Assembly: GCF_035582795.1 (NCBI RefSeq)
Contig: NW_027445436.1
Location: 4,958,770 to 5,022,769, forward strand
DNA length: 64,000 bases
DNA from: Mycteria americana
Lineage: Eukaryota > Chordata > Aves > Ciconiiformes > Ciconiidae
Direction of reading: 5' to 3'
Shown here: positions 1 through 64,000 of the stretch, in pieces
Layout: each line of letters opens with the position of its first letter
Position numbering within the stretch: the stretch's first letter is position 1
Notes under the pieces: generated by a model
Seen by the model: the letters and a program-made list of their open reading frames with translations, nothing else
What the model was told of the DNA's origin: nothing
The model's database searches: none
Position numbers and translations under genes: made by a program

Positions 1-1492
1 ATAGTTACAAAATATTTTTACCCCACTACATGGCTCCAGTGACTACAACTACAGATATATTGTAATTCATTTGTCCACCTTCACAGGATACAAGCAGAGT
101 CATGGCAGAAGGCATGAACTTCTTCTGCTATACGCGGTAACACTGATGAGTATATAATCTGCCCACAGACTCCTCTCTTTTAGAATAATGTAACATCATC
201 CTATGGATTGCAGTTTGTTTTACAAGCATCAGCTCTTTTTATCCAATCCAGTATCCTCTTCCAATCTCTGCTGTGATAAAGGATATGTGAATCTGGAGAT
301 TTGCCCTATTTCAGGGATATCATTATATCAGAAAAAAACAATATTTGATATGAATCCCAAGGGTGGTTATTTAAGCACATAGAAATATCAGTATTGCAGA
401 TTATGGACAATGCAGATCTGAGATTTTTATGTAGTCTTTTTGTCAGCTTTTGGAAACTGTTGTTCTACAGGCACAGTGTTGTCTCCTTCAGCAAAGCTGA
501 AATGGCTACCAGAGCAATGCTCCTCTGCAGTGGCTGGAGAGACTTCTGGAGTTGTTGCTCCTATTTACAGTAACTCTTTCATGTAACAATAGATAAACTG
601 AAGAACGTGTACTTGAGAGAAGGAGAGCGAGCTGTGCCTCTCACCAGGAACATCTTGAACTGGCTCAAATCAGGATGTTCCTGTGATTTTTGCCTTTCAT
701 CTCATGCCTCCTCAAGAGATTTGCCACTTCAGAGCTTGTGAATTTGCTTTTCTCTTGTTTGTTAGTTTCCTCAGGCCTTCAGTAGGAGGATGGTCTGTAC
801 TATTCAAAGTAACGAAAGGAAGGGGGTTTGGCTGCCTATATTAATGAAGAAGAAAAATGTACTGGAAATCTTAAGTAGTGCTTTATCATTTAAAAAGTCT
901 ATTGTGATAATGAGAAGATATATTAAAGGACAAGGAGACTACTACAGGGTATAAAAAATGATGGTAATAATAACAAACAACTGCAAAAGCCCTAGGAACA
1001 AAATTCCATGTTGTTTGACTCTATCCCTTTAAACTTTCTTTAAGCTTTCTGTTGGAGCGGGATTAAATCCATTTTTCACTCCAGAATATACATCTTAATG
1101 GGAGATTTCTTGAGACAGAGAGAATATATACTGTGGTACAAGGATGTTTATGGTAGTATCAAAACCAAAATTTTGATAATCCACCTCTTGAGGAAAATGG
1201 CCCCTTCCTGTGATGGAATTTAAACAAGCATCTTGTCTAGCCTATTCAACCAGCTTGTGACCCAGCTACAAATTTCACAGCAGTAGCCTGTGAGGTGATG
1301 CTATAATTTATACTAGGTAGAAAGCAGCAGGGGAGTCAGCTCCTGGGCCTGCCTGCTTCTGATGGTAAGTTGCCATAGCTACAAGGTAAGTCACTTAGGA
1401 AAAATGAAAAGCTGAACTCTGACTGGGCTGCCATTCAACAACATGCTTTTCCTGTGAGTTTAAGACACAGTGAAACCTTGTTCAGGACTGAC
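1..1492. other. Non-coding flank, no feature recognised
   Basis: AT-rich single-copy-looking DNA. I see no open frame of interest, no LTR ends, no CR1 tail and no RNA gene. Confidence 0.5.
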
Positions 1493-1588
1493 AAAGAAAA
1501 GAAAAGAAAAGAAAAGAAAAGAAAAGAAAAGAAAAGAAAAGAAAAGAAAAGAAAAGAAAAGAAAAGAAAAGAAAAGAAAAGAAAAGAA
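1493..1588. repeat. (GAAAA)n pentanucleotide microsatellite
   Basis: About 19 uninterrupted GAAAA units. It directly abuts the 3' end of the minus-strand CR1 that begins near 1594, so in CR1 orientation it is a (TTTTC)n run taking the place of the usual octamer tail. Confidence 0.95.
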
Positions 1589-1593
1589 CAAGA

Positions 1594-2010
1594 CTATTTC
1601 AGTTGGAAGGGACCTACAACAATCATCCAGTCCAACTGCCTGACCACTTCAGGGCTGACCAAAAGTTAAAGCATCTTATTAAGGGCATTGTCCAAATGCC
1701 TCTTAAACACTGACAGGCTTGGGGCATCAACCACATCTCTAGGAAGCCTGTTCCAGTGTTTGACCACACTCTTGGTAAAGAAATGCTTCCTAACGTACAG
1801 TCTAAACCTCCCCTGGTGCAACTTTGAACAACTGCAATGTGTCCTATCACTGGATACCAGGGAGAAGAAATCAGCACCTCCCTTTCCACTTCCCCTCCTC
1901 AGGAAGCTGTAGAGAGCAGAAGGAGAAGCTACAACCTCTTCAAAAGTCACAGCACACTCCAGTGCTTCCAACTTTTGCATATGAACTATGAATGTCTGCA
2001 TGGAGACGAG
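1594..2010 (-). mobile_element. CR1 LINE 3' fragment
   Basis: Reading the minus strand, the last part of the CR1 ORF2 product is visible at 2001-1666, including the HWNRLPRDVVDAPSL motif characteristic of the CR1 C-terminus, followed by the conserved 3' untranslated end. The element is severely 5'-truncated and holds no reverse-transcriptase core. The frame is open for about 110 codons with no retained function. The usual octamer tail is absent and a GAAAA microsatellite lies there instead. Confidence 0.9.
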
Positions 2011-2048
2011 GCTCTAGGAAAAATAACTAATTTATATCTGATTAGTTA

Positions 2049-2651
2049 TGTCCTGGTTTCGGCTGGGATAGAGTTAATTTTCTTCCTAGTAGCTGGTATA
2101 GTGCTGTGGTTTGGATTTAGTATGAGAATAATGTTGATAACACACTGATGTTTTGGCTGTTGCTAAGTAGTGCTTACACTAGTCAAGGACTTTTCAGCTT
2201 CCCCTGCTCTGCCAGGTGCACAAGAAGCTGGGAGGGGGCAAAGCCAAGACAGCTGACCCAAACTGGCCAAAGGGATATTCCATACCATATGGCGTCATGC
2301 TCAGTATATGAACTGGGGGGAGTTGGCCAGGGGGCAGCGATCGCTGCTCGGGGACTGCCTGGGTATCGGTCGGCGGGTGGTGAGCGCTTGCATGACTTGG
2401 GGTTTTTTGTTTTTCCCTGGGTTTTGTTCCTCTCTCTCTCCCTGTCTTGTTATTTTCCTTTTCATTACTATTTATTCTTATTCTTCTTATTATTATTATT
2501 TTATCTTGTTCCAATTATTAAACTGTTCTTATCTCAGCCCACGAGTTTTCTTACTTTTGCACTTCAGCTTCTCTCCCCCATCCCACCAGGGGGGGAGGGC
2601 GAGTGAGCGGCTGTGTGGTGCTTGGTTGCTGATGGGGGCTAAACCACGACA
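2049..2651 (+). repeat. 5' LTR of provirus A
   Basis: It starts TGTCCTGG and ends ACGACA, 603 bp, and is followed 8 bp later by a primer-binding site. The start is repeated at 5644 (A 3' LTR), 47632 (B 3' LTR) and 35696, and in inverted form at 5470 and 7373. The central part belongs to the same subfamily as the solo LTR at 6780-7373, with a pyrimidine-rich tract. Its TATA region (near 2300) is decayed to GTATATGAA. Open frames inside it are chance. Confidence 0.9.
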
Positions 2652-2659
2652 GTCCTTTT

Positions 2660-2677
2660 TGGCGCCCAACGTGGGGC
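2660..2677 (+). promoter_or_regulatory. Primer-binding site, tRNA-Lys1,2 type
   Basis: TGGCGCCCAACGTGGGGC is the complement expected for the 3' end of tRNA-Lys1,2. It lies 8 bp after the LTR end. It would prime minus-strand DNA synthesis. Classical mammalian ERVL elements are named for a leucine primer, so this pairing is noteworthy. Confidence 0.85.
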
Positions 2678-2919
2678 TCAAAGGGTTGACATAACGACAG
2701 ATCTGACCAGAGTGTGTTAAAACAAATTTGTTATAAGCGTCTATTATATTAGTTTAGTAGTCGCTGGTCACAACGTCGATTTACTAGTTCTCAGAGTAGT
2801 GTTATGTAACACCTTACTTGCCGTATATACTGTTTATCAGCATTTGTGTGCTGTTTATCACCTCTGGGAGATGGATTAAGGCTATAGCTTTGCTGTATTG
2901 TGTAACACTGGCTTAAGGT

Positions 2920-3696
2920 ATGATAAAATTGTTGTTTGTGAAATGGATCTCGTCTTTGTACTCAGCAGTGCCGTCACCTCTGTGTTTCGGGAGCCATCTA
3001 TCGGGAATTATTGATAATTACACTTTTTACCTTTTCTCCTCGGAGAGCCAACCTATGGGGGAGACACCTACCTCCATCTTCCCCTCCCTCTCCAGTCTAA
3101 CTACAATAGCTCTTGAGAATTTTGAATATCCTTGGGATGTTCAAACCAGCATGTTCCTATTGCTACGTCTCCTGAATGTGTTTCAGGCCTTGTTTAAGGT
3201 TAAACAACTATTTCAGAATACCACCCAGAGATCTGCCCCAAGGCTGGATAGTTATGAGTGGCAGGGTGCGTGGGATAGTATGGGCAAGTACCTAGGACAG
3301 TGGGCACCTCCAGTGTTTTGGAACTTCACCCCTGAACAAGTGCAGGATCCTGAAAAACTAGTAAAATAATTGGAAAAAGTATGCTGTCACACTGGCAATT
3401 CTAGGGAGACACAAATCACAGCAATGTGCTGGGGCCTGGCCCATGCCTACCGAGCCCTGTTCAACACTATTCAGAACCCTCAAGGGGAAGAGAAGGTGTC
3501 TGGATCTGGCAACAAAATGACAGGCACTGTGGCTACTCCAGCCCCCTCGGCGACAGACACCGCAGCTACTACAGCCCCCTCTGTGACAGGCACTGCAGCT
3601 ACTCCTGCCCTGGCAACAGATAATGCAGCTGAACCAGGGAACCAACCCATGCTGGTATCGGTTGCCCCTATACACAAGAAGAAATCCTGGAAGAAT
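2920..3696 (+). pseudogene. gag-like remnant of provirus A
   Basis: One reading frame runs from about 2920 to 3696 with a single in-frame TAA at 3367-3369. The downstream part has a CWGLAHAYRALF segment and then an Ala/Thr/Pro-rich linker (about 3526-3640) built of imperfect 39-42 bp repeats. Position directly after the primer site and leader is that of gag. I see no zinc knuckle. The frame is cut by the deletion that joins it to the RNase H/integrase region near 3700. I assign it by position more than by sequence. Confidence 0.5.
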
Positions 3697-3699
3697 CCT

Positions 3700-4640
3700 G
3701 GAAGGTGGATCAGGCTGCTAAGATTGAAGTGGCTCAGGTGGATCTGGACTGACAACATAAAGGTGAATTATTTATAGCTTGTTTGGCCCGTGACACCTCA
3801 GGCCATCAAGGAAGAGATGCAACATATAGATGGGCTCGTGACTGAGGGGTGGACTGGACCATGGACACTATTGCACAGGTTATCCATGAATGTGAAACAT
3901 GTGCTGCAATCAAGCAAGCCAAGCGGTTAAAGCCTCTGTGGTATGGAGGATGATGGCTGAAATATCAATATGGGGAGGCCTGGCAGATAGATTCTCTCAC
4001 ACTCCCACAAACCCGCCAAGGCAAGCGCCATGTGCTTACAATGGTGGAAGCAAACACCAGATGGCTGGAAACATATCCTGTGCCCCATGCCACCACCCGG
4101 AACACTATCCTGGGCCTGGAAAAGCAAGTCCTATAGTGACATGGCACCCCAGAAAGAATTGAGTCAGACAATGGGACTCATTTTCGAAACAACCTCATAG
4201 ACACCTGGGCCAAAGAGCACGGCATTGAGTGGGTATATCACATCCCCTATCATGCACCAGCCTCCAGGAAAATTGAATGATAATTGGACTGTTAAGGCCT
4301 ACACTGTGAGCAATGGGTGGTGGGACATTCAAACATTGGGATACACATTTAGCACAGGCCACCTGCTTAGTCAACACTAGGGGATCTGCCAATTGAGCTG
4401 GCCCTGCCAAATCAAAACTTTTACGTACTGTAGAAGGGGATAAAGTCCCTGTAGTGCACATAAAAAACATGCTGGGGAACACAGTCTGGGTTACTCCTGC
4501 CTTGGGTAAAGGCAAGCCCATTCGTGGGATTGCTTTTGCTCAAGGACCCAGGTGCACTTGGTGGGTAATGTGAAAGGATGGGGAAGTCCACTGTGTACCT
4601 CAAGGGGATTTGATTGTGGGTGAAAATAGCCAATAAACTA
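3700..4640 (+). pseudogene. pol: Integrase remnant (pol 3' part) of provirus A
   Basis: Across frames the zinc-binding start (HQGRDATYRW then CETCAAIK), the first catalytic Asp (WQIDS near 3975), the second (ESDNGTH near 4155) and the Glu (SRKIE near 4270) of a retroviral DDE integrase are visible. In-frame TGA codons include 3951-3953, which is shared with provirus B at the same codon. A C-terminal DNA-binding part follows in broken frames to about 4640. Inactive. It differs from B in keeping about 100 bp after the catalytic Glu that B lacks. Confidence 0.8.
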
Positions 4641-4894
4641 TTGTTTATTGATGTTATGGTATGATGTTAATTACTATACAATACTGTATGTCATCACTTT
4701 TATGGTTGTTATATACCATATCAAGAGTATTACAGTAAGAATCACCCAGATTAATGACGAATGAACTTTGATGAAACCGAGCAAAGTACAGTGATGATGG
4801 AACCAGAACTGGCTTCAGCATGCAACAAACCAACACCACACACCATCTCTCCTGCTCTGAAAGACTGTTATAAAAGATAGACCCCAAAGTCATG

Positions 4895-5470
4895 TGTCGT
4901 GGTTTAACCCCAGCCGGCATCTAAGTACCACACAGCCACTCACTCACTTACCCCCGGTGGGATGGGGTAGAAAATCAGAAGAGTTAAAGTGAGAAAACTC
5001 ACGGGTTGAGATAAAGACAGTTTAATATATAAAGCAAAAGTCATGCACACAAGCAAAGCAAAGCAAGGAATTCATTCACTACTTCCCATGGGCAGGCAGG
5101 TCTTCAGCCATCTCCAGGAAAGCAGGGCTCCATCACATGTAACGGTTACTTGAGAAGACAAACAGCATCACTCCAAATGTCCCCCCCTTCCTTCTTCTTC
5201 CCCAGCTTTATATACTGAGCATGACATCATATGGTATGGAATAGCCTTTTGGTCAGTTTGGATCAACTATCCTGGCTGTGCCCCCTCCCAGCTTCTTGTG
5301 CACCTGGCAGAGCATGGGAAGCTGAAAAGTCCTTGACTAGTGTAAGCATTACTTAGCAACAACTAAAACATCAGTGTGTTATCAACATTATTCTCATCCT
5401 AAATCGAAAACACAGCACGATACCAGCTACTAGGAAGAAGATTAACTCTATCCCAGCCAAAACCAGCACA
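4895..5470 (-). mobile_element. Solo ERVL-like LTR nested in provirus A
   Basis: A complete minus-strand LTR of 576 bp, with TG and CA ends, flanked by a 5-bp duplication TCATG (4890-4894 and 5471-5475). The uninterrupted site is present in provirus B at 47453-47457. The centre, with a TATATA box and a run shared with 35696-36267, marks a different subfamily from 2049-2651. Confidence 0.92.
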
Positions 5471-5643
5471 TCATGGACTAAATGAACTCAACAGACCTTT
5501 TAGAGGGATGGCCCATAGAGTAAGGGAATGATATCTGTGTGTATATACCAAAAGACAGGAAAAGTGGTGGTGATTAATTAGAATGTATTAGGAAGGGTAG
5601 GACCTGGGCATGACGTAGATGGTATAGAATAAGGGGCGGATAC

Positions 5644-5702
5644 TGTCCTGGTTTCGGCTGGGATAGAGTTAATTTTCTTTCTAGTAGCTGGTATAGTGCT
5701 GT
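5644..5702 (+). repeat. 3' LTR fragment of provirus A
   Basis: The first 59 bp of the TGTCCTGG LTR directly follow the purine run AATAAGGGGCGGATAC (polypurine tract, 5628-5643). Homology stops abruptly at about 5702. The following 255 bp (5703-5957) hold nothing I recognise. Confidence 0.85.
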
Positions 5703-5957
5703 GTGGTGTCACATGAAACTTTGACTTCGTTATCCTGGGATGACCAATCAAAAGTCACCCATGTAAATGAGTTACTGCATCTTTGTAAACCAATGCAAAC
5801 AAGTTTGAGCTTGTTTTACAGAACACATTTTAGAAAATTGCAGTTATTTTTCTTAACCCTTCCTCTGTGAAGTCATTTAAAGTCTCTGGTTAATACCAAG
5901 AATCTCAGGATTAATTACATCTGAAGGTAAGTATTGTTTATTATAATGCTGGCAACA

Positions 5958-6745
5958 TTACAAGGCCAAGTGCAAGGTCCTGCATCTGGGTCGGGGCAAT
6001 CCCAAACATGGATACAGGCTGGGTGATGAGTGGATTGAAAGCAGCCCTGCGGAGAAGGACTTGAGGGTATTGGTGGATGAAAAACTGGACATGAGCCAGC
6101 AATTTGTGCTAGCAGCCCAGAAAGCCAATCGTATCCTGGGCTGCATCAAAAGAAGTGTGGCCAGCAGGTCAAGGGAAGTGATTCTCCCCCTCTACTCTGC
6201 TCTCATGAGACCCCCCCAGGAGTACTGTGTTCAGCCCTGGGGCTCCCAGCATAAGAAAGACATGGACCTGCTCAAGCAGGTCCAGAGGAGGGCCACGAAG
6301 ATGATCAGGGGGCTGGAGCACCTCCCCTATGAGGACAGGCTGAGAGAGTTGGGGTTGTTCAGCCTAGAGGAGAGCAGGTTCCAGGGAGACCTTATAGCAG
6401 CCTTCCAGTACTTCAAGGGGGCCTACCGGAAAGATGGGGAGGGACTCTTTATCAGGGAGTGTAGTGATAGGACATGGGGCAATGGCTGTAAACTGAAAGA
6501 GGGTAGATTTAAATTAGATATTAGGAAGAAATTCTATACTGTGAGGGTGGTGAGGCACTGGAACAGGTTGCCCAGAGAAGGTGTGGATGCCCCATCCCTG
6601 GAAGTGTTCAAGGCCAGGTTGGATGGGGCTTTGAGCAACCTGATCTAGTGGAAGGCGTCCCTGCCCATGGCAGGGGGGTTGGAACTAGATGATCTTTAAG
6701 GTCCCTTCCATCCCAAGCCATTCTACCATTCTATGATTCTATGAA
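5958..6745 (+). mobile_element. CR1 LINE 3' fragment with 195-codon frame
   Basis: Plus-strand CR1, truncated within the reverse-transcriptase C-terminal domain. The open frame 6061-6648 covers the thumb/connection-like end with [19 protein letters not shown] and [18 protein letters not shown], then the conserved untranslated end GGTCCCTTCC and octamer tail units (ATTCTATG, to about 6745). It lacks the catalytic FADD region and the endonuclease, so it is a dead copy. Confidence 0.95.
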
Positions 6746-6779
6746 CGTTCTGTGGAATAAAATGTCAGTCCATTCCCCC

Positions 6780-7373
6780 TGTCGTGGTTTATCCCCAGTC
6801 AGCAACCAAGCACCACACAGCTACTCGCTCACCCTCCCCTCCCGATGGGATGGGGGAGAAAATCTGAAGAGCAAAAGTAAGAAAACTCGTGGGATGAGAT
6901 AAGAACAGTTTAATAATTGAAATAAAATATGGTAATAATAATAATAAATTGCAATTAAAAGGAAAACAACAAGAGAGAGAGAGAGAGGAACAAAACCCAA
7001 GAAAAAACAAGTGATGCAACCGCTCACCACCCGCTGACCGATGCCCAGCCAGTCCCCAAGCAGCAATCACTGCCCCCCGGCCAACTCCCCCAGTTATATG
7101 GATAACTGATAAATATACCGAGCATGACTTCATATGGTATGGAATAGCCCTTTGGCCAGTTTGGATCAGCTGTCTTGGCTGTGCCCCCTCCCAGCTTCTT
7201 GTGCACCTGGCAGAGCAGGGGAAGCTGAAAAGTCCTTGACTAGTGCAAACATTACTTAGCAACAGCCAAAACATCAGTGTGTTATCAACATTATTCTCAT
7301 CCTAAATCAAAAACACAGCACTATACCAGCTACTGGAAAGAAAATTAACTCTATCCCAGCCAAAACCAGGACA
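6780..7373 (-). mobile_element. Solo ERVL-like LTR
   Basis: A 594-bp minus-strand LTR with TG/CA ends, same subfamily as 2049-2651. A 5-bp CCCCC sits on both sides (6775-6779 and 7374-7378), consistent with a target duplication though low-complexity. It lies 35 bp downstream of the CR1 tail. Confidence 0.9.
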
Positions 7374-9784
7374 CCCCCAAAAGCTAAAAGTACTGAAACC
7401 AAACTCTAGTGAAGGCCTTAAGTGGAATATTGCCCACCTTGATGATTAGAGATTAGTGCAATATGGCACTGGAAGGAATGCTATTGCTGTCAAGGAAATA
7501 ATTTTTTCTGTGGCAAATGGAGATTAAGACAGAAAACGCGCAGGAAGTACATGAAAGTTATAATCTGTCCCATGGATTTTATAATTTGCATGATGTGGCA
7601 TTGACACATAAATACACGCATTCTGCTAAATTCTGTGTTGAAGATTTAAAGTGTGATTAAAAGGTAAGCATTTGACTTTATTAACATGATTTTTTACTGA
7701 TTTTTGAGACTTTCTAGTGTATAAAGACTTTAAAATTTACTTCTAAACTCATAGTATTTTTTGGCTCACCTCGCACTGTGCTCTCAAAAGTTTTCCTGAT
7801 CTAGATTTCTAGTTACAAACTAAGCTTACACTTTGAAAATCTGAGATAAATGTTATTATCATTATCATTTTCATGAATGTCTTGCATTCAACAGAGTTCT
7901 ACCAGGTTTATAAATAAATCAGAAATTTCTAGTACATACATTTTACTATAATTTCGTAATTTACACTCAAGATAATATACTTAATCTCAAAAAAGTTCTT
8001 TAAAATAAAATTAGCAGACAGAAACGAGCTGCAGGTTACCTACACCTACATAGTTACAATGTTTGACATTCATTGGGGTAATGCTTAGCTTGTCATATTA
8101 TATTTCCTTTTGGACATCGCTTTTGAGTCATAACCTTGTACTATTTCCATCTATATCCGATCTAGAGAAATACCTGTGATTTTCTAAAAGCTGTATTTAT
8201 ATTGAAACAAATAAATGTTATGAAGCACACATTCCTAAACTGTTCCAAATCAATGGCCAGAACTATATGTTATTCAGAATAACAGTACAGTAATAAATAC
8301 AAATCATTAGTACAATTATCCAGGATGAAACGGTATTAAATTCTGTAATTCACAAATGCTGGGCTAAACTTGACATCTGAGCATGCAAAGACTTAAACAA
8401 CCATGGGTATCTGGTAGGTCAGCAGGAAGCAGAGCATGGCTTCTTCTCCCAATGAGTGACTTGGAGCAGCTGACAGGCTCAGGGCATTCCAAATTCCTCG
8501 ATTGGACTCTCCTCTTTTATTGTTGAGTTGCAGAAGCACTATCTGGACCAATCATTATATCCCACCTCTGTTCCCCCTCTCTGCCAGTTCTTTCCTTTGT
8601 GTGCACAGTACTCAGATGCTACCTATTGAACACATATAATTTGTGCACAACCACCATATGGAGCTATAGCCAAATAAGGTACAGGATCACAATGTGGGGG
8701 AAATACCATATAAGGCAATACTAGCTCCACAATGACTGTGACACCAACATGGCAGAATAGCAATTTCACAAATGTTGTGGTTTCTAAGCTGTGGATTACT
8801 AAGTACTCTCCTTTCCCATTTTCTTAACACAGAAATATAAATTCTGTACCACTGCTAAACAGATGTTAGATTTTAGCTGCTCACAAATCAGGGACTCAGG
8901 TTAACAAATAGTATTTGTCACTGGCTGTAAAATTTGATGGGCAAAACCACTCAACTACATGGTTGTGCATGGAGCCTTTTTGCTGGTACTGACCAAAGTG
9001 CATGACTTGCAATAGCCATATGTAGTGATCCTGACCAGGAAACCATTGTACATCGAGGAGCTAGTGATCCACATAACAGTTAACTCGAGTAGGCCCAGGC
9101 CTGTGCTGGGCTGTGCTGCACTATGCTACACGTACAGCGTGGCCTTCAGGCCTGTGTTGTGCTGCACAAATCCCTTGGCCGCAGAATAACCTCAGCCAGC
9201 TCATTGTAACAAAGGAGCCTGCAGGCAGCTCCCACTTGGTACTGGTAATTATGCCACCTGCGTGTCCTTGCCTTTATCTATAAGCGCAGCAAGAAGTTCT
9301 CATGTGAACATCCTTTCTGTTTGACAGTAGAAATGATGAATAGAGTTGTTTTCCTTTAAGAAAATCCAAGCTTGAATGACCAAAATAGGGGACACTTTCT
9401 CTTCTACAGACGGATCTGCACGGCGTGCTCTGCGTGGATCAGAGTCCTGTTCGATGCTACACTGCTCGGGGTTCCTGGCATCTAAAGGGACGTAAGATTA
9501 TCCATGCTATTCTCTTCTTATAGTGTTAGCTCTAATAAATAGCATTGTGAATGATACCTTACAGAGTCTGAGTGCCTTCCTTACTGGGATCACAATGAAC
9601 CAGCACCTCCCTGTGCAAAACACCATAGAAAGCATGATTTTATTTTAGTAAGAAGAGAACAGAAAGAAAACTTGTGACAAGAGTTTCTTGGTAAACCAGA
9701 AGAAGAGAAAGAAAGAGATTAAACAATTTGTTTAACTGTTTTTTATATTTCCTTTCATATTTTTTAAAATATCACAGATGGAAG
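7374..9784. other. Non-coding, possibly an old LTR near 9000-9596
   Basis: No convincing gene. The stretch 9000-9596 has an LTR-like order: a CTATAAG box near 9279, an AATAAA near 9534, and a CA end near 9596. However, I found no second copy, primer site or duplication, so I do not call it. The rest is AT-rich unique-looking DNA. Confidence 0.4.
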
Positions 9785-10450
9785 TGAAAGGGTTAAATCC
9801 CTGACAGTCCCTGACTAAGACATAGACTTGCATTTTTTTTTTAGTTTCACTCATCCTTGTTCTCTTTTGTTCTCTTCCCCTGCAAAGATAGTTTTGGTTA
9901 CCTGCTGAGCAGAGTTGATGGTGGAACATCTCCTGTGACTTCTTACCTGATAGGACTAAGCAGGCCTTGAGCAAGCTCGTTAGGCTTCCTAATTAAATCA
10001 CTGATAAGAGGAACTTAGGACAATTGTGCCAAAGATAAGCACCAAAGAACTAGCTTAAATCGACCCCCTTGTAACATTCCAAGGCCGAAGGACTGATGAG
10101 CTAACTCAATGACTATATATGGACAAAGGAAGCCCAAAGTTCAACTAGTGGACAACGTGAGGAAGACTATGGAAGACCACCGGGAGGGTGAAAAGACCCT
10201 AACCCTAATTTTACTGCGCATGCTTGGACTATGTAAATGAATTCCGGGAACTCATCACCATAAAACTGCCCTTTTCAAGAAATCTGATGAATATGTATGA
10301 TTTTTCTGTATATGAACTGATGTGTTGTGCTAACCTGGCGGAGCACTTGTGGCGGAGCGATCCCCAGTGCTGCCCAGCGCTGCAATAAAGAATACCTGCT
10401 TAATAGTCATCCCGACTATTGAGTTCTGATTTCGGCTTTTCACGGCAACA
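9785..10450 (+). repeat. 5' LTR of provirus C (type 1)
   Basis: It begins TGAAAGGGTT and ends CACGGCAACA, 666 bp. The first ~530 bp recur at 15167-15692. A polyadenylation signal AATAAA is at 10384-10389. The final ~115 bp (R/U5) are nearly identical to the end of the type-2 LTR at 16373. Confidence 0.92.
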
Positions 10451-10453
10451 GTT

Positions 10454-10471
10454 TGGCACCCCAGATGGGAC
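10454..10471 (+). promoter_or_regulatory. Primer-binding site of provirus C
   Basis: TGGCACCCCAGATGGGAC starts 3 bp after the LTR. Its complement has the layout of an arginine-type tRNA 3' end (CCCAT T-stem strand, CCA terminus). I infer tRNA-Arg from resemblance, not from a search. The primer sites of E, F and G are variants of it. Confidence 0.65.
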
Positions 10472-10733
10472 CCGCTCTGCTCGGCTGCAGGACCCGCTGA
10501 GAACAGGACTCCCTAGGGTACCCCCGGGATTTCCCGGAGGGACTCCTCGCCTCAATCGGATCACTGCGGGAGCAGACAAGGACCATCTAAAGGAAAAAGG
10601 TATTCTTTAAATCTTTTCTGTTTTGGAATTTGGGACCGGTCATTTGGAAGGTTCTCATAAGTCGTAGGAGACGTCCTACGCTGAGCGCCGTATACCAGGC
10701 TACTAGTGCCTGAGGGTATACATTTGGTATTTA

Positions 10734-10935
10734 GTACGTTGGTACAGGCACGGGTTAAGCCTTGTACTTCTGCAATAACGTGCTTTTTGGTATTGGTACA
10801 CTCATGAAACCCGCATGAGTTTGTACTGTTGGTGGTACGTTGATACAGTCACGGGTTAAGCCTTGTACTTCTGCAATAACGTGCCTTTTGGTATTGGTAC
10901 ACTTATGAAACCCGCATGAGTTTGTACTGTTGGCG
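10734..10935 (+). repeat. 101-bp tandem duplication with hairpins in the C leader
   Basis: Two copies with a 101-bp period lie between primer site and gag. Each ends with a hairpin: ACTCATG / AAACCCG loop / CATGAGT at 10800-10820 and ACTTATG / same loop / CATGAGT at 10901-10921. The single C-to-T change in copy 2 keeps the stem as a G-U pair in RNA. Outer GTAC arms extend the stem. A role in packaging or dimerisation is an inference from position. Confidence 0.85.
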
Positions 10936-11298
10936 GTATGGATTTACTGGCACCAAACTCGGATATTGGTTTATTGGTATTGAATTTGGATATATTCGTT
11001 AGGCACTGCGAAATCGGCAACTAAGCGTGAATGAGCTGAGTTAACTCTGGTGTGACTGGTGAGTGACTGAGACACAGTGTGACTGCAAAGTGAGTGTGGA
11101 AAACCTGGAGACCTGTGCGTCTCATCCTGAAAATGAATGTGAACCGCTTTTCCTTGTGAATTGTTTTATTTGCGACCAAAATTTATTCAATGTGAGAATT
11201 GTGGAACGTGGTCAGAGTGGGAGAATAAAGCGCGACAGGTCGAGGTTATTAAAATAATCTGTGGGAGAATAACGGAAGTACAGAATCAATAAGGTAGA

Positions 11299-11610
11299 AT
11301 GGGGGGACAGCAAAGTGGTGGTATTGTAAAGAAAAGCCCCCTAGGATGTATCTTAGCACACTGGAAAGAGATAGGGGGACAACCAGGTGGGAGTGTGAAT
11401 AAGAAAACATTAATCAAATATTGTGATCAGTGGTGGCCCCTGTACAAATTAGAAGATGATGAAAAATGGCCCTTTAATGGATCTTTAAATTATAATACTG
11501 TATTGTAGTTAATGTTGTTCTTATGGAGAGAAGGAAAATGGGATGAGGTTATGTATGCGGATATGGTTTTTACTTTGCGGAATCGCCCGGAGTGGCAGAA
11601 GGATTGTGGT
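11299..11610 (+). pseudogene. gag: gag matrix remnant of provirus C
   Basis: ATG at 11299 gives MGGQQSGG, a glycine-2 start typical of myristoylated matrix. PLGCILAHWKEIGG and WWPLYKLEDDEKWP are motifs shared with the gag starts of E (52169) and F (55319). A stop TAG lies at 11506-11508, after which the same frame resumes (REGKWDEVMY). Capsid is deleted: the sequence passes within about 60 bp to an Arg/Gly-rich nucleocapsid-like segment near 11660. Confidence 0.85.
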
Positions 11611-11652
11611 GTTAACCTCCTGCCGCACGGAGGCATCCTTGGAACAGAGAGG

Positions 11653-12560
11653 AATGGTGAATAGAGAAGGATTTAGAGGACGAGGAAGGGGAAGGCTCTC
11701 TGAAAGTAGAGGAGGACTGGGGAGACAAGAGAAAGAAGTAGAATTCTTAGTAGACACAGGTGCTTCTTTCTCTGTTTTAAATCAAGAATTGATACCTGTG
11801 AGTAAAGACTTTGTGACTGTAGTGGGAGCTACTGGCCAACAGGAAAAGGTGTTCTTTCTAAAACCCCTCAATTTTAAAGATTTGCACCCTGTGGTGGCCA
11901 ATCCTTATACTTTACTTACTAAATTACAAGTATGGTTTACAGTATTAGATTTGAAAGATGCATTCTTCTGCTTGCCTCTGGCCAAGGAGAGCCAAAACCT
12001 GTTTGCATTTGAATGGGAAAGTCCTACTACTGGTAGGAAAACCCAACTTACCTGGACAGTGTTACCCCAAGGTTTTAAGAACAGTCCAACCATCTTTGGG
12101 AACCAATTAGCATGAGAACTTGAGACATGGGATCCTCCCTCCAGAGACGGAACTCTTCTACATTATGTGGATGACTTATTAATAGCAACTGAAACAAAGT
12201 CAGATTGTATTCAATGGACTACTGAATGGGTATTGAGTCTCTCAACAGAAAGCTCAGATGGTGCGACAGCAAGTAACCTACCTTGGATACAAGCTATCTG
12301 GAGGACAACGAGAATTAGGAACGGAACGAAAAGAAGCCATCTGCAGAACCCCCTCCCTCAAACGGTAAGGGAACTCAGGACCTTCTTGGGAATGACAGGT
12401 TGGTGTTGATTATGGATTTACAATTAATATGAACTTTTGAAAAACAATCCTACTCAATTGATTTGGTCCAGAGAAGCTCAAAATGCATTCAAAACACTTA
12501 AAAAGGAACTGATGAAGGCCCCAGCCCTGGGCCTACCTGACGTTACTAAATGCTTCTGGC
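11653..12560 (+). pseudogene. pol: protease-reverse transcriptase remnant of provirus C
   Basis: An Arg/Gly-rich stretch (RGRGRG) leads to the protease active site FLVDTGASFSVL (about 11742-11778). A deletion then joins protease to reverse transcriptase. VLDLKDAFF carries the first catalytic Asp, LPQGFKNSPTIF follows, and YVDD is at 12164-12175 after an in-frame stop near 12112. The frame then breaks repeatedly (FLGMTGWC at about 12387-12408 precedes a stop). Inactive. Confidence 0.88.
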
Positions 12561-12654
12561 TGTTTTCAACTTGAAGTAAGCAAAGGGTGGCCAGGGTGCC
12601 TACGAGCTGTGGCAGCTGTAGTACTACCAGATTTAAAAGAAGAACCCCTGGAAG

Positions 12655-13110
12655 ATGCACAAGACTCCTGGTTCATGGATGGAAGCAGCTTCGTCCGACA
12701 AGGTATTTGAAAGGCTGGGTACGCGGTGACAACAGCAAGCAAAGTAATTGAATCTCAATCATTACCTGCTGGAACATCAGCTCAAAAGGCTGAAATTATT
12801 GCCCTGACTAGGGCCCTGGAATTGGCAAAAGGGAAAAAGATAAATATATGGACGGACTCCAAATATGCCTTTGGACTTGTCCACGCTCACGGAGCAATTT
12901 GGAAGGAACGAGGACTACTAACCACACAAGGGAGACAGATCAAGCATGCTGAGGAAATCCTTCACCTATCAGAAGCAGTCCGACTGCCAACCAAAGTCGC
13001 TATCATGCACTGCCGAGGACACCTGAAGGGTAACACTGACCAGGAAAAAGGGAACAGGTTGGCTGATTATGAGGCTAAACAGGCAGCGGAGAGAATGCAA
13101 AAGATTTTAA
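12655..13110 (+). pseudogene. pol: RNase H remnant of provirus C
   Basis: WFMDGSSFVRQG near 12668 holds the first acidic residue. After one stop the frame from 12726 reads through ALTRALELAKG, WTDSKYAFG and HCRGHLKG, giving the remaining catalytic acids and the His region of a retroviral RNase H. It is the best preserved domain of C, with only one in-frame stop seen. Confidence 0.85.
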
Positions 13111-13229
13111 CCTTAATTCCGGATAATAGAAGTAGGAGTCTAGGTGACCAAGAAAATGTTGAATATTCTAGGGCTGATAAAGAATTAATAGAAGAAATGG
13201 GAGGGCAGGTTCCCTCCAAAGGATGGGCC

Positions 13230-14133
13230 CACTTGAGTGATGGCAGGATTATAATTCCTGCCAAACAGGTATGGGGAGTTGTTAAAGAAGAACACAATAA
13301 GATACATTGGGGGGCAGATTCCCTGTATAAATTTTAAAATAAAAAATTAATAGGGAGAAATTTGTATACTACAGTTCGACAGGTGACTCAGCAATGTGAA
13401 ATATGTTTCAAAAATAATCCCAATACAGGTAACTGGGCACAATTAGGAAGTATTGGGAGAGGAAATGTACCAGGGGACCACTGGCAAACTGATTTCTCTG
13501 AACTTCCAAGAAAAGGGGGGTACAGATACTTATTGGTACTTACAGACACCTTTTCCGGATGGCCAGAGGCGTTCCCTTGTAGGACAAACAAAGCAAGAGA
13601 AGTAACTAAGGTATTATTAAATGAAATAATACCTCGATTTGGGGTACCTACGGTCATTTCATCAGATAAGGGGTACACAGTTTTGTGCAGAAGTAGTGCA
13701 ACAGGTCAGCAAGCTATTAGGAATCGATTGGCAATTACACACACCCTATCAAGCACTACCTATTGCACTACTTTGGATACGTGTAAAACCTAGGGCCAAA
13801 GAAAATCTGAGCCCTTTTGAGATATTATATGGGAGGCCATATCAGGCCAAATATCAAGGGGAAGATTTGAATCAGCTGAGAAATTATTATTTACAAAATT
13901 ATGTTATATCCTTAGGAAAACAATGGGAAAAGATTAATAAGACTGTTTTGGGAACCAGAGCAAAAGGGTTAGATCACCCAATCCACCCATTTAGCCCTGG
14001 AGATTGGGTTTATGTTAAGAATTTTTCAGGTGACCCATTGGAGGAGAAGTGGAATGGACCTTATCAGGTGTTGCTAACCACTTTCACTGCAATCAAGATT
14101 AAAGAGCAGACAGCTTGGATCCATTACTCCTGA
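13230..14133 (+). pseudogene. pol: Integrase remnant of provirus C
   Basis: A His-His-Cys-Cys start (EEHNKIHWG, then CEIC at about 13400) contains a TAA near 13335. WQTDFSEL gives the first catalytic Asp. The second (SSDKG near 13665) is followed by a frameshift to the frame opening at 13639. The catalytic Glu region is lost in a small deletion (HTPYQ runs straight into later sequence). The C-terminal part has SPGDWVYVKNF and EEKWNGPYQVLLTT, the usual SH3-like end. The frame ends 66 bp before the env ATG. Confidence 0.87.
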
Positions 14134-14198
14134 GTAAAGAAACCTTCTGAACCACGATGGACCATTGAAAGTGTTGGAGATTTGAAATTACGCTTACG

Positions 14199-14958
14199 AT
14201 GATAACTTTATTGACTTTAAGCTTATCAGTAGATGCTTGGAAGGAGAACTTGTATTATAATGTGATTCAGATGATAGCGAATGCTGTAGGGGCTAAGGAT
14301 TGTTGGATTTGTACTGCCCTACCGAGAGGTAACATGAGACTCCCTTTGTACAGCATAGGGTCGACTCATTGGAATTGTGACAATAATACTTGGCCTGAGT
14401 TTTGGAAAAGACAAGATGGAGGATATTGTAGTTATGATAATTCAAGCTATGAGATCAGACCAAGATTTGACCTGCAGATACTAGATAATAGCACCCAGAT
14501 TCTAGTTAGCAATATCTTCCCTTAGTAAGGTTGTGTTGCAAAATCGAATGGCATTAGATGTATTGACTGCCAAAGAAGGAGGTGTATGTATGATCATTAA
14601 TACCAGTTGCTGTGCATATATCAATAAACAGATAGAAGCAGGTCTAAATGCACTCTGGGAGAAAACACAAATATTCCAGGAAGTATCTTTGGATGATACT
14701 TCATTGGGGCTTTGAGATTTATGGGATAAATTGACTTCTTGGCTTCCCAACTTTGGATGGTTGAAACAATTATTAATTGGATTAATTACTTTGGCGATTT
14801 TAGGAATATTTGTTTGTGTATTTCTTAAATGTTTTCTTTGGTGTCACCGAAATTCAGCAGAGACGTACAGTGACTGGAAAAGAAACAAGATTAGGCATCA
14901 AGTAGAAACGGGAAGGTATTTTACTCAGACCCTTGAAGAAAAGGATGAAATATTATGA
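14199..14958 (+). pseudogene. env: env remnant of provirus C, SU-TM deletion
   Basis: ATG at 14199, then a short surface-subunit start with a CWIC (CXXC) motif and two NNT/NSS-type sugar sites. After a stop near 14523 the frame moves to the transmembrane subunit, which keeps the LQNRMALDVL segment and a CX6CC cysteine pattern at about 14590-14617, both typical of gammaretroviral-type Env. A hydrophobic anchor lies at about 14776-14838 and a cytoplasmic tail ends at 14958. Most of SU and the cleavage/fusion region are missing, so it cannot work as Env. Confidence 0.87.
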
Positions 14959-14991
14959 ATTTTGAAAACATAAAATAATTAGGGATAACAC

Positions 14992-15009
14992 CCTTTTAGG
15001 CCTAAAAGG
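14992..15009. other. 18-bp perfect palindrome near the C polypurine tract
   Basis: CCTTTTAGGCCTAAAAGG equals its own reverse complement. It lies 34 bp after the env stop and about 140 bp before the polypurine tract. No function is assigned. Confidence 0.9.
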
Positions 15010-15148
15010 ATTTGAAAGTCGTAGTTAAAGAGCCTTACTATTTTAAATAGTAATTTTATTGATTTTATTGTAGTTTTTGTAATAAGCTTCGTTTCAGACA
15101 TAATAAAACTGTATATTGAGGACTGTAGCGAGTAAGCTACAAGCCCTC

Positions 15149-15166
15149 AAAAAGAAAAGGGGGAAA
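15149..15166 (+). promoter_or_regulatory. Polypurine tract of provirus C
   Basis: An unbroken purine run AAAAAGAAAAGGGGGAAA directly precedes the TG of the 3' LTR at 15167, the usual plus-strand primer position. Confidence 0.85.
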
Positions 15167-15693
15167 TGAAAGGGTTAAATCCCTGACAGTCCCTGACTAA
15201 GACATAGACTTGCATTTTTTTTTTAGTTTCACTCATCCTTGTTCTCTTTTGTTCTCTTCCCCTGCAAAGATAGTTTTGGTTACCTGCTGAGCAGAGTTGA
15301 TGGTGGAACATCTCCTGTGACTTCTTACCTGATAGGACTAAGCAGGCCTTGAGCAAGCTCGTTAGGCTTCCTAATTAAATCACTGATAAGAGGAACTTAG
15401 GACAATTGTGCCAAAGATAAGCACCAAAGAACTAGCTTAAATCGACCCCCTTGTAACATTCCAAGGCCTGATGAGCTAACTCAATGACTATATATGGACA
15501 AAGGAAGCCCAAAGTTCAACTAGTGGACAACGTGAGGAAGACTATGGAAGACCACCGGGAGGGTGAAAAGACCCTAACCCTAATTTTACTGCGCATGCTT
15601 GGACTATGTAAATGAATTCCGGGAACTCATCACCATAAAACTGCCCTTTTCAAGAAATCTGATGAATATGTATGATTTTTCTGTATATGAACT
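15167..15693 (+). repeat. Truncated type-1 3' LTR of provirus C
   Basis: It matches 9785-10316 almost base for base (one short deletion near 15467), then stops at CTGTATATGAAC. The expected R/U5 does not follow directly. A second LTR starts instead. Confidence 0.9.
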
Positions 15694-16373
15694 TGAAAAG
15701 AGCTAAAATCCCCAAAGACAAAAAGAAATGCTGTAAATATCTTGGTTGCTCAATGTTTCCTTTTAGTCTCCCTTTCGCAGATAATTTGGCCTAGCTTGCC
15801 AGTAAGCTTAGATAGCAGAATTGCTAACGAGCTTTCTTTATTTGACCTAATCATTAGAGTAAGAATGCTTTGCCTGTGTTAAATCCTTGGTTAGCGGAGA
15901 TAGTTGCAATGAAGATAGATAAAAAGGAATTCTTCAGGCCCTGTGTCCCTGGAAAGGGCTGATAAGGAGAAACTACACAAGAACCACCTGATTTTGGATA
16001 TGCAAGGAAGGTATGAGTAAGACAAAGATGGACTGAGCATGCGTAAAGACAAAGTTCAGTCAGCGGTCAGAGTGATGAAGACTACTGACTTCCTCCAACG
16101 ACCACCAGAGGATCCCTAACGACCACCTAAGGACTTAAGTACGCATGGGTCAGGGACATTTACATATATTAATGAGTTCCAAGAAATCTCATGTTTATAT
16201 AAATTAATCTTATGAATATGTATATTTTGCAACATATAACCTCTGTGATCTTGCTTGTTTGTCGGAGCACTTGTGGCGGAGCAATCCCCAGTGCTGCCCA
16301 GCGCTGCAATAAAGAATACCTGCTTAATAGTCATCCCGACTATTGAGTTCTGATTTCGGCTTTTCACGGCAAC
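15694..16373 (+). repeat. Type-2 LTR fused to the C 3' LTR
   Basis: It begins TGAAAAGAGC and ends CACGGCAACA, 680 bp. U3 differs from type 1, but the last ~115 bp, with AATAAA at 16308-16313, are the same as in type 1. No target duplication sits at the internal junction, whereas GAAG flanks the whole provirus. Confidence 0.87.
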
Positions 16374-16621
16374 AGAAGAAATTCAATTATACAAGAGATT
16401 TTGTATTCTATTTCTGTAAATTTGGTGAATCATTCATAAGTTTGTGGTACTATTATGCAAGTTATACTGATAAAATATGTATGCTTGGGAAAAAATTTCA
16501 ACTGATCCTGCCAGAATTTTTAGTATCTTTTTATTCAGAGATATTTGACATCAACCGGAGCCCTTCAGAGACTGAATATGGTAGGAAAAAGATGAATCTG
16601 TGATTCTGAATTCAAATTTTA
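16374..16621. other. Spacer between proviruses C and D
   Basis: About 250 bp of AT-rich DNA with no recognised feature. Confidence 0.6.
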
Positions 16622-16626
16622 CACTC

Positions 16627-16866
16627 TGTTGCGTTAAGAGTTACTGTCGCGTTACAAATAGGAGTCTGAGGAGTGGCTGGGGGGGAACCCTCCCGTAGAG
16701 TCACGAGGTTCAGACAGGACCCTCTTGCTTTCTAAACTCCTTCTCCGAGAGGAGTCTAGGTGCAGCTAGGGGGTCCTGTCTGAACCTCGTGACTCTACGG
16801 GAGGGTTCCCCCCCAGCCACTCCTCAGACTCCTATTTGTAACGCGACAGTAACTCTTAACGCAACA
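16627..16866. repeat. Perfect foldback of U5 replacing the 5' LTR of D
   Basis: 16627-16722 and 16771-16866 are exact reverse complements (96/96 bp) around a 48-bp loop. The loop plus left arm (144 bp) is the terminal U5 of the D LTR in inverted orientation, matching about 23785-23934. The right arm is the last 96 bp of the same U5 in normal orientation. There is no U3 or R in normal orientation. Both outer ends are therefore U5 ends (TG..., ...CA). Confidence 0.95.
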
Positions 16867-16874
16867 GAAAAAAT

Positions 16875-16892
16875 TGGCGTAGTCGGCAGGAT
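16875..16892 (+). promoter_or_regulatory. Primer-binding site, tRNA-Ser type
   Basis: TGGCGTAGTCGGCAGGAT is the complement of a vertebrate serine tRNA 3' end. It lies 8 bp after the LTR end and only 4 bp before the first ATG. Confidence 0.85.
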
Positions 16893-16896
16893 TGCC

Positions 16897-17424
16897 ATGG
16901 ATAAACTGCTGCAAAAATACAAATGTGCCCCTTCCCAGGCTGGGAAGGAGTGGGCTCAAAAATTTTGAAAGAATGAAGAGAAAGTGAGAGAATGCATTGA
17001 GCAGTGTCAGGCTGTGCAAAGGTTTGGAGTGAAAAAAGGTGAAGGTGTAATTTGTGCGGTGTTAGGAGCCTGTTTGTCTTGTGCTCAGCAAGAAGCTGAG
17101 AAAACCCCTGCTCCCAAACTAGTTTCCGATGCGGAATATTCAACTTTAGAATCGGAAAATGAGGTGTTGAAGTCATCATTGGCCTTTGAGAGGGAGACAG
17201 GAAAAACACTAAGAACCCGAGTTGATAACCTTGTGAGTGAAAATGATAACCTTGTGAGTGAAAATGATAAACTTGTGAGCAAGAATGATAAACTTGTGCG
17301 TGAGAATAATAAACGTATGAGTGAGAATAATAAACTTGTGAGTGAGAATAATCATCTTAAACAATTTCTGGAAAGGGTTAATCAGCTGCTAGATAAAATG
17401 CAACCTTCTGCTCCAGTTGAGTAG
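16897..17424 (+). pseudogene. gag-position coiled-coil gene of provirus D
   Basis: ATG at 16897, almost touching the primer site. One in-frame TGA at 16966-16968, and otherwise the frame is open to TAG at 17422. The product would be about 175 residues. The first 60 residues are basic/cysteine-containing. From about residue 80 on is a long coiled coil with six consecutive 7-residue units of the LVSENDK type (DNA period 21 bp, 17227-17355). The frame continues past the TAG into an acidic segment. I do not see capsid or zinc-knuckle motifs. The closest idea is the ENS-1/ERNI coiled-coil region, uncertain. Confidence 0.7.
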
Positions 17425-18150
17425 ATTCATAGATTAACGCGTGGTGCAAACCCTGAAATTGGGGATGGTGATTTTTGGTTTGACAGTGATGATCATGAGG
17501 TCAAAGGTACCTCCGATTCTGAGCCTCAATTGATTTCCTTACGACCTTTGGTTAAAACTGAGACCGCTGTTGATGATGATGACGAAATCTGCACTACTGT
17601 GCGAACAATTCCATGGTCACCATTGGTCCAATCTCTGGGTAAAAAGAATAACCCAGCTGGGGAGAATTGCCTAGCTGGAAAACCCCCAACCCACAAGGAA
17701 AGTGCACCTTCTGCACCAGGCCTAATTGATGAGGCGGAATCTCAACAAAAAAACCTTTCATCCCCGGGGAGGGCAGTGAGCCACCCTGCTTGGCAGGTAT
17801 TAGCAATTCAATGGCTGTCTGATGAATGCTCTGACCCTATCATTGTCATTCCCGTTGGACCCCGAAAAATATTGGTAAACTTTCTTATTGACACCAGGGC
17901 CCAAATGTCAGTAATTACCCATGAAACAGCACAAACCCTGGGCATAAGACCTGGCCAATGCAGGGTTAAATTCACAGGAATGGAAAAGGAATGCACCACT
18001 GAAAAAAATTCACCCTGGTTGCCAGAAGAACGAAGATTAACCAGGGCAGAGGTATTAGCCGGTGCTGCATATACTAACATTCTAGGATTTGAGATATGGG
18101 TGTATGTGGAAACTCCCAGATGGAACTGTGTGGAGTTCTGCAAGAGGTAA
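17425..18150 (+). pseudogene. Acidic linker and protease remnant of provirus D
   Basis: The frame of the coiled-coil gene continues past its stop: an acidic part (DDDDEI near 17571) and then an aspartic-protease-like segment FLIDTRAQMSVITHE at about 17881-17925. The usual D-T/S-G active site reads DTRA, so it would be inactive. The ILGFEIW segment near 18080 fits a protease C-terminal strand. A frameshift near 18120-18150 separates it from the reverse transcriptase. Confidence 0.7.
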
Positions 18151-18620
18151 AAAGGAATCAGGCATAGTGAAACTGAGTCTGTTACAAACACCTATACCCT
18201 TACCCCCCTCTAAAATCACTAATGTTCGGCAATATTCATCTCCAGCAGCAGCGCTTATGGGGATTGACGGGGTGGTAACGGAATTGGAAAAAAGAGGCAT
18301 CATTAAAAGGACTCATTCGCCCTATAATTCACCAGTGTGGCCAGTAAAGAAACCAACCGGGCAATGGCGTTTTACAGTGGATTACCGACAGTTAAACGCT
18401 AACACTACACCTTTGACTGCCGCAGTTCCAAACATGGCAAAAATAGTGACACTGATACAGGGAGCTGCCCATCCCTGGATGACTGCCTTGGCAGGAAAAG
18501 TACACCGGATTAGCACCCGGTGGATCTCACCCTCTTTTTTAACCCTGCCGGTTAAATACAACCGAGCACGTTTGTTTCCTTTTTGTGTTCACAGGAATCC
18601 TGAAAGAAGATGACTCCAAT
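18151..18620 (+). pseudogene. pol: Reverse transcriptase N-terminal remnant of provirus D
   Basis: YNSPVWPVKKPTGQWRFTVD and YRQLNANTTPL (about 18318-18416) are fingers-domain motifs of retroviral reverse transcriptase. The sequence then collapses near 18490-18620 with no YXDD palm, RNase H or integrase before env sequence begins. So nearly all of pol is deleted. Confidence 0.8.
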
Positions 18621-18804
18621 TGAAGTAGATGTCTGCAAAATGCGGCAAGGGGAGTTGTATTGGAATCAAAGTATACTTTAAATTCAGCAGCATTTTGCAG
18701 ACAACTCCTTTGATGTGTAGCCAGAAAGACCCAGAATGGCCATGGTCCCAAGCCCACATTAAATACAATGGAATTATTTGAACATGTGCCATCAAAGAAA
18801 ATTT

Positions 18805-19826
18805 AAACTTAGCTACTGTAATTATGCATGGTTCCCATGTGTTCTCAAGACACGAGTGGAGCTGGGATAACGGATGGCTTCCACTCCTGAAGGGAAAAGC
18901 AGGAGAAGAAATCCAGGTAGGATGTAGAATGATCAACGGATCAACCCATGAAAAGGTCACATCCATGACAATATCCAACATTTCCAGAAATCCAATAGCG
19001 TCAAAGTCTTGTGTCACTGACGAGTGGGATTGTTGGTATAACTTTACTCTGGTGGGACCCACTATTGTGGCTTGTGTATGGCAACAACACTGTACAGGGC
19101 CAGGGATGTCAAAGCAACACTGTATAGGGCTGTCATTCTGGTTCAGAATATATATGATTGAACCTGATCCAACTACACCACCTGACCTAACCTCACCCAC
19201 TCCATTTGACACACTGCAAGATGGAGTTAGGAATGTACCCATTTTCATCACGGTATCTTACAATGACCCTTGGGACCATGCATTGTCACGATATAGTGCA
19301 AGCACTGGAACACAACAAAACAGAAGGAACTTAAGTATCTCTGTTCTAGTTATGCATGGAAATGAAGTATACTCAAAAGATGAGTGGAGTTGGAATGACT
19401 CTCTTCGGATGGCCAGAATTCAAGCCATTCCAGGGAAGACAATACAGATTAGCTGCCGAGTAACTAATGGGTCCACTTACCATAGGCCGACTGAAATTAA
19501 AACAGTCTATACTGACTCTTCCAGACCGGAAAATTATAAGGCTGAGTGTTACAAAATAACCAAACCAAATTCAGATTGCTGGTACAATCTTACCTTTACC
19601 AAACCTATAATTGTGTACTGTCTTTGGGGTTACAGAGGCACCGAATTACTATTTGAATTTATGATTGATACAGCAACATCTGTGCCAGTTGCAAAGGATA
19701 AGGAACCTCTGCCCCCACAAATGTCTGAAAATGTATCGACTCGGCCTCCCATTAGTCTAACTCCTTTCATCTTCAACACAGGCCCTTACATAATTAAAAA
19801 TACAGGTCAGCAACAAGTGCTGTTTA
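18805..19826 (+). pseudogene. env: env surface region of provirus D with duplicated module
   Basis: An open frame from 18824 to the CR1 insertion near 19826. Two related modules are visible: about 18821-19080 and 19351-19635. Both share VMHG, EWSW, a Cys before NGST, a second Cys, then DCWYN(F/L)T and IV.C.W. Spacing of the cysteines suggests two immunoglobulin-like or similar beta domains, each with sugar sites. The start codon and signal peptide are not evident because pol sequence is deleted just upstream. The frame is cut by CR1. Confidence 0.7.
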
Positions 19827-21056
19827 CAGAATCACAGAATCACAGAATCATATAGGTTGGAAAGGACCTTTAAGATCATCGAGTCCAGCCATAAACCTAA
19901 CACTACCAAAACCACCACTACACCATGTCTCTAAGCACCTCATCCAAACGTCCTTTAAATACCTCCAGGGATGGCGACTCAACCACTTCCCTGGGCAGCC
20001 TGTTCCAATGCTCCATAACCCTCTCGGTGAAGAAAAATTTCCTAATATCCAGTCTAAACCTCCCCTGGCACAACTTGAGGCCATTTCCTCTTGTCCTATC
20101 ACTTGTTACCTGGGAGAAGAGACCGACCCCCACCTCTCTACAACCTCCTTTCAGGTAGTTGAAGAGAGCGATAAGGTCTCCCCTCAGCCTCCTTTTCTCC
20201 AGGCTAAACAGTCCCAGCTCCCTCAGCTGCTCCTCATAAGACTTCTGCTCCAGACCCTTCACCAGCTTCGTTGCCCTTCTCTGGACACGCTCCAGCACCT
20301 CAATATCCCTCTTGTAGTGGGGGGCCCAAAACTGAACACAGTATTTGAGGTGCGGCCTCACCAGTGCCGAGTACAGGGGCACGATCACTTCCCTAGTCCT
20401 GCTGGCCACACTATTCCTGATACAAGCCAGGATGCCATTGGCTTTCTTGGCCACCTGGGCACACTGCTGGCTCATATTCAGGCGGCTGTCAACAAACACC
20501 CCCAGGTCCTTTTCTGCCAGGCAGCTTTCCAGCCACTCTTCCCCAAGCCTGTAGCGTTGCATGGGGTTGCTGTGGCCCAAGTGCAGGACCTTGCACTTGG
20601 CCTTGTTAAACCTCATACAATTGACCTCGGCCCATCGATCCAGCCTGTCCAGGTCCCTCTGCAGAGCCTGCCTACCCTCCAGCAGATCAACACTCCCACA
20701 CAACTTGGTGTCGTCTGCAAACTTACTGAGAGTACACTCGATCCCTTTGTCCAGATCATTGATAAAGATGTTAAACAGAACTTGCCCCAACACCGAGCCC
20801 TGGGGAACACCGCTTGTGACCGGCCGCCAACTGGAGTAGACTCCATTCACCACCACTCTTTGGGCCCGGCCGTCCAGCCAGTTCTTTACCCAGCGAAGAG
20901 TACACCCGTCCACGCCATGAGCAGCCAGTTTCTCCAGGAGAATGCTGTGGGAAACCGTGTCAAAGGCTTTACTGAAGTCTAGATAGACAACATCCACAGC
21001 CTTTCCCTCATCCACTAGGCGGGTCACCTTGTCATAGAAGGAGATCAGGTTGGTAA
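19827..21056 (-). mobile_element. CR1 LINE inserted in env of provirus D
   Basis: Minus-strand CR1 of about 1.23 kb. The 3' octamer tail (AATCACAG units) is at 19827-19847. An uninterrupted 369-codon frame (21027-19918) covers reverse transcriptase from [13 protein letters not shown] through GVPQGSVLG and FADDTKL to [21 protein letters not shown] lies on both sides (19821-19826 and 21064-21069), a candidate duplication. It is 5'-truncated (no endonuclease), so not autonomous, but the frame is undamaged. Confidence 0.93.
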
Positions 21057-22587
21057 ATCAGGTTGTTTAATCCGTCATACTCCCTCAAACGGGTGGAATT
21101 AGCAATGCAGACTAATATCTCTGCAATTAAACCTACCTGTTCACCATTCCTGAGCACATCTTACGCAGGATGGTCAGCATGGTTACATAAACGGACTCTA
21201 ATCTCTCCAAAACGATCAAAGAGAGATGTGACTGGTGTCTTAGGAACGGGACTGGGGAGTCTTAAACAGCATAGATGCTGAAGTACTTGCTAATAAATTA
21301 GCCACAGTAACCAATGACTTGAGTGCCCTGAAACACCCTTTACAATCTTCTCTTTCAGCTCTGGGAGCTAACCAATGGCTCTTATCGGATATGTTGCCTC
21401 AGTGGGGAAAGGTAAATGAGAAGGACCACCAGTTAATTGTGGATGCACTTGGTGCAGCCCAAACGAATGTTTCTTTAGCTCTTAGTTGTATCCAAGCTCA
21501 ATTGTGGATGCAATCTATAGTAGCTGCAATTATATGGGAAGGCGAGGAAGGCACCCTGCCCACTGAAATTCGAAAGGTAATTTGGGATAATGCAACTGAA
21601 TTTGAGAAAGAATTCCAATCCTGGTGGTATCCAGTTGATTTCACCTACGACCCTACTGACGGCAAAGCCACAGCTTTTGTCTTAACAATACGCAATGCTT
21701 CGGTATACACCATATACCCAATCATTGCATTGGGGTTGAATCACAATGGAACTATACTCTATCCATTAGAACATAGAGTATGGGCCCAACAAAATGGGAA
21801 CCTATGGCAAACTATTGATGTGAATGCATGTGTTGTACGGGAACAACAAGGATTTATTCGTGAGAGTAACACCCTCAAAGCCCAAGACATTTGTCTTGAC
21901 ACGGAACAAAATGTTTGCCATTTTGAAGTACAACCAGATGAAGCCCCTGAAACTGTACTTGTATATATCAGGAAAGGGTGCACTTGCATGAGAACCTTTT
22001 GTGATTCTGTATTTGTAGATAACGCCACTGTAGATATAGGTAATCACTCAAATGTTTGTGTTTGTAACTTTTCCAAAATTATGGGATGTGACTTCAACTA
22101 TTCAGCTCCTGTCACAACTCACCAACTGCTGCAAGCTGACTATACACTGTATCAAGACTTATTACCTGCCCCTATTGGAATGAACCTCACATTGGTGAGA
22201 AAACTACTGCAACACGATGACCTGAATCAACTGCTGGAACGCATCCGGAAAAATGGGCATAAGACATTAGTCACTGTCCACCATGACGCGGAAGAGATAC
22301 ATCACGTCTTAGAACGAGTGAAGAAAGATGGAGGACACCATTGGTGGGACACTTTGCTAGGATGGTCGCCGACCGCAACTGGAATTCTCAATAAGATGCT
22401 TCATCCAGTTGTTGTTCTGCTAATGCTCACTGTGATATGCTTCATTCTAACCATCGCGCTGTATGTTAGACTCTGGACTATGGTAAAGCGTTTGTCTCAT
22501 CAAATATCCCCACAAGACATATACGTACTCGATAATCCTCCCCACGAGAACGTATGTGATACACCCAAGGCATTCCAAATATCTTGA
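21057..22587 (+). pseudogene. env: env cleavage/transmembrane region of provirus D
   Basis: After the CR1 the env continues. A furin-type RSKR lies near 21218, followed by a glycine-rich segment that would be the fusion peptide. A frameshift near 21255-21265 follows, then a 430-codon open frame to TGA at 22585-22587. It has many NXT/S sites and a cysteine-rich middle (CTCMRTFC, CVCNFSKIMGC). A membrane anchor (VVVLLMLTVICFILTIAL) lies at about 22408-22461, with a short tail after it. It is damaged by the frameshift and by the CR1. Confidence 0.75.
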
Positions 22588-22631
22588 GCTGTTATGAAGC
22601 TTGAGTGACTATAGTCACGGGGTGGATTACA

Positions 22632-23934
22632 TGGAATAATTGTTGGAGGTGACTTAGAAATTAAACTTATATTCACACTTTTAGGTAAGGCACAGCACTG
22701 AAGAAGCTTCCCAGGTGGAATGCGGCTGACATGCAAGGAATCCATTCCATGGAAGTTCCCTAGGCCTGCAACCTTAGATGATGGTAATGCCAGGGGAACT
22801 TGGTGTGCTGACTCTAAGAGGTACTGCTCGGAGGGTGGAGCGGTGTGGAGATACTGTGGCCAGGCTCTGCAATTATATGGGAACTTAAAGGTGTCATGGA
22901 ACTGATAAGCTGCATATTTGCTACCCTGGGCCAACAGCCTGCCACGTTTTTGACAAAATGCTGTCCTTTTGGTGAACTTTGCTCATTATAACATCATTAT
23001 AATACCAAAACACACCTCCATCCCAAAAGCTACCCGCCTCCAAGGTGCGACCACCCCTCACTGAGCTTGCGCTCTGAATTTTCCTAGCCTATACCTTTAA
23101 AAGCGAAGCGAGAAAACTTTACACCAATCCTAAACAAAGGTATGTATGACTAGAGTCACTCAAGCTCCACCCGAAAGGTGAAAGATAGTATAAAATGGCT
23201 TAAGAGAAAGAGAATGTTAGGGAAGACACCATCGTGTACCACTGACCTCTGGGATCAGTCGACGGGCTGAGCCTCTCTTCCCCCCCATTGGGACGCCTTT
23301 GGGTAAGATTCGAACACTTGGTTATTCCAAGTGCCTCCCCGAGAAACTTAGAAATCTCTCTAGAGTTGCTTTATTAACTTTTTAACGTGTTTGTAGCTGG
23401 CAGTGTTACTCATACTCTTGGTATTTGCACGTGCTTTGCAGACAGTGAATTTATCACCAGTAATCCAAAGAATCTGTGTGTCTGTTGCTCTAATAAACTG
23501 CACTCTTCATTGATCTAGCTGTGGTAGTTCTCATTGAACACGACCAGGCTCTTTAAGTGTGGCCGTGATAGTTCATGCAACATGACTAGACTGGGGGTGT
23601 AAGCGCGTTATTAGTGAATCCGTAATCGTGAAGTTCAGTACGCTGGACATGACCGGACTTATAACGTTGTAAATTAATGCTGTTGCCTTAGTGAAAGCCC
23701 TGAGAGGGCTCTGGTTCTGATAAGTGGCTATACACACAGTCCTTAGAAAATAAACCGTTGACCAAGTCTGAGACTAAGACTGGACCTAGCTGCACCTAGA
23801 CTCCTCTCTGAGAAGGAGTTTAGAAAGCAAGGGGCTCCTGCCTGAACCTCGTGACTCAACGGGAGGGTTCCCCCCGCCCCCCAGCCACTCCTCAGACTCC
23901 TATTTGTAACGTGACAGTAACTCTTAACGCAACA
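22632..23934 (+). repeat. 3' LTR of provirus D (start uncertain)
   Basis: The end is certain: CGCAACA at 23934, next to CACTC. TATAAAA is at 23189-23195, AATAAA at 23492-23497 and another at 23749-23754. The start is proposed at 22632 only because GGGGTGGATTACA before it resembles the polypurine tract of the ERVL-like elements. The 5' LTR has no U3 to compare. The last ~100 bp differ from the foldback arms at about five places including a 6-bp insertion. Confidence 0.6.
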
Positions 23935-24061
23935 CACTCACAACACCTTGAATTAAATGTAAATGTGCCCATGAAAGGTATGTCTAAATGACTATTAAAA
24001 GCATGCAAAATGTTTTTAAATACTTGTTTACATTACACATTATCACAATAAAAAGCCTATA

Positions 24062-24345
24062 TTCATAGAATCATAGAATCATAGAATGGTTTGGGTTGGA
24101 AGGGACCTTTAAAGGTCATCTAGTCCAACACCCCTGCAATGAGCAGGACCAACTAGATCAGGTTGCTCAAAGCCCCATCCAACCTGACCTTGAATGTTTC
24201 CAGGGATGGGGCATCTACCACCTCTCTGGGCAACCTGTTCCAGTGTTTCACCACCCTCATAGTAAAAAATTTCTTCCTTATATCTAGTCTGAATCTACCC
24301 TCTTTTAGTTTAAAACCATTACCCCTTGTCCTATCGCTACAGGCC
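24062..24345 (-). mobile_element. CR1 LINE 3' fragment
   Basis: The octamer tail (ATCATAGA units) at 24062-24088 and the conserved 3' end are followed on the minus strand by [11 protein letters not shown] and [15 protein letters not shown]. Similarity fades after about 24345. No catalytic domain. Confidence 0.92.
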
Positions 24346-24479
24346 CTACTAAAAAGTCTGTCCCCAATGTTCCCGATGTTGCCACCTGTCATTGCTTCTG
24401 CTGACATATATTGGACAAGTCCTATGTCTAGACTATCAATCCTCTCTTGCAATGTTAGGTTGTGTGATAAAAGCTCATC

Positions 24480-25640
24480 TGCACACCCACAAAGGAGCAC
24501 AGAGAGACAATGGTGGGGGGCAGGGGAAGCCCAAATAATACCCTGCCCTGGCTCCTCCCAGGCCCATCACAAGAGCCCTCAGCCCATCAAAGGCCCATCC
24601 CCACAAGTCCAGAGGAGCACAGAAGCACCCCAGCAGGTGGGAACCCAAATTACAGGCTCCCAAGGAAGGCACACCCTGTCTGGGTCCCTCCCAGGGCTGT
24701 CCCAGAAGAGCCTCAGCCCGTGTCCAGGTGTGACACCCATCAAGATAAGTCAACAACAGAGCACTTTTTGGCCTGAGGGTAGTTGCTGCCTAGGGGTATG
24801 GGACACATTATGGGATGCAGGGGAAGAGCATTTGGGGATTGCACAGAACTTATTATGGGATATTTAGGGGAGGAACCACAGGCAGGAAAAGGGAGGGATA
24901 TAGGTGATTTGGGGAGGAACAACTGTGGGAAAATAGATGGGTATGGGGATAAAAAGGGCCAGCTGTGTATAAATAGTTTGCTGGTCAGTACACTTGTCTG
25001 GCCATGTCCTGCAGCTGATCAGCGCAGCCTGTCCTATCTTCTTATTAAATTCCTTTCTAACTCTTTCCTGGGTGAGGGCTCTCTATTCTGTGTGCATGTG
25101 CATGTATGGGGGTGTGAGTGCCAGCAACTGGAGTCAGACCACAGGTTGGAGGACCTGTGTGCCTGGGTGCCAGCAAATGGAGAGACCCGAGTGAGTGGAC
25201 TTAAGTGCCAGCCACTGGAGTGGGTCCTTGGGTCACAGGGGCCCACGTGTCCATGGTGCCAGCAAATGGACTGGGACCACAGGCCAGAAGGCCCATGTGC
25301 CTGATTGCCAGCAACTGGAGAGACCCCAGTGAGTGAAACCAAGTGCGATCCACTGGAGTGGGACCAGGGATCAGAGGCCCATGTATCTGGGTGCCAGCAA
25401 CTGGAGTGAGTGCAGGTATGGGAGTGAGTGCAGGTATGAGAGTGAGTGTGTGAGCACTAGTGAAGATCAAGCCAGACTAGCCAGTGAGTAGGTGAAGTGG
25501 CCTGGGAGCCAGGTGTGAGACTATGGGAGGAGAGAGCTATTGGAGGGAGCAGGAGAGTCCTGGCAAGTTGCCAGAGAGACCATAGGGTCTGGGGGTTTCT
25601 AGGAGCAAGACCTGTGCATGTCTGTAAGGGCAAGACTGCA
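24480..25640 (+). other. Possible solo LTR with minisatellite
   Basis: GTGTATAAATAG (about 24965) followed by CTTATTAAATTCC (25038-25050) looks like an LTR promoter and weak polyadenylation signal, with a minisatellite after it. I cannot fix either end or a duplication, so it is only a candidate. I do not trust the open frames on either strand here. Confidence 0.35.
25111..25460. repeat. Minisatellite of TGCCAGCAACTGGAG-type units
   Basis: Seven or so imperfect units begin TGCCAGCAA(C/A)TGGA with alternating long and short spacers, giving a higher-order period near 135 bp. The last units collapse to GTGAGTGCAGGTATG repeats. Confidence 0.8.
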
Positions 25641-28559
25641 TTTACATACTAAACTTGTTAATAGGACAGCTTAAAGTTGTCAATGTGGTTCTGGATCAGC
25701 AGAATCCTCAGCACTCTGCATGATACAGACCTACATGACCAAGTTTATCATGTATTACTGCCTTGTTACTATGTAACTCTATAATTTCAGTTACTGACAG
25801 CTTCATTTGCTGTCATCAGGAACATAGCAATAAAAGCAGTGAAGTACAGTAAATGCTTACTGAAGCACTGTGTCAGCAGGGAGGATCCTCTGCCTGCAGC
25901 CTAGGAATGTGGTACTATCCATTAGACCTGTCAGAGTGACCCTAGATGTTATTTTTAACATGCAAAAGACTTGTGTTAAAGTCATACCCTTAAACATGTC
26001 CTTCACCTTTATCTCCTCCAGAGGATCTTGCCTATATGCACATCCTTATAAAACAGTCCTATGTAACCACTTAACACATTCACGGCCAGATGCAATGCAG
26101 AGCTTAGTTAAGGGCTGTGTACTTAAAATTTTAGGCACTTAACCCATAGAGTGGAGTGCAAAATTCATACATGTCATAGATTTAATCACTTCAAAGGCTA
26201 GCTAAAAAAATGTGTACAGAATACAGAGCTACCCAAAAAGGAAGAGTAGGGAAGGCTTTAGGCAACTGATGTGTCTGAACCATCCTTCCTCTCTTGGGGT
26301 TACAGCCATTCCCCAAGGCCTCTAGGGATTCACCTTCACCCACTTGAGGTTCTGATGTGTCTAATTCTCCCTTTATGTGATGGGGAAGGGCTTGAGCACT
26401 AATTGGATTTATGGACTTCCCGCACAGTAACTTAGTCCTACTGTCTTTGCCCTGGAGGAATCAGGGAACAGCTGCTTAGGCAGTGAACATTCCCTAAAAA
26501 CTCAGACACTTTTGGTTCCTCCTGTTGATGTACACGGCCTCCTTGCACATATATTTGTTTAGGAACTGTTGCTGCTATTACTTCTTTGGAGTAATACAAT
26601 TCATTATATGGCTGTTTTGCCCAACTAGCCTAAATTTGGGAATCCCTAGTATGGAATTCAAACCATGCATTTGTTTTACTTAAGCTGTGTACAAACATGA
26701 TCTGAGCAAGATAAAATTGGTCAACCATGCCAATTCATGTGTTGAGGAATTTTTATTGTACCCCTTGAGGCAAATTAAACACACGCTTGTGCTTAAATAT
26801 AAAAATATTTGATGAACAATGCATTGGACAGAGTCCTACTGCCATAAGCAGTTCTATAAGGAGTCTGCAAAAATGCTTAACAAGCTGATTATTCATTATA
26901 TACACGTACACCTGCACCAATCATGTGAGTGTTGGCATCAGATGCCTTAGCCCAGTGTTTGGTTCATCCGCCAGCACCAGCTCTGTTGACCAAAGGTGGC
27001 CCCTGAGAACTCAGAACCTTGAGAACATTCCAAGGTTGCTGCAATACGAAGCATTTCTTATCACCAAGGGAAACTTCACTCCCTTACAGGGAGTCCTTCT
27101 GTCTCTGGCATTCCTGCTTCCAGCCAGTTTAACCCCTTCTGCAGTTAGGCCTTCTTGCCCTCCATGCCAGATCATTCCTTGTTCATGAATTACCACTGCT
27201 AAGCAGTTACAATTTGAATTTCCCCTTCTCATGTATATAAACTTTGTGTATGAGTATGTATGTATCTATATACAGCTAGCCATACCAGTTTATAGATAAC
27301 TACTGCATTTTGAACCCCCTTTCACTGGAGGTCCAGTTCATATTATCAATTACATCATTCTTGTTACAATGTTTGAAGGATATTTACTATACTACATTAA
27401 TCCCAGTTTGTTTCTTCACTGAGAAAGTCTTGGAGAACTGCTCTTAAAATGGTGAATTTTCCATTTCAGCTACACATCCAGATGAACAGGAGACTTGGCC
27501 AAACCAAATCAAGTCTTTCATCCAGAATCAGTATTATACCATTCATACTCATGGCATATTTTCAGTTTTCAACCAGGGTCATTTGGTCATGCTTAATCTT
27601 CCAGCAGCTTTGATTGACCATTAATTATTCCTGCTGTATTTTGGAAGAGCTGTCAGTACATCTTGGACAACTCATTTGTGTAAACACTCACATGGATTGG
27701 GACGTATTTAGAATTTACTCTTTAAAAAAAAAAACAACCAAAAAACCCAGACCTTGAAGGCTTTTGGCTTTAATAACCTGAGTTGCAGTATATATGAGCT
27801 GTAATGCCACACTTTAAAAAACCCAACACAAGATATAGGGCAGACTTCAAAACTGAAACTATTCATTTGGAGGGAAAGTATCCTTTGCATTATATGCAAT
27901 TTCAGGTTCTTGGGATGGCAAGGGTTAAACGCTAAAGGAGCTTAAGTTACAGGAACAGGTAGGTACCTGGAACTACTGCTGGCCTTTGCTCAAAGAAAGC
28001 AGAAAGCTTTGAACAAGCAGGGTCCCAGGAGGGGAGCTGTGAATGGCTCCAAGCATCAATTCAGGATGGGTGTCAAAAACTAATGCTTTTTCAAGGGGCT
28101 CTGCAGAAAGGCAGAGGGACTGATTTTCATGAGAAAAAAAGTTATCTTTTAGTACATCCACTTGCAACTTAATCTAGGAAAGTGTCTACACTTTTTTCTA
28201 AATCGTAAAAAAAAAAGAAAAAAAAGCCAGGATTGTTTTGTGTGAGATTTTCCTGTTTTGAGTCATTTTGCTACCTGAAAAAATCACATTTACACGGCAA
28301 AGAATGCTTAGTGGCTACTTCCTCAAACACAGTTACAACCAGCCAAAAGAAAACTTACTGGTCATTTAGGCACAGATCTAAATCAGAACCAGATAAACCA
28401 AATTTTGGACAAGCTCTGCTGGAGATCACTGAGGCCTGGGCTCATTTGTAGGTGGTTCTCACTACAGGAGAGGTGACTCCGGGGTCTAGACAGGGCAACT
28501 CCCCAGCTCTGGTCTTCAAGAAGCCCAAGGTTTATCCTAGGAGGCAAAAATAAACAGAA
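25641..28559. other. Non-coding, no feature recognised
   Basis: Single-copy-looking DNA without CR1 tails, LTR ends or long frames that resemble known proteins. Confidence 0.5.
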
Positions 28560-29490
28560 GGCATCTCGCAGCGAGCTGTACCCCACTCTCTTTTGCCTCC
28601 TGCGGGGTGTGCGGAGCCCGGGCGGGGTGAGCCCTCCCAGCTCTTACCGGCTGCAGGAAGAGTGACGAGCTAGAACGCAGTCTGGTTTTAGCTCTGGGGA
28701 CGTAGGAAAAACCGCTTCACGTTTAAGTAACACCCCCCCCCACCCCCTTTTTTTTTTCCTCGCCTGCCTCTGGGCTTGCAGTAGCGCCGGAGAGACACCC
28801 GGGAGGGAGCTCAGCTGCCATGTCTCAGCCCAGGAAAGGGAGGCAGCCGACCTCCTCCAAGCCTGCAGGGGCTGGAGCCGCGAGGGCCTGGGCGGTAAGG
28901 TGGTGCAGGCTGACTCAGGGGGAGACAGGGGACGGGAGCGGGCGGGCTCCGCGTTGTGGACTGCCTGCGGAGTCCGCTGAAACAACGGGGAGGCTCATGG
29001 GGCAGGAGGGACAGCCCCGCTGTGGGACAGCGGGTCTGCACGCAAAGTGGTAGGAGCTCAGGGTAATCCGGGCAGCGTAGGGTAGGGCGAGACAGAGGGG
29101 TCCAGGGAGCCAGGGAGCGCGGAGGGCGCCCTCCTGCTGGGCTGGGACGCGCACTCCGCTCCGTCTGCCCTCCCTCCCACCAGCGTCGCCTCCGCTTGGA
29201 GCCCAGCGGTGGGCGGGTGGGGGGCGGGATGGTACTGGGCTGTACTATGCTGCCCGAGAGGAGAAGCGAGTGATGGCTATGGCTTTTGCGCCATGGTAAA
29301 TACGTGGGGCACTGCCCCTCCCTGCAGGAGCCATGAATACTGAGGGGGCGGAGCAGGAGCGTCGCAGGGCTGGGCTTGGGGCTCTGCGGTGTGAGGGGGC
29401 TCAGCCCGGCAGGATAGGTGTGATCTCCGGCTCGGCCCATCTGTGCAGCCTGTGCAAGCTGTGCCCGCCCCCCCCCCCCCCCCCCCCGCC
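28560..29490 (+). promoter_or_regulatory. CpG-rich promoter region of a candidate host gene
   Basis: The local base composition jumps to GC-rich with frequent CpG, unlike the AT-rich flanks. It contains GGGCGGGG-type boxes and a first-exon-like start at 28820. Poly-C at 28731-28745 and a 20-bp C run at 29468-29487 lie inside. This looks like a vertebrate CpG-island promoter. Long frames on the minus strand here are a by-product of GC content. Confidence 0.65.
28820..28894 (+). CDS. Candidate host gene, first coding exon
   Basis: ATG in a good context (GCTGCCATGT) opens 25 codons, MSQPRKGRQPTSS..., rich in Lys/Arg, Ser, Ala and Gly, and ends at a consensus donor (GCG|GTAAGG at 28895) in phase 0. 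It sits in the CpG-rich region, as a first exon should. I do not recognise the protein. If real, it joins in frame to the possible exon at 34685. It could be a degenerate sex-linked copy or an untranslated exon. Confidence 0.45.
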
Positions 29491-32400
29491 CCTGCCAGAG
29501 GTGACACAAAGTCACAAAGTTTGGGAATTGCTGCATTAAATGATGACAGGAACATTAAAGGCCTCTGTAGTCCTGGGTCATTGAATCTTAGGTATGAAAA
29601 GATATTAAGACAACATTGCTATATGCATTCAGATAAAGAAACCACTCCTCCACACGCTCTGCTGGAAATCACTCTTTATAATTATTTGCACCAGAATATC
29701 ACCTGCTGACCTCTGCTAACCTCATGTGAGACTGGAGTCTTCTTTTGTCCAGTGCTGTACATGCATCATACAGGGCAGTTTCTACCTGGAAGACCTGATC
29801 TAAAGGTTAAGTAAGCAAAGCAGGAAAGGTATAACAGAGGAAATGGACACAAAAGAGATTTGTTATTTTTTCCACCAAGGTTTTTACTGGGTGTTTTATT
29901 TAAAGCAGAATGTGATTGCTGTAAGAAGAATCTAGTTTTCACCTATCCATTCCTTACATTTCTTGATTGTAGTTCCTTGACACATCTTTCCATCTTGCTG
30001 TTTTTTGAACAGCATCACAGATCTGTCTTTTTCCCTATTTCAACTGAAAACAAGGGTCAGATTCCTATCAGCATAAAATGATATATCTCCTTTAATATCT
30101 ATAGTGCTATGTTAGTTGATGTCAGCTGAGAATCTGGCAAGTAGACTTCCCTTCTTACCCAGTTACTGAACATGTCATCACTGCAGTCCTCCAAGATGCT
30201 ATGTAATGGCTTTGAACCAAAGATGTGTTAATGCTGATGGGACTCTTGAGGCCTAGAAAGAATTTCAGTCTTGCTTGAAGTAAGCCCTTTAGCTAAGTTC
30301 TGATTTTTGCAAGTGCAGACTGAAAAATGCAGTTGTGAGTTCAGTTATTAGTATTTTGCTCTGTACTTTTCACTTAAGGTCATTTACTTTCTAGTTTATG
30401 AATGCCCATATCAGAAGGTAAAGGTGCATCTATAAAATGATAGCATCGTGGCATTTTTGTACACTGTAGAACATGATGAAGATCTTAAGATAAACTTTCT
30501 TGTTTATGATACTTCTTTTTCTTTGTTTATTTTGGGATAGATTTTGTGAAGATATTATGATTATGGGTGGTTTTGCATACTATGTTATTAGTTAATAAAC
30601 TGGGAAAATATTTTGGGCCAACTTGATTTTCTAACAACTATAAGGAACAGTTGTTAGAAGTTTAAACTTTAAAATATAACTTAAACTGTATGCTGAGTGG
30701 TTTTTGTGACAGAGCTGGAGCTGCTCCTGTCAATTGGTCTGCTAATGGATATGTTATTACTGTGTGAATACATTGGTTTGGCACTGTAAGGAAAGATGAG
30801 CAGAAAAAGGAAAGAATGACCAAAGAAAAAAACATCTCTCCCACACATTTGGGGAATGTAAGGGAGCAAGATGTACATACTAGCCCTGAAAAACAGCTTA
30901 ATCTCTAGCTGAGCAGACTGATTTTTTTTTTAAATTTTTTAAAAAAATTTTTAACTAGAAGCTTCAAAGCTTGGAAATACAGAGCAGCAAAGAGCTGTTA
31001 AAGACAGTTTTTAAACCAAGGTCCCTTTTCTTACTTTAAACATGAGCTGTTTAGGGAATCAGTGTGGTCTACCCAGAAGGTATATGAGGAAGTTGTGCTT
31101 TCCTAGGTTACCTCCTCAGGATGGCAAACTTTTAAGTGTGATAATACTTTCATAAACTGTTTTATTATCTGAGGTCAGAGAGTATTGGTGCTTAATGTAT
31201 ACATGGCTGCCCGATTCCAACTGACTGGATAAAAAAAATACTTTGATCTGGACATACATGCCTTGTTGCAACTGTTAAAATAAATAGTGTTTGGATTTTA
31301 AGTCAAAGTCTCATTATTAAAGATGCTGTTTGGCATATGCTTCTGGAGGAAAGACTGTAAGCATTTAATCTGCATCCTACTTGAGTTTGGGGGTGACAAA
31401 GCTGTGGTCCTTGTCCATTCCTTGTAGTCTGTGGACAGTGAAATTGGCCTGAGGTCCCCCAGGGATGTGGAGCTTTAAAGGTGGTTGAGAGAGTCCTGTC
31501 AACCCCATTGTCCTGCTCTTTACCTGCCCCCAAATGCTCTGCAGGGACCACAGAGTACTGTACCTGACAGCCTGGTCTAGGGATAAGAAAACAGAAGTCT
31601 ATGCTGAGGTAGGCAAATGTACAAGCCTTGGCTCCTAAGAGGGGACACTCTGAGCTTCATCCATCTGCTGAGACACAGTGTATGCCCCCCATCTTAGTCC
31701 TGGGACTGGGCATCCTATTGATGCTGTGGCTCCTGTCTGGCCTGGGTTTCCTTTGTATGGAGACTAGGAGAAGGACTTAGCAAGGAAGGGTAACACCTGA
31801 TTTGGCCCTGATAAAAGTCTGGCATGCTCAGTGCTACATAGGGCTCCTGCATTCTATAGATGAAGCTAGAGAGACCAGGGACGAATTGAGGCATAAAACT
31901 CTTTGAACTGCAACTTGATTTAGGAAGAAAAAAAGAAAAGAAAAAAATTCTGGAGTTAAATTGGTGTTACTGCTTTTATAACTATGTCTAAACTCAAAGA
32001 AACAAACAAATAAAAGCAACAAACTACAGACCATGCACAGAAAGGCGTGCTTGCATTGTTAGCCAACTTTCATGATAATAAATATTCAAGTGGACAACCC
32101 TGTGAAGCCTAGCATTACATGCAGTATGCTTTCACAATTCTACACAAGCTAAATGCTATCTACATTGATAACAATAAGACCTGTAGCTGGATTCAGGGTA
32201 GCACTTGACTTTTAGTGTTGTGATGCTGAGAGTATTGATTTAGGAATAGAGCCTGTTCTACATTACAGAGCCTTTTTTGTGTAGGAACTCTAGTTCCTGA
32301 ACCATATAGCTATGACGGCTCTGGTACAGTTATGCTTTTGTCAGCAAAAGCACTCTCACTGATATTGCTTTTACTGGTATGTGTGTGGTGTGCTTTTACT

Positions 32401-33873
32401 AAACCAGTTATCTGTGCTTTTTACTGGTACAATTGTGTCTGTACTGAAAGTGCTTTAGTAGGGCAGTGAATCAGTTCACCTGTTACCTGAAAAGACAACC
32501 TAAGTAAGTGACTTGTTCTTCCTCTGAAGAGGCAAAATTGGAATATGAGAATAGTATTTTTAATTTAAAAACTTGTCAAGTATCTTATTGATGCCCAAAC
32601 TCATTTTAAAAACTTGAATTGTTAGAGGTTTTGTTTAAAAAAAAAAGTTTTTGAAACTTTTGTTCTGTACTACCATAATGGAAATAGATTAGAGACATGT
32701 AATTTTTTTTCTTTTGGTTTTACTTTGTTCATTCAACAGCCTGTTTTCCCAGGCTGTCTAATGAGCTTGAACACATTCCAGTTGAAAATAGTGCAGTGAT
32801 ACATGGATCATTATTTTCTCCCTGTAGCCATGTAAAGAAAATGCTGTAGGAACTCGTTGCTTTAATGGGTTAGCAAACTTTACCTCCTGCTATTCAACCC
32901 ACAAAACAATAAGGAAATAAATGGGTCCAAAATCATCTCCTCTCTCTACTTAACAAAACAGACCAGACATGAATCCTCATTCTCAGATGTTTGAGTTGCT
33001 GTGGAAAGTTATACTAGCCAAGATAATGATAATAACTATATTACATTGTCTTTTATAGTAATTGTAAAATCTCTTGCTTATTTTTACATTTTGGGGGGTT
33101 TTGTTATAAAGATTAAACAACATTTTTTTAAAAAAGATTTTTTTGAGGGACCATATTCACTGCTTTTCACAGATATATAGAGTAAAGCTTGCACTGAATA
33201 CCTGGGTGCATGCTGAATAAACTGTGTGTTACTGTATGTTGTCACATGCAGGGGACAAACAGGACTGCATTTCAGGTGAGGTGAAAGCAAGAAGTTTAAT
33301 GTCTTGGAGGGGATGAAAGATAGAGGAGGTTTGGGGAATCTAGTAGAACTGGATTCCCTAATGTGTACTTGTGCCTGAACTATTACAGAGATTATTTTTT
33401 GTATATCAATAATATAATTATAGAAATTATAGTAACAGCTGTCTTCCAGGTAAGGAGGGCTGGGTGTAATGAGCATTTGAATGTTTCCGAGGAAAGTTCA
33501 GATGCTGAAATGGATGTTCATGATTGCATGTTTAATGTTGGTCTCTCAGGGACCTGTTCAGTTTCTGCTGAAGCCTGTGGGACTGACAGCATTACTGAAG
33601 CAAGTATCAGTTAGAGAGCACTGTGCAGATGAAGAATGATTGATAAGCTTAATTATCTTCCATAACTTCTCACAAGAACAATAGTCTTAAATATACTGCC
33701 CTGAAAATCATTACTTTCCAACTGTGATTTCTCTTGAAGTTATCCATCGGATCACTTAGAAATCCTGTAAACCATTAGTGAGAAAGAAAACTTATAATGT
33801 TCCATTCTCTCATATTATGGTAGGTGAAATGGATCATACATGCACTAAGATATTTGGGAATCTCTCTACATAG
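28895..33873. other. Putative intron, no other feature recognised
   Basis: After the GC-rich part ends near 29500 the sequence is AT-rich and unique-looking. I found no repeats with clear ends and no convincing exons. Confidence 0.45.
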
Positions 33874-33878
33874 AAGGT

Positions 33879-34632
33879 TGTGAGAGACTGAAAGAGTTAA
33901 TGTCTCAAACATTGTGGCAAGGCGAGGCGCGATTTGCATGGCAACGGCAGGTCGCCTAGCACGGGACAGGGGAGAGTGCGTTGAAGGATGCGCAGTTCCG
34001 GGTTCTGACAGACCTTACCATATATGGCCAGAGGTCACACAGGGTTATCTGAGGAAGGGGCTTGCGACCACCCGAGAGACCCCTCGCGACCACCCCCCTC
34101 CCCCAGCGCCTGCGCAGAAGATTGAGAACTTTCTAGAACAAGAACCATATAAGGCCTCAAGGGGGCGTAACCAGAGGTGGGGACTAGAGTATAAAAGACA
34201 CGCCCCCAGGGAACCACGTATGCCCATCACCGGAGGATTGCCATGCCTGTCATTGTCATCATGGGATCTAAGGGTGGTGATACTTTTCCTTTCTCTATCC
34301 TCCTCTCTTGTCCTTTCCTTTTCTCGCTTCTCTCTTCCTCTACTCTTCCACTATATATCAGTTTGGGATAAATTGTGACGGGTTGCCTGGAAAATAGCTC
34401 CATTGCCAAATTGCCTCTGTTCATTCATTGAGCTTGCCAGTTCGTTAAGTTTGTCTGTTTGTCAAATTTGCCAGTTAATAAAATTTCTAGTCGGACTGTT
34501 CCTCTGAGTCATTGTCGTGACTCTACCGGCCCCGCAGCTCTGCCGAGCAGAGATTGGCCTTCATCGGTACACAAACCCTCGGGGAATCAAAAAGATTCAC
34601 CCATCTCGCAACCCACTGAGTGGGACGGGACA
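33879..34632 (+). mobile_element. Solo LTR, 5-bp duplication AAGGT
   Basis: A 754-bp LTR starting TGTGAGAGAC and ending GGGACA, flanked by AAGGT (33874-33878 and 34633-34637). TATAAAA is at 34190-34196 and AATAAA at 34477-34482. No related copy occurs in the window, so the family is not assigned. It ends 52 bp before the possible splice acceptor at 34684. Confidence 0.88.
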
Positions 34633-34684
34633 AAGGTATAATTCAAGATCTTAATAATTACGCATTTATTTTCTATACTTACAG

Positions 34685-34750
34685 CATGGTGACAAGAAGG
34701 CAAGTGGAGCTTCTTCCAAATTGGGAGAGAAAAAAGCAGAAGTGGCAGAG
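34685..34750 (+). CDS. Candidate host gene, second exon
   Basis: A pyrimidine-rich acceptor (TTTTCTATACTTACAG, ending 34684) precedes 22 codons, HGDKKASGASSKLGEKK..., ending at a donor AGAG|GTAAAT. Both borders are phase 0, compatible with the exon at 28820-28894, and the product has a similar Lys/Ser/Ala-rich composition. A solo LTR ends 52 bp upstream but leaves branch-point and pyrimidine tract in place. Short length makes this only moderately secure. Confidence 0.4.
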
Positions 34751-35414
34751 GTAAATTCAAGTGTTTTATCATATTAAGAAGAAAAGTTGGTAATTAATTT
34801 CCTCCTATACAAATTTCTGTCTTCTGATAGCAAAGTAGTGATTTTCAGATAATTGATTGGTGACTGTAGTCACACAATTCATTCCAGAAATATGTAATTT
34901 TGTCTTGTGCTGTTGAGCAGCCTAATGGAAATATTTCTTTGATTTGCTCCTCTTTTCACTAAATATTTCATGTATCAGTGGAAATTCAGGATCTCGGTGG
35001 ATGTGTCTATTTTACAGTGCAGGTGCACTTTGGTATGCATCTGATTCTACTGGTTTTTTGATTGTCCAGAAGCAGGGATGAAGTGGAGTGCACTGTGGCT
35101 CTTCCTACCTTGTCTGCATCCTGGCTTTTCTTCCAAAGGGAGAATTCATATGTGGATGGTGCATGTCGGCCATCTCCTGACACACTTGCAAATATGTGGT
35201 CAGTGCTGTATTTTAGAAAAATACTTCTCTCTGAAGATACTGCCTCCATCAGGAATTGGTATTTATAGTTCAAGAGTTCCTGCTGGGTTATAACATTGAG
35301 TTTACAATAAACAATTTTATAGTCCGAGTATAGTGGCTATTATTAACAATCAAAAGCTATATGGATTGTGCACAGTGTTAGGAACAGTACTATGAAGGGT
35401 TACCCCTTTCCCAG
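34751..35414. other. Putative intron
   Basis: No repeat or gene recognised. Confidence 0.4.
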
Positions 35415-35533
35415 CAGCCACAAGCAGTGGGCCTTCATTCATTAGCCACCAAACAAGTCCTTGAGCGCTACAGTGAATCAGACTGGTATTGCAAAGAGAA
35501 GGTGCTGTCCAAGCCAGGAAGCAAGTGCTGCAG
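35415..35533 (+). CDS. Candidate host gene, third exon
   Basis: Acceptor TACCCCTTTCCCAG (ending 35414) and a full consensus donor CAG|GTAAGT at 35534 enclose 119 bp. Entering in phase 0, as the previous exon requires, the frame is open to the donor (phase 2) and includes LERYSESDWYCKEK. The other two frames contain stops. Not a protein I know. The next exon was not found. Confidence 0.35.
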
Positions 35534-35695
35534 GTAAGTGCTAGTACTGATCATTAGTTTCCCAACAACCTCTGCTATTTCAAGTAGGAACAGTACTTCC
35601 CTATGCAAGGTAAACAGCAGATTCAGAAAGAGAATAATTCATAGAAACATCATTACTAATTGTCTACTTGTTGGCTTTAAATGTCAATTACTGAT

Positions 35696-36267
35696 TGTCC
35701 TGGTTTCAGCTGAGATAGAGTTAATTTTCCTTATAGTGGCTAGTATGGGGCTATGTTTTGGATTTGTGCTGAAAACAGTGTTGATAATACAGAGATGTTT
35801 TAGTTGTTGCTGAGCAGTGCTTATACTAAATCAAGGACTTTTCAGCTTCCCATGCTCTGCCAGGTGCACAAGAAGTTGAGAGGGGGCACAGCTGGGACAG
35901 CTGACCCCAACTGACCAAAGGGCTATTCCATACCATATGACGTCATGCTCAGTATATAAAGCTGAGGAAGAAGAAGGAAGGGGGGACATTTGGAGTGATG
36001 GCGTTTGTCTTCCCAAGTAACTGTTATACGTGAGGGAGCCCTGCTTTCCTGGAGATGGCTGAACACCTGCCTGCCCATGGGAAGTAGTGAATGAATTCCT
36101 TGCTTTGCTTTGCGTGTGCGGCTTTTGCTTTACTTATTAAACTGTCTTTATCTCAACCCATGAGTTTTCTCAATTTTACTCTTCTGATTCTCTCCCCCAT
36201 CCCACTGTGGGGGAGTGAGCGAGTGGCTGTGTGGTGCTTAGTTGCCAGCTGGGGCTAAACCAGGACA
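35696..36267 (+). mobile_element. ERVL-like LTR with primer-site stub and inverted tail
   Basis: 572-bp LTR of the same subfamily as 4895-5470, with a TATATAA box at about 35953. It is followed by GTCCTTTTTGG (36268-36278), which equals the leader and first three bases of the primer site in provirus A, then by an inverted 46-bp piece of the LTR itself (36281-36326, complement of about 36044-36089). So it is not a simple solo LTR. No matching target duplication was found. Confidence 0.85.
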
Positions 36268-36326
36268 GTCCTTTTTGGACTACTTCCCATGGGCAGGCAG
36301 GTGTTCAGCCATCTCCAGGAAGCCAG

Positions 36327-36959
36327 AAATAGGTATGCCTGATATTTAGTTCATAGTAGAAGCTATTATTTGGAAAATAACTTTGTCTAGGCTATAGTGT
36401 ATATAACTCCAAAGCTATAGTATATTTAATTGCAATGCAAATCAAGGCCAGTGAACACTTTTATTATAGTCCTCTGAGGTAGATGACTAAAGCAATTGTC
36501 TTTCTTTCCTGGCCAGATACCAAAAAAGGCTTGTCTAGCTTGGAAACTTGGTCCTTCTTTCCTCTCTAGACAGTTTAGGTTTTTTCTTAGAGAGTCTTAT
36601 TCTTTCATACTTTCTTAGTTTAATGCCAAAATCTTTGACTGCATGCTGTTGCTCTTAATATAGAAGTGTGGACTTCTTTGTGGGAATGGTGGGAGTTGAA
36701 GCCTGCAGTTTGGGTTGTAGAGTTACTGCTTCTGACCTCTCACTGAGAAGATCTGTTTCTAGTTAGCAAAAGGAGGCTGTTTATTGTCCTGATGCTTTTG
36801 TTTTTCAATTTTTGAGCCCTGAGAATACTCTGTGTGTGTTTTCTCTTGAGAATTTCTTTTGTATATTTGACTTGTTCCTTTTTTTTCCTTGGAATTGGCT
36901 CAACAGTGCTTAAAAGTGGAAGTAGATCAAAACACTTCTTCTGAGCCCTTTGTAATGGG
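36327..36959. other. Non-coding, no feature recognised
   Basis: AT-rich DNA between two LTRs with nothing I can name. Confidence 0.5.
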
Positions 36960-38408
36960 TGTACATGGCAAGGTTTTGGTAAGGGGGTGGGGAGGCTGCA
37001 GGGGTGGCCTCTGTGAGAAGAGGCCAGGGGCTGCCCTGTGCCACATACAGCTGGTTCCAGACAGCTCAGCAACAGACCCACCACAGGCCAAAGCTGAGCC
37101 AATCAGTGAAGTTGGTGGTGCCTCTTTGAAAACGTATTTAAGAAATGGCAAATGGTATTGTAACCAGATGTAACCAAAGTGATTAGTTTGTTCTTTTGTA
37201 ACTAAGCAACATAGAGATAGGAGCGGGGTAGACAATACTTTAATGTTGTGTTTATACATCTATGGCTATGGATATGCTACTATGCCCAAAGACAATAGGA
37301 CAAGGAGTAGTACGGACATGCTGCTATGCTCCCAGTACAGCCCCAGCCCATCTTGACAACGAGTCGAGGGGTAGTTAGAATAATTGGTTTGTGTTAGAAT
37401 AGGAATAAGGGTGCCAAATCATTGTTAGGGACCATGCACCGTGAAGAAGGGAAGCAAGTTACATAAGCAAGGTGGGATTGCGCATGTCCAGAAGAAGGGG
37501 TCAACTAAAGGACACACCTGTACGACCACCCAGGACCACCAAAGACCCCCACAGAAGCCCCTCGGAGTTCAAGGATGCATGCGTAATGACCATGCAAATA
37601 TGATAATTAGTTCTGGGAAATAGAATGAATATGTATGATCATTCTGGGAAATTTGATGCATATGTATGTAATTGGACAATATAAGCTTTGGTTGATATAA
37701 CCTGCGGTATGCACGCTAGGTGGGACGATCCCCCGTGCATCCGGTGCCGTAATAAAGAATGCCTGCTTCTTAATACTACATTGGTGTTAAGGAGTTTGAT
37801 TCCCAATTTCGGTGACAGTATGAGGAGTGAGGAAAAAACCATGAGGAACAAAAGTGCAAACACCAAGGTCAGAGAGGAAGGAGGGGGGAGGAGGTGCTCC
37901 AGGCACCAGTGCATATATTTCCCTGCAGCCTGTGGAAGAGACCACAGTGGAGCAGGTATTCTTCTGCAGCCCGTGGAGAATCCACGCTGCAGCAGACTGG
38001 AGAGGAGGCATGCTGGAGCAGGAGAGAAATGTGAGGAGGAAGGAGTGACAGAGAAGAACTGTTATGTACTGGCTGTAATCCCCCATTCCCCATCCCCCCT
38101 GTGCCACTGGTAGAGGAGTCAGGAATGAAGGAGTAAAGTTGAGCCTGGGAAGAAGGGGGGGGGGGGGGGGAAGGTGTTTTTTTAATGTTTGTCTTTGTTT
38201 CTCACTAGCCAAATCTATTTTAATCGGCAATAAATTAAATTTTCATTGAGTCTTTTACCCGCAATAGTAATTGGTAAGTGATCTCCCTGTCTTTAGCTCG
38301 AACCATGAGCTTTTTCATCTTATTTTCTTCCCCTGTCCTCTTTGAAGAGGGGGAGTGAGAGAATGGCTGGGTGGGTGTCTGGCAGCTGGCCAAGGTCAAC
38401 CCACCACA
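36960..38408 (+). mobile_element. Older avian solo LTR, split by a later LTR
   Basis: It starts TGTACATGGCAAGGTTTTGG and ends GGTCAACCCACCACA, the ends of an LTR type common in birds. Tandem CTGCAGCCYGTGGA units (about 37924-37990), a long G run (38154-38171) and an AATAAA (near 38229) are typical of it. About 786 bp once the nested LTR (37159-37817) and one GTAT are removed. No outer duplication is visible, so one end may be eroded. Confidence 0.8.
37159..37817 (+). mobile_element. Solo LTR of the provirus F family
   Basis: 659 bp, TGTAACCAGA to TCGGTGACA, the same length and sequence type as both LTRs of provirus F. It is flanked by GTAT (37155-37158 and 37818-37821), a 4-bp gamma-type duplication, and inserted in the LTR at 36960-38408. 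Confidence 0.95.
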
Positions 38409-41400
38409 GCCTTTTAAATTGTGTTAGTTCCACCACTATTGACTTCTACCTCCAAAACTTCAATTTTTAAAGTAGTTAAAGAAGCAATTCAAGATCTTTG
38501 CATTGTTTTTCCAAGAGTCTAAAATGTTATATTTCAGTTTAAAAGTCTGAGATAATGTGTGTTATTCCTGTAGTCTCCAATTTTTGAAGCAGAGATTTAT
38601 AATCTGTCTGTAGATGGCTCTGCACAACCATGTCTAGAATAATGAGTATGTTCTGGGTACACATCCTGCTACCAGAAAGTTTTTGGTAATGCATTATAAA
38701 AATGATCAGGAAACTTGAAGAGCTGATATTCATATTGAAGGGAAAATTTTAAAAGCCTGTATGTTCGTTGTTTAGCTAAAAAGAACAATAAATGAACCCA
38801 TTTTACAGATTCTTATGGTATATAATCCTCAATAAGTGAGAGAAGAAAAGTAAAGCTTAGAAAAGTAAAGGTAGGAACTGATTAGTCTGATACAGGTTTG
38901 AGTAGGTGACAGTAATTAGCCAAGACATCAAGAAGTCAAGATGAGTACTATTAAGGTGTAGAACAGGCTTCTGAAGAAGCTTATGGAAGGCTTTCCTTCT
39001 TGGAGACTTAAAACTAGATTGGAAAAAACACAACAGATTTACTGTACTGCAGGGTTTACATGCACTTTATCTGTGACTACATAGCAACAGACATGATTTT
39101 ACTGTTTCTACAGGGAGTAATTTTAGTTTTTAAGTTTCCAGTAACTTAGTGCTTAATTTATCACACAGTACTTCCATCCATAGATTTTAAAGGATTGTAT
39201 AAAGGAGACTAGCAACATTATTTAATTGACATAGATAAAATTTGGGGAAGAGGAGGAGTTGAAGCACAGGACTAGAATTGGCTTACTTAAGGTCATCCAA
39301 CAGCTCAGTAGGAGAGAAAAGAAACCAGGTTACCAAGTACCAGGCTGGTGCACACAGCTGTATGATACATAGATTCCTCAAAGTTCAGAGGGTAAGTCCT
39401 GAACTCACTAAAGTCAGTGAGTGTTCCCATTTGAATTGTGGAGCAGGCTTTCCTTAATTTAATTGGCAGCTGTAATTTAGCTGGCAGCTGTAGCTTGTGC
39501 TTATTCCTCACTTCAATTTCCGCTTCTATATATTACACACACAAATACATATATAAAGAGATTGATTACATAATGGATATGAACTTTCAGAGGGGTGGAA
39601 AGGAAAAATCACATAAGAATGTATGAGGCCTCCTACATCAAGATGGGGAACAAATGTTTTTAAACAACCTTTTAATATATTTCCACTATCACTATCAGGT
39701 AATCTGTAGGCAACAAGGTAATATTTTTCTTATTTTGCCTTATAATAGATTTTAATTTCCTTTTTTAATTTTCTATGAAATTAATCTGAATTCCTTCTAG
39801 ATGATTAACAAGTATCTGTTCTACACCTTCATATTAGCCACCCCAATCACTATTCATTTGATAGATATATTACTATATCTTGCATAGCATTAATTATTTG
39901 TAATTTATCTGAATCCTTCTCCCTACCTCCCCTTTGAAAACTCCTAACAAACCTTTTTCTTACAACATGCTGAAAAATTCCTTTGAAAGTTCCACTACAC
40001 CACTACAACCTGTAAAGATCCACCACCACAGCACCACCTGACAGTCTTACCCTCATGGTTACTGTCATGGTATCACTCAAAAGGTAATCTTATTTAAGGG
40101 GATCTGTCCCAGAGGAAGTTTTAGAGCTCTATATTTAGTTAAAAGCTCTCAAAGAAACCAATTTTTACTTCTTTATACACTACCCAGCTGAATTACTTAC
40201 AACCTAGTAGTAACTGAGATGAGGAGTTTAAATGCTCATGAAGAAAAAAAAGAAAAGTTTGAAGATAGAAAACAGTCTAATAAATGTCTGCTGATAAGCT
40301 ACTATGAAGAATGCCAAGCCGTTCTCCCCTGTAAACAGTCTTTTCCTAGGGACTCAGACAGGGGAAGCAGAAAGGAGGGGCAGTGAGAGCACAGGGCATT
40401 CGCTATTGCAGCTGATCTTTATATATAAAGAAGGCAGCACAGTACTCCCTTGATTTTCTGGCTCCTTCAGAGACACGGTATGCCTTCTTTCATTATAGAA
40501 CACTTTTTGCCTGAATTCCCAATATTCAAGATCTCTAACTGTCCAGAGTCTCCCCCAAAAGAGCTTCTACAAGGAGAAAGGAGACTCCTTGTCCTTCCAA
40601 GTCCTTTAGCACTCGAGTTCTGTAACTACACTAAACCTCAGACTGACAATACAACAAGCTTCTGACATCTACATAAGTTTTGGTAACTACCATACAAGCT
40701 TATTTTAAAAAAAAAAATCCACACAACCTGACTCTCATAAGTCCATTTTGGATTACTTCCTTTAACTGTGGGTTGCTTTGGTTTTGTTCTTTTGTGGATT
40801 GAGCGAGTTAGCCAACAATACACAGCTATTAAAATCCCTGCATAATGTATTTGCTGTAGCCTGACAATCTGACTACAGAACAGGTTTCATCTCCTGATAC
40901 AACACATGAATGCATGTCAGGCTTGGAGGTAAATATTAAAATGTTGCCTAGCAACTAGCATAACTGCCTGACACATGGCTCACAAAGAAGCTGGAGAGAG
41001 ACTTGAACATGGGGAGGCACACCCTGTTCATATGAAAGGATGGTAAATACCTGCCACAACTTGGGCCAAACAAACCTTGTCAAAAAAAGGTTAAAATAAT
41101 GAGATTTCAACTTTCAACTGAGGTTGTGGGCTAAATAGAGAAAATCATCAGTGCTCCAGCAGAAAAAGCCAAGATTTTTTTGTGGTGTTAGAGATGCCCT
41201 AGAGGACCAAATGTACAACAGATGGAAAAGTGAACATCATTAGCATTGACGCTTGTTTTTCCTACACCTGCACCTGTGTGGGTTCTGCCCTGACAGAGGT
41301 ACTGATGTTGGAAGAATCCACACAGGCCCTGATCTTGATTAACAAGGAAGGTGGCCTGCATGCCTTTGGAGAGAGGAGACACCAAGGGCTTCCAGCAGGG

Positions 41401-42642
41401 AAAAGTGATAGGTGTTGCACAATTCTTAAGAAAGCAGCTTAGCAAGCTAGGAGAGGAGGCAAACTCCATGGCAAAACATCCAGGGACATAAGGAATTCAC
41501 CAGCAAGAAGCATAGAGATATTCACTACAGAGAAATCAACCAACAGCAAGAGACCCACAGAAACACCACAGAAAGGGGAGAAAAAGAAAAATGTAAAGAG
41601 AAAGGGAGAGAACAGTTCCCCCCTCCCCCCCCCCCCAAATGAGACTGGCTGCCACTTCACAAAGCAGCAAGTATTCCTTCCCTACCAAAACAACTGCTGC
41701 CTAATCTAGATGAGGAGGAACTATGTTTGTTAAGAGTCTCAAAAGGCTACTCTTAAAATAAACCAGTTGCAGTCAGAGTCCCCCTTCTAAAGGGGACAGA
41801 AATAGTTCTCTGATAAGTTGCTTGTCCACTTTGGAGATGCATTCCTTAAGCAGCCTACCAAAGACTGCTAAAGGCTCCTCAAGCTACCTGATGCTTATCC
41901 CATTCTGCTAATAATACTGCCAGATAACAAGCAACACAAAGCTTGCAGAGTCACAGCTGGTATTCTTATCAGACAGCATGACAAACAAACAACTGTAGGA
42001 ACTGACTGAAAGACCTCTATGCTACTAGAGGATGCCTTTCAAGGAAGGACTGCTGAAAAGACATGGGATCTAATTTGAAAAGAAACACCACTAGAAACTG
42101 ATTTTTCAAATTAACAGGACAGTCCTTCTGCTACTGTTGAAAGACAACAGTGACAAAAGCCAAAAAGTGGATTAATAAAATTCAACAGTAATAATAATAA
42201 AGCAACTGAAAAGGGGTTACCTGGTCTTACTGTTTATATCTGAGAGATGGGGGAGTAAAAGGGAAAGTGCAACAGGGGAAGAAAACAAAAGAAGTAAAAA
42301 TTATAAACTTAAAAAGAAAATAATTTCAGCTATTCAGGGAAATGAATGCAGAAGCCCTTGGGGGGGGGAGGGGGAGCAGGTGAAGAACTCTATAACAGCT
42401 CTCAGTTATTGAAAGCTGAAAAATCATTCAAACTACACCACATGCAACGCATCAGGCTATCATCAACTAAAAATATTACTTTTGGAAATTCATGGAGGAG
42501 AAGATTCACACTACAGAAGGTCATTGCTTATCTTTAGGGAGCAGCCAGATAACAATATACCAGTCAGGTAACTTCAAAAACAGAAGAGATGCTGAAAATA
42601 TTTAACAAACAATCAATATATAAACACTTAGATAATAACAAG
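38409..42642. other. Non-coding, no feature recognised
   Basis: About 4.2 kb of AT-rich unique-looking DNA. Only a poly-C at 41622-41636 and short A-rich runs stand out. No exon or repeat could be supported. Confidence 0.5.
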
Positions 42643-43753
42643 AGAATCACAGAATGGTTGAGGTTGGAAGGGACCTCTGGAGGTCATCTTGTCCAACCCT
42701 ACTGCTCAAGCAGGATCACCTAGAGCCAGTTACCCAGGGCCATGTCCAGACAGCTTTTGAATATCTCCAAGGAGGGGGACTCCACAACCTCCCTGGGAAA
42801 CCTGCTCCACTGCTCAGTCACCCTCAACAGTAATAAAGTGTTTCCTGATGTTCAGATGGAACCTCCTGTGTTTCAGTTTGTGCCCATTGCCTCTTGTCCT
42901 GCCACTGGGCACCACTGAAAAGAGCCTGGCTCCATCTTCTTTGCACCCTCCCTTCAGATATTTCTATAAGTTGATGAGATTTCCCCGAGCCTTCTTTTCT
43001 CTAGGCTAAACAGTCCAAGCTCTCTCAGCCTTTCCTTGTATAACAGATGCTCCTCCTGTCCCTTAGTCATCTTTGTGGCCCTTTGTTGGAATCCCTCCAG
43101 TATGTCCATGTCTCTTGTACTCAGGAGCACAGAACTGGACACAGGACTCCAGGTGTGGCCTCACCAGTGCTGAGGAGAGGGGAAGGATCACCTCCCTCGA
43201 CCTTCTGGCAATATTTTGCCTAATGCAGCCCCAGGATACCATTAGCCGCCTTTGCAGCAAGGGCACATTGCTGGCCAATGTTCAACCTGGTGTCCACCAG
43301 GACCCCCAGGTCCTTTTCTGCAAAGCTGCTTGCCAGCCAGGTGGCCCCCAGCATATATTGGTGCCTGGGGTTGTTCCTCCCCAGGTGCAGGACTTGACAC
43401 TTCCCCTTGTTGAACTGCATGAGGTTCCTGTCAGCCCATTTCTCCAGCCTGTCCAGGTCCCTCTGACTGGCAGCACGACCCTCTGGCGTATCAGCCTCTC
43501 CTCCCAGTTTTGTGTCATCAGCAAACTTGTTGAGGGTACACTCTGCCCCAGCATCCAGATCATTAATGAAGATGTTGAACAGGACTGGACCCACTGTTGA
43601 CCCCTGGGGTACATCGCTAGTTACTGGCCTCCAACTAGACTTTGTGTCACTGATCACCACCCTCTGGGCCCAGCCGTTCAGCCAGTTTTCAATCCACCTC
43701 AGTGTCTTCATCAGATTCTCCATGAAGATCTTATGGGAGACAGTGTCGAAAGG
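42643..43753 (-). mobile_element. CR1 LINE fragment
   Basis: Minus strand. Short tail AATCACAGAATGG at 42645-42657, then the conserved 3' end. The reverse transcriptase is spread over several frames (43723-42954): [18 protein letters not shown], [21 protein letters not shown]. It starts within the FDTVSH region near 43753. Frameshifts make it inactive, and it is older than the CR1 at 19827-21056. Confidence 0.92.
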
Positions 43754-44172
43754 AACTGAAGAAAGGAATTATGGTAGGTGTAAAGATTAATGACATTTAT
43801 TTATAAAACTTTCAGAAAAATCACATGTGAAATTGTACATATCCTATATATCTGCTTTTATCAATATCTTTCCCCTTCTGTAGCTTTTTTATAATAGTTT
43901 TCAAAATATTGGTTATTTTTAGTCAAGAAATTATTTTAGGTCAGGAACTTAAGTAAATATATGGGAACTGCATTTTGCACTTTTGTAAACTAAGGTAAAT
44001 CAGAAATATCTCCATTGAAATCAATACAGTTACATAGTGGTGGGAGCCTCTACGACAGAGTAGAAGGGCTGATCTTACTCCTGATTTTAATGAAGAAACT
44101 CCTGACTTGTATGTACAAGAAGTGGGTAACGAATACTATGAACAGGACTAGAGGGGCCCTGCCTCCAGCCAG

Positions 44173-44691
44173 GTGGAGGAAAGGGACAACCGGGTTTACT
44201 GGACTGTGTGTGTTCGATGGCCTGGCACATCAGACCCACAGGAGTATAAGGCTCAAGTAGACACCGGTGCACAGTGTACCCTAATGCCATCAAGCTATAC
44301 AGGGGCAGAACCCATCTGTATTTGTGGAGTGACAGGGGGATCCCAACAACTGACTGCATTGGAGGCCGAAGTGAGCCTAACTGGGAATGAGTGGCAAAAG
44401 CACCCCATTGTGACTGGCCCAGAGGCTGCGTGCATCCTTGGCACAGACTACCTCAGGAGAGGGTATTTCAAGGACCCAAAAGGGTACCGGTGGGCTTTTG
44501 GTATAGCTGCCTTGGAGACGGAAGAAATTACACAGCTGTCTACCTTGCCTGGTCTCTCAGAGGACCCTTCTGTTGTGGGGTTCCTGAAGGTTGAAGAACA
44601 ACAGGTGCCCATTGCTACCACAACAGTGCACCAGCAGCAATATCGTACCAACCGAGACTCCCTGATTCCCATCCATAAGCTGATTCATTGA
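44173..44691 (+). pseudogene. pro: Protease region of provirus B
   Basis: The frame is open from 44173 to a TGA at 44689-44691. AQVDTGAQCTLMPSS is the aspartic protease active site (DTGA, about 44257-44300) and CILGTDYL the distal strand. The same frame continues into reverse transcriptase right after the TGA, so only this stop separates them. Upstream, 44041-44172, a gag-end segment is visible in broken frame. Confidence 0.85.
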
Positions 44692-46310
44692 CTGGAGAGT
44701 CAAGGAGTGATCAGCAAGACTCGTTCACCTTTTAACAGCCCTATATGGCCAGTGCAAAAGTCTAATGGAGAGTGGAGACTAACAGTAGACTATCGTGGCC
44801 TGAATGAAGTCACGCCGCTGCTGAGTGCTGCCGTGCCGGACATGCTGGAACTTCAATACGAACTGGAGTCAAAAGCAGCCAAGTGGTATGCTACAAATGA
44901 TATTGCTAATGCGTTCTTCTCAATCCCTTTGGCAGCAGAGTGCAGGCCACTGTTTGCTTTCACTTGGAGGGGTGTCCAGTACACTTGGAATCGATTGCCC
45001 CAGGGGTGGAAACACAGCCCCACCATTTGCCATGGACTGATTCAGACTGCACTAGAACAGGGTGAAGCTCCAGAACATCTGCAATACATTGATGACATCA
45101 TCGTGTGGGGCAATACAGCAGCAGAAGTTTTTGAGAAAGGGAAGAAAATAGTCCAAATCATCCTGAAAGCTGGTTTTGCCATAAAACAAAGTAAGGTCAA
45201 GGGACCTGCACAGGAGATCCAGTTTTTAGGAATAAAATGGCAAGATGGACGTCCTCAGATGCCAATGGATGTGGTTAACAAAATAACAGCCATGTCTCCA
45301 CCAACTAGCAAAAAGGAAACACAAGCTTTCTTAGGCATTGTGGGTTTTTGGAGAATGCATATTCCAAATTACAGTCTGATCGTAAGCCCTCTCTACCAAG
45401 TGACCCAGAAGAAGAACGATTTCAAATGGGGCCCTGAGCAACGACAAGCCTTTGAACAAATTAAACAGGAGATAGTTCATGCAGTAGCCCTTGGGCCAGT
45501 CCGGGCAGGGCAAGACGTAAAAAATGTGCTCTACACGGCAGCTGGGGAGAATGGCCCTACCTGGAGCCTCTGGCAGAAAGCACCCGGGGAGACTCGAGGT
45601 CGACCCTTAGGGTTTTGGAGTCGGGGATACAGAGGATCTGAGGCCCGCTATACTGCAACTGAGAAAAAGTTATTGGCAGCATATGAATGGGTTCGAGCTG
45701 CTTCAGAAGTGGTTGGTACTGAAGCACAGCTCCTCCTGGCACCTCGACTGCCGGTGCTGGGCTGGATGTTCAAAGGGAGGGTCCCCTCTACACATCATGC
45801 AACTGATGCTACATGGAGTAAGTGGGTTGCACTGATCACACAATGGGCTCGAATGGGAAACCCCAATCACCCAGGGATCTTGGAAGTAATCATGGACTGG
45901 CCAGAAGGCAAAGGTTTCAGAATATCACCAGAGGAGGAGGTGACACGTGCTGAGGAGGCCCCACTGTACAATAAACTACCAGCAAATGAGAAGCAGTATG
46001 CCCTGTTCACTGATGGGTCCTGTTGTATTGTAGGAAAGCATCGGAGATGGAAAGCTGCTGTATGGAGTCCTATACGACAAGTTGTAGAAACTGCTAAGGG
46101 AGAAGGTGAATCGAGCCAATTTGCAGAAGTAAAGGCCATCCAGTTGGCTTTAGACATTGCTGAACGATAAAAGTGGCCAGTGCTCTATCTCTATACTGAT
46201 TCATGGATGGTGGCAAATGCCCTGTGGGGGTGGTTACAGCAATGGAAGGAGAGCAACTGGCAGGGCAGAGGCAAACCAATCTGGGCTGCCGCATTGTGGC
46301 AAGATAGAGT
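44692..46310 (+). pseudogene. pol: Reverse transcriptase-RNase H of provirus B
   Basis: 487 codons are uninterrupted from 44707 to TAA at 46168. Fingers SPFNSPIWPVQKS, palm NDIANAFFSIPL, LPQGWKHSPTI, and the catalytic YIDD (about 45087) are intact-looking, as are the thumb/connection LGIKWQDG and QAFLGIVGFW. RNase H starts with FTDGSC near 46003 and continues past the TAA (LYTDSWMVANALW). The sequence is clearly ERVL-class (class III). This is the longest retroviral frame in the window, but flanking stops disable it. Confidence 0.92.
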
Positions 46311-46389
46311 CAGGTAGAGTCAGGCCACTGAAGAACATCAAAACAACCAGCAGGTGGATCAGGCTGCTCAGATTGAAGTAGCTCAGGTG

Positions 46390-47215
46390 GACCTGGACTA
46401 GTAACGTAAAGGTGAATTATTTATAGCTTGGTGGGCCCATGACACCTCAGGCCATCAAGGAAGAGATGCAACATATAGATGGGCTCGTGATCGAGGGGTG
46501 GACTGGACCATGGACACTATTGCACAGGTTATCCATGAATGTGAAACATGCGCTGCAATCAAGCAAGCCAAGTGGTTAAAGCCTCTGTGGTATGGAGGAT
46601 GATGGCTGAAATATCAATATGGGGAGGCCTGGCAGATCGATTCTATCACACTCCCACAAACCCACCAAGGCAAGTGCCATGTGCTTACAATGGTGGAAGC
46701 AACAACCAGATGGCTGGAAACATATCCTGTGCCCCATGCCACCACCCGGAACGCTATCCTGGGCCTGGAAAAGCAAGTCCTATGGCAACATGGAACCCCA
46801 GAAAGAATTGAGTCAGACAATGGGACTCATTTCCGAAACAACCTCATAGACACCTGGGCCAAAGAGCATGGCATTGAGTGGGTATATCACATCCCCTATC
46901 ATGCACCAGCCTCCAGGAGAATCGAATTATTATGGCCACCTGGTCAGTTAACACTAGAGGATCTGTCAATCGAGCTGGCCCTGCCCAATCAAAACTTTTA
47001 CGCACTGTAGAAGGGGATAAGGTCCCTGTAGTACACATAAAAAATATGCTGGGGAAGACAGTCTGGGTTACTCCTGCCTTGGGTAAAGGCAAACCCATTC
47101 GTGGGATTGCTTTTGCTCAAGGACCCAGGTGCACTTGGTGGGTAATGTGAAAGGATGGGGAAGTCCGATGTGTACCTCAAGGGGATGTGATTTTGGGTGA
47201 GAATAGCCAATGAAC
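46390..47215 (+). pseudogene. pol: Integrase remnant of provirus B
   Basis: HQGRDATYRW and CETCAAIK form the zinc-binding start. A TGA at 46600-46602 is shared with provirus A. WQIDS, ESDNGTH and SRRIE supply the three catalytic acids (about 46632, 46815, 46918). A deletion of roughly 100 bp after the Glu, relative to A, removes helix sequence. A C-terminal segment follows in another frame. Inactive. Confidence 0.87.
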
Positions 47216-47631
47216 TGAATGGTATGATGTTAATTACTATACAATACTGTATGTCATCACTTTTATGGTTACTATATACCATATCAAGAGTATTACAGTG
47301 AGAATCACCCAGATTAATGAAGAATGAACTTTGATGAAACCGAGCAAAGTACAGTGATGATGGAACCAGAACTGGCTTCAGTATGCAACAATCCAACACC
47401 ACACACCATCTCTCCTGCCCTGAAGGACTGTTATGACAGATGGAGCCCAAAGTCATGGACTAAATGAACTCAACGGACATTTCAGAGGGATGGCCCATAG
47501 ACCAAGGGAATGATATCTGTGTGTATACATATATATCAAAAGACAGGAGAAGTGGTGGTGATTAATTGGAATGTATTAGGAAGGGTAGGACCTGGGCATG
47601 ACGTAGATGGTATAGAATAAGGGGTGGATAC

Positions 47632-47792
47632 TGTCCTGGTTTCAGCTAGGATAGAGTTAATTTTCTTCCTAGTAGCTGGTATAGTGCTGTGGTTTGGATT
47701 TTAGTATGAGAATAATATTGATAACACACTGATGTTCTGGCTGTTGCTAAGTAATGCTTACACTAGTCAAGGACTTTTCAGCTTCCCATGCC
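47632..47792 (+). repeat. Truncated 3' LTR of provirus B
   Basis: The first ~160 bp of the TGTCCTGG LTR, losing similarity at CTTCCCATG. What follows (47793-48020) is unrelated to the LTR. Confidence 0.88.
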
Positions 47793-48020
47793 TTCACTAG
47801 CCCTGACTCAAAGGTATTTACCTCAGGAATGCAATCCAGACTCTTAGTCAGGGCACCTTTTTGTCTTAAAGGGAACATCATATCGATCCTGGGAGGTGCC
47901 CAGGGGACAGCAGTTTGTGATGCAATTCTAGCGCTGGGGCAGTTAAGAGAATACCAAGCCAAAAGGGAAGAGAGGACATTACCCTTTGTGGATAAACTGC
48001 AAAAGAAAAAAGTTACCTGA
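47793..48020 (+). other. Protein-like open segment, unrecognised
   Basis: Immediately after the broken LTR an open frame of about 75 codons ends with TGA at 48018. Its composition is protein-like (SRLLVRAPFCLKGNIISILG, then a charged end with KLQKKK). It could be the end of a host gene exon (an AG lies at 47800-47801), a transposon gene or chance. I cannot choose. Confidence 0.3.
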
Positions 48021-48840
48021 AAGGAGATGTTATTATTATTAGGTTACTTTAGTTACACATTATTATTAGGTTACTTCATCCACAAACAAAATATATTGAT
48101 GGATTTCCTCTTACTGATTAGGCTATTGAAAAAAAAATGGGTTTTCACTGTGAAATCGCCTACCTTCTTGTGAAAATAAATAGGTCCACATTATTATATG
48201 TGTAATCCAGCAAATTTGGGCACCCACTACAGAAACTTCAATTAAGTGGAGATATACTCAGGGTGTCTCAGGCATGTCAGATGAGTTAAAATGTTTGCAA
48301 CTACATTAGCTTTGAAGTAACCCATTATGGCCCAGTGTCTTTCTGTTATCCATGAAGGTCTTACATGAGTTTCATTCTATCAAACTAAATTATTATTCCA
48401 GAGATGTTATTTGTAGGTTTTGACCTAAGAGCTAGACTATGGCAGTTTCCTTGTTTCCACTCTATGCTTTGATATTTTTTCTAGCAGAATGATATAATAA
48501 ATTCAAAGGATGGACAATCTTACAGCAACTACTTGCATCAACTGCTATTTTCTCCAAAATGGGAATCATCCACTGCCTGGTGTACCACAATGGTTCCCAC
48601 TGAATTAAAACTTCTGTTGAAATTATTACTACTCTACTAGTCTATAGGATATTCATGCCATCTCTGCTGTATCTATTTAATGAAGATTTTCGCTCCTAAT
48701 ATTTCAGTTCATACTATCAAATACACAGCAAAGTGGATCTATTAATTGTCTCAGCTCCGTGCTTATAGCCTAACCCTCCAAGGTGCTGATTTCAGTAGGA
48801 AGTAGTTGCAGCCAATGTGACTTTCCATTCTGGAATGCTC
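48021..48840. other. Non-coding spacer
   Basis: Only a near-duplicate TTATTATTAGGTTACTT (48030-48046 and 48060-48076) stands out. Confidence 0.5.
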
Positions 48841-48870
48841 TCCTGTCAGATGTCTGAGCCAACCTGCCTC

Positions 48871-49421
48871 TCAATTTTTTTTATCTTTTAATGTCTTTGA
48901 GACATCAAGAAATACTTCCTGGTTGCCAGGAAATATTTCCTGGTTGCTGACATGACTGCTGGTCAGTGTGCTGAACACTTTCATGCCCACCTGGTCCACC
49001 AGGTATTTAGTGTTAGCCATGAGTAACACCTCAGCATGCCCCAAAGGCAATCCAGGCACCACCCGCACCTTCTTCATAAACAGCTCTGTCTTATCAGTCG
49101 ATCCCCCAGCATAACATCCAGCTGGCTGAAAATAGAGGCCAGTGGGTAATTCATGAGACCCACGGCCTCACCATCTCTGAGGTTTGAACTTTCAGCTTTT
49201 ACAGTCTTGCAGCCACGTTACAGCAGAGTGTTGTTTAGATCTATGTAATCTTCCCCATTCCCAGCTATGAAAAAGTCCAGAGGTGCAGACTCTGCAATAG
49301 CTGAAAGTGGAGGCACCTCAGTAAACAGTCTTTTCTCAATGCTGGTCTGTGTCAGGGACACTTCAAAAAAATCCAGCTCAAATTTGGTACATTCTTCTGA
49401 GCAGCCATGAACGGAAACCAT
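48871..49421 (-). pseudogene. Polinton F54H12.2-like capsid gene remnant
   Basis: N-terminal part 49421-49218 has the family hallmark LTQTSIEKRL, PPLSAIAES and GNGEDYIDLNNTLL. The bridging stretch 49200-49080 reads GLMNYPLASIFSQLDV, and 49077-48871 gives a later segment with LGHAEVLLMANTKYLVDQV. Large middle and end parts are missing. Database proteins of this family are labelled F54H12.2-like. I understand them to be jelly-roll capsid proteins of Polintons (probably major capsid), and that role is recalled, not shown here. Confidence 0.8.
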
Positions 49422-49426
49422 CCGTT

Positions 49427-49948
49427 TTAAAATATATTCCCTTTTCTAGCAGTAGAATGGGACCTCTTTCTCTGGGATTTCTGTTTCTTTTGCACAGTTC
49501 GGCCCGGCTTGTTCTTTTTCTTCTTCCTGACCTGGTCAGACTGTTGTCTGGCGCCCCACTTCCTTTGTCTTTTACAGGGCTGGGGCGGACCTTCCCTCTG
49601 GGGGCATGACATGGCACTCTTTCTTTTAAGGCTTTTTCTTTGAATATAAGCAAGTCCTGAGCCCTCCTCATTTGACAGCATTTCCAACTTGTCCACAACA
49701 ACCCTGGAAACATAGCTAAACACATTTTTTGCAATATCTTGAGCGGTGCTTTTAATGTGTGGTGTAACAATATCCAGACACCTTTTCAAAAGCGGGACAG
49801 CCCTTCTAAACAGGCTACAGAATATACCTCCAATGCCCACACCATACATCACAAGAATACGTTGAAAACTAGGGAGACCATTGCCAGCCTGGGCTCTGTA
49901 ATAATTCACGTACAAGGACGGGTCCCCATAATTTTTTACCACTACCAT
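49427..49948 (-). pseudogene. Polinton pX-like basic core protein
   Basis: A start ATG at 49948 begins a 173-codon frame. GDPSLYVNYYRAQAGNGLPSF is the conserved beginning of the small adenovirus pX/pVI-like proteins of Polintons. A glycine-rich amphipathic segment (YGVGIGGIFCSLFRRAVP) and a strongly basic C-terminus with many KKK/RKR runs follow, as in DNA-packing or membrane-active virion proteins. The frame shows no internal stop. Upstream it is fused in frame to the preceding gene because that gene's stop is lost. Confidence 0.75.
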
Positions 49949-50703
49949 TTTGGTGTACTTTCTTAAAATAGGCTTCTGGGGCTGAAGATGCAGCTTGACA
50001 ATCACCTTCCCAAAGGAAAATGAGATGTGCTGGTTCTGGTCAGTCTTTATTCCAGCGCTGTTCATGTCAATGTGCTGGCAGTTTACGAGCAAGTAGTGTG
50101 GCTTATATGTCACCATAATGATCTCATCGTTATTACTGCCAGTCGGAACACAGCGCAATAAACGAAGTGCAAAGTCCCTGTCAAGCTGGTGCTCTACAAG
50201 GTCCATGTAGAGGAAGAGTGAGTTAAATCCTCCGGTGATGTCTGCCCCAGAGGGAAATTTCTTAGCAGCAGCCCCCAGAGAAGCCCCCAAAATATGTGCT
50301 AGATCCCCAGTTGTAGAAAAAAGTATAAAGCTTCTCATCCATTTTGAGCTTTGTTTTCCTTATAATGGGGTCATAGACCAGGCCCACTGCTGGAGAGTCA
50401 ACAGCCAAAGCTTTGTTGTGGGGGTTAATAAGATGGTTCATGCGTTCCACTAACATGGAGAGGGATGGATAATAGCCTTTCCACAAAGTATTCTGCCATG
50501 TCTTGCCCTGCAGCGCTATTTCAAAGATGGTGTCTTCATTGATGTTATTCCAGCTGTGTGTATTTCCAACACCCCACCTCCCACTTCCCAGAGAGCTCCA
50601 GGAGTCTCACCAGATGTATGGTGAAGTTCAAGCTGGTGTTTTGTGGGAAGATTTTGGTGCTAGCATTGCTGGGCAGCGTGATGTGGAAACCTCTGTCTGC
50701 CAT
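49949..50703 (-). pseudogene. Polinton capsid-type gene (LPSNAS family)
   Basis: ATG at 50703 starts MADRGFHITLPSNAST. Two frame changes (near 50545 and 50345) lead through GYYPSLSMLVERMN and GDLAHILGASLGAAA to a region with YMDLVEHQL, YKPHYL and FSFGKVIVKLHL. This order is that of a widespread Polinton virion protein lying between integrase and the pX-like gene, possibly the minor capsid (penton-like) protein. Assignment to a structural role is by family knowledge. It lies 29 bp after the integrase stop. Confidence 0.7.
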
Positions 50704-50732
50704 TCTTCTTTTTCCCCCTGCTCCACTTCCAG

Positions 50733-51219
50733 TCACTTGATGTCTTGGACTTGGGAGACTTCTATCCAACTGCTAAATTTCTGGGGCCAGCCATGGCACT
50801 TCACCAGCAGCTGTTTCTTTCTTCTTTTCCCTTCTGCAGAAATGATCTTCTCAATTTTGTAGATTCTGTCCTTGTCAGCATTCACTTTTTGAAGTTCTTC
50901 AGGGTAAAATGTCCCCTCGATTGCTTTGTAACCATAGTCTATTAAGTGGTGCACAGGTATCTGTCCCCTTCTCACAATTTCAGCTACTATGAAAATTCCA
51001 TCTGTGAACCTCTGCTCATAACCTTTCTCAAATCTCTTTTCTCTTCTAGACACCCTGATGTGGTCTCCTTTTTTGAGCAGAGGTGCAGATTCTTTAATTT
51101 TAAGCACACCTGCATATACAGTTTTCCAAACCCTTGCAGAGTTTGAAGTGATCACATCCACATGCTTGACTCTGATGATAGTTTTGTGGAAGCTATGGTT
51201 ATAGCTTTTTATAAACAAT
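50733..51219 (-). pseudogene. Polinton integrase C-terminus with chromodomain
   Basis: 162 codons remain and run into the LTR of provirus E at 51220, so the catalytic part is missing. KKGDHIRVSRREKRFEKGY is the SH3-like segment after the DDE core, FYPEELQKV the linker, and YKIEKIISAEGKR...CHGWPQKFSSWI the chromodomain with the aromatic W-Y/F-W pattern mostly kept. This architecture matches F54H12.3-type Polinton integrases. The missing N-terminal part should lie beyond the far end of provirus E, outside the window. Confidence 0.85.
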
Positions 51220-51799
51220 TGTTGTAATAATCAAATGTAAGTATACAATTCACATAATGATTGATGCTGCTATAGAAATCCACTGTAGAGCCCTACCCTA
51301 TCTCCATAGGAACTTAGACAATGTACTTTTGTCTAATAAGCAGGATGTGGCTGTTGAAAAGCAGAAGTGTAACTGATGTATTACTAGCCCAGTTAGTAAA
51401 CCATGAAGAACCGCTTGGATCTGCCAAAAAAGTAGGAAACTAGGGGAAAGGTAATTCCGGCAGGGGGAGATCGATTGCAGCCACCGACTCACGGACCACC
51501 TACCCCAATTATACCACCGACTCAAATGATGAGGTTGAAGAAGAACAACTAAGCATGCGTACTAATTTACATGCTGGGCGAAGAGATTTTAACCAATCAT
51601 TTAATAGGAGAATACTGCATATGTATTAGGAAGTTGAATATGTTAATGCTTTGTGTATAAATACCTGTTAATTTGAAAGCTTGGTGTGCTGTCTTGGGAC
51701 AGGCACCCATATCTGCGCAAACATGTAATAAAATACCTCTGCTCTGTGTGTATATTGGCATTTTGCACACCAGGTAAACGAACCCCGATTTTTGGGACA
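51220..51799 (+). repeat. 5' LTR of provirus E
   Basis: TGTTGTAATA to TTTGGGACA, 580 bp. TATAAAT at 51656-51662 and AATAAA at 51727-51732. The R/U5 part (ACCTCTGCTCTGTGTGTATA region) recurs in inverted orientation inside the composite LTR of provirus G near 62045-62105. The end could instead be 51802. Confidence 0.85.
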
Positions 51800-51805
51800 A
51801 CATTT

Positions 51806-51823
51806 TGGCGATGCAGATGGGAC
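51806..51823 (+). promoter_or_regulatory. Primer-binding site of provirus E
   Basis: TGGCGATGCAGATGGGAC, a variant of the C, F and G primer sites with an altered middle, so a match to the arginine-type tRNA is imperfect. Confidence 0.65.
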
Positions 51824-52037
51824 TGCGCTGACAGCCTTGCCTGGTTTGTCTTGCCGTACCCGACGCGGGGAAGAGGACTGAGTGGACTCCAGCACACGCC
51901 GACCTGTTGATCGGGGACTCCATTGGCTCCTCTCCTGCACTCGGGCGGTAAGCCACACAACGGTTCAACGCTATTGGAAAAGAGGTATTTTCTGATCAAG
52001 GGAAAAGGGAGAAGTCTATTTGGGAAGTAGCATACTT

Positions 52038-52122
52038 ATACTGCGTAAGGCATATCAAAGAGAGATATGTGGCAGAAAAATACTGCGTAAGGCGTACGCA
52101 GCAGAATACTGCGTAAGGCATA
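52038..52122 (+). repeat. Threefold ATACTGCGTAAGGC repeats in the E leader
   Basis: ATACTGCGTAAGGC(A/G)TA starts at 52038, 52080 and 52106, between primer site and gag. Copy 2 can fold as GCGTA/TACGC, copy 3 pairs GCGTA with a TACGC 23 bases on, and copy 1 is followed by CATATC/GATATG. Confidence 0.85.
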
Positions 52123-52168
52123 TTGCAGAAAGATACGCAGCAGTAGAATAGGCTTTTTCGGTACCGAT

Positions 52169-53266
52169 ATGGGCAGTGCTACTTCTCAAGAGACTCCCCC
52201 TTGTTCTCCCTTAGGATGCATCCTGAAAAATTGGAATAAGTTTGGAGGGGACCCCATGACAAAGGATAAATTAAAACGATATTGTAATCAATGCTGGCCA
52301 CAATATCCATTGGATGATGGTGAAAAATGGCCTGAAACTGAAAATATTAAGTACAGTACTATATTACAATTAATGTTATTCTGTCAAAGGACTGAAAAAT
52401 GGAATGAAATACCTTATGTAGATTTGTTCTTTGCCTTGAGAAACAATTGGGAAGTTAGAAAAAATTGTGGACTTGTGGATTCTAAAGATCAAAATGGTGT
52501 CTATTTGGTCAAGAAAAAGGATAGCGATTCTTGTTGTACAAGCTGTAAAACAAAAAGGAATGGTACAGAGGAAAATGATGAGGATGTTCAGTTGTTAGTT
52601 GCACCTCATAAAATTGTAGTGATGACTCATAATCCTAATTGGGGTGACATTCAAGCTCTTTTGGAATATTTGTTTTCCACGGAGAATAAAAGAATACCAG
52701 GACATAGATACCTATCTCCCAAGGGGGGGGGATCCTGGTGGGATCCAAATACTGGTGGAGGGTTACAGAGAATAAAAGGATATAAAAAAATTATTCTATA
52801 CGGAATCCAGCATGGAATCCAGAAACCACAGAATTGGGCAAAACTGTATGAAATACAACAGGGAGATAAAGAACCCCCATCTGTCTTCTATGAAAAATTA
52901 TGTGAAGCAGCTCAGAAGTGGACTAATTTGGACCCCGAGGATGAGAATAATTCTAGATTTCTTAATGTGCTGTTCATTGGTGAGGCAGCACCCAACATTA
53001 GAAAGCAATTACAGAAAGTGGATGGTGCTGATGGTATGACAATATCCCAATTGTTATCAATTGCTTACAAAGTTTATAATAACTGGGATGAAGTAGAGGA
53101 AAAGGAAAACCAAAAGAAATCAAAGTTACAAGCTTCCTTGTTGGCTGCCTTGTCAGAAGGACAAGGAAGAGGCAGAGGAAGAGGCAGAGGAAATTTTAGA
53201 GGAGATTTTGAGGTAGAGGAGGAAATCGTAGAAATACTGGGGAAAGTCAAATTAATACTCCTTTAG
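52169..53266 (+). pseudogene. gag: gag of provirus E, nearly full length
   Basis: ATG at 52169 gives MGSATSQE (glycine-2 for myristoylation) and 365 open codons. Matrix: PLGCILKNWNKFGGDP and WPQYPLDDGEKWP. Linker: a Cys-rich spot and acidic run. Capsid: MTHNPNWGDIQALLEYLFS and PPSVFYEKLCEAAQKWTNLDPED (major-homology-like). Nucleocapsid: RGRGRGRGNFRG. A frameshift near 53230 separates it from its zinc knuckle, which continues at 53275 in another frame. It is the most complete gag in the window. Confidence 0.9.
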
Positions 53267-54008
53267 GAGCAAATCAGTGTGCATATTGTAAGCGAGAGGG
53301 ACACTGGAAAAAAGATTGCCCACGCCTTTTGAATAATCAGGAAAAAGGAACGGAGACAGCTGCCGAGGTATTGGCAGAGATAGGATTGGATTGAAGGGGA
53401 CCAGAGGAATTTATTAAAGTTTCCCCAGCCGATCCTCTGGTTCCAGTAAAGCTGGGGAATGAAACAATAGATTTTTTAATAGATAGTGGAGCAACTCACT
53501 CGGTACTTACTGAAGGGCCTTTAAGTAAAATTAAGACTAGTGTAATTGGTGCCACTGGGAAAAAGACTCTAAGGTCATTCTTACAACCAATGGAGTGTAC
53601 TATTGGAAATGCTATGGTAACTCATTCATTTCTTTATATGCCAGAGTGCCCCTTGCCATTGTTGGGGCAAGATTTGCTATGCAAATTAAATGCACAAATA
53701 ACTTTTTCTGAAAATTTGGTACAGCTGCACATTTCCCCAGAAAATGCCTGGAAAGCACAAATGTGTCTGCTGACTCAAGGTGAAAAGGATGAAAATACAG
53801 ACATTCCTGAAGAAGTATTGAATGCAGTGATACCACTGGCATGGGCATCGGGGAAACCGGGATGCGCAAAAGGCATTACCCCAATCAAAACTTACCTGAA
53901 ATCTGGAGCCCAACCAGTAAAAAAGAAACAATATCCTATCAGATTAGAGGCGCAGAAAGGACTGGAACCACTCATTAATTCTTTCTTAGAATATGGGGTA
54001 TTATGGGA
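53267..54008 (+). pseudogene. pol: Nucleocapsid-protease-RT start of provirus E
   Basis: A zinc knuckle [14 protein letters not shown] (about 53279-53320, CX2CX4HX4C) ends gag, and an in-frame TGA at 53392-53394 fits the gag-pol boundary or a decay stop. Protease follows with FLIDSGATHSVL (about 53473-53508) and PLLGQDLL. Reverse transcriptase begins with KKQYPIRLEAQKGLEPLI and stops in mid-codon at 54008, where provirus G starts. Confidence 0.88.
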
Positions 54009-54090
54009 TGTCAAAGGAGAAGCTGTTGCCCGAGCACTCACACACCATTCAGGGAGTCGCACACACACCACCCGAGACTTTAACTGCTAG
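54009..54090 (-). repeat. Terminal 82 bp of the 3' LTR of provirus G
   Basis: Matches 61398-61478 (end of the G 5' LTR) with a few differences. It starts TGTC at 54009, next to GGGA, and is cut at 54090 by provirus F. Confidence 0.88.
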
Positions 54091-54749
54091 TGTAACCAGA
54101 TGTAACCAAAGTGATTAGTTTGTTCTTTTGTAACTAAGCAACATAGAGATAGGAGCGGGGTAGGCAATACTTTAATGTTGTGTTTGTACATCTATGGCTA
54201 TGGATATGCTGCCATGTCCAAAGACAATAGGACGAGGAGTAGTACGGACATGCTGCTATGCTCCCAGTACAGCCCCAGCCCATCTTGACAACGAGTCGAG
54301 GGGTAGTTAGAATAATTGGTTTGTGTTAGAATAGGAATAAGGGTGCCAAATCATTGTTAGGGACCATGCACCGTGAAGAAGGGAAGCAAGTTACATAAGC
54401 AAGGTGATATTGCGCATGTCCAGAAGAAGGGGTCAACTAAAGGACACACCTGTACGACCACCCAGGACCACCAGAGACCCCCACGGAAGCCCCTCGGAGT
54501 TCAAGGACTCATGCGTAATGACCATGCAAATATGATAATTAGTTCTGGGAAATAGAATGAATATGCATGGTCATTCTGGGAAATTTGATGCATATGTATG
54601 TAACTGGACAATATAAGCTTTGGTTGATGTAACCTGCGGTATGCACGCTAGGTGGAATGATCCCCCGTGCATCCGGCGCCGTAATAAAGAATGCCTGCTT
54701 CTTAATACTACATTGGTGTTAAGGAGTTTGATTCCCAATTTCGGTGACA
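54091..54749 (+). repeat. 5' LTR of provirus F
   Basis: TGTAACCAGA to TCGGTGACA. CAATATAAGC near 54608 is the likely TATA element and AATAAA is at 54683-54688. Same type as the solo LTR at 37159-37817. Confidence 0.95.
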
Positions 54750-54753
54750 ATTT

Positions 54754-54771
54754 TGGCGACCCAGGTGGGAC
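54754..54771 (+). promoter_or_regulatory. Primer-binding site of provirus F
   Basis: TGGCGACCCAGGTGGGAC. The complement, GTCCCACCTGGGTCGCCA, reads as T-stem strand CCCAC, a seven-base acceptor strand, G73 and CCA, the pattern of an arginine-type tRNA. I infer the tRNA identity. It is not searched. Confidence 0.7.
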
Positions 54772-55046
54772 CCTGCTTCTGAATTTTGGCCGGTCCGAGG
54801 GATCGCAGGACCTCCAGCCGGCACCGAGGGATTCTCGGGGAGAACCTCCGATCCCCTGGACCAAAGAATTCTGAGCAATTTCCCCTGGAACAAGGTAATA
54901 AAGCATTCTTTCTGAGTATACTGGTAACAAGGGTTGGTTGCCTGCCTGTAAGGCGCAGCGAAAGCTACGCAGGGTTGGGCTAAAAAGGTACCTAAGGTAG
55001 CTAATCTCTGCTAGGGAAAAGCCTGTGGAGCTCTGGCTAAAGGGTC

Positions 55047-55124
55047 GGGGTTAGAGTCCCCAAAGGGGTTAGAGTCCCCTATAAGGTTGTGGGTTCGAGT
55101 CCCACTTAAGGGGTTAGAGTCCCC
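55047..55124 (+). repeat. Four tandem T-arm-like hairpins in the F leader
   Basis: Each has a 4-5 bp stem and a 7-base loop. 55047-55061, 55065-55079 and 55110-55124 read GGGG-TTAGAGT-CCCC. 55089-55105 reads GTGGG-TTCGAGT-CCCAC, the geometry and loop of a tRNA T arm. The third stem equals the T stem implied by the primer site at 54754-54771. Confidence 0.88.
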
Positions 55125-55318
55125 AGCTGGCTAATGGTCTTGATTGGTTTTTGAATTTTGGTTTGGCTATTGGAACTACAGATTTGTTGTGCGTTCAGAT
55201 ATAGTTTTTATGGTTTTGTGTTGTATTGGTCTTTGAATTTTGGTTTGGATATTAGAACTACGGATTTGTTGTGTGTCCGGATATAGTCTCTATGGTTTTG
55301 TGTTGTATTATTTTTATA

Positions 55319-55930
55319 ATGGGAAGTCAGCAGTCACTGGAAGGGGGGATCCCGAGAACATCCCCTCTAGGCTGTATATTAAGGCATTGGAAAAATCTAG
55401 GAGGAGATCCACTATCTCGGAAACAATTGATTGAATATTGTAATCATTGGTGGCCATTGTATACTTTGGATAGTGGGGAGAGATGGCCAAAGAACAGTAC
55501 ATTAAGGTATAATACCGTCTTGCAATTAATGCTGTTTTGTAGGCGGGAGGGTAAATGGGATGAAACACCTTATGAGGCATTTATTTTTTGCTTTGAGAAA
55601 TCATCCGGAGTGGCAAAACCAGTGTGGGATTATCCCGCAAGATTCTATGATATTGACTTTGGAAAAAAACAGGGAAGGAATAAGAGTTTAAGATGATGTT
55701 ACTCTGCCTGTAGCATTGGGAAAAGGTGTTTGAAATGTGGAAAGGAGGAGGAGGGAAAGCAGGAATAGGTAGGGGAAGGGGAAGAGGAGGACCACCAGGA
55801 GGAGCAGCACCTCCGTTTAGACCTCCCTGGCTGCAGAAGATCAGTGTGCTATCTGTAAGGAGAGGGGGCATTGGAAAAGGGAATGTCCCAAAGGGAGAGA
55901 ATTGGATCGTTCGCTACAGGCAATTAGGTT
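55319..55930 (+). pseudogene. gag: gag remnant of provirus F, capsid deleted
   Basis: ATG at 55319 gives MGSQQSLEGG. Matrix motifs PLGCILRHWKNLGGDP and WWPLYTLDSGERWP follow, open to TGA at 55694. The capsid region is absent. Within 50 bp an Arg/Gly-rich stretch (GRGRGRGG, about 55768) and a zinc knuckle CAICKERGHWKREC (about 55848-55890) appear in another frame. No complete Gag can be made. Confidence 0.88.
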
Positions 55931-55954
55931 GATGACTCTGAATGATGAGGACTG

Positions 55955-56300
55955 AAGGAGAACAGGGGAGTCAACCCCAGCTGAACCCCTGGTTACATTA
56001 AAGCTGGGGAATGATGAAGTGGAATTTTTAGTTGATACAGGGGCAACATATTTGGTATTAAATATATGTAAAGGGGGGTTTAGTCACAAAACTGTAAAGC
56101 GTTGTTGGGGCAACAGGGCGGAAGAAAAACCGGCCGTTTTTACAACCTTTGAAATTCAAATTGGGAAAGCAATGGGTAACTCATCAATTTTTGTATATGC
56201 CAGAATGTCCATCATCTTTGTTAGGAAGAGATATATTGAGTAAATTGAATGCACAAAATAATTTTTTAAAATGGGGAGACTCAGCTGTTAATACCTGAAT
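55955..56300 (+). pseudogene. pro: Protease remnant of provirus F
   Basis: EFLVDTGATYLVLN holds the aspartic active site DTGA (about 56022-56063). A frameshift soon after scrambles the flap region, and CPSSLLGRDIL-like sequence in another frame near 56208-56240 marks the distal strand. Confidence 0.82.
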
Positions 56301-56308
56301 CAAAAGCT

Positions 56309-57420
56309 GTGGAAGCGAGAATTTTTATGTTACAGAACACACCAAGACTGAAGGAAGAAATTCCTGCAGAAGTAGAGGATGCAGTAACACCCTTGGTGTG
56401 GGCTAGTGGAATCCCAGGTCGGTCTAAATTGGCGGAACCAGTAAAGGTTGTTCTAAAATCTGGAAGTAAACCAGTAAGACAGAACCAGTATCCTATTAAG
56501 TGGGAAGCTAGAAAGGGGTTGGAAGAATTAATAATGAAATTTTTGAATTATGCATTATTGATAGAGTGTGAATCAGAATATAACACCCCAATATTGCCAG
56601 TGAAAAAGCAGAATGGCAAGGAATATAGGTTAGTTCAAGATTTAAGAGCCGTGAATCACATTGTTCAAGACATTCACCCGGTAGTAGCTAACCCATGTAC
56701 CTTGCTGACATCCTTAAAAGAAAAACCTAAGTGGTTTACTGTACTTGATCTCAAGGATGCTTTCTTCTGCATACCTCTAGACAAAGATAGCCAGGCATAT
56801 TTGCCTTTGAATGGGAAAGCCCCACCACTGGACGCAAGACACAACTCACCTGGATGGTGCTACCTCAAGAGTTCAAAAATAGTCCTACAATATTTGGTAA
56901 TCAATTGGCAAAGGAATTGGAAATGTGGAAAAAAGAAAATTTAGGAGTAATATTGCAGTATGTAGATGACATCTTGATAGCAGCAGAGACTCAGGAAGAC
57001 TGTTTACAAGTGACCGTCAGCTTGCTGAATTTTTTGGGACAAGCAGGGTACCGAGTATCAAAAAGCAAGGCCCAGATTGGGAAAGAGACTGTCATATATT
57101 TAGGCTTTGAAACTTCGCAAGGACAAAGAAGATTGGAAGCATGCAGGAAGGAAGCAATTTGCCAAGTTCCAGAACCCAGAACCATACGGGAATTGCGGGC
57201 AGTTTTGGGTATGGTCGGGTGGTGTCGATTGTGGATCCTCAGTTATGGATTGTTAGTAAGACCTCTTTATGCAGCTTTGAAAGGATCCCAGGAGAATCAC
57301 CTGTTGTGGACACCTGAGTGTCGGACAGCTTTTAAAAATCTGAAGAAGGCTTTGATGTCCACACCTGCCTTAGGACTCCCAGATTTAGCAAAGCCTTTTG
57401 AATTGTTTGTACGTGAGTGA
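56309..57420 (+). pseudogene. pol: Reverse transcriptase of provirus F, one frameshift
   Basis: Frame 56309-56944 covers NQYPIKWEARKGLEELI, YNTPILPVKK, and VLDLKDAFFCIPL with the first catalytic Asp. A frameshift near 56790-56850 leads to 56854-57420 with EFKNSPTIFGNQLA, YVDD (about 56959-56970), LGFETSQGQR and LGMVGWCRLWI. G-to-E/Q changes near LPQ(G) are visible. It ends at TGA 57418. Confidence 0.9.
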
Positions 57421-58290
57421 CAACATCTTGCTTTGGGTGTGTTGACTCAAAAATTAGGAACTTGGAAATGGGCCGTTGGGTATTTTTCTAAGCAATTGGA
57501 TAATGTCAGCAAGGGATGGCCTGGATGTTTGCGAGCTGTGGCAGCAACTGTACTCTTAATCCAAGAAGCAAGAAATTAACCATGGGGCAGAAAACTACAG
57601 TTTATGTCCCACATATGGTAATCTCTGTTTTGGAGCAAAAAAGGGGGCATTGGCTGTCCCCAAGTCGCATGCTCAAATACCAGGTCACTCTCTTGGAACA
57701 GGATGATGTGGAGCTTAAAACTACAACAGCAGTGAACCCAGCAATGTTTTTGAGCTCGGAAATGGGTGAGTCTTTACACCATGATTGTTTGCAAACTATT
57801 GAACAGGTATATTCTAGCAGACAGGACTTGACGGATGAACTGCTGCCTAATCCTGATTTGGAGCTGTTTACGGATGGAAGCAGTTTTGTCCGAGATGGAA
57901 AACGAATGGCGGGGTATGCAGTGGTCACCACCACGCAAGTGATGAAAGCTGAAGCCCTCCCTGTGAATATATCAGCACAGAAAGCAGATTCACTCACATG
58001 GAGCTATCTGGAAGGAAAGAGGACTGTCGTCAGCTCAAGGATTGCCCATTAAATACAAGGAAGAAATTCTCCAAGTCCTCCAGGACATCCAGCAGCCCAA
58101 GGAAGCAGCGGTAATGCATTGTAAAGCACATCAATTTGGACAAACCGTGGTAAATGTGGGCAACCGATTGGCTGATAAAACTGCTAGAGAGGCAGTGGAG
58201 CAAAGCATCCTTGCCCTGGTACCAGTAAAACAGGTAAAACTTCCAACCCAAATTATGGTAAATTGGATAGATTATTGGCAGAACAGTTGA
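57421..58290 (+). pseudogene. pol: RNase H region of provirus F
   Basis: Connection sequence (LGTWKWAVGYFSKQLDNVSKG) runs past the stop at 57418. 57516-58052 carries LTMGQKTTVYVPH and then LFTDGSSFVRDGKRMAGYAV, the RNase H start. Middle helices are partly deleted. 58042-58290 resumes with VMHCKAHQFG and VGNRLADKTA, the last catalytic His/Asp region. Inactive. Confidence 0.85.
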
Positions 58291-58445
58291 GAGCAGTAGA
58301 AAATGAGGATGAATGGTGGGTAACACCCACCCGACAAGTCATAGTTACCCCACAAATAATGATAAAAATAGCAGAGGAAAAACAGAGAGAAACACATTGG
58401 GGAATTGAAGCGACGATTGTGGATTTACAGAAATCAAGATTGCTG
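58291..58445 (+). pseudogene. pol: Integrase N-terminal scrap of provirus F
   Basis: A short frame with RQVIVTPQIMIKIAEEKQRETHWG matches the integrase zinc-domain start seen in C. It then passes directly to env sequence, so the catalytic core is deleted. Confidence 0.65.
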
Positions 58446-58800
58446 TGTGCACATCCCAAATGTTACAGCTGCTTTGAATGAACAAATAGATGATATGAAG
58501 AGGGTGGCACAGCAGACTCAAGGTTTAAGGAGTAAAATGCAAAAAAATGGGTTAGGCCAAATTTTGGGACATTTTGGATTTCCTCTTAAAGGATGGATAA
58601 CTGAGTTGTTGCACACACTAATCATTTTGATTACAGTTGTTTTGATTACAGTTGTTTTGGTGATTTGTTTGGTTTATCAATGTTTAAAGAAAATGTTGAC
58701 ACAGACAATGTCTAGGAACTCTATAGCAATTTTAAAATCAGTGATGAAGCATCATACACCGATGCCGGGAGAGAAGCCACCTGCTTATGTTGAGATATGA
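58446..58800 (+). pseudogene. env: env transmembrane end of provirus F
   Basis: The frame ends at TGA 58798. A polar helix (QIDDMKRVAQQTQG) precedes a hydrophobic anchor of about 25 residues with VVLITVVLVICLVY (about 58610-58685) and a cytoplasmic tail ending PGEKPPAYVEI, including a PPAY late-domain-like motif. Surface subunit, cleavage site and fusion region are missing. Confidence 0.8.
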
Positions 58801-58844
58801 AATATTAAGAGTGGAAGTATTGAAAAGATGATTATTTCAAAACT

Positions 58845-58860
58845 TCCAAAGGGGGGGAAA
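58845..58860 (+). promoter_or_regulatory. Polypurine tract of provirus F
   Basis: CCAAAGGGGGGGAAA directly before the 3' LTR at 58861. Confidence 0.85.
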
Positions 58861-59519
58861 TGTAACCAGATGTAACCAAAGTGATTAGTTTGTTCTTTTG
58901 TAACTAAGCAACATAGAGATAGGAGCGGGATGGACAATACTTTAATGTTGTGTTTATACATCTATGGCTATGGATATGCTACTATGCCCAAAGACAATTG
59001 GATGAGGAGTAGTACGGACATGCTGCTATGCTCCCAGTACAGCCCCAGCCCATCTTGACAACGAGTCGAGGGGTAGTTAGAATAATTGGTTTGTGTTAGA
59101 ATAGGAATAAGGGTGCCAAATCATTGTTAGGGACCATGCACCGTGAAGAAGGGAAGCAAGTTACATAAGCAAGGTGATATTGCGCATGTCCAGAAGAAGG
59201 GGTCAGCTAAAGGACACACCTGTACGATCACCCAGGACCACCAGAGACCCCCACGGAAGCCCCTCGGAGTTCAAGGACTCATGCGTAATGACCACACAAA
59301 TATGATAATTAGTTCTGGGAAATAGAATGAATATGCATGGTCATTCTGGGAAATTTGATGCATATGTATGTAACTGGACAATATAAGCTTTGGTTGATGT
59401 AACCTGCGGTATGCACGCTAGGTGGAACGATCCCCCGTGCATCCAGTGCCGTAATAAAGAATGCCTGCTTCTTAATACTACATTGGTGTTAAGGAGTTTG
59501 ACTCCCGATTTCGGTGACA
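58861..59519 (+). repeat. 3' LTR of provirus F
   Basis: Full 659 bp, same ends as the 5' LTR. Several of its differences from the 5' LTR (for example at 58964-58984) agree with the solo LTR at 37159, which suggests those positions changed in the 5' LTR or that the LTRs have mixed origin. Confidence 0.95.
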
Positions 59520-61070
59520 TGACAACTTTACCTGTAACTTGTCCCTGCTGATGCAATTAGGTTGCCCACACATTAAAAATTCCCAGTCCTTCTGCTTCCC
59601 CTTCAAGATCTGCAGGGTTTCTTCCCTCCAGTCATTGTGATTGTGGGTCTTCCCAGGGTAATTCTTCCTGATGATAATTTCCTTCTTTTGCCCTCTCCTG
59701 CGGCTGGAGTGGTCATTCCCACTGTATATGCCCTAAATTCCCACAATTATAACACTCCCTTCCAACATTCCTTCCCAATCCCCTTTCTTTTCTCCCAAAT
59801 CTTAGTTCAGACCTAGTATCCAGTCTCTTTCCTCTGCCCCCCCCGTCTCTCACTTGCAAATACCTTGCTAAAGTCGAGGCCAGTAAATTGGTACCCATAC
59901 CAATGGTACCAGTAAATTGGTACCCTTACCATTGGTACAGCCTCCTGCTCTTTTGGGGTTTTTTTCCCTTTCTTTAATCCGCTCAGCTTTTTACCTTTCC
60001 TCACGCCCGTCATATACAAACACAGCAATACTCAAAATCTTTTGCAAATTCTCTCTCTGCCACCCAGGCATGTGTTCTTTAAAGTAATTCTGTATATCGG
60101 GTGCCACCTGATCCACAAAGATACTAATCACGAGCGCATCATTAAAATTCTGCGGCATCATTCCTCCGTATTTTAACAAAGCTTGTTGGAGTCATCCCCA
60201 AAAATCACTAGGATGCTCATCAGGTCTCTGCCTGCATTCTTGTACTTTAGTCCAGTTCACTCCTAGTTCCCCACATGCTCTAATGGCTTCTACCAAATTC
60301 CGGAGCCCTGTCTGACAAACGGCTCGATCCCCTGCATGATTATAGTCCCAGTTTGGATCATTTGCTAGCCAGGGGTCTCTGTTTCCTCCCACCTGTTGAG
60401 CCAAATCAGCATCCTTATTCATTATTTTCTCTCTTTCATCAGGGTGAAAAAGTTCCCTTAATAGTATTTGAGTGTCACTCCAATTTGGATTATACTCCGT
60501 ACATATATTCGAGAATAATTGGGCACACCTCTTGGTGTCTTCCCTTAGGCGGGGCATCTTACTTCCCCACAACGCTAAGTCACCAGGTTTCCAAGGCTGG
60601 TGCCTATAAAAGGTTAATACTGGCGCAGTCTCTGCCGGGGCCCCAGGGTGCATAGCAGCAGGATTAGGAACGTGAGTCATAGTCATAGGAAAGAACCCGG
60701 CAGCCAGAGGGTTAAGAGGAGGAGAGTCAGAAGAAGACAGATAAGAAGACAGATAAGGCAGGGTTGAACTATGAAGGGATTTCTTTCTCGGGTAGCTTTT
60801 TTTTTTTTACTTTTGTCCTGGGAGTTTCCTTTCTCTAGACCATGCATGCCATATATACCAGTAATCTATTTGGTATGGGTACCTATCCTCCAGTCTATGA
60901 CTTAAATACATTAATTTGTGTGGATCCATTCTTGCAATAAACGGCCATTCACCTTGGTATAATTTGATTGCGCGCTTTTTAGATAATTCTGCTGTACCAT
61001 AAATTTTCTCCCAATTTTGTAAGACCTCGGCCAAGGGCGTCCCCTTTTCTACGCTAGGTACATTTCCCAT
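59520..61070 (-). pseudogene. gag: gag and protease start of provirus G
   Basis: On the minus strand ATG at 61070 gives MGNVPSVEKG (glycine-2 start) and matrix sequence to a stop near 60807. 60686-60192 holds capsid (FYRHQPWKPGDLALW, NPNWSDTQILLRELF and a homology region). 60179-59991 holds the capsid end, followed by an Arg/Lys-rich nucleocapsid and a zinc knuckle CYNCGNLGHIQWE near 59740. Its final Cys codon has become TGA. Sequence to 59520 is the gag-protease junction, where provirus F begins. Confidence 0.85.
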
Positions 61071-61114
61071 TTCTTCTTTTTTTTCCCCCCCCCTAGTATC
61101 AGGGTCTCACTTAT

Positions 61115-61231
61115 GTGCGTTTTATGCTGGTCAGGCCACGCACCAACTTTTGCTTCTTGTGCGCTTTACGCTGACCAGGCCGCACACCCTCTCTTTCTTC
61201 TTGTGCGGTTTATGCTGATCAGGCCATGCAC
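61115..61231 (-). repeat. 44-bp tandem hairpin array in the G leader
   Basis: Three units start at 61115, 61159 and 61203 (period exactly 44 bp). Each has GTGCG at the left and CGCAC (or TGCAC in unit 3) 27-29 bases on, with a conserved TTTA(T/C)GCTG(A/G)(T/C)CAGGC loop. It lies between primer site and gag. Confidence 0.9.
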
Positions 61232-61376
61232 CACCCCGATCACTAGTCTCAAGTCTGCTCAGGGAATTTTAACACTCACCTGTCAGAGCCTCCCATTCCA
61301 AAGGTCCCAGGTGAATTCACCCGCTACTGGCAGTTGGGTGTTTGGAGGTGGGAGGATCCGAGGGCGCTGGCCTAGG

Positions 61377-61394
61377 GTCCCATCTGGGTTGCCA
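61377..61394 (-). promoter_or_regulatory. Primer-binding site of provirus G
   Basis: Minus strand reads TGGCAACCCAGATGGGAC, 3 bp from the LTR end, closely related to the sites in C and F. Confidence 0.7.
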
Positions 61395-61397
61395 AAC

Positions 61398-62603
61398 TGT
61401 TAAAGCAGAAGCCGCTGCCCGAGCACTCACACACCATTCAGGGAGTGGCACACACACCACCCGAGACTTTAACTGCTAGGACCTGAGTCCCTTCGCAGCG
61501 GGCAGCTCCACTGAGATGACAGGTGCCCTTTTTTTGACTCCTCGCTCACACACACACTCACTCTCGGGCACTTCCTCTCCCCTCTGGCTCGACCCTAGGT
61601 TTCCCAAAGGGGAGTCTCCGATACGACATACGCCGGACGAATTTATTGATTGGTACAGCGGTGAAAACAGCTCGAGCTGGGTGCCTCTGGAGAGGGACCC
61701 AGAACAAAGAAATCCCTGGGCAATTATACCCTTACAGTTTAAATTCCCCTCCCCTCAGGAGACAGTTTGGACCAATAGTAGTATTAGGGTCTGGGGTCTT
61801 CCCGTTCTTCATTGGGTCCCTTTGTTGTCTCTAGGTGGGCCAATTCTTCTCTTATCTCTAAGGTTGCAGCTTCTGCTAAGGTTGAAGCCTCCTTATCTTT
61901 CTGGTTTGCACTGGTTTCAGGGGCCTTCCTTCATGTAGCCAAGTAAAAGTTCAGTGCACAGTCAGTAGATCCAGGTGAAAGTCCACAGCTTGCGGCCTAA
62001 GGCTTTCACAAGCCTTGATACTGTTATCCCACAAGTGTGAGGTCGTTTACCCGGTGTGCAGGATGCCAATATACACACAGGGCAGAGGTATTTTATTTCA
62101 TGTCTGCACAGAGATGGGTGCTAGGTGGTAGCTCCACAAAGCTAGCACAAAGTTTGGTCATGCAGGTACAGTATTTATACAGTCCAGTTATGCATATGCA
62201 TAAGTAATTACACAAAGCAGTTTTCTATTGGTCTACATTTCTCTTGTTTCAACTTAAAGCTACAGTGCTACTTTAATATTCTGTGCATGCTCAAAGGTGA
62301 GGGGTCTCTGCTTGGGCCGGGATCTCCAGCTCGAGGGGTGTGACTTAGTATTATAATGAGGATAGTTCACGTGAGGGTGCTTCTTATCACGCTTCTACTA
62401 GTTGTTTCAGATGGTTCCCAAAACATCTTAATTAGCTTACATATTTCTCCAGGATGTGCTTTACTCCCAATTTCTTGTTTAGACGTTCCACTTTCCAGCC
62501 TGAATCCCCCTTATCAGTTTTGCGTAAGTCCTGGCCTTCCACCAGCTCCTGTTAGACTACACTGTTAGACTACAATACTAATGCTAAAGTGAGTACTACA
62601 ACA
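61398..62603 (-). repeat. Composite 5' LTR of provirus G
   Basis: On the minus strand, 62603-62022 is an E-type LTR (TGTTGTAGTA start, AATAAAATACC near 62096, end near 62022). It is followed by about 80 bp of linker and a second LTR-like unit to 61398 with its own AATAAA (near 61641). GGGA outside 62603 matches GGGA outside 54009, so both parts were integrated as one unit. The outer boundaries are firm, the internal ones approximate. Confidence 0.7.
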
Positions 62604-64000
62604 GGGAGTGTCAATCAGAGTTTAATACTCCCATTTTGCCAGTAAGAATGCCTAATTCTCCAGAATATGGGTTGGTACAGGACTTGTGGGAAATTAACAC
62701 TTGAACAGTCAATGTCCACCCTGTGGTGCCAAACCCGTATACGTTACTTGCTTCCATCCCTGAAAATAATATGTATTTTACAGTTCTGGATTTAAAAGAT
62801 GCTTTCTTTTGCATTCCGGTGGATGAACAGAGTCAGCTCATCTTTGCTTTCGAATGGGAAAGCCCGACCACAGGACGAAAGACTCAACTATGTTGAACTG
62901 TACTACTACGAGGATTCAAAAATAGCCCAACGTTATTTGGCAATGTATTGGCAAAAGAATTGGAACAATGGCAGGGTAATAATGGACACATAACCTTGTT
63001 GCGATATGTTGATGATTTATTAATTGGCTCAAGCAATTACAGTGAATGTTTTGAAGCTACAATTAGTTTGCTGAACTGTTTAGGACTTGCAGGATATTGC
63101 GTCTCTGAAAAAAAAAAAAAAAGCCACAAATAGCAAAAGATAGAGTTCGATACCTGGGATTTGAAATCACGCAGGGACAGAGGAAACTGAGCACAGAGTG
63201 GAAGGAGGCAATTTGTAGAATTGCTGTACCTACATCAAAAAAACAACTGAGAGGATTCTTGGGTATGTCCGGATGGTGTTGGTGGTGGATTCCTAATTTT
63301 GGACTGATCGCTAAACCACTATATGCTGCCATCAAGGGTCCAGAGGGACTATTTGAATGGACTGCTGAGTGTCAAAAGGGTTTTGACCTTTTCAGCTGTA
63401 TGTGCATGAGAGGCAACAGGTGGCTTTAGGGGTCCTAACTCAAATGTTGGGAAGCTGGAAGAGACCTGTGGGGTATTTCTCTAAACAATTAGATGAAGTC
63501 AGTAAAGGATGGCCTGCTTGTCTGAGACCTGTTGCTGCAGCAGTGATTTTAATTGAAGAGGCCAGGAAACTGACCCTGGGACAACCCATGACCGTGTTTG
63601 TACCCCATGCTGTGATCTCTCTCCTAGTAAACAAGGGGCACCATTGGATTTCTCCTAGCAGACTGGCCAAATACCAGGCTGTTCTGCTGGAGCAGGATGA
63701 CGTTACCCTTTCAATATCTGTCACTTTAAATCCTGCGACTTTGCTACCGATCTCAGAACAAGATGAATTACAACATGATTGTCTGACAACAATCGAACAA
63801 GTTTATTCCAGCCGACCGGATTTACAGGATACTCCTCTTTCTGATTTTGATTTAGAATTATATACAGATGGAAGCAGTTTCATGTCTGGAGGAAAGCGAT
63901 GTGCTGGATATGCAATAGTGACCAGAGACCATGTTTTGGAAGCCGAATCTTTGCCTTATAATACTTCAGTCCAGAAGGCGGAATTGATTGCTCTAAGTCG
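62604..64000 (+). pseudogene. pol: Reverse transcriptase-RNase H of provirus E, continued
   Basis: Picks up the codon broken at 54008. FNTPILPV, HPVVPNPYTLL, VLDLKDAFFCIPV, NSPTLFGN, YVDD (63005-63016), LGFEITQGQRKLS and LGMSGWCWWW follow in order with stops near 62702 and 62894 and a 14-A run (63110-63123) that shifts frame. The connection domain and the RNase H start LYTDGSSFMSGGKR (about 63859) reach the window edge. Confidence 0.9.

Follow-up and report, generated by a model that had tools for sequence, protein, structure and literature searches.

Self-priming of reverse transcripts is described, in the passages available from PMC3141651, as a suicidal reaction that is prevented by nucleocapsid (its reference list includes Guo 1997 and Golinelli and Hughes 2001), and excerpts of PMC4668388 tie strong-stop self-priming to the TAR stem-loop. 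In HIV-1 proviruses, asymmetric LTRs are attributed, in the passages seen of PMC9278108, to a transfer between RNA copies, with the plus-strand strong-stop DNA belonging to one copy moving to the primer site on its counterpart. A literature search of titles and abstract openings, which covered few subscription papers, found no description of an integrated self-primed strong-stop product; this does not establish its absence from print. Here, we report a provirus with two U5 ends that we consider very probably to be such a product. It lies in a 64,000-nucleotide stretch of DNA, hereafter the window. The reading is based on the anatomy of the locus, its target duplication, the complementarity at its junction, and a second independent case; from these we infer the order of the steps, the use of two RNAs, and the involvement of trans-acting enzymes.

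Read from left to right, the window provirus consists of CACTC, the last 144 LTR bases in inverted orientation, a 96-base reverse complement of these, an 8-base spacer, the primer site and, further on, the 3' LTR and a second CACTC. The inverted segment (16627..16770, minus strand) comprises the U5 side of the LTR and reads 5' to 3' as minus-strand strong-stop DNA. Its alignment to 23785-23934, of which it is the reverse complement with 6 substitutions and one 6-base gap (7/144 differences in the multiple alignment), upholds the first-pass annotation on this point. The same annotation described the direct U5 copy that follows (16771..16866, plus strand) as an exact complement of the segment's first 96 bases, and indeed it differs from the complement of 16627-16722 at 0/96 positions. 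We regard this arm as the putative product of self-primed synthesis. An exact inverted repeat of 96 bases is far beyond chance, and an unprompted repeat search recovered an inverted repeat of 105 bases whose arms are 98% complementary and lie 34 bases apart. The direct arm continues into the spacer GAAAAAAT (16867..16874, plus strand) and, from 16875 as previously noted, the primer binding site TGGCGTAGTCGGCAGGATT (16875..16893, plus strand), both read in the sequence; this continuity fits the proposed plus-strand transfer at the primer site. We take the primer to be tRNA-Ser and the host group to be birds. The spacer is a family feature and was ruled out as a junction scar, as relatives also carry about 6 to 8 bases there.

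The two copies of CACTC (16622..16626 and 23935..23939, no strand assigned) enclose the whole provirus, as had been claimed, the left copy directly against the LTR terminus TGTTGCG at 16627 and the right directly against GCAACA ending at 23934. Both proviral termini are thus U5 ends of the TG...CA type joined to host DNA, which agrees with the suggestion that integration used two U5 ends and that integrase accepted them. The left end consists of inverted U5 followed by direct U5, so that the provirus does not have U3-R-U5 in one shared orientation at its two ends, and no further LTR part was matched upstream of gag. The internal region (16894..22629, plus strand) is interrupted by a LINE and contains short open frames in the place of gag and a weak protease match; no retroviral pol was recognised in it. 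An open frame in the env place (21244-22584, plus strand) is putatively env by position and by eye, and its comparison with the PDB returned nothing convincing (best E 0.065). The LINE, which is CR1-like, is inserted antisense at approximately 19826..21056 (minus strand) and has a recognisable reverse transcriptase domain. A search of a phage collection gave no match, and 0 matches came from a pattern scan across viral contigs.

The 3' LTR (22630..23934, plus strand) spans 1305 bases and ends in GCAACA. Its limits were judged from 26 LTR copies without adjoining internal sequence (L003-L028), and its start is set at 22630 because target duplications place it there. An exact 5-bp duplication flanks 19/26 of these copies, three have one mismatch and four have none, when the best-fitting LTR end is taken; this choice favours duplications, the count by eye is 18/26 (without L016), and four rows share flanks. 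Duplications of 5 bp also occur at L047 and L036. At its left edge, the window LTR has CA where most of the 26 copies have TG. A shorter LTR of 719 bases, starting from an apparent purine tract at 23216, was dropped since all 26 copies extend about 565 to 590 bases leftward.

Searching the window's own genome for the start of the family's gag gave 26 candidates, all of which were scored for a census. Forward LTR sequence precedes 22, one has no LTR, one is a fragment, and two have inverted-U5 left ends: the window provirus and a locus on contig C6. The genome-wide check called for in the first-pass annotation, run here for the window's family, therefore yielded a second inverted-U5 provirus with a different junction. 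In the C6 locus, 160 inverted bases lie between the host DNA and the primer site; the snap-back point is other than that of the window, and the spacer and primer site are of the same kind. CCTC flanks it on both sides, a duplication of 4 bp as read and of 5 only if one T was lost, which counts against the reading. At both loci, the U5 terminus is the starting point of the inverted segment, which continues unbroken through the loop. The two C6 arms and 3' LTR are mutually diverged (5/79, 9/158, and 8/80), which fits all three U5 copies dating from integration. Because its junction differs from that of the window, CCTC flanks it, and its arms have diverged, C6 is, as judged from its sequence, an independent and old event. 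Copying of one snap-back ancestor to both loci was ruled out, as the junctions differ and the alignment stops three bases past the terminus; a gag tree of 22/26 census loci leaves the kinship of the window and C6 copies as open forks. Two other candidates were set aside. L049, with no 5' LTR, has neither an inverted U5 nor a matching duplication, and L047, in which a U3 start is joined to a U5 end and the duplication is ATCAG, is a forward LTR with an internal deletion.

Some features of the arms count against self-priming. Arms would be expected to diverge with age as LTRs do, and this is seen at C6, whereas the window arms are identical, with the inverted copy differing from the 3' LTR at 7/144 positions. 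Equal age predicts about 4 or 5 differences between the arms, and by our arithmetic the chance of 0 is about 1%. The identical arms would need either a later arm-to-arm conversion or different parent RNAs combined with a younger insertion. In addition, the 3' LTRs of both proviruses contain a long C tract and CGTG that are missing from their arms. A rearrangement after integration, in which an ordinary 5' LTR lost U3-R by replication template switching or fold-back repair and retained an inverted U5, would account for window arms that are identical to each other and differ from the 3' LTR. It could also have used as microhomology the TGT that family LTR starts (TGTGGG) have in common with the inverted U5 end (TGTTGC). 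However, such a rearrangement must have stopped precisely where U5 ends, next to matching target duplications, on two contigs and with different junctions, and all three U5 copies have diverged at C6. Repair would also have no reason to start the inverted part at the tRNA-primed end. We consider it unlikely.

Self-priming further implies a match between the 3' end of the inverted segment and the place where copying resumed. In the window, the putative primer AGCTAGG (16764..16770, plus strand) faces a template site at 16723..16729 (plus strand) that reads TCTTGCT here and CCTTGCT in most relatives. With the template of 42/43 relatives, the primer forms 6/7 Watson-Crick pairs, and among about 130 sites this one is the best alone in 37 relatives and tied in 5; the 43 are those of 50 U5 rows that remain after omission of six window and C6 rows and L047. 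The first-pass annotation had proposed snap-back pairing with one G-T pair. The complementarity of the 3' end to the resumption place holds, but the G-T pair is probably a later mutation, given how the relatives pair with the window's primer end, and the original priming duplex was probably better than had been supposed. With its own present letters, the window site is the best of 126 at 7 bases. Against the natural relative L010, the fold-back match is 6/7 for the window and 12/16 plus 2 wobbles for C6. For its 3' end, the C6 site ranks first among 124 when 16 bases are compared, and just 4 out of 7828 combinations of end and site match as well. The lengths compared were our choice, and other values weigh against the reading: 3 of 140 sites equal the C6 site at 8 bases, while the window match stands out only in comparisons of 7 or 8 bases, being equalled by 5 of 120 sites at 10 bases and by 14 of 108 at 16. 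When a single relative supplies both primer and template for the window site, L010, L003, and L019 form 5 pairs and a wobble, and L046 only 4 pairs and a wobble.

The same comparison bears on a late strand switch, in which the full minus strand, copying U5 after plus-strand transfer, jumps to a minus-sense U5 template and runs to its end. This route would produce identical anatomy and likewise two U5 ends, but the reverse direction of switching finds a match of 0/7 at the window and 2/7 at C6, against 6/7 and 12/16 for fold-back. The pairing at both loci thus fits fold-back of minus-strand DNA rather than the reverse direction, and we rate a late switch as improbable, slightly more so than rearrangement. 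Finally, an artefact of assembly or sequencing, for instance a fold-back read, could produce perfect arms like those of the window (96 bases) but would not end where the LTR terminus meets CACTC, nor does it suit the same architecture with diverged arms at C6, and is very improbable.

Under self-priming, the junctions also fall in a recognisable structure. The 3' ends of the inverted segments at both loci lie within one family U5 stem-loop, located at 23777..23843 (plus strand) in the window's 3' LTR. Folding was performed on 45 of the 50 U5 rows, leaving out four window and C6 arm rows and L047. The stem GGACC:GGTCC is predicted with probability >0.5 in 37/45 copies as RNA, the window's 3' LTR not being one of them, and in 32/45 as minus-strand DNA. 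Among cDNAs cut at the window's end, 1/3 takes the needed register as its best fold; this is the window's 3' LTR, with that end paired, while L010 and the C6 3' LTR do not. With the cut placed at the C6 end instead, both L010 and the C6 3' LTR are predicted to form the GGACC:GGTCC stem with the last 11 bases unpaired, and the window 3' LTR forms neither this stem nor a paired end. Counting against the reading, the folding of the window's own 144-base strand is not unusually good (z 0.46), and the needed register has a predicted probability of 0.01 in the present form of that strand.

We propose the following route. A tRNA primer on one packaged RNA would start the minus strand, copy 144 U5 bases, and stop within the U5 stem-loop. 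The earlier description of the inverted segment as minus-strand strong-stop DNA is supported by its collinear loop and arms, with the amendment that the piece is probably only a partial, truncated product. The new DNA would then fold back, and its 3' end, AGCTAGG, would anneal about 48 bases upstream and prime synthesis that runs back over the U5 end and the attached tRNA, giving a hairpin strand that ends in primer-site sequence. Taking the place of ordinary plus-strand strong-stop DNA, this strand would pair with the complement of the primer site that a full minus strand carries at its 3' end. A second strong-stop DNA, needed to account for the 3' LTR, would have begun that minus strand on the other of the packaged RNAs. 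With both strands completed, the linear DNA would have U5 at either terminus; its left end has no U3 and hence no promoter of its own. Integrase, supplied in trans, would cut both ends after CA and join them to host DNA with a 5-bp stagger.

Together, the two inherited proviruses seem to be records of self-priming that went all the way to its end product. They also suggest that, in vivo, integrase can bring two U5 ends together and that a short duplication still results. Their junctions would mark cDNA stops, leaving a natural footprint of pausing by reverse transcriptase. Any genome can be searched for the signature, an inverted U5 with a target duplication on one side and a primer site on the other, which makes the route's frequency measurable. 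More tentatively, and at somewhat less than even likelihood, the U5 stem-loop may make self-priming a recurrent route to promoterless two-U5 proviruses in this family, and such copies may outlive normal ones because long-LTR recombination to solo LTRs is not easy for them.

Ordinary family members share with the window provirus the LTR, spacer, primer site, and usual 5-bp duplication, and differ in having a forward LTR upstream (22/26 census rows, against two with inverted U5). HIV-1 proviruses with asymmetric LTRs (PMC9278108) likewise have unequal LTRs, but in the passages from that source the asymmetry is a deletion in the 3' LTR, and an inverted U5 is not mentioned. Aberrant HIV and Rous sarcoma virus integrations resemble the window in that abnormal viral ends are joined to host DNA; in those cases, as far as the available parts of PMC5041404 describe them, one end was apparently joined by host enzymes, with host rearrangements, whereas the short target duplication at the window indicates integrase at both ends. 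A likeness in mechanism is to strong-stop self-priming as described in the excerpts cited at the outset, in which a strong-stop DNA hairpin, by folding back, serves as the primer for its own copying. Relative to that reaction, the hairpin here belongs to the U5 side, the cDNA probably falls short of full strong-stop length, and the product was transferred, completed, integrated, and inherited, twice.

The evidence supports the account that the first-pass annotation gave of the provirus at 16622-23939, for which the best reading is an integrated self-primed strong-stop product; two independent cases, this one included, were found in its retroviral family. Direct reading of 16400-17300 and 23300-24100, together with a repeat search, bore out the anatomy claimed in the first-pass annotation. 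A left target-duplication copy, CACTC (16622-16626), is followed by the last 144 LTR bases in inverted orientation (16627-16770), a direct copy that is the exact reverse complement of 16627-16722 (16771-16866), GAAAAAAT (16867-16874), and the primer site (from 16875); beyond the internal region lie the 3' LTR (22630-23934) and the right CACTC (23935-23939). The LTR limits follow from 26 family copies (L003-L028), all of which reach as far left as 22630 and most of which carry 5-bp duplications (19 exact, three with one mismatch, four with none, using the best-fitting LTR end and with four of the 26 rows having common flanks). The gap between U5 and primer site, usually two bases, is about 6-8 bases in this family (16867-16874 here), and integrase would need to trim more than two bases off the U5 end.

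The first-pass annotation had also called for a genome-wide search for other LTR-terminal inverted repeats beside a primer site and a target duplication. We queried the 1.35-Gb assembly containing the window with the gag start (16867-17200) and scored all 26 first-look candidates, giving 26 places: 22 with forward LTR sequence upstream, two with an inverted U5 (L031, in the window, and L042, on contig C6), one with no LTR upstream (L049), and one gag fragment missing its 5' end (L054). Seventeen of the 22 run to the primer site with the family U5; the others have a different U5 tail (L035, L050), an internal deletion (L047), a damaged primer site (L055), or an LTR start joined to gag (L056). 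Not all rows are independent, since L043 and L044 lie in tandem and do not differ over the tree region, and L037 is nearly identical to L040; proviruses with a damaged gag start may have been missed. Since an LTR-start search gave 650 first-look candidates, of which 40 were scored, the two cases may belong to a pool of a few hundred insertions, not to one of two dozen. Most of these candidates we infer to be solo LTRs, because the tested gag and env pieces adjoin none of the copies L003-L028.

One further provirus (L047, G000:C7:35752863-35753194, with L058) is flanked by the target duplication ATCAG, and its 5' LTR retains only some 33 bases from U3, fused to roughly 59 from U5, which may reflect an asymmetric LTR from reverse transcription or a later deletion. 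In another (L049, G000:C1:149836265-149836597, with L057), other DNA directly abuts the spacer and primer site and a 3' LTR is present; no matching target duplication was seen in its flanks. The tandem proviruses L043 and L044 (G000:C1:214525858-214532143), 5955 bases apart, appear to have one LTR in common, as with unequal recombination.

The C6 provirus (G000:C6:39970422-39970661) has its own junction and reads ATGACCTC, 160 bases of inverted U5, 80 bases of direct U5, GAAAAAT, primer site, and, at the far end, the 3' LTR and CCTCTCACTG. Its flanks have 4 bp (CCTC) in common, or 5 (CCTCT) if the left junction lost one T. In alignment, its inverted part extends 14 bases past that of the window, the resumption point also differs, and the alignment ends three bases past the terminus. 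Because junction and resumption point differ and similarity stops just past the terminus, we read C6 as an independent second event of this type. The C6 arms (the inverted and direct U5 copies) differ from each other at 5/79 positions, with two gaps, and from their own 3' LTR at 9/158 and 8/80, as expected if all three copies are equally old. A separate case with diverged arms also makes it less likely that the structure is an assembly artefact confined to a single place.

Along with the C6 case, junction pairing and a shared U5 stem-loop support the self-primed account. Self-priming requires the first segment to pair, at its 3' end, with template just past the resumption point. The window end, AGCTAGG, forms five pairs and one wobble with its present partner, TCTTGCT, which ranks first among 126 sites over 7 bases; at greater length the pairing is equalled by 5/120 sites (10 bases) and 14/108 (16 bases). 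Most relatives carry CCTTGCT at the partner site, and in 42 of 43 copies the site forms 6/7 pairs with the window end; among about 130 sites per relative, this site is best alone in 37 and tied best in five. With primer and template both from relatives, three give five pairs and a wobble and one gives four and a wobble. On C6, GGTCCAGTCTTAGTCT agrees with the expected primer at 12/16 bases plus two wobbles. For this end the site ranks first among 124, and 4/7828 end/site combinations equal it; over 8 bases, 3/140 sites do so. The opposite switching direction matches at 0/7 (window) and 2/7 (C6).

Both junction ends fall inside a single U5 stem-loop; its stem, GGACC:GGTCC, is predicted with a probability above 0.5 in 37/45 natural copies as RNA and 32/45 as minus-strand DNA. 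Fold prediction no longer forms it in the window's own 3' LTR. Three folding results count against the account. The window's own strand folds with no unusual stability. In cDNAs cut at the window end, the needed register is the best fold in only one of three; in those cut at the C6 end, the stem forms in two of three, with the last 11 bases unpaired.

Several observations are harder to reconcile with this account. The window arms are identical to each other (0/96), yet about 5% from the 3' LTR (5/96, 7/144), and one substitution is present in both arms and absent from the other compared rows. Either conversion within the inverted repeat later homogenised them, or the parent RNA carried the substitution and the two RNAs differed. 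A long C tract and CGTG occur in the 3' LTRs of both inverted-U5 proviruses (23777-23934; L030) and are missing from their own arms; in two normal proviruses, the small comparable sample (L036, L039), peculiarities are common to the 5' and 3' tails. Terminal branches in the gag tree are close (window 0.028, C6 0.023), so the two are similar in age or the branches include pre-integration time.

Within the window provirus, protease-like matches score under Pfam cut-offs, and an open frame in the env place (21244-22584) has no Pfam match above cut-off. The sole domain above cut-off, among the eight of 22 listed frames scanned, is the reverse transcriptase of an antisense LINE (about 19826-21056; stop-free frame of 379 codons), which we take to be CR1-like. 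Starting at the primer site, the C6 copy is collinear and unbroken as far as window position 19293, and collinearity returns at 22083; the stretch between (about 1.5 kb), compared by length alone, fits the window remainder minus the LINE. Both proviruses thus seem to lack pol, and their enzymes would therefore have come in trans. In the gag place, 17223-17349 holds six tandem repeats of 21 bases, a seven-residue, coiled-coil-like repeat; the region seems to differ in length from copy to copy. Elsewhere in the window, direct repeats at 9780-10318 and 15162-15693 (98.5% alike, about 5.4 kb apart) are a possible young LTR pair near the provirus, and three direct copies (37150-37817, 54082-54749, 58861-59519; 96-97% alike) are possibly LTRs of another element family.

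By analogy with the established retroviral pathway, we propose that the hairpin was extended to its 5' end and then into the tRNA, so that the strand would end in primer-site sequence. Its 3' end would be that of ordinary plus-strand strong-stop DNA, and it would therefore be transferable to a minus strand, here one made from a second strong-stop DNA; a virion carries two RNAs. Copying across the hairpin would yield a linear molecule with U5 at each end. As its left end has no U3, the window provirus would lack its own promoter there.

Asymmetric LTRs of HIV-1 are attributed to such transfer between RNA copies (PMC9278108), and the second transfer is argued to be possible within or between molecules (PMC5651808). 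We found no published description of an integrated self-primed case, though one may exist; self-priming itself is a known reaction, of which the integrated form is a new variant.
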